20,622 nucleotides of DNA from a virus. Positions 1-20,622 of the stretch are shown here, piece by piece (the first letter of the stretch is position 1; the number at the start of each line of letters is the position of its first letter). Made by a program: the position numbers and the translations under genes. Below the pieces are notes generated by a model. That model searched no databases. It saw nothing but the letters and a program-made list of their open reading frames with translations, and had not been told where the DNA came from. Location of the stretch: IMG/VR virus record IMGVR_UViG_3300037189_002565, positions 1-20,622 of that record; one strand, given 5' to 3'.

Positions 1-921
1 ATGACACTTTGCTAATACTCCCCTATCTTGTAATTCGCTTGCTGATAGTTTGCCAATTAGATTGCCAATACTAACAAACAATGCTTCGTGTTGAAACTTC
101 TCTTTAGGGATAGTACCAGTCAGACCCCAACGAATTGGAATATGACTCATAGGACCTGTTAACATCGTTTTTAATGCGTCTGCTTGTGCCATATGTGCTT
201 CATCAATCATTACACATATAACACCTTCTAAGAATTCACCTATAGTTAAATCTGCTTCACCTGCTTTTGTGGCTTTCATCATATTGTTTAAACTCTGCCA
301 CGTACAAATAGTGTGTTGTTTGCCAATATCTTTTCTATCACCAAAATACACACCTACATCAAGACCTAAGTTGATATAATCTTCTTCAGTCTGTACTACT
401 AAACTCTTGTTAGGTACTACTACGATACTACGACCATAGTCCTGTACACTATAACTCAATGCTGCAGTCATCAATGTCTTGCCTGCACCTGTTGCTACTT
501 CTTGGACACTCTGTGGATTACTAAGAAAGTTGTTTACAATCTCTACTTGATAGTCACGGAATAGAACTGGCTCACCTTCTTTAACGTGACCTTTTGGCCA
601 TGCTTTGTTTGCAAAAGTATCTTCTGTTATCTGTGTGAAATTGAAGTTGTGTACCGTTTCACGTAAATCTTCTAGTTCAATCTCATAGCCTGCCTGATCT
701 AATACAGGTATGATTCTATCTAATAAATTGATATAACAACTGCCACCTAAACTAAAGAAACTTACTTTACCATTCCATCTACCAAGTCTAACTGCAGGTT
801 GATAACGAGCACCAGGAACCTCGTACTCAAACATCTTCATTAGTTTTCTACGTTCAGGTAACTCTAAGCCTTCTATCTTACAGTTTACTTCATCCTTTAT
901 TATTATTTTACATTGGGTCAT
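1..921 (-). CDS. uvsW: UvsW-type DNA/RNA helicase (3' end missing)
   Basis: This is a superfamily 2 helicase matching T4 UvsW, which unwinds branched recombination intermediates and stalled forks. The frame is open from ATG at 921 to the left edge, giving 307 residues. The N-terminal domain (about residues 1-60) has the UvsW-type basic/aromatic pattern RYQPAVRLGRWNGKVSFF. Walker A ATGAGKT is at 143-149 and the DEAH box (IDEAH) at 240-243, followed by LTGT (motif III-like). The C-terminal helicase lobe lies outside the window. Its start overlaps the stop of the upstream gene by ATGA (918-921), so translation is probably coupled. It ends the uvsY-uvsX-gp32 recombination block. The family call is firm; only the truncation limits it. 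Confidence 0.92.
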   Translation of the reverse strand, partial: MTQCKIIIKDEVNCKIEGLELPERRKLMKMFEYEVPGARYQPAVRLGRWNGKVSFFSLGGSCYINLLDRIIPVLDQAGYEIELEDLRETVHNFNFTQITEDTFANKAWPKGHVKEGEPVLFRDYQVEIVNNFLSNPQSVQEVATGAGKTLMTAALSYSVQDYGRSIVVVPNKSLVVQTEEDYINLGLDVGVYFGDRKDIGKQHTICTWQSLNNMMKATKAGEADLTIGEFLEGVICVMIDEAHMAQADALKTMLTGPMSHIPIRWGLTGTIPKEKFQHEALFVSIGNLIGKLSASELQDRGVLAKCH

Positions 922-1928
922 TTAATCTCAATTTCAGTTGAATTTACTACGTGTATTACCTTTGCTGCGAACATGCTACCGTATCCTTTATAACTAAATG
1001 AATTAAATTTTAAGAATACTGGCATAGAAAATGAAAGATATTCACATTGATCACCTGCATGAATTACTGGAATTCCACTATTTGCTATTGCTTTTAACAT
1101 ATCATCACTGTTATTCCATGCACCATAACGTGTGCCTACTAATAACTGGTCGCATTTTATTTCTTTAAGCAATGCTATTAGTGAATCTATTTCAGTATGT
1201 TCATGTTTATATTCATGATTAGAAATAAATCGAGCCTGTGTGTCATTCAAAGTATTATGAAGTTTCTTATCTATCTTAATTCCATATGACGTTATTTTAC
1301 TCAATGAGTAGAAATCAGTTTTAAATTCAACACCCTCTATTGCATTGAAAAGAGGTTCATTAATAGCAGCAATATAATATCTACCATTGCTTTCTACTAA
1401 GGTTGGATCCCAAATACAATCACCTTCATATTTACTTACTTCATGTATTATATCTTTTAAATCGTTACAGTACGATATTTCCTGATAATACTTCATTACA
1501 ACATCATTTACTTTTCTAAATGTGTCTAACCCAAATTTACTATAATAACATTTGTCAGCACCGTGCCAATTCATTAATTGTAAACTTTTAAAATCTTTTA
1601 TAAATTGTTGCTTATAAGGACAGCGCAATACAAGTGTACCGTCTTTTATTTGAAATTGTGCATTAGTGAAGTCCGGTGAACTTTGTGTTATGGTCAACTG
1701 CCAGGGCAACTCACTTAATTCAATTGAGTTATATTGTTTCTTTAATAGTTGTGAGTGATACTTTAACACTACCTTTTTAAACAATTCAGCCTGATTGGAT
1801 GTAATAGATTTTCTAGGAAGTACATTCAATAGTTGCAAGTTATAGAAAAACTTTTTATCATATCGGCTAAGGCTGATTTGATTAAGGCATAATTCTAAAA
1901 CTTCTTCAGCATATAACAATTTGTTCAT
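918..1928 (-). CDS. Unknown protein with HARP-like segment, coupled to uvsW
   Basis: This is a 336-residue protein I do not recognise as a whole. Residues about 90-140 contain IKDGTLVLRCPYKQQFIKD, then an aromatic stretch. The pattern (short beta strands, then YxxxFIxxxK and a W/Y-containing turn) resembles the HARP-type DNA-binding segment next to SMARCAL1-like annealing helicases; this is low-confidence pattern recognition. No Walker motif, signal peptide or membrane segment is visible. Its stop overlaps the uvsW start (ATGA), suggesting a helicase partner or cofactor. No Shine-Dalgarno precedes the ATG; an extended -10 (TGTTATAAT) ends 6 bases upstream, so the mRNA may be leaderless. An alternative is an unrelated accessory protein merely sharing the operon. 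Confidence 0.8.
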   Translation of the reverse strand: MNKLLYAEEVLELCLNQISLSRYDKKFFYNLQLLNVLPRKSITSNQAELFKKVVLKYHSQLLKKQYNSIELSELPWQLTITQSSPDFTNAQFQIKDGTLVLRCPYKQQFIKDFKSLQLMNWHGADKCYYSKFGLDTFRKVNDVVMKYYQEISYCNDLKDIIHEVSKYEGDCIWDPTLVESNGRYYIAAINEPLFNAIEGVEFKTDFYSLSKITSYGIKIDKKLHNTLNDTQARFISNHEYKHEHTEIDSLIALLKEIKCDQLLVGTRYGAWNNSDDMLKAIANSGIPVIHAGDQCEYLSFSMPVFLKFNSFSYKGYGSMFAAKVIHVVNSTEIEIK

Positions 1929-1934
1929 AATGTT

Positions 1935-1943
1935 ATTATAACA
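1935..1943 (-). promoter_or_regulatory. Extended -10 promoter candidate, TGTTATAAT
   Basis: On the minus strand the sequence is TGTTATAAT, a perfect extended -10 (TGnTATAAT). No good -35 lies 16-17 bases upstream (TTTATT/TTTTAT). The -10 ends 6 bases before the ATG of the 336-residue gene, placing the predicted transcript start at about the start codon. The site also lies in a small palindrome (TGTTAT-T-ATAACA, 1931-1943). Confidence 0.45.
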
Positions 1944-1973
1944 TAATAAAAGAATTAATAAAAGATAAATGGC

Positions 1974-1997
1974 TAATGGGAGCCGAAGCCCCCATTA
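1974..1997 (-). terminator. UUCG-loop hairpin after the AAA+ ATPase gene
   Basis: The minus-strand RNA folds as UAAUGGG-G-GC, loop UUCG, GC-U-CCCAUUA: 7 + 2 base pairs around one mismatch, closed by a C(UUCG)G tetraloop. It lies 13 bases past the ATPase stop codon. The downstream sequence is T-rich (ATTTATCTTTTATT) but not a continuous T run, so termination may be partial. Confidence 0.65.
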
Positions 1998-2009
1998 ACT
2001 GTACAATAA

Positions 2010-3044
2010 TTATCGTTTCATACATGTACTTGCTGCAAGATTCTGCCAGTTACTTGGGCTAATCTTAACTAAGTCAGCAATTTTTAAACACATACGTAAA
2101 CTTAATTCACGCAATTTAGTTTTGTTAGTTGACATAAATTCCATAATTTCTTCTGCTTGATTAGCATCAAAATCATATGATCTAAACAGACCACCATCAG
2201 TGTCACGATGTACTTGCTTGATACGTAACATCTTATCACGTTCAGTATCAATTGTTAGATCCAAAAAGTGACAACGTGATTCTAGTGCTTCTAGGTGATC
2301 TTGTAGTTTTTTGCTCTTAACATTTTCAAACTTTAAGTTTGTAATGAAGATAGCACTACCCTTAAAGTCAAATTGATCAGGGATACCTTCTCTACGTAAC
2401 AATGCACTATCACTGTTCCAGCAGATACGTCTACGCTTACCTGAATCAAGTGCTGCTTTTAGTATGTTTAGTGACAAGTCATCTTGGAACACACTGTCGC
2501 AGTCATCGAATACTAACACATTCTTAGCATCACTATACTTGTATAATGTAGCATACAAACCTAATGCAGTCATTGCACCTTTGACAACTTCAAAACGCAA
2601 TTTCTTACCTGAAATTTTATCAAACATACTTGCTTTTTCAAGTTGTGTTTCAACACCAAATGATTTACCTACACCCGGTGGACCTGAAACAATCATAGCA
2701 CGAATGTCACTATTGATTGCAGCTTTAGTCATTTGATCTAAAATTTGAAAACGTGCAGCAATACGATCCATTGCTTGTTCGTCAGTTTCTACATGCTTAA
2801 TTTCTTTTGCTACAAATGATATTGCGTTTTCTGCCATAGTTGGCTCCTCTTCTACAAATACTACATCATTAATGGAATTTACTTTTACTCTAACATCTTC
2901 AATTGCAACGTCAAATTGACCTTCATTTTTTACAGTAATAAAGTTACCTTTTTTACCTGTTTGAAAGTCTTTTACTAATGTGAATTTTTGATTGATTACG
3001 GGCTTGTTGCGATACTCACCGAATTTAACAAGAATCGTACTCAT
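2010..3044 (-). CDS. AAA+ ATPase of the recombination module
   Basis: This 344-residue P-loop ATPase has an N-terminal non-ATPase part (1-95), Walker A GPPGVGKS at 121-128, Walker B VLVFDD at 176-181 and a sensor-1-like TN (235-236). Arg257 (ESRCHF) is a possible arginine finger. The layout is that of an AAA+ remodeller or loader rather than a helicase. The exact role is unknown. Its position between uvsY and uvsW suggests work on recombination or replication complexes. It is not the T4 clamp loader gp44 by the motifs I can see. The ATG at 3044 is well supported by AGGAG with 6-base spacing. A perfect sigma70-type promoter precedes it and a UUCG hairpin follows, so it looks like its own early transcription unit. 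Confidence 0.88.
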   Translation of the reverse strand: MSTILVKFGEYRNKPVINQKFTLVKDFQTGKKGNFITVKNEGQFDVAIEDVRVKVNSINDVVFVEEEPTMAENAISFVAKEIKHVETDEQAMDRIAARFQILDQMTKAAINSDIRAMIVSGPPGVGKSFGVETQLEKASMFDKISGKKLRFEVVKGAMTALGLYATLYKYSDAKNVLVFDDCDSVFQDDLSLNILKAALDSGKRRRICWNSDSALLRREGIPDQFDFKGSAIFITNLKFENVKSKKLQDHLEALESRCHFLDLTIDTERDKMLRIKQVHRDTDGGLFRSYDFDANQAEEIMEFMSTNKTKLRELSLRMCLKIADLVKISPSNWQNLAASTCMKR

Positions 3045-3075
3045 TATTAGCTCCTATTATTGATTTAGAATGCTA

Positions 3076-3104
3076 ATTATATAGCTGGATCGATTCAATG
3101 TCAA
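3076..3104 (-). promoter_or_regulatory. Perfect sigma70 consensus promoter
   Basis: The minus strand has TTGACA (3104-3099), a 17-base spacer, then TATAAT (3081-3076). Both hexamers and the spacing match the bacterial housekeeping consensus exactly. It lies 32 bases upstream of the AAA+ ATPase start, in the 77-base gap after uvsY. It should be a strong early promoter used by unmodified host polymerase. Confidence 0.9.
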
Positions 3105-3121
3105 GCCTAGTAAAATGTTGT

Positions 3122-3577
3122 TTAAAGTGTAATATCTTCCATACCAGCAGTACGTAGTCTAACTATATGGCCCATTTGCCATTGTTTGGCATCAAGACCT
3201 TTTAAAATACCTAGCCAACGATTGCGTAATAGTGCTACTTCGTTAATAATAGTTTCAAAATCAATAACTTCATCTTCACCGTCTACATACTTTTCTGCAT
3301 CACGGCTTGTTAGTACACGGTTATACGCTTCTAAATACTTTTGAAAATGTCTGCGTCTGATTTTACGTAGTTGTATATTAAGCAAGTTAAGCACCGCTTC
3401 AATCTCTTGTAGTTGATTGAAACGATGCTCAGTGATGCCTGGTAATGCTGAGATATTCTTCTCCAAAATACCTGCTACTCTTACATCATTTTTTGCTGAA
3501 ATTAATTCAGCATCATAGTATGCAATAAAGTCAGGTATTGCCGCAAGATTAGTAGATACTTTAGTATACCAGGTCAT
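3122..3577 (-). CDS. uvsY: UvsY-like recombination mediator
   Basis: This 151-residue, helix-rich protein is probably UvsY, which loads the UvsX recombinase onto ssDNA coated with gp32. T4 UvsY is 137 residues. Similarity is seen in the C-terminal half: RDAEKYVDGEDEVIDFE then LLRNRWLGILKGLDAKQWQMGHI aligns in spacing and character with the T4 segment DRYEKSEMKTVL...LQYWGILLDFCSGALDAI...IKHI. The middle basic patch QLRKIRRRHFQKYL (about 69-82) fits DNA binding. It lies 8 bases after the acidic 82-residue gene, which overlaps uvsX, so all three partners (UvsX, UvsY, gp32) are adjacent. AAAGG precedes the ATG. The call rests on weak similarity plus strong context. Confidence 0.7.
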   Translation of the reverse strand: MTWYTKVSTNLAAIPDFIAYYDAELISAKNDVRVAGILEKNISALPGITEHRFNQLQEIEAVLNLLNIQLRKIRRRHFQKYLEAYNRVLTSRDAEKYVDGEDEVIDFETIINEVALLRNRWLGILKGLDAKQWQMGHIVRLRTAGMEDITL

Positions 3578-3585
3578 AGATGCCT

Positions 3586-3834
3586 TTAATACCTATCTTC
3601 GTCATCATAGTCATCATCATAGTCATCTTCTTCTTCATGCAAATTGCTATCATCATAGATTAGAAGTGCTTTAGCAACTTCTTTGTCGCCCCTAAAGGCT
3701 TGTTTGATTTCATCTGCCTCACAGTTGTTTTCAATTAAGAATCCAACTAGTGTTTCAGCCGCATCTTTGCGTTCGCTAAAGTCAATATGACTACGTAATA
3801 CATCCCATACTTCTGCTATTGAATCTAAGTTCAT
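3586..3834 (-). CDS. Small acidic protein between uvsX and uvsY
   Basis: This is an 82-residue hypothetical protein. Residues 1-60 look helical (DSIAEVWDVLRSHIDF, ERKDAAETLVGFLIEN). The C-terminus is an extreme acidic tail (EEEDDYDDDYDDEDRY). Its ATG overlaps the uvsX stop as ATGA (3831-3834), so its translation is probably coupled to uvsX. Similar short proteins with Asp-rich tails occur beside uvsX in T4-like cyanophages, as far as I recall. An acidic tail next to ssDNA-binding partners suggests DNA mimicry or protein docking, which is inference only. Confidence 0.82.
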   Translation of the reverse strand: MNLDSIAEVWDVLRSHIDFSERKDAAETLVGFLIENNCEADEIKQAFRGDKEVAKALLIYDDSNLHEEEDDYDDDYDDEDRY

Positions 3835-4898
3835 TCTGTTACCTCCTCCTCCAATGTAACAGTACTTAGCTTAGTTTGATTCCTTTTTGTAAACTCAGTC
3901 ATAACTTTATCTAAGCAACCATCTTCATTTGATTCCCAACCTTTACGGAACATCTTAAGTACTTCACCGTCATTAGTCGTGTATGATAAACGATTACCTT
4001 CTTTAGTTAAGAGGTTATTCTTTTCAAATAAGTCAAGTAATCCTGAATATGGATTCATACCTGTTTCATATGGTATCTTAATCTGTAGTGATTCAAACGG
4101 CTTAGCATAACGTGTTTTCATAATCTTACACGCAGCACGAATACCATTTACTTCACTTACTTTGTTACCATCTTCATCTTCTTTTAGTTTCAATTTCTTC
4201 ATTGCAACTACAATTGAACTTGCATAAACAAAGCCTTGACCACCACTGATTTTATCATCTGGGTCAAACATATCCTGTGATGCATATGTATGATTAGTTG
4301 CAACCATACCAATGTTCAATGCACCAAACATATTAACTGTGTTACGTACAAGTGATGTTAGTGCTTTAGGCTTACGACCCATGTCACCCTTCATATCACC
4401 TGCATCAAACTGATTAACGTCAGTTGGTGTCAACAACATACCTAAACTATCTACAATGAATAAGACTTTAGGTCTATCTTCATTTGGAATAGTTTTATAA
4501 TCAGCAACAAACTTACTGATTGTTTTGGCTACATCATCAATCATAGCCATGTTAAGTTTCAACAACTTATCTTCGCCTGTATCAACTCCTAATGCTTTTA
4601 GCCAATCTTCGTCCAAAGCATTTTCCGAATCAATGAGTACCACGAAAATACCTTGTTGCTGAGCATGGCGAACCAAGTTGCCAGAACAGATGTAACTCTT
4701 TCCGGAACCACTTTCTCCAGCGAATACAGTGACTTTACCAAGAGGCACGCCTTTGTTAAAATCACCACTAATAAGATAATTGAGTGCATAATTTCCTGTG
4801 CTGATCCAATCGGTCGGATCATTAAAACCTACACTAAGTCCTTCAATAGTCTTAGTGATATCTTTCCTAAACTTACTTACATCAAATGGCTTTCCCAA
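3831..4898 (-). CDS. uvsX: UvsX RecA-type recombinase (TTG start)
   Basis: UvsX is the phage RecA homologue. It forms filaments on ssDNA and drives strand exchange and recombination-dependent replication. The 355-residue product has Walker A GESGSGKS (61-68), an acidic strand end VVLIDSENAL (87-95), Walker B VLFIVDS (145-151), and an NH pair (202-203) in ATNHTYASQDMF, matching the T4 AINHTYETQEMF segment. A GGQG loop and the PYSGLLDL motif of UvsX follow. T4 UvsX is 391 residues. The start codon is TTG (4898-4896), not ATG: AGGAG sits 6 bases upstream, no in-frame ATG exists nearby, and the N-terminus would otherwise be lost. It overlaps the next gene by 4 bases. Confidence 0.93.
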   Translation of the reverse strand: MGKPFDVSKFRKDITKTIEGLSVGFNDPTDWISTGNYALNYLISGDFNKGVPLGKVTVFAGESGSGKSYICSGNLVRHAQQQGIFVVLIDSENALDEDWLKALGVDTGEDKLLKLNMAMIDDVAKTISKFVADYKTIPNEDRPKVLFIVDSLGMLLTPTDVNQFDAGDMKGDMGRKPKALTSLVRNTVNMFGALNIGMVATNHTYASQDMFDPDDKISGGQGFVYASSIVVAMKKLKLKEDEDGNKVSEVNGIRAACKIMKTRYAKPFESLQIKIPYETGMNPYSGLLDLFEKNNLLTKEGNRLSYTTNDGEVLKMFRKGWESNEDGCLDKVMTEFTKRNQTKLSTVTLEEEVTE

Positions 4899-4912
4899 AT
4901 TATTCTCCTAAT

Positions 4913-5137
4913 TTATTTTGTAACACGATACACGCCATTAGGCTTTTTGTCAATTATTTCTGGACACTTCTCTGCGATATTATCAATATCAAAATCGTTT
5001 GGAAAGTGGCGAAGGGCCGTTCTTGCACGGTCTCTCACTAAACTAGGTACTCTTGGTGTTTTGCCAGGATCACATAGTTCCTCTAATAATTTCTTACTTT
5101 GCTTTAATGCAAGGTATCGTTCGTCTGGTAATGTCAT
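4913..5137 (-). CDS. BPSL0761-family small protein
   Basis: This 74-residue protein begins MTLPDERYLALKQSKKLLEE, followed by DPGKTPRVPSLVRDRARTALRHFP. This is the hallmark of the BPSL0761 family (MTxPxER...A...REFL..L.DP..TPRVP..VR..A..LLRHYP), known mainly from proteobacteria and of unknown function. It lies between gp32 and uvsX, with AGGAG before its ATG and a 14-base gap to uvsX. A chromosomal-type family inside the recombination block suggests host acquisition or an old phage origin. The family recognition is from memory of the motif. Confidence 0.8.
   Translation of the reverse strand: MTLPDERYLALKQSKKLLEELCDPGKTPRVPSLVRDRARTALRHFPNDFDIDNIAEKCPEIIDKKPNGVYRVTK
4925..4953 (-). promoter_or_regulatory. 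Possible promoter for uvsX inside upstream gene
   Basis: The minus strand has a perfect TTGACA (4953-4948), a 17-base spacer and TATCGT (4930-4925; 4 of 6 to TATAAT), ending 26 bases before the TTG start of uvsX. It lies inside the end of the BPSL0761 gene, so it could be chance. Confidence 0.28.
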
Positions 5138-5153
5138 ATTAATCTCCTACGGT

Positions 5154-5173
5154 AGGGAACGGTGACGTTCCCT
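5154..5173 (-). other. Perfect 8-bp hairpin after the gp32 gene
   Basis: AGGGAACG and CGTTCCCT form an 8-bp stem with a 4-base loop (TCAC on the minus strand) in the 51-base gap between gp32 and the BPSL0761 gene. No T run follows; the next bases lead directly to the AGGAG of the downstream gene. It may be an attenuator, an RNA-end stabiliser or a processing site that lets gp32 be made in excess, as in T4 where gene 32 has its own downstream terminator. Confidence 0.6.
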
Positions 5174-5188
5174 GTCCGTTACCCTTAA

Positions 5189-6181
5189 TTAGGCTGCTTT
5201 GTTTTGTCTAGCACGAATCATTGCAAGAATGTCTTGTGCTTTATCACTTGATGGAGCTGATGATGGAACTTTTACTGGTTGTGATACAGTATCATCTTCA
5301 TCAAATTGATTAGAGTCTGCTACGGGTGCAGTTGTGGTTGCAGCTTTGACAGGTGCTGCTGTATGTTCTTCCACTTTCGCTCCTGCAGGTGCATCTAAAC
5401 CATATGGACGATAATATTGGCCCCAACGATCATTGTCGTATGGTTGACCATCTACGCTTGCTTCAAACATTTCTTTGATTACACGTAGTTCTGCCTCACC
5501 TGGTTTCTTTGGTAAGAAATCAGCCAAGTTGAATAGACCATGTGCTTCAATTGCGTCTTGTTCTGCTTGTGTTAGTGCAGATTCTTTACGACTCCAAGTT
5601 GAAGTACTATAGTCAGCATAACCACCTTTGCTAGTTTTTGTGACACGGAAGTCTAACCCATGAACATAGTCAGTTGGTAATTCTTCCATCTCTGGATCCA
5701 TCAAACTAGATTTGATGATTGTAAAGATTTGTGGACTAATGATAAATCTACGAATTGGATTCGCTGGTGATTTGTCATCTCCTAATGGATTCTGACGCAC
5801 AAAGCCTTGGAACAAATAACTACGCTTCTTCCAATACTTGTTTGCCATTTCTTTTAATGATTCATCTTTATACCAAGGACGTACCTCAGCTAAGATTGGA
5901 CAAGAGTCACCATACATTTCTACGCATGGTACTTGTACTGTGATTTGTTTTACATTACTATCACCTTTAACTCCATTGAATGAGAGTTTGATGATTTGAC
6001 GTTCTACCCAGAAGAAAGTATTATTGCTATTACCGTCTGGTAAGAAACGAATAACAGCGTTAGTGCCTTCGTCCATGTTCCAGTGTGGGTAAATTGCGTT
6101 ATCTGCTTGCTGAGATGAACTGCCTGTTGATTTGTTTTCTTGCGCAGCGATACGTGCGCGGATGTCTGCTAATGATGCCAT
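5189..6181 (-). CDS. 32: gp32-like single-stranded DNA-binding protein
   Basis: This is the phage SSB. It coats ssDNA during replication, recombination and repair and recruits partners through its acidic tail. The 330-residue protein (T4 gp32: 301) has an N-terminal DIRARIAAQENKSTGSSS region in the place of the T4 B domain, then a core with VIRFLPDG, WVERQIIKLSF, CVEMYGDSCPILAEVRPWYKD and KYWKKRSYLFQGFV, patterns typical of cyanophage gp32. Only C86 and C94 are present, without the T4 set of one His and three Cys, so zinc may not be bound. A Pro/Ala/Thr linker and an acidic stretch DEDDTV lead to a C-terminal DILAMIRARQNK. Start ATG 6181; leader controls are listed separately. Confidence 0.88.
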   Translation of the reverse strand: MASLADIRARIAAQENKSTGSSSQQADNAIYPHWNMDEGTNAVIRFLPDGNSNNTFFWVERQIIKLSFNGVKGDSNVKQITVQVPCVEMYGDSCPILAEVRPWYKDESLKEMANKYWKKRSYLFQGFVRQNPLGDDKSPANPIRRFIISPQIFTIIKSSLMDPEMEELPTDYVHGLDFRVTKTSKGGYADYSTSTWSRKESALTQAEQDAIEAHGLFNLADFLPKKPGEAELRVIKEMFEASVDGQPYDNDRWGQYYRPYGLDAPAGAKVEEHTAAPVKAATTTAPVADSNQFDEDDTVSQPVKVPSSAPSSDKAQDILAMIRARQNKAA

Positions 6182-6223
6182 GATATTTGCCTTTTGTCTT
6201 AAGTTGGTCTTTATTTAATATTC

Positions 6224-6242
6224 GCCACTCCCTATGAGTGAC
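6224..6242 (-). promoter_or_regulatory. gp32 leader hairpin, candidate autoregulatory operator
   Basis: The minus-strand RNA GUCACUC-AUAGG-GAGUGGC forms 7 pairs (one U·G) with a 5-base loop, 43 to 61 bases before the gp32 ATG and near the 5' end of the predicted sigma70 transcript. From the hairpin to the start codon the leader is AU-rich and unstructured. This matches the arrangement in T4, where gp32 nucleates on a 5' pseudoknot and spreads over unstructured RNA to block its own translation. I see no convincing second pseudoknot helix. Confidence 0.5.
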
Positions 6243-6252
6243 TGATAAACAG

Positions 6253-6281
6253 ATTATACAGTGTTATAATTTGTTTAACAA
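6253..6281 (-). promoter_or_regulatory. Sigma70-type promoter for gp32
   Basis: The minus strand has TTGTTA (6281-6276; 4 of 6), a 17-base spacer and a perfect TATAAT (6258-6253). The transcript would start near 6246, giving a leader of about 65 bases that begins just before the 6224-6242 hairpin. Confidence 0.65.
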
Positions 6282-6292
6282 TAGTATTTATG
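6281..6292 (-). promoter_or_regulatory. T4-type late promoter motif CATAAATACTAT
   Basis: The minus strand has CATAAATACTAT, matching the T4 late promoter core TATAAATACTAT at 11 of 12 positions. It touches the -35 box of the sigma70 promoter, so gp32 appears to have tandem early- and late-type promoters. Confidence 0.6.
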
Positions 6293-6337
6293 CCTTATGT
6301 GGGAAAATACAATTTTTTATAGAGGTTTTTTACCCTT

Positions 6338-8398
6338 TTATAAACCAGATAGTTTACGCATTCTAGCTAAGGCAGGGTCAATACTTTCACTTGCACCCAC
6401 TAATTTACCTATATTGTTATTTTTAACCTTTTCAGTTGGGCCTAATTGTCCAACACGCTTTTGGTTAGCATCTAATCCTTCTTCAACTTCTTCATGACCT
6501 GCATCTGCTTTAAGTTCTTTAACAAAATGGTTAATGATTTCTCCAACAACATCAACATTAATATGTAATGATTTAGCAATCTCTTTATCAGTTGCACCTT
6601 CTACTGACATTGTAATAATCATTGGTAATAAATGTTCCAATGCTGAATCAGTTGACCAATGGTCTTCATTATCTTTAGTTTCGTTTTTTATTCCTTGTTG
6701 TTGCTTTTCTCTTTCCCATTGTTCTCTATCCAATGGATTCATATCTTGTAGTTTTGTTGATTTACCTGCTTGCCCAGTACGAACACGATCTCTAAATTTT
6801 TCTAAATCTTGCTGATTATCTGTTTGAGAATCAGTTGTTGCAGCATCTAAATCTTTAAAAGAGTCCCTCGCACGTTTACTCATGCCTGGTTCTTCTTCAG
6901 TCAACCCTCTATCATGTTTAATATGTGCTTGACGTTCTCTATCTGCACGTTCTGCAGCATCACCTGAACTATCACGCTTCTTAGGAGCATCATATTGATC
7001 ACCACGTATGCCTTTATATACACGCTTACCTGTTTCTGGGTCTGTCTCAAAATGATGACGTTCGCCAGGACGTAAACTTTCTTGCTGCACCGGTGCTTGT
7101 TGTTCTGGAGCAGCTGGTTGTGGGGCCGGTGCTGGTTGAGGCATAGCATCTTCAATTGCTTGTAATAATTCATGATGATCATGATCACTTGACTGACTTA
7201 ACCAATGTATAATTGCCGGTCTCGCATCACCATCTCTATCTTGTTCTGCAATAGTTTTTAAGAAATCAAACAAGTCACGGTCTTGTAACTCATAACGTGA
7301 AAGGATATATTTAACATTTACTGCATCATCACCGAATGGAATTTCTTCTGCAAATAGTTTTGCTAAATCGTTTAGTTGATCTTGCTTATGGGGCTTTAGT
7401 TTCTCAGTGATTATACTTTCAGACCATTCTTCCAACTCTGCTACTTCATCCATCTTTTGTTTCTTTGGCTTCATTAGTTTTGCTAAGATTGGCATAGCAT
7501 GTTCTATTCTAGGATCGATACTTGAACTGACAAACATTTCTGCTAAATCAGGTTGACCAATACCCATATCTTCTTGTAATGTTGGTGTATAACTTTCAAA
7601 GTATTTGTTATATCCTTTTTTACCTGATAATTTATGTAATGTTTCACGTAGACTAGCATAATGATTCAATCCTTCAGTAACCAATTCTTGGGTGCTTTCA
7701 TTAAATTGACCATTACGAGTAGCACGAACAAATCCTGCCATCTTTGTATATTCTTCTACTAAACTGTCAACATGCATCCAACGGTCATCATTAACTTTAC
7801 CACCTTCTGCAATATGTCTTGCATACACACGTGCGATACCTGGTTTCCTAGTATTCAATAAGAATCTTTCACCATTTTGATTTTCTAAATAAATTCTTGC
7901 AATATTTCTATAACGTTGTTCACCTTCTTCAATGGCTCTGCTATGTTGAATTTTAATCTTTACATTAGGTACGCTATCATTATAGCTTGCTTTTTTACCC
8001 ATTGGGTAATAACCTTCATCTAACTTTTTAGTATCTTCACGTTTAGCCATTTCATCCTCTAAATTCTCAATATCATCTCTTTCAAAACCTAGTTGGTGAT
8101 CGTGGGCCCAGCCCTTTAAATATATTGCCATTTTATTAAATGACATATTACCTGAACTACTAGTGTTTGGACTGTCTAGTACATCATCTCCGTTGAATAG
8201 AACTAAGTTCTTACCAATAATTGCTGCATAAACTTCACCGTATACAATATCATCCATTTTGAAGTCAAACTTGAAAACGTCTGCTAATTTAGATAATGGA
8301 ACTTTCTTCCCTGAGGAGTCAAATCTGGTAGGTCTGTACCCTTGACTTTTAAGAAAATCGTATAGTTCGTCTTGTAATGAATCTTGGTTTATAGGCAT
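6338..8398 (-). CDS. Large late-expressed protein, probably virion-associated
   Basis: This is a 686-residue protein of unknown function. Residues 1-110 form a small folded region. Residues 155-275 hold a conserved-looking block (RNIARIYLENQNGERFLLNTRKPGIARVYARHIAEGG, then EEYTKMAGFVRATRNGQFNES) that I recall from hypothetical proteins of environmental T4-like phages. A Pro/Gln/Ala linker (419-440) is followed by a charged region. Residues 601-629 (GATDKEIAKSLHINVDVVGEIINHF) look like a helix-turn-helix. The C-terminus ends MRKLSGL, a motif shared with two other proteins here. It lies downstream of the terminase with a late-type motif, which supports a structural or internal role. The Shine-Dalgarno is weak (GAG). 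Confidence 0.85.
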   Translation of the reverse strand: MPINQDSLQDELYDFLKSQGYRPTRFDSSGKKVPLSKLADVFKFDFKMDDIVYGEVYAAIIGKNLVLFNGDDVLDSPNTSSSGNMSFNKMAIYLKGWAHDHQLGFERDDIENLEDEMAKREDTKKLDEGYYPMGKKASYNDSVPNVKIKIQHSRAIEEGEQRYRNIARIYLENQNGERFLLNTRKPGIARVYARHIAEGGKVNDDRWMHVDSLVEEYTKMAGFVRATRNGQFNESTQELVTEGLNHYASLRETLHKLSGKKGYNKYFESYTPTLQEDMGIGQPDLAEMFVSSSIDPRIEHAMPILAKLMKPKKQKMDEVAELEEWSESIITEKLKPHKQDQLNDLAKLFAEEIPFGDDAVNVKYILSRYELQDRDLFDFLKTIAEQDRDGDARPAIIHWLSQSSDHDHHELLQAIEDAMPQPAPAPQPAAPEQQAPVQQESLRPGERHHFETDPETGKRVYKGIRGDQYDAPKKRDSSGDAAERADRERQAHIKHDRGLTEEEPGMSKRARDSFKDLDAATTDSQTDNQQDLEKFRDRVRTGQAGKSTKLQDMNPLDREQWEREKQQQGIKNETKDNEDHWSTDSALEHLLPMIITMSVEGATDKEIAKSLHINVDVVGEIINHFVKELKADAGHEEVEEGLDANQKRVGQLGPTEKVKNNNIGKLVGASESIDPALARMRKLSGL

Positions 8399-8415
8399 AA
8401 TTGTGTACTCAAATA

Positions 8416-8430
8416 ATATAGTATTTATCA
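8416..8430 (-). promoter_or_regulatory. Late promoter motif TGATAAATACTATAT
   Basis: GATAAATACTATAT on the minus strand is identical over 14 bases to the site at 17588-17601. It overlaps the terminase stop codon (TGA) and lies about 22 bases before the start of the 686-residue gene, leaving room for a short leader. Confidence 0.7.
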
Positions 8431-9978
8431 GCCCAGGATAGCAAAGAACGGTAACGGAGCAACAAAATCCTCATAGTCACGTATTTGATTCTCTAAATCG
8501 CTATGAAAATTCCCTAAATCCTGAAGCATTCTGACGGTTAACAGTGCGGCCATGACTAAATCGTCTGTTTCCCCGATCTTTGCTTTGTAGCTGCCGCCAA
8601 GTGCTACGAATGTCTTTAACTCGCTTATCAAACTCTTACTGAATATTTTCATTTTCTTAGATTCTAATAAGTGCTTTAGTTTGGCACAGGCAGCTAGTTT
8701 GCTCTTATTAGTTGTGTTGTACCCTTTACGCTTTTTGATTCCTGTTTCTGTCAAAAAGATACCCTTAATATTATGCTCACCATATTCATTTAATGATATA
8801 AGTGCTGCTTCACCAATACTGTTATTTTCTAAACTGTAATAGATGTTGTTGGGTTCGTTCGTAATATCTGCTATGTAATCTGTAATCTGTTTCAACAATT
8901 TAATTTGTTCTGGTATAGCAGTTTTATTGTGTTTCCACTCACCGATCTGTGTTGTAGTGTTTGCTTCAAATATTTGTATAGCTGCAGGGTCACCACCTGT
9001 ACCTAAACTAGGATCAAGTGATATAACATAAATGTTACCTTTAACTGGTTGCTGATACCAACGAACTTGTCCGTGTTTTTTAATTGGTTCTATTCCCTCC
9101 AATTCAAATAGTGTGTTCGGATTGATTAATGTTTCATCAGCAATAATGAATTCGCATTCCATCTCTCGGCGAAATCTATCATCACCGAGCTGTGATTTCA
9201 TTTCATCAGCCCATTTTTGATCACGATCTGGATGTTCTTGCCACTTTGCTCTGAATGATTTGAATCCGTTTACACCTAATTCAGTTTGATTACCAAACTC
9301 ATCTTCTGTTTTGTTAGCACCCTTCCAAATCAATGCGAATTGATCCTCGTCACTGTTTGGAGTACTTGTAATAATTGCTTTACCACCAGTTGATAGTGTT
9401 GGTGTAATAGATGTCCAAAACTCACTAGCTATAGTTGGTCTTACGAATGCAAACTCGTCAAGATATAATAATGATATAGAAAGACCACGACCCGTATTTT
9501 CTGTAGTTGTAGCACTAATAATACGGCTACCATTATCAAAGTCCAATGAACCTTTATTATATGTTACAACACCTGCTTTAATATGATGTGGGCAGTTCTC
9601 ATATGCATATCTTATACGTTGCATAATCTCTTGCGCACCAGCATATTTGTGTGCTGCAATTAATATTGTACTATCTGGAACAAACATGGCATACCAAAGT
9701 AGATATCCTGCAGCACTAGTTGACTTACCTGTTTGTCGAGGCATCAAGCTAATACTGAAACGATAGTTATGATATGTGTGAATTAACCGTTCTTGATATT
9801 CCCAAGGATGATACAACATGCTTCCTCTAGTAGGGTGTTGTATATAAAAGAAGTTATCCATAAAATATAGATAACCATTAACCGGATCGCTACATTTTAT
9901 AAAGTCTTGTAATTCTTTATCCGTAGCAAAGCTGGTCTTTACATATGGATTTTTAATAAAGGTTGGTGCGCCACTCAT
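8428..9978 (-). CDS. 17: Terminase large subunit (gp17-like)
   Basis: This is the DNA-packaging motor and headful nuclease. The 516-residue product has an ATPase domain with Walker A MPRQTGKS (79-86), Walker B SLLYLDEF (169-176, catalytic E175) and the coupling motif ITSTPN (203-208). The RNase H-like nuclease domain has D322 in VISLDPS, an acidic residue in YYSLENNSIGE (E384) and the final acidic pair D472-D473 in GETDDLVMAAL. T4 gp17 is 610 residues, so this is a compact version. No small terminase is visible nearby. The ATG at 9978 lacks a Shine-Dalgarno and has an AATAAATA motif 7 bases upstream. No other in-frame Met precedes residue 40. Confidence 0.95.
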   Translation of the reverse strand: MSGAPTFIKNPYVKTSFATDKELQDFIKCSDPVNGYLYFMDNFFYIQHPTRGSMLYHPWEYQERLIHTYHNYRFSISLMPRQTGKSTSAAGYLLWYAMFVPDSTILIAAHKYAGAQEIMQRIRYAYENCPHHIKAGVVTYNKGSLDFDNGSRIISATTTENTGRGLSISLLYLDEFAFVRPTIASEFWTSITPTLSTGGKAIITSTPNSDEDQFALIWKGANKTEDEFGNQTELGVNGFKSFRAKWQEHPDRDQKWADEMKSQLGDDRFRREMECEFIIADETLINPNTLFELEGIEPIKKHGQVRWYQQPVKGNIYVISLDPSLGTGGDPAAIQIFEANTTTQIGEWKHNKTAIPEQIKLLKQITDYIADITNEPNNIYYSLENNSIGEAALISLNEYGEHNIKGIFLTETGIKKRKGYNTTNKSKLAACAKLKHLLESKKMKIFSKSLISELKTFVALGGSYKAKIGETDDLVMAALLTVRMLQDLGNFHSDLENQIRDYEDFVAPLPFFAILG

Positions 9979-9985
9979 AGTGACT

Positions 9986-9993
9986 TATTTATT
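9986..9993 (-). promoter_or_regulatory. Late-like motif AATAAATA before terminase
   Basis: The minus strand reads GAATAAATAAG, ending 7 bases before the terminase ATG. If it acts as a late promoter, the transcript would begin almost at the start codon. A weak 5-bp hairpin (CGGTT/AACCG, 9994-10009) lies just upstream in the transcript direction. In AT-rich sequence the motif could be chance. Confidence 0.4.
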
Positions 9994-10026
9994 CGGTTAT
10001 GTACAACCGTAGAAATAGATTAGACT

Positions 10027-13000
10027 TTATGACCAAGTTCCGGCTGTAGTATTAGCACCAATAGCACCTAGTGGTAATAATCTTATATAAGAACCAGCAT
10101 TGATGGTCCAAGTCACTGGAGTATTTTGGTCTTGCGATACCATAAAGTTAACATTACCACCAGTAGTAACATCAATGGTTCCATTGATGAGGGTATGAGT
10201 AAATGTAGCAGTATCCGCTACTGTTTGCGCTGTAGTGATTGCGGCACCAGTAGCGTTCTGGCTCATCATGGTAACACCAGCAGTGTAGTTATCAATTGCC
10301 GTAGTCTTGTTGGATATCACATTGTAGTTGTGTTGTGCCACAACAGCACCACCACCTAATGCTAAAGCATAACTTAGTACACCAGCTTTACTACACTGAG
10401 CGTTAAATAATATTTGATATTGATAGCGAGTATTTGAAGCTAACACAACTCCATTTGTTAATCCAAATAAACTTAATAATGTATTTTTAGCATTACCTAT
10501 GCTCTGCTGAGCATTCAGTACAAAAACAAGTTGATTACCACCGACACCATTGACTGTACTTATAGCAGACCATGATAAAATACCAGAACCATTAGTAATA
10601 AGAATATTGTTAGAACTTCCACCAGATATATGTAAATTAGCTATAGCACCAATATTAACATTAGCAGAATTAGCAAAGTTTACAGTACCATTACTTGTTA
10701 GATTTGCTAAGTTACCTAGACTAGTGATATTTGATTGAGCAGCTATTGTAACATTGCCCGCATAAGCTGCGTAATTGGCATTTGCTACAGTACCACTTAC
10801 GTTAGCTCCGGCTACTGCGTTTGCTGTTGTAGCAAAAGTGACTGCTCCGCTTACATTGGCGCCTGCTACTAAATTAGCGATTGCTGCATAATTTACTTGA
10901 CCACTTACATTAGCACCCGCAACACTATTTGCTGTATTAGCTACATTAGCATTGCCTGTTATACTTATACCCCATGTGCCACTAGCACCAGTACCGTCTA
11001 CTTTTGGAGCGCCTACTGTATTGTAGCTGATCGTGATAGCACTGCCGCCATTAAAAGTAGCACCACTGGCTGCTCCTGTTCCACTATTGTTTATTGTTAA
11101 TGAATGTGTAACATTACCTGCGTATGCTGCATAATTGGCATTTGCGATAGTACCTACAACATTAGAGACATTTATACTAGTTAAATTATAACCATTACCA
11201 ACAAAATAATTAGCAGTTGCAACATTACCCAAGTTAGCATTGCCACTGGTAATATTACCTGAAACAGTTAAACTTGTCAATGTACCTAGACTTGTGATGT
11301 TGGGTTGTGCTGCTGTATAAACAGTGCCAGCCACTAGAGCATTAGCAACTTGTCCAGTAATGTTTCCTGCTGCAATGCCTGTTAACTGACTACCATTACC
11401 AACAAAGTAATTTGCTGTGACATTGCCTGGAGTAGAAATGCCAGTGTTGCTAATCGTAGCGATTATGTTACTGCTAGTAGTGCCGCCAGCAACAAACTTG
11501 ATAGTCTTAGCAGCAGTATCAGTTCCTATGACTAAGTTACCTTGATTTACAAACAAGTAACCATCATTTGCTAATGTGCTACTAAATGCAGGGTCAGTAT
11601 AGTTACTGCCATTAATACCCATATCAATGTAATGATTGCCATCATCACCAATATCATTCACTAATACTAAGTCACTACTAGCTGCTGTTCCTGGGCTATG
11701 ATTCTGGCTGACTATTTGACTATAGCTATTTACATTAGAATCTACTTGAACATAAGCGTTAGGATAATCTAATTGTTCATTAAGTAATCCAAAGTGTCCA
11801 CCGTTTTGAACATTTAAGAAATCAATGTTAGCATTAGCAGCAGAAAAATTTTCTGTGTTGAATCCAGTATTACCAGTATCCCACTCGTTGTTTGCTAGTG
11901 TGTAAAGAATGCTTACCTTATAAGCAGAACTATTATTACCTAGAATAATACCACCTTGATCTATTTGCGTATTTGCTGTAGAATTAGCAGCTAAGTTTAA
12001 TACTTTACTATCTACTACGCTGTTACCGGTAGACACAAGATTGCTTACAGTCAATGTTCCTGTAATAGTTAAGTTACCAAATGTAGGGCTACTACTAGTA
12101 CCGATATTTTGAGGCAATGTTAAAGTTACACTAGAATTAGAGTTACCACCACTTGTATTAGCATTTACAAATACTTGATTAGCTGTACCAGCAACTGTAG
12201 TTACACCTGTAGCATCTATTCCAACATCACCTACAGTAGCGGTTTGTGTTAGACCTACGCCAACAGTTACACTAGTAACTGCGCTGGTATGTGTAAAGGC
12301 TGTGTTTTGAAAAGTATTGTCAGCAAAAGTAATACCTGTGGTAGTAGTGTTGCCGATTAATCTTACACCGTTGGTGTCAAAACTAGTAGATAACGCTATT
12401 ACATTACTGCCAACTGGCGTGTTCCATATTTCAATTCTGCCACCACGATTGGTAGGAGTTTGATTTTCCGAGTTGACAAAATCAATTCTGGTTGTAGAAA
12501 TAGGAGCAAAACTATTCGAACTGTCAGCAGGGTTAGCAGCAATACGACTAATGATATCATTGTTCAATGTACCAGTAGGAGCTAGAGCATTACCCCTTGC
12601 TCGTCTGCCAATGTAAGCACTGTATCTGCCATTAGCAACGTTGCCATAACTGTCATTGTAAATACGACTTGGTGATTGACTAGTACCAGATGTATGTAAC
12701 AATACACCAGCATTGTTGGGACTTTGTATATCTCTAGTAGTAGCACCTATGATTTCTAGCGCAGCAACATTACTGCCAGTAACTATATTACTAATAAGTG
12801 TAGCAGTACCAGTGGGATTGATATCAAATAATTTCCATGTACCAGTATTACTATTTACATTGAATCTACGATTGACTGTTAAGTTTCCTGTCGCACCTGT
12901 TGTTCCTAAAAAGAAATCTTCTGCTGGATTATCAAGATAAAGTGTGTTGCCACTCATAATAAAATTACCAACAGTCAAGCCAGCACCGCCGCCGATAATC

Positions 13001-14043
13001 AAGTTACCGTTGTTAGCACCAATCGATTGGTCAGTGCCTAAATAACTATCAAAGATATAAACTGTGTTACTACCAAAGTATGACTGTTTAATTCTTCGTG
13101 TAGGCGATCCAAGTGTGAACGTATCGTTTGTCAATGGTACTAAGTTACCAGCCCAAATAATTCCCCCGCCTGATCCAGGTGTCATAACAATATCAGTACT
13201 GGCTTGTGTTGAAATTTGTAATCCAGCATTCAGTGTTTGTCTTGCTACTGGTATTAATGTACCATTTGTTGGTATTGGAGTAGGTAACCCATAGAATGTG
13301 CTACCAGCCACAACAATGTTACTATTGCCACCAGTGCCAACATATTTCACAGGACTAGGTACAGGCACACCTGTACCAGATAATACATCATTTATTTCTA
13401 GTACGGGACTAGGGTTAGTAGTGAATTGAAATACTGCCCAAGGAGCAGGTACTTCATTTGGATTGCCATAACTACCAGCTGGTAATGCTGTTGATGTGCC
13501 ATCACTGTTTGCTAAAATTTGATTAAGAGTTAGTGTGGCAATAACATACGGAACTGCCGCATTACCAGATAATAAAGTTCCAACTGGAATCGCTACTGAA
13601 TCTGTGTATAATCTATTACTACCCGTGTCAAATCTTAGATTACCACTGGCACTAAAATTACCATTGCTATTAAATTGAATTTCTGTTGTATTACCTGCAG
13701 CAGCACCAGTCAAGTTAACATTAGTTAAGTTACCGCCATCGCCTGAAAAATAAGTTGCTGTCAGCGTATCAGTTGAACTATTAAAAGTAAAAGTAGGAAC
13801 ACTACCGAAGTTACCGTTATCATTATATTGAACCCATGTAGTCGCACCAGATACTGCGCCATTTCCACCACTGCCTACAATAGTACCACCAGCAGTATTG
13901 CCATCACTAGCACGTAGAGTGTTAGTAGCAGGATCATACCATAGACGACCTTGCTGACCAACGTATGTAGCGCCAGTTTGTTCACTGCCTGTGTTACCTA
14001 GAAGTTGATATGATGTAAATATCTTTTGTATGTTTGCGGTCAT
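10027..14043 (-). CDS. Long repeat-rich tail fibre protein
   Basis: This is a 1338-residue predicted tail fibre or adhesin, probably contacting the host surface. The N-terminus (residues 20-60: GATYVGQQGRLWYDPATNTLRASDG) is a pattern typical of fibre and baseplate proteins of environmental T4-like phages. The shaft is rich in G/N/T/S/A and full of short beta repeats: ATYFSGDGGNLTNV, NYFVGNGSQLTGI, NYFVGNGYNLTSI, and GTLTSLTVSGN-like units. Three VAGANVSG copies occur near residues 1040-1085. The last 170 residues (from about 1168) lose the repeats and form a distinct domain, the likely receptor-binding tip. It has no chaperone or protease motif that I recognise. The start overlaps no gene; a 6-base gap separates it from the 119-residue gene, and no late motif precedes it. 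Confidence 0.88.
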   Translation of the reverse strand: MTANIQKIFTSYQLLGNTGSEQTGATYVGQQGRLWYDPATNTLRASDGNTAGGTIVGSGGNGAVSGATTWVQYNDNGNFGSVPTFTFNSSTDTLTATYFSGDGGNLTNVNLTGAAAGNTTEIQFNSNGNFSASGNLRFDTGSNRLYTDSVAIPVGTLLSGNAAVPYVIATLTLNQILANSDGTSTALPAGSYGNPNEVPAPWAVFQFTTNPSPVLEINDVLSGTGVPVPSPVKYVGTGGNSNIVVAGSTFYGLPTPIPTNGTLIPVARQTLNAGLQISTQASTDIVMTPGSGGGIIWAGNLVPLTNDTFTLGSPTRRIKQSYFGSNTVYIFDSYLGTDQSIGANNGNLIIGGGAGLTVGNFIMSGNTLYLDNPAEDFFLGTTGATGNLTVNRRFNVNSNTGTWKLFDINPTGTATLISNIVTGSNVAALEIIGATTRDIQSPNNAGVLLHTSGTSQSPSRIYNDSYGNVANGRYSAYIGRRARGNALAPTGTLNNDIISRIAANPADSSNSFAPISTTRIDFVNSENQTPTNRGGRIEIWNTPVGSNVIALSTSFDTNGVRLIGNTTTTGITFADNTFQNTAFTHTSAVTSVTVGVGLTQTATVGDVGIDATGVTTVAGTANQVFVNANTSGGNSNSSVTLTLPQNIGTSSSPTFGNLTITGTLTVSNLVSTGNSVVDSKVLNLAANSTANTQIDQGGIILGNNSSAYKVSILYTLANNEWDTGNTGFNTENFSAANANIDFLNVQNGGHFGLLNEQLDYPNAYVQVDSNVNSYSQIVSQNHSPGTAASSDLVLVNDIGDDGNHYIDMGINGSNYTDPAFSSTLANDGYLFVNQGNLVIGTDTAAKTIKFVAGGTTSSNIIATISNTGISTPGNVTANYFVGNGSQLTGIAAGNITGQVANALVAGTVYTAAQPNITSLGTLTSLTVSGNITSGNANLGNVATANYFVGNGYNLTSINVSNVVGTIANANYAAYAGNVTHSLTINNSGTGAASGATFNGGSAITISYNTVGAPKVDGTGASGTWGISITGNANVANTANSVAGANVSGQVNYAAIANLVAGANVSGAVTFATTANAVAGANVSGTVANANYAAYAGNVTIAAQSNITSLGNLANLTSNGTVNFANSANVNIGAIANLHISGGSSNNILITNGSGILSWSAISTVNGVGGNQLVFVLNAQQSIGNAKNTLLSLFGLTNGVVLASNTRYQYQILFNAQCSKAGVLSYALALGGGAVVAQHNYNVISNKTTAIDNYTAGVTMMSQNATGAAITTAQTVADTATFTHTLINGTIDVTTGGNVNFMVSQDQNTPVTWTINAGSYIRLLPLGAIGANTTAGTWS
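10749..11150 (-). repeat. VAGANVSG / ANANYAAYAGNV coding repeats in the fibre
   Basis: Within the fibre gene, a unit encoding VAGANVSG(T/A/Q)V occurs three times between about 10786 and 10925. A unit encoding ANANYAAYAGNV occurs twice, at about 10749-10785 and 11113-11150. Copies differ at third positions, so they are old protein-level repeats. They could still support recombination that shortens or lengthens the shaft. Confidence 0.75.
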
Positions 14044-14049
14044 GTTGAC

Positions 14050-14409
14050 TTACCCTTCTAGTGGCTCGTCATCACCTAGTTCAGCTATTGCTACGGGATT
14101 GATGCCAGATAATCTTTTTATTTGTACTAAATCGTCACCGCGTTCAGCATCTTTGTCATTATAAACATTGTCTACGTCTACTGCACGTTTTAATAATTCT
14201 AGTTTAGCTTGTAGTGGAGGTAGAAAATCGCCCAGTTCATCTTTAGCTTGTTCAGCTTTGGCAGCATTGTCATTGTTTTGAGTCTTAATCGAGTCGATGT
14301 GGTCAGTAGTATTTTGAATACCATTGTCTGACATAGGAGGAGCAACGTTTTTGCCCTCAATACTTGAAAGAGCATCTGCTAGACCTCTTAATAATTCGCT
14401 TATATTCAT
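14050..14409 (-). CDS. Hypothetical 119-residue protein with KRLSG motif
   Basis: This is a charged, mostly helical protein of unknown function. A conserved-looking core DFLPPLQAKLELLKRAVDVDNVY (61-83) is followed by LVQIKRLSGINPVAIAEL (94-111). I recall similar proteins near tail fibre genes of environmental T4-like phages, without a known role. The KRLSGI segment (98-103) matches a motif in the 686- and 92-residue proteins. AAAAGGA lies 6 bases before the ATG. It sits directly upstream of the long fibre and downstream of the beta-rich paralogues, so a virion role is likely. Confidence 0.82.
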   Translation of the reverse strand: MNISELLRGLADALSSIEGKNVAPPMSDNGIQNTTDHIDSIKTQNNDNAAKAEQAKDELGDFLPPLQAKLELLKRAVDVDNVYNDKDAERGDDLVQIKRLSGINPVAIAELGDDEPLEG

Positions 14410-14420
14410 AATTTATCCTT

Positions 14421-14720
14421 TTAATCTATTACCGAAATACTAATATGTCCGGTACTAGTTAGTGTTTTTACTGCGACTTTATTCCCAGGAACAAAATCAA
14501 AAAACATCATTTCTCCTACTGGAATGCAAACTGTGTTAGCTGTTGTAGCTGCACTAGGATTAGCACCGAATGCTACGAAATGAGTTTGTACTGCACTTGT
14601 AATTAATATTCTATTTGCAGTAATTGCTGTGCTTTGCTGACTGCTAGTAGTAGTGTCAATCGTCTGCCATCTAGGGTCACCGTTGTTATCGTATAACGTA
14701 ATTCGTTTATCTACACTCAT
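14421..14720 (-). CDS. Small beta-rich protein, paralogue 2
   Basis: This 99-residue protein aligns along most of its length with the adjacent 94-residue protein: TAITANRILITSAVQTHFVAFGANPSAATTA against TAINGTRILITAGAQAQFVEFGAAPTATTAS, and FDFVPGNKVAVKTLTSTGHISI against FNFVSGQKVSALSHTGTGYVTI. Alternating hydrophobic residues suggest a small beta sandwich. The late context points to a head- or tail-decoration protein, but I cannot assign one. The gap to its paralogue is a single base (14721). Confidence 0.82.
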   Translation of the reverse strand: MSVDKRITLYDNNGDPRWQTIDTTTSSQQSTAITANRILITSAVQTHFVAFGANPSAATTANTVCIPVGEMMFFDFVPGNKVAVKTLTSTGHISISVID

Positions 14721-14721
14721 C

Positions 14722-15006
14722 TTATGATCCCATATTTACAATAGTAACATAGCCAGTACCAGTGTGACTTAAAGCAGAAACTTTCTGTCCGCTTACAAAA
14801 TTAAATTGTAATGCTTGATTTGCTGGAATTATAAAACTAGCAGTAGTAGCAGTCGGAGCAGCTCCAAATTCTACAAATTGTGCTTGTGCCCCTGCAGTAA
14901 TAAGAATTCTAGTTCCATTAATTGCGGTACTTGTGTTGGCTGAAGTGGTAACCAGCGTTTGAAAACTGGCTACATTAGCTTCATATGCTGTAATTACTTT
15001 ATCCAT
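14722..15006 (-). CDS. Small beta-rich protein, paralogue 1
   Basis: This 94-residue protein is the tandem partner of the 99-residue gene and the first of the pair to be transcribed. The region RILITAGAQAQFVEFGAAPTATT is followed by FIIPANQALQFNFVSGQKVS and GTGYVTIVN, suggesting a compact beta fold. It has no cysteine, signal peptide or membrane segment. A CTAAATAC late-type motif lies 19 bases upstream and GAGG 8 bases before the ATG, so high late expression is plausible, as for an abundant virion protein. The function is unknown. Confidence 0.82.
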   Translation of the reverse strand: MDKVITAYEANVASFQTLVTTSANTSTAINGTRILITAGAQAQFVEFGAAPTATTASFIIPANQALQFNFVSGQKVSALSHTGTGYVTIVNMGS

Positions 15007-15025
15007 AATATTTTCCTCTTAATAT

Positions 15026-15033
15026 GTATTTAG
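15026..15033 (-). promoter_or_regulatory. Late-type motif CTAAATAC
   Basis: CTAAATAC on the minus strand, 19 bases before the ATG of the 94-residue gene. The stop codon TAA of the upstream 92-residue gene (15030-15032) lies inside it. It is one base off the ATAAATAC core. Confidence 0.5.
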
Positions 15034-15308
15034 TCTTGGTAAGGTTTCTCACCAGTCATGTATGGCAAACTGAACCACAATTGGAACCATTCAGGGGTAC
15101 CGGACTGAATGTTATGTTTCTTCATTAATTCCCCTTTTTCCGTCCCTGTAATGCTCATATTCATTCCCATGCAGACTGATTCATTAGGGATTCCTGCAAG
15201 TCTTTTCATATCAGCTATAGATTCTATAGCATTATCCGGTAAGGAAGCGGTTTTGACTTTATCAAAACCGTTCATTAGATTTGCTTGTTTCCATACATCA
15301 AAGGTCAT
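15030..15308 (-). CDS. Hypothetical 92-residue protein with MKRLAG motif
   Basis: This is a small protein of unknown function. It contains DMKRLAGIPNE (33-43), sharing the KRLAG/KRLSG core with the 119- and 686-residue proteins, and an aromatic C-terminal part TPEWFQLWFSLPYMTGEKPY. No Shine-Dalgarno is visible before the ATG at 15308. An ATAAATAC motif ends only 3 bases upstream, so either the mRNA is leaderless or the true start is elsewhere; Met12 is an alternative but has no good ribosome site either. It lies between the methyltransferase and the beta-rich pair. Confidence 0.75.
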   Translation of the reverse strand: MTFDVWKQANLMNGFDKVKTASLPDNAIESIADMKRLAGIPNESVCMGMNMSITGTEKGELMKKHNIQSGTPEWFQLWFSLPYMTGEKPYQD

Positions 15309-15311
15309 GAT

Positions 15312-15319
15312 GTATTTAT
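15312..15319 (-). promoter_or_regulatory. Late-type motif ATAAATAC next to a start codon
   Basis: The minus strand reads AATAAATACATCATG: the motif is separated from the ATG by 3 bases. It matches the core found at 6281, 8416 and 17588, but not the following CTAT. Confidence 0.5.
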
Positions 15320-15324
15320 TAGAA

Positions 15325-16017
15325 TTACTTAACGTCTAACGGTCTACGTTTAGTGGCGACAATTGCGTAAAACTTCTCATGCACTGTTATAGGATTACCT
15401 TCTTCATCAGCACCCATTTGTAGATCAAATTCAATATTTTCAAATTTATTAACATCGAATCCGGTTCTGACTAATAGTGCTGCTAGTTGGTTAGAACCTA
15501 AAATACTGTAGTGATTAGGATTATCTTCGTGCTTTCTATCGCAATCTGGGGCAGGAACTTCAATATAAATCTGTCTGTTTTGCTTTAGTACTCTGTTGTA
15601 TTCCATTAAACTAAAGATTGGATAGGGGCTATGTTCCAATGCATGACGTAAGAATATGAAATCTACACTTTCATCATAGTATCCGTCTTTTTGTGGTAGA
15701 AAGCTTAAGTCATATGCTTTGACAGTATGCCCTTTTGATTCACACAATTGAATATCTTCTGGGCTAAGAGTAACACCAGTAATATTAGTATACTCACGTG
15801 CTTTCATCTCATCTAAGAAATATCCAGGGCCACATCCTAAGTCTAAGATAACTGCATCTTTGGGTAGATTTAATGGATCAACGTAGTCTTTAACTACTTT
15901 AGTTGTTAGTTCTTTGTGGAAGCCACTATCACCTTCAGCATAGATATGTGAAGCATAGAGCCATTCGTTGTAAAATTTTAATTTGATTAAATCGAGGGTG
16001 TTATTAATATCAATCAT
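15325..16017 (-). CDS. SAM-dependent methyltransferase (class I)
   Basis: This 230-residue enzyme has a Rossmann-type methyltransferase fold. Motif I ILDLGCGPGYF is at 57-67, followed by a second strand (ITGVTLSPEDIQLCE), then VDFIFLRHALEHSPYP (motif IV region of Methyltransf_11-like enzymes) and IYIEVPAPD. The acceptor substrate is unknown. Family members methylate small molecules, sugars or proteins; no DNA-methyltransferase motif (DPPY/NPPY) is seen, so DNA modification is unlikely. Placed among fibre and virion genes, it may modify a virion or host-surface component. Its Shine-Dalgarno AGGA (spacing 5) is buried in a long leader hairpin, predicting controlled translation. Confidence 0.87.
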   Translation of the reverse strand: MIDINNTLDLIKLKFYNEWLYASHIYAEGDSGFHKELTTKVVKDYVDPLNLPKDAVILDLGCGPGYFLDEMKAREYTNITGVTLSPEDIQLCESKGHTVKAYDLSFLPQKDGYYDESVDFIFLRHALEHSPYPIFSLMEYNRVLKQNRQIYIEVPAPDCDRKHEDNPNHYSILGSNQLAALLVRTGFDVNKFENIEFDLQMGADEEGNPITVHEKFYAIVATKRRPLDVK

Positions 16018-16021
16018 TGTA

Positions 16022-16056
16022 GTCCTAAAATAGTATAAATCTACTTATTCTAGGAC
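16022..16056 (-). promoter_or_regulatory. Leader hairpin hiding the methyltransferase ribosome site
   Basis: On the minus-strand RNA, bases 16056-16046 pair with 16032-16022 in 11 continuous pairs (one G·U). After one bulged base, 3 more pairs (GUA/UAC) close a 6-base loop (GAUUUA). The 3' arm contains the AGGA Shine-Dalgarno of the methyltransferase. The G·U pair would be a mismatch on the other strand, favouring a minus-strand RNA role. It may be a translation switch like the hairpins in T4 gene e and soc, or a 5'-end stabiliser. Confidence 0.65.
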
Positions 16057-16065
16057 AAACGATTT

Positions 16066-16073
16066 TATTTATT
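16066..16073 (-). promoter_or_regulatory. Late-like motif AATAAATA before methyltransferase
   Basis: AATAAATA on the minus strand, 48 bases before the methyltransferase ATG, overlapping the TAA stop of the 123-residue gene. A transcript from here would start near 16059 and carry the complete leader hairpin. Confidence 0.4.
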
Positions 16074-16440
16074 TTCCATAACCCTTAAACGGTTTGACTG
16101 GGCTAGATTTGTTAATGCCCTCTGGCTCTTGACTCTTGCTATATGGAACCACATCTTTATGATCGGTCGGTATTGTTTTTGTAGCTTGAATCATCATGTT
16201 GTATTCTTCTTCAGTATATGGATGAACTGTATTATATTTCTCTACAAAACTAGCATGATCCATTTCTACTGCATCTTGGCTCTTACCGTCAGCACAAGCC
16301 ATAGCCATCCATAAACGATTCATATGATAGATACGATCATATCCACCTACATCACGTACTTTATGAATACCAGGTGTCACTGCTGCTGCATCTTTATGCA
16401 TAGTGCCTTCAGCTTCAGTTATAAATTCTTTTGCTCTCAT
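16069..16440 (-). CDS. Small protein with capsid-targeting-like N-terminus (1)
   Basis: This is a 123-residue protein. The N-terminus MRAKEFITEAEG resembles the T4 capsid-targeting sequence of internal head proteins (MKTYQEFIxEA), including the IxE motif cut by the prohead protease gp21; cleavage would follow Glu9. The core (DRIYHMNRLWMAMACADGKS, then KYNTVHPYTEEEYNMM) resembles hypothetical proteins I recall from environmental T4-like phages. The C-terminus SSPVKPFKGYGK is shared with the neighbouring 125-residue protein. It starts 1 base after that gene, with AAAGGG 8 bases before the ATG. The inferred role is a protein packed inside the head; the function after injection is unknown. Confidence 0.83.
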   Translation of the reverse strand: MRAKEFITEAEGTMHKDAAAVTPGIHKVRDVGGYDRIYHMNRLWMAMACADGKSQDAVEMDHASFVEKYNTVHPYTEEEYNMMIQATKTIPTDHKDVVPYSKSQEPEGINKSSPVKPFKGYGK

Positions 16441-16441
16441 T

Positions 16442-16819
16442 TTAATACCCTTTAAATCCTTTGATTGGACTGTTCTTTCCTACATCACTAGTTTCTTCAC
16501 TATCAACTGTGCTTAAACGTTTTTTACCACTCATGCCCATTTGCTTTAATGCATCATCTATGATATTATCTAAATCTATGCCATAGCTAACTACAATTTC
16601 ATTTTCTCCCCATGCACTTTGTGCTACGAACTGAGGTACATTATCTTCTGCTCGTTTCTTTGCGCCTTTAGCTCCTGCAATTGCTACACCAAATCTATAT
16701 TGTAGGTATGGATCCTGATTCTTTAATTCAGGAATTGCATATGTTGCAGGTAGTGCATCAGCAACATCTGGTTGAAGTGATCCTGTTCTACCTTCATTTA
16801 TAAATTCATTTGCTCTCAT
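16442..16819 (-). CDS. Small protein with capsid-targeting-like N-terminus (2)
   Basis: This is a 125-residue protein. It starts MRANEFINEGRTG, nearly the same as the next gene's MRAKEFITEAEG, with an IxE cleavage-type site after Glu9. The core (ALPATYAIPELKNQDPYLQYRFGVAIAGAKG, then WGENEIVVSYGIDLDNIIDDALKQMG) is unrelated to that neighbour and resembles hypothetical proteins of environmental T4-like phages. It ends KNSPIKGFKGY, again matching the neighbour. The start overlaps the upstream fibre gene's stop (ATGA, 16816-16819). Shared ends with different cores suggest common targeting signals on different cargo. Confidence 0.83.
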   Translation of the reverse strand: MRANEFINEGRTGSLQPDVADALPATYAIPELKNQDPYLQYRFGVAIAGAKGAKKRAEDNVPQFVAQSAWGENEIVVSYGIDLDNIIDDALKQMGMSGKKRLSTVDSEETSDVGKNSPIKGFKGY

Positions 16820-17571
16820 GTATTAATCTGATATGTGACTTTATGTGTAACTAATGAACTAACATAAGGTACAACGATAACTCTTACATTACTAAATGCT
16901 ACATCTACACTATAATTAGTAACTACATTACCTGTAAAAATTGTATTGAATGCCGTATAGCTTATATCTGTTGAATCGTTTGTTTTGCTTGCAACAATAG
17001 TTATGCTTTGGCTATTGTTACTAGAATTTTCTCTGGATACAATCTCAAACTTACCATTGTCAAAGTCACCCACTGGAATTTCATAAACTGATACTGGGTT
17101 AGTTGTGCTTGTTTGTACTGTTAATGTACTTAAAAATGCAGTGTTTCCGTAAGTAATATTGCTTACTTGAATATCTGCTTTTTGTGATGGGAAAACAGCA
17201 ACATTGAATGATAATAGATTACCTGATTCAGTTACATTGATGTTTCCGATATTTAACGCTTGTTGGCCTAAGTATAAATTACCTACTGTTAAATCTGAAG
17301 TTCCAATGCTGATTTGATTGTCAGTCAATGGAATGATATTTGCGCCTAATACTAAATTTGAGTGTGCATCATCATATACAAAATTAGCACTAGATGCAAA
17401 AGAATCTACGTTCCCGACTACCTTCTTATATTGTATGCCACCTGTATTTCCTGCTGGTTCGTAGTTAGTCGCTACTGCAAAATTGTTGTTAATCTTAATG
17501 AATGCTGTGCGCATTGGATCGCCGGATCCATCATTGGGTAGCGTACCAACATTAATAATTTCGTAATTCAT
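16816..17571 (-). CDS. Small tail fibre / baseplate-type structural protein
   Basis: This 251-residue protein begins with INVGTLPNDGSGDPMRTAFIKINNNF (residues 5-30), the widespread phage fibre/baseplate opening 'VGTxPNDGTGDxLRxAFxKIN'. Residues about 75-105 (LVLGANIIPLTDNQISIGTSDLTVGNLYLG) match a module in the 1338-residue fibre (GNLVPLTNDTFTLGSPTRRIKQSYFG). The C-terminal half is beta-rich with no recognised enzyme motif. It is the first gene of the minus-strand late run that includes the two tagged small proteins and the methyltransferase. AGGG lies before the ATG, and a strong late motif 17 bases further up. Confidence 0.83.
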   Translation of the reverse strand: MNYEIINVGTLPNDGSGDPMRTAFIKINNNFAVATNYEPAGNTGGIQYKKVVGNVDSFASSANFVYDDAHSNLVLGANIIPLTDNQISIGTSDLTVGNLYLGQQALNIGNINVTESGNLLSFNVAVFPSQKADIQVSNITYGNTAFLSTLTVQTSTTNPVSVYEIPVGDFDNGKFEIVSRENSSNNSQSITIVASKTNDSTDISYTAFNTIFTGNVVTNYSVDVAFSNVRVIVVPYVSSLVTHKVTYQINT

Positions 17572-17587
17572 AGTTTAAACCCTGTTT

Positions 17588-17601
17588 ATATAGTATTTAT
17601 C
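17588..17601 (-). promoter_or_regulatory. Late promoter GATAAATACTATAT (minus)
   Basis: Identical over 14 bases to the site before the 686-residue gene. The ATAAATAC core ends 21 bases before the ATG of the 251-residue gene. With the plus-strand site at 17625 it forms a divergent late promoter pair in the 85-base gap. Confidence 0.72.
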
Positions 17602-17624
17602 GCCTACCCAATCAAAATACCCTA

Positions 17625-17632
17625 GATAAATA
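17625..17632 (+). promoter_or_regulatory. Late promoter motif GATAAATA (plus)
   Basis: GATAAATATATTC on the plus strand, 24 bases before the ATG of the 290-residue gene. It drives the only plus-strand genes in the window and sits back-to-back with the minus-strand late site at 17588-17601. Confidence 0.6.
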
Positions 17633-17656
17633 TATTCATATATTAAGGAAATTCCC

Positions 17657-18529
17657 ATGTCAGACCCCAAATTTTTTAGAAAATACTTAGATATCATCAG
17701 TGAAGCTACCCCTGCACAACCAACACAAAAGCAGATTGATGCATATAATAGTTCAGAAACTAACATTAATAAATCCAGTGACAAATTTGCTGCAGGTGAC
17801 AATGTTGGGGGTGCAGTAAATGCAGCTAAAGCCGCAAACGATATAGCTAATGCAGCTGGTATGTCATTTGGTGATAAAGTTGGACTTGCTGGAACAGCAG
17901 TCAAAGCCGGTGGACGAGCTGGTTTAGAATATATGAAATCTAGAGATCCAAATCGAGCAACCGCCGTAGCCGGCGCAAGTGTCGCCAAGGATATGGTTGA
18001 ACCAATGAATAAAATGGTCAACGATCCAAAATTTAATAAAGACTTCAATGCAGGGGTAACGGCAGCAAAAGGTAATCCCAATGCTGATCTTGCAACTCAA
18101 CAAATGGCAGCGGATGTTGAAGCCGGCAAAATGAGTGCAGATAGTTTTAAAGGGGCTATTAATAGAGCTAGTAATAGGGCACAAGCAGTACTAGACGATC
18201 CTGGACAAGCAGAAAAAATGATGGCTTTGCAGGGTGATGATAGTCCTTATATTCAACATTCTGGACTTACAAAAGCAAATACTGCAGAGTTAGATCCAAT
18301 GAAGGCACAAGCTGTTCAAGGAACACTAAAGCCAGTTGAATATACACCGGCACCTATTGGTGGCAGTCCGCAGCAAGCAGCAGCACCAGAGACGCCTGCA
18401 GCACCAGCAGCACCACTAAAGGTTTATACAGGTGCACCTGCTTCCGTAGATACTAGAGATGATACAGGTGATAATGTAACAGAGGAAGATAAAGAATTAG
18501 ATAGAATTAAAAAATTAATTAGAAAGTGA
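17657..18529 (+). CDS. Ala-rich protein with capsid-targeting-like N-terminus
   Basis: This is a 290-residue protein of unknown function. The N-terminus MSDPKFFRKYLDIISEATP has an amphipathic basic/aromatic start and an I-x-E|A site (after Glu16), resembling T4 capsid-targeting sequences and prohead-protease sites. Residues 30-180 are rich in Ala, Gly, Asn and Lys with predicted helices (GGAVNAAKAANDIANAAG, VAGASVAKDMVEPMNKMV). A Pro/Ala linker (about 225-255) precedes a charged helical tail ending DRIKKLIRK. No transmembrane segment is clear. AAGGAA precedes the ATG. It is encoded 4 bases before the exported nuclease under a late-type promoter, so the two are probably made together. It could be an internal head protein or a DNA-compacting protein. 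Confidence 0.83.
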   Translation: MSDPKFFRKYLDIISEATPAQPTQKQIDAYNSSETNINKSSDKFAAGDNVGGAVNAAKAANDIANAAGMSFGDKVGLAGTAVKAGGRAGLEYMKSRDPNRATAVAGASVAKDMVEPMNKMVNDPKFNKDFNAGVTAAKGNPNADLATQQMAADVEAGKMSADSFKGAINRASNRAQAVLDDPGQAEKMMALQGDDSPYIQHSGLTKANTAELDPMKAQAVQGTLKPVEYTPAPIGGSPQQAAAPETPAAPAAPLKVYTGAPASVDTRDDTGDNVTEEDKELDRIKKLIRK

Positions 18530-18533
18530 TAAA

Positions 18534-19391
18534 ATGAAAAAACATATTTCGGAACAAAAGTATTATATTATTATAGCACTAGCATTTGCTTTTTTACTAT
18601 ACTTCCCGTTAGTAAACATGGCTTTTGCTTGGAACCAACGTCCACCGCAGGATCCAAAGACTTGCGCAGTTCACAGTCCATATGGATTTCCGCAGACAGC
18701 AGGGGTTAGTCCTATCTGCCGTCAAGCATATCTAGTAGGATATGACGCAGCAGCTAAGCTTCCAAAGTATGTAACATACACATTACAGCCACAAAATGCT
18801 TTAGGATGTGTAGCACGTACAAATGCATTTGCAGCAGACCAAAGTGTACCTGGTGGTGCAACCCCGGGTGATTATGCTGGTACAGGATACGACAAAGGAC
18901 ACATGAGTCCAGACGGTGATCTAAGTTGGGACGTACAAGTAGAGTTTGAAAGTTTTTTGATGACCAATATGAGTCCACAAGCAGGATCATTAAATCGTGG
19001 TATATGGAAGTTACTAGAGACCTCAGTACGTGGTTGGGCTGTTCAGAGCAATCAGAGTTACACAATCTATGTTGGTGGGATTTACAATGCTCAGGATCCA
19101 AAGATCGGTAGTGGGGTAATTGTTCCTCATGGCTTCTATAAGATTGTAATTAATAATGCTACTAAAGAAGTTGCTGGTTGGGGCTTCCCTCATATTAAAC
19201 CTTATCCTAACTTAGGAAATGATTTAACTAAATTTCGCATGAGTATTGCGCAGATACAACAAGCAGCAGGTGTTAACTTTGGCTTCCCGACCGGAGCAAA
19301 AGAATTAGCCCCAGGTAAAGAATGGACTGTAGACTATGGTGCATTGACTAAGGCAAAACGTGCTAAGTGCGGTGCTAGTTCAGACGATTAA
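18534..19391 (+). CDS. Exported DNA/RNA non-specific endonuclease (DRGH/ββα-Me)
   Basis: This is a 285-residue nuclease of the NucA/EndA type, cutting DNA and RNA with a metal ion. A short basic start and hydrophobic stretch (11-29) end in AFA|W, a good signal-peptidase I site after residue 32. The active site is YDKGHMSPDGD (119-129) with general base His123; the family motif is DRGH, here DKGH. TNMSPQAGSLNRGIWKLLE follows (144-162), with the probable metal ligand Asn154 and Glu162. Four cysteines (44, 62, 92 and about 279) could form disulfides in the periplasm. The ribosome site is poor (4-base gap after the 290-residue gene), suggesting coupled translation. Possible roles are destroying superinfecting DNA or scavenging nucleotides; both are inference. 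Confidence 0.9.
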   Translation: MKKHISEQKYYIIIALAFAFLLYFPLVNMAFAWNQRPPQDPKTCAVHSPYGFPQTAGVSPICRQAYLVGYDAAAKLPKYVTYTLQPQNALGCVARTNAFAADQSVPGGATPGDYAGTGYDKGHMSPDGDLSWDVQVEFESFLMTNMSPQAGSLNRGIWKLLETSVRGWAVQSNQSYTIYVGGIYNAQDPKIGSGVIVPHGFYKIVINNATKEVAGWGFPHIKPYPNLGNDLTKFRMSIAQIQQAAGVNFGFPTGAKELAPGKEWTVDYGALTKAKRAKCGASSDD

Positions 19392-19392
19392 T

Positions 19393-19421
19393 AAAAAAGC
19401 CCCTTAATCGGGGCTTTTTTT
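19393..19421. terminator. Bidirectional rho-independent terminator
   Basis: AAAAAA-GCCCC-TTAATC-GGGGC-TTTTTTT: a 5-bp GC stem with A and T flanks, extended by A-T pairing, effective on both strands. It separates the converging nuclease (plus, ends 19391) and o-spanin (minus; stop codon 19420-19422 overlaps the T run). Confidence 0.93.
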
Positions 19422-19683
19422 ATTTTACTGAATCAAAATTCTTTTTCTGTTCAGTATACCATTCATTCCAAAGTTCAACAGTAAGTTGACATTCTTTATA
19501 TGTAGAATAGTTCTCTGCTACATTACTAACTAAATCACTTAACTTTTCAGTGTCAGTAGGTAATTGCTTAAGATCAGGACATTTTGCTGTTAGTTCTGCT
19601 GGTACTGCAGGAAATGTACGTTTAACTGGAACAGTAGTTGAACAGCCAGTTAATAATAAAGTGAGGATTAATAATTTTTTCAT
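19420..19683 (-). CDS. o-spanin lipoprotein (Rz1-like)
   Basis: This 87-residue protein has a lipoprotein signal MKKLLILTLLLTGC (lipobox LLTGC, lipidated Cys14). Mature residues 15-87 contain FPAVPAELTAKCPDLK and NYSTYKECQLTVELWNEWYTEQKK, with Cys35 and Cys65 possibly disulfide-linked. The lipoprotein signal, small size and 4-base ATGA overlap with an upstream membrane/coiled-coil gene fit the outer-membrane subunit of a two-component spanin, which fuses inner and outer membranes in the last step of lysis. It is larger and less Pro-rich than lambda Rz1. No holin or endolysin gene is in the window. Confidence 0.8.
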   Translation of the reverse strand: MKKLLILTLLLTGCSTTVPVKRTFPAVPAELTAKCPDLKQLPTDTEKLSDLVSNVAENYSTYKECQLTVELWNEWYTEQKKNFDSVK

Positions 19684-20150
19684 TGTTTTTCATCCTTCTT
19701 TAATGGACCAACTTCAACGGTAGCTTTAATTGGCTTTGCTGCTTCATTTAAAATACTGATTGCTGAAGGTGAAACTTTACAATCTTTATCCATATTTGCA
19801 GCCTCTTTGACAATCTTTTCTTGTATAACTATTCTGTCCTGTTTAATAACTTTGACTTTAGTTACATAAACTTTCTTAATTTTGGTATTAGTAGTAGCAA
19901 TCTTTTTCTCAGATTCAGCTACTTTGGCTTCTAGTTCTTTAACTCTTTCTAGCCAAATATTGTTGTTGAAGTTAGCACCTTCTATAAACAATCCAAATAC
20001 TAATAATAGCAATGAAACTATTTTAATCGGTAAACTGTATCTACCTACGAAAGGTACAAATCCTAAAAAGAATGCTATAATTAGTCCAGCGAATCCTGCT
20101 AGACATATTGCATGAAAAACCCAGTCGGGTAAAAATTGAAGTATCCACAT
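19680..20150 (-). CDS. i-spanin-like membrane/coiled-coil protein (Rz-like)
   Basis: This 156-residue protein has hydrophobic segments at about 10-34 and 41-58, then a periplasmic-type coiled coil (about 66-118, ERVKELEAKVAESEKKIATTN) and a C-terminal tail with Cys124 (DKDCKVSPSAISILNEA). The helical stalk and overlap with a lipoprotein gene identify it as the probable inner-membrane spanin subunit. Lambda Rz has one membrane segment. Two here would put the N-terminus in the periplasm if the coiled coil is periplasmic. AGGGA lies 12 bases before the ATG, an unusually long spacing, with AATAAATA in between. Confidence 0.75.
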   Translation of the reverse strand: MWILQFLPDWVFHAICLAGFAGLIIAFFLGFVPFVGRYSLPIKIVSLLLLVFGLFIEGANFNNNIWLERVKELEAKVAESEKKIATTNTKIKKVYVTKVKVIKQDRIVIQEKIVKEAANMDKDCKVSPSAISILNEAAKPIKATVEVGPLKKDEKQ

Positions 20151-20154
20151 AAAA

Positions 20155-20622
20155 TTATTTATTCCCTATATAATAACTACTATTTTTAAGCCAGTCATAG
20201 TATTTACGGAAGCCGTCTTCTACGTTTACTTTAGGACTGTAGCCAAAATCTCTAATTGCTTTATCTATACTTAGTCTGCCTCGTTTAGGAAAGCTTAAAT
20301 CTCTAGGACCTACTGTTAAGTCACCTGTACCTGCAATTTCAATTGCAAGTTTAGCCGCATCTTGCAATGTCCAAAGTCTATCATCACTTCTAGTAATGTT
20401 ATAGATTTGGTTAGCAGTATTAGAACTCAATGCTGCTTGTACTATTCCCTCACTAGCATCATCTACATAAGTAAAGTCCAACACTTCATCAGGCCCGTTT
20501 ACTTTTAAAGTCTTACCTCTGATAGCATTTAATACAAACTTACTTACTACACGATCTTCCACATCAAGTTCGCCGTATACAGCACTAGGGCGAATAATAA
20601 CATATTCAATACCAGTCCTGCG
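20155..20622 (-). CDS. NAD-dependent nucleotide-sugar epimerase/dehydratase (5' end missing)
   Basis: This is the C-terminal 155 residues of an extended short-chain dehydrogenase/reductase; the frame is open to the right edge. The segment GIEYVIIRPSAVYGELD is the family's 'RP..VYGP' strand. VLDFTYVDDASEGIVQA is the typical 'F.YV.D...A' substrate-binding segment, and YNITRSDDRLWTLQDAAKLA follows. GRLSIDKAIRDFGYSPKVNVEDGFRKYYDWL is the usual 'D..K....LG..P....EG' ending. The GTG at 20562 is internal, not the start. Such enzymes make activated sugars, so it could serve glycosylation of the virion or host surface. The catalytic YxxxK lies outside the window, so the exact reaction is unknown. Confidence 0.85.
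   Translation of the reverse strand, partial: RRTGIEYVIIRPSAVYGELDVEDRVVSKFVLNAIRGKTLKVNGPDEVLDFTYVDDASEGIVQAALSSNTANQIYNITRSDDRLWTLQDAAKLAIEIAGTGDLTVGPRDLSFPKRGRLSIDKAIRDFGYSPKVNVEDGFRKYYDWLKNSSYYIGNK
20156..20163 (-). promoter_or_regulatory. Late-like motif AATAAATA before the spanin genes
   Basis: AATAAATAA on the minus strand overlaps the TAA stop of the epimerase gene and ends 5 bases before the i-spanin ATG. If used, it would give a near-leaderless lysis transcript. It could be chance in AT-rich sequence. Confidence 0.38.

Follow-up and report, generated by a model that had tools for sequence, protein, structure and literature searches.

We find that two adjacent small proteins encoded in a 20,622-nucleotide stretch of viral DNA (hereafter the window) begin with the same segment, MRAxEFIxE, and that this segment is most likely the capsid-targeting and cleavage signal of an uncultured, T4-like lineage of jumbo phages, with the two proteins, A and B, being internal head proteins. 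We put the probability of this reading at roughly 0.84. The window is a 20.6 kb piece of an uncultured virus with T4-like genes, and the nearest relative of its large terminase subunit (51%) is that of the Pseudomonas phage PA5oct. We propose that residues 1–7 of the segment (basic R2, A3, E5, F6, and I7) would bind the assembling prohead core, that a gp21-type protease would cut the (I/L/V)xE at residues 7–9 past Glu9, and that cleavage would free the mature protein inside the head ahead of DNA packaging. A and B would then be two paralogous internal head proteins present in the virion, and the packed proteins would exit with the DNA at infection. Relatives put the same segment on many further proteins, apparent host-modifying enzymes included.

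Both genes lie on the minus strand, with 1 nt between the two ORFs. Protein A (16069–16440, 123 aa, ATG start) begins MRAKEFITE|A, and protein B (16442–16819, 125 aa, ATG start) begins MRANEFINE|G. A sequence-only reading had singled them out as two neighboring small proteins with T4-like starts, and this stands: both ORFs are real, and both follow MRAxEFIxE, close to the MKTYQEFIAE|A of T4 IPII and IPIII. We refer to this segment as the label. The label of A occupies 16414..16440 (−) with predicted cleavage past Glu9 (ITE|A), which would leave a mature protein of 114 aa (16072..16413 (−), AEGTMHK..., pI 6.3). The label of B occupies 16793..16819 (−) with predicted cleavage past Glu9 (INE|G), which would leave 116 aa (16445..16792 (−), GRTGSLQ..., pI 5.1), a paralog of A.

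T4 gp21 cleaves past L/I-x-E, and the first ten residues of IPIII are enough for packaging in T4; residues 4 and 7 matter in targeting and residues 8 and 10 in processing, and Asp10 permits targeting while blocking processing, so the two functions are separable (PMC9026906). When the label is aligned with MKTYQEFIAE, F6 corresponds to F7, I7 to I8, and E9 to E10, and the ITE and INE of the window are the short N-terminal (L/I)xE with which a T4-type capsid-targeting sequence ends. The label shares with the start of IPII and IPIII a basic residue 2, the EFIxE core, Glu at P1, and a length of about ten residues, together with a gp21-type protease in the genome and reuse across different cargo. 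Unlike the T4 segment, the label is one residue shorter, with MRA in place of MKTYQ, and the labeled cargo families are unrelated to IPI–IPIII. The mature parts gave no sign of homology to IPI–IPIII either through Pfam and PHROG, where neither A nor B had a match, or among phage records including T4; five different queries found no A/B homolog among 50,697 cultured phage records, T4 included. The window pair is also mildly acidic rather than basic as mature IPI–IPIII are; median pI values are 8.8 for the A subfamily and 6.3 for the B subfamily.

The cores of A and B had been described as unrelated to each other, and here the comparison of families says otherwise. With the label and the last 12 residues stripped, the A/B members join into one family at E<1e-6, and a profile–profile comparison of the A and B subfamilies gives a probability of 99.9% (E 6.8e-33, 127 columns). 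A C-terminal motif, S.E..D...SPxxxFKGY, is common to both and forms a second shared module, which in the window is SQEPEGINKSSPVKPFKGYGK in A (16072..16134 (−)) and SEETSDVGKNSPIKGFKGY in B (16445..16501 (−)). Within it, E105 and S113 are invariant and S103 is nearly so in A (77 sequences), and E109 and S117 are invariant and S107 and P118 nearly so in B (81 sequences). Relatives are encoded in at least 84 IMG/VR stretches for A and 17 for B, some of them in tandem arrays of two to four A/B-type genes. Among family members found by homology, 88/96 start with M(R/K)AxEF(I/L/V)xE, and most of the remaining 8/96 have another label of like layout or an altered start codon. Because A and B are paralogs, their shared N-terminus inside the window is no independent coincidence and no proof of a tag.

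The evidence for a tag comes from outside the A/B family. The exact DNA pattern for MRAxEFIxE occurs in at least 120 IMG/VR stretches, and nearly all of the matches that were read in their loci are at ORF starts. Across all loci fetched up to that point, M(R/K)Ax(E/D)F(I/L/V)xE heads 293 distinct proteins, and past residue 9 these fall into about 31 cargo clusters, of which A/B is one. When 79 labeled proteins other than A/B were aligned, mean column identity was 6%, with only M1, A3, F6, and E9 invariant, although invariance at label positions is partly by construction, the motif being the search key. Several unrelated labeled genes per genome are found in three large contigs of 333–374 kb. 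The idea of a generic tag on different cargo is well supported by these unrelated groups, the same segment heading unrelated cargo as in T4-type capsid-targeting sequences, but not by the A/B pair that first suggested it. A loose N-terminal (F/Y)(I/L/V/M)xE motif counted genome-wide is weakly informative, T4 itself being barely above chance; the tight MRA form is the distinctive one.

Two simpler explanations can be judged at this point. If A and B, which really are paralogs, had merely kept a common N-terminus from duplication and resembled T4 by chance, the label should not head about 30 other cargo groups that are dissimilar to A/B and to each other, nor should some A homologs swap in another label of like layout. 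Paralogy alone was rejected because of the label on unrelated cargo groups, and we regard it as very improbable. Alternatively, 27 conserved bases at gene starts would suit an element that acts as nucleotide sequence, for instance in translation or recombination, and not as a peptide. However, the codons at the conserved positions Ala3, Glu5, Ile7, and Glu9 change freely to synonymous ones, which indicates selection on the peptide and thus conservation in protein rather than DNA. A DNA-level element was rejected on this ground and has a negligible probability.

Labeled genes can also cluster. Three consecutive ones at locus L251 (5135–7946), one for an ADP-ribosyltransferase and one for a kinase-like protein among them, form a candidate operon of injected effectors, and four lie near one another at locus L254 (1405–5690).

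Since the searched positions are invariant partly by construction, we examined Glu9 in searches where it was not required. Residue 9 is Glu in 304 of 314 label-start ORFs, and in the loci found by homology it is kept in 122 of 124. In six of the ten ORFs that lack Glu9, a new (I/L/V)xE occurs inside the first 14 residues (MRAKEFVILKE, MRAREFITLKE, MRASEFISAQLME, MRAREFVSAVLSE, MRAREFITVTE, and MRAQEFISTPVLLE), as if the targeting half and the cutting half were separate in natural variants. Among the ORFs that the exact-pattern scan did not supply, Asp takes the place of Glu in 10/97 cases at position 5 and in 0/87 at position 9 (Fisher p=0.002), which is what a requirement for Glu at P1 would predict. 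From these patterns, Glu9 appears to behave like a gp21 cleavage residue, with the preference predicted for a T4-type capsid-targeting sequence in which P1 is Glu and Asp is not processed. An enrichment of small residues at P1′ is present in A and B and absent in other cargo, and because it is limited to A and B, we dropped it as general support.

The major capsid protein of these phages has a comparable, predicted cleavage site. In gp23 of relatives, LLAE|S, YLAE|S, or LVE|S stands directly before the part that aligns to mature T4 gp23, and the junction reads YLAE|SATSGATSAGNIATLN, with LAE|SATAGATSAGNIAT as the putative cleavage site. The peptide SATAGATSAGNIAT is also found directly behind (I/L/V)xE in other, small proteins, among them the labeled MRANEFIKE|TASAGATTSGNIAVV and MKIREIVE|SATAGATSAGNVAIG, and some A proteins terminate in KVKE|SASAGATSSGSVAT. 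With SATAGATSAGNIAT standing behind the label as it does in gp23, the label occupies the place of the gp23 propeptide. The T4 protein gp61.1 (MKTFKEFIKE|DMVAGDSGGNPENISIGTTSG) may be the T4 counterpart of the SATAGATSAGNIAT-bearing proteins. Near-copies of SATAGATSAGNIAT past (I/L/V)xE, in short proteins or in C-terminal extensions, were seen at loci L239 (7403–7597), L229 (11641–11838), L219, L096, L099, L045 (9544), L097 (635), L064, L075, and L180.

In relatives, A and B lie among late genes, with a terminase nearby in 22/49. A spanin-like pair is near the A gene in 26–27/49, and a 251-aa tail-fiber-connector-like protein and a 92-aa protein are near A/B in 23/49 and 22/49, respectively. 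The window itself has small lipoprotein-like and membrane-helix proteins at 19420–20150 that look like a spanin pair. Structure models of A and B are moderately confident (pLDDT 81–83, pTM 0.5) and mostly extended, with few helices and little compact fold. Both models are least certain at residues 1–10; in the AlphaFold model of A, pLDDT is 81 overall and 55 for residues 1–10. A fold search with the A model against the PDB and viral models returned no meaningful match, and A2 and A3, used as profile queries against solved structures, returned none.

Such features would also suit a label that binds the prohead core and stays uncut, or that is the N-terminal docking segment of head-structural proteins residing in the shell: A/B show good conservation and neighbor the terminase and other late genes, the models have little compact fold, and in T4 a protein can be targeted without being cleaved (PMC9026906). 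An uncut label, however, does not account for a P1 that is strictly Glu and never Asp, for the (I/L/V)xE that is re-formed where Glu9 is missing, or for a junction layout identical to that of gp23, and we hold it to be improbable, if the least improbable of the alternatives. That A and B are internal head proteins cut by gp21 is, by comparison, quite probable.

The MRA form is not the only label. Family members without it start MRINELISE, MKIKELIVE, MNIYEIITE, or MKITDIITE, and MKINELLNE|S is found elsewhere in genomes with the MRA label. T4 gp24 starts MAKINELLRE|S, resembling these sister labels, and at 427 aa it is ten residues longer than its 417-aa chain in 5vf3. This gp24 propeptide has the layout of the sister label M(K/R)INELLNE|S, which also occurs on variant A homologs; gp24, however, is the vertex shell protein, and the labeled proteins are not known as such.

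PA5oct lacks the MRA form. Two of its annotated structural proteins with ESI-MS/MS evidence have starts of the sister type, namely gp333 (MKINDIITE), whose gene lies between the portal and protease genes, and gp246 (MKIKDILVE). The same mass-spectrometry list also includes ribonucleotide reductase and thymidylate synthase, which are likely non-virion, and enrichment of the N-terminal motif in virion versus non-virion proteins of PA5oct was not significant with a regular expression that missed gp246 because of its GTG start. Given the listed metabolic enzymes and the enrichment result, we take the PA5oct evidence as supporting rather than decisive.

Several kinds of domain follow the label. An ART-PolyVal domain together with GNAT is found in one labeled protein (L115:2862–3650) and ADPrib_exo_Tox in another (L251:6643–7242); GNAT proteins, DUF6321, and DUF6934 also occur among the labeled cargo, with weak matches to Kinase-PolyVal and ParB. 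Nine labeled proteins have endolysin-like GH19 domains, which would be unexpected for head cargo. At L175 (2992–3609) and L152 (3512–4144), a Tat-like RRGFL signal stands straight after the label (IDRRGFLGALGAGAMAAAG), with GH19 next in L175, and cleavage of the label would put the Tat-like segment at the new N-terminus.

For polyvalent proteins that contain such domains, injection together with the DNA was predicted by Iyer and colleagues (PMC5512222). Labeled cargo with ART-PolyVal, Kinase-PolyVal, or GNAT domains resembles those proteins, which are, however, defined by domain mixing and have no common packaging label. The ADP-ribosyltransferase domains on labeled proteins likewise recall T4 Alt, a packaged ADP-ribosyltransferase, although the labeled transferases belong to other families and Alt has another propeptide. 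In phage P1, the capsid-targeting region of DarB offers a parallel as an N-terminal signal sufficient for packaging a reporter in the head (PMC9024508), but it is longer than nine residues, no consensus is shared among Dar proteins, and the assembly system is a different one.

The sequence-only reading had proposed checking whether the label co-occurs with a gp21-type protease, and it does. Of the 17 label-bearing contigs that reach 150 kb, 16 encode an S77-family protease; of 17 shorter ones two do, consistent with short contigs being fragments. One 265 kb contig with the A/B family, possibly incomplete, has none. Eight cultured T4-type phages have an S77 protease; phiKZ and phage G do not, and the label is absent from phiKZ and from G as read (the first 400 kb of G). 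A viral contig of 525 kb, G025 (locus L217), encodes A/B family members along with an S77 protease; phage G is 498 kb. The S77 search of PA5oct gave one match only, and a second annotated head maturation protease of that phage, gp212 (NC_071039, 180349–181020), lies far from the gp21-type gene of the head cluster.

All label carriers belong to one lineage, and co-occurrence of label and protease is for that reason confounded by descent. The label might lead elsewhere than the head, to a tail, a membrane, or an infection structure, with the gp21 co-occurrence reflecting shared ancestry, and the cargo that bears GH19 or Tat signals could act at the envelope. What argues against a destination other than the head is that the label matches the T4 capsid-targeting layout, the gp24 start, and the gp23 cleavage junction; we consider such a destination quite improbable, slightly less so than paralogy alone.

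A and B are probably, though with less assurance than their packing in the head, ejected with the DNA. In T4, IPIII is reported to be necessary for infecting E. coli ECOR17, and IPI blocks GmrSD (PMC9391042). A direct part of A and B in counter-defense is nonetheless unlikely, and a head-assembly or DNA-organizing role is more likely: the pair lacks the basic character of T4 internal proteins, and the conservation of the family, high for a defense inhibitor, suits a structural part in the head no less well.

Two further observations concern other proteins. A 290-aa protein at 17657–18529 (+) in the window begins with MSDPKFFRKYLDIISE|A, which could be a further (I/L)xE start; its gene is on the strand opposite its neighbors and adjoins that of a DNA/RNA non-specific endonuclease whose N-terminus is signal-like. 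An (I/M)KRLAG(L/I)-like motif ends the scaffold gp22 in G003, G014, G013, PA5oct, and Phosso and is seen again in further head or virion proteins, in the window at 15030–15308, 14050–14409, and 6338–8398 (C-terminus). It is in slight excess (3–6 per genome versus 0.4–0.8 in shuffled sequence) and is absent from T4.

Capsid-targeting sequences are already known from T4, and a review suggested that they let T4-like phages gain cargo (PMC9026906). In the literature we covered, which took in few subscription journals, we found no description of the MRA label or of the A/B families. So far as that literature shows, what is new is the form of the label, its two dialects, and its presence on about 30 groups of cargo across uncultured jumbo phages, and likewise a cutting half that appears separable among natural variants, as well as the putative copying of a capsid-protein peptide onto cargo. 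Somewhat short of even odds, we think, is the wider possibility that this lineage loads varied enzymes through a modular address-plus-cleavage code in two dialects (MRAxEFIxE and MKINELLxE), such that the injected set could be read from the genome and SATAGATSAGNIAT-bearing cargo may dock onto the shell once cut.

Should the label prove to be a packaging signal, the likely injected proteins of many uncultured phages could be listed from sequence, and such a list would include ADP-ribosyltransferases, acetyltransferases, and many unknown families. The labeled set would provide candidates for screens of early host takeover and counter-defense, and the natural label variants would be a test bed for which residues target and which get cut.
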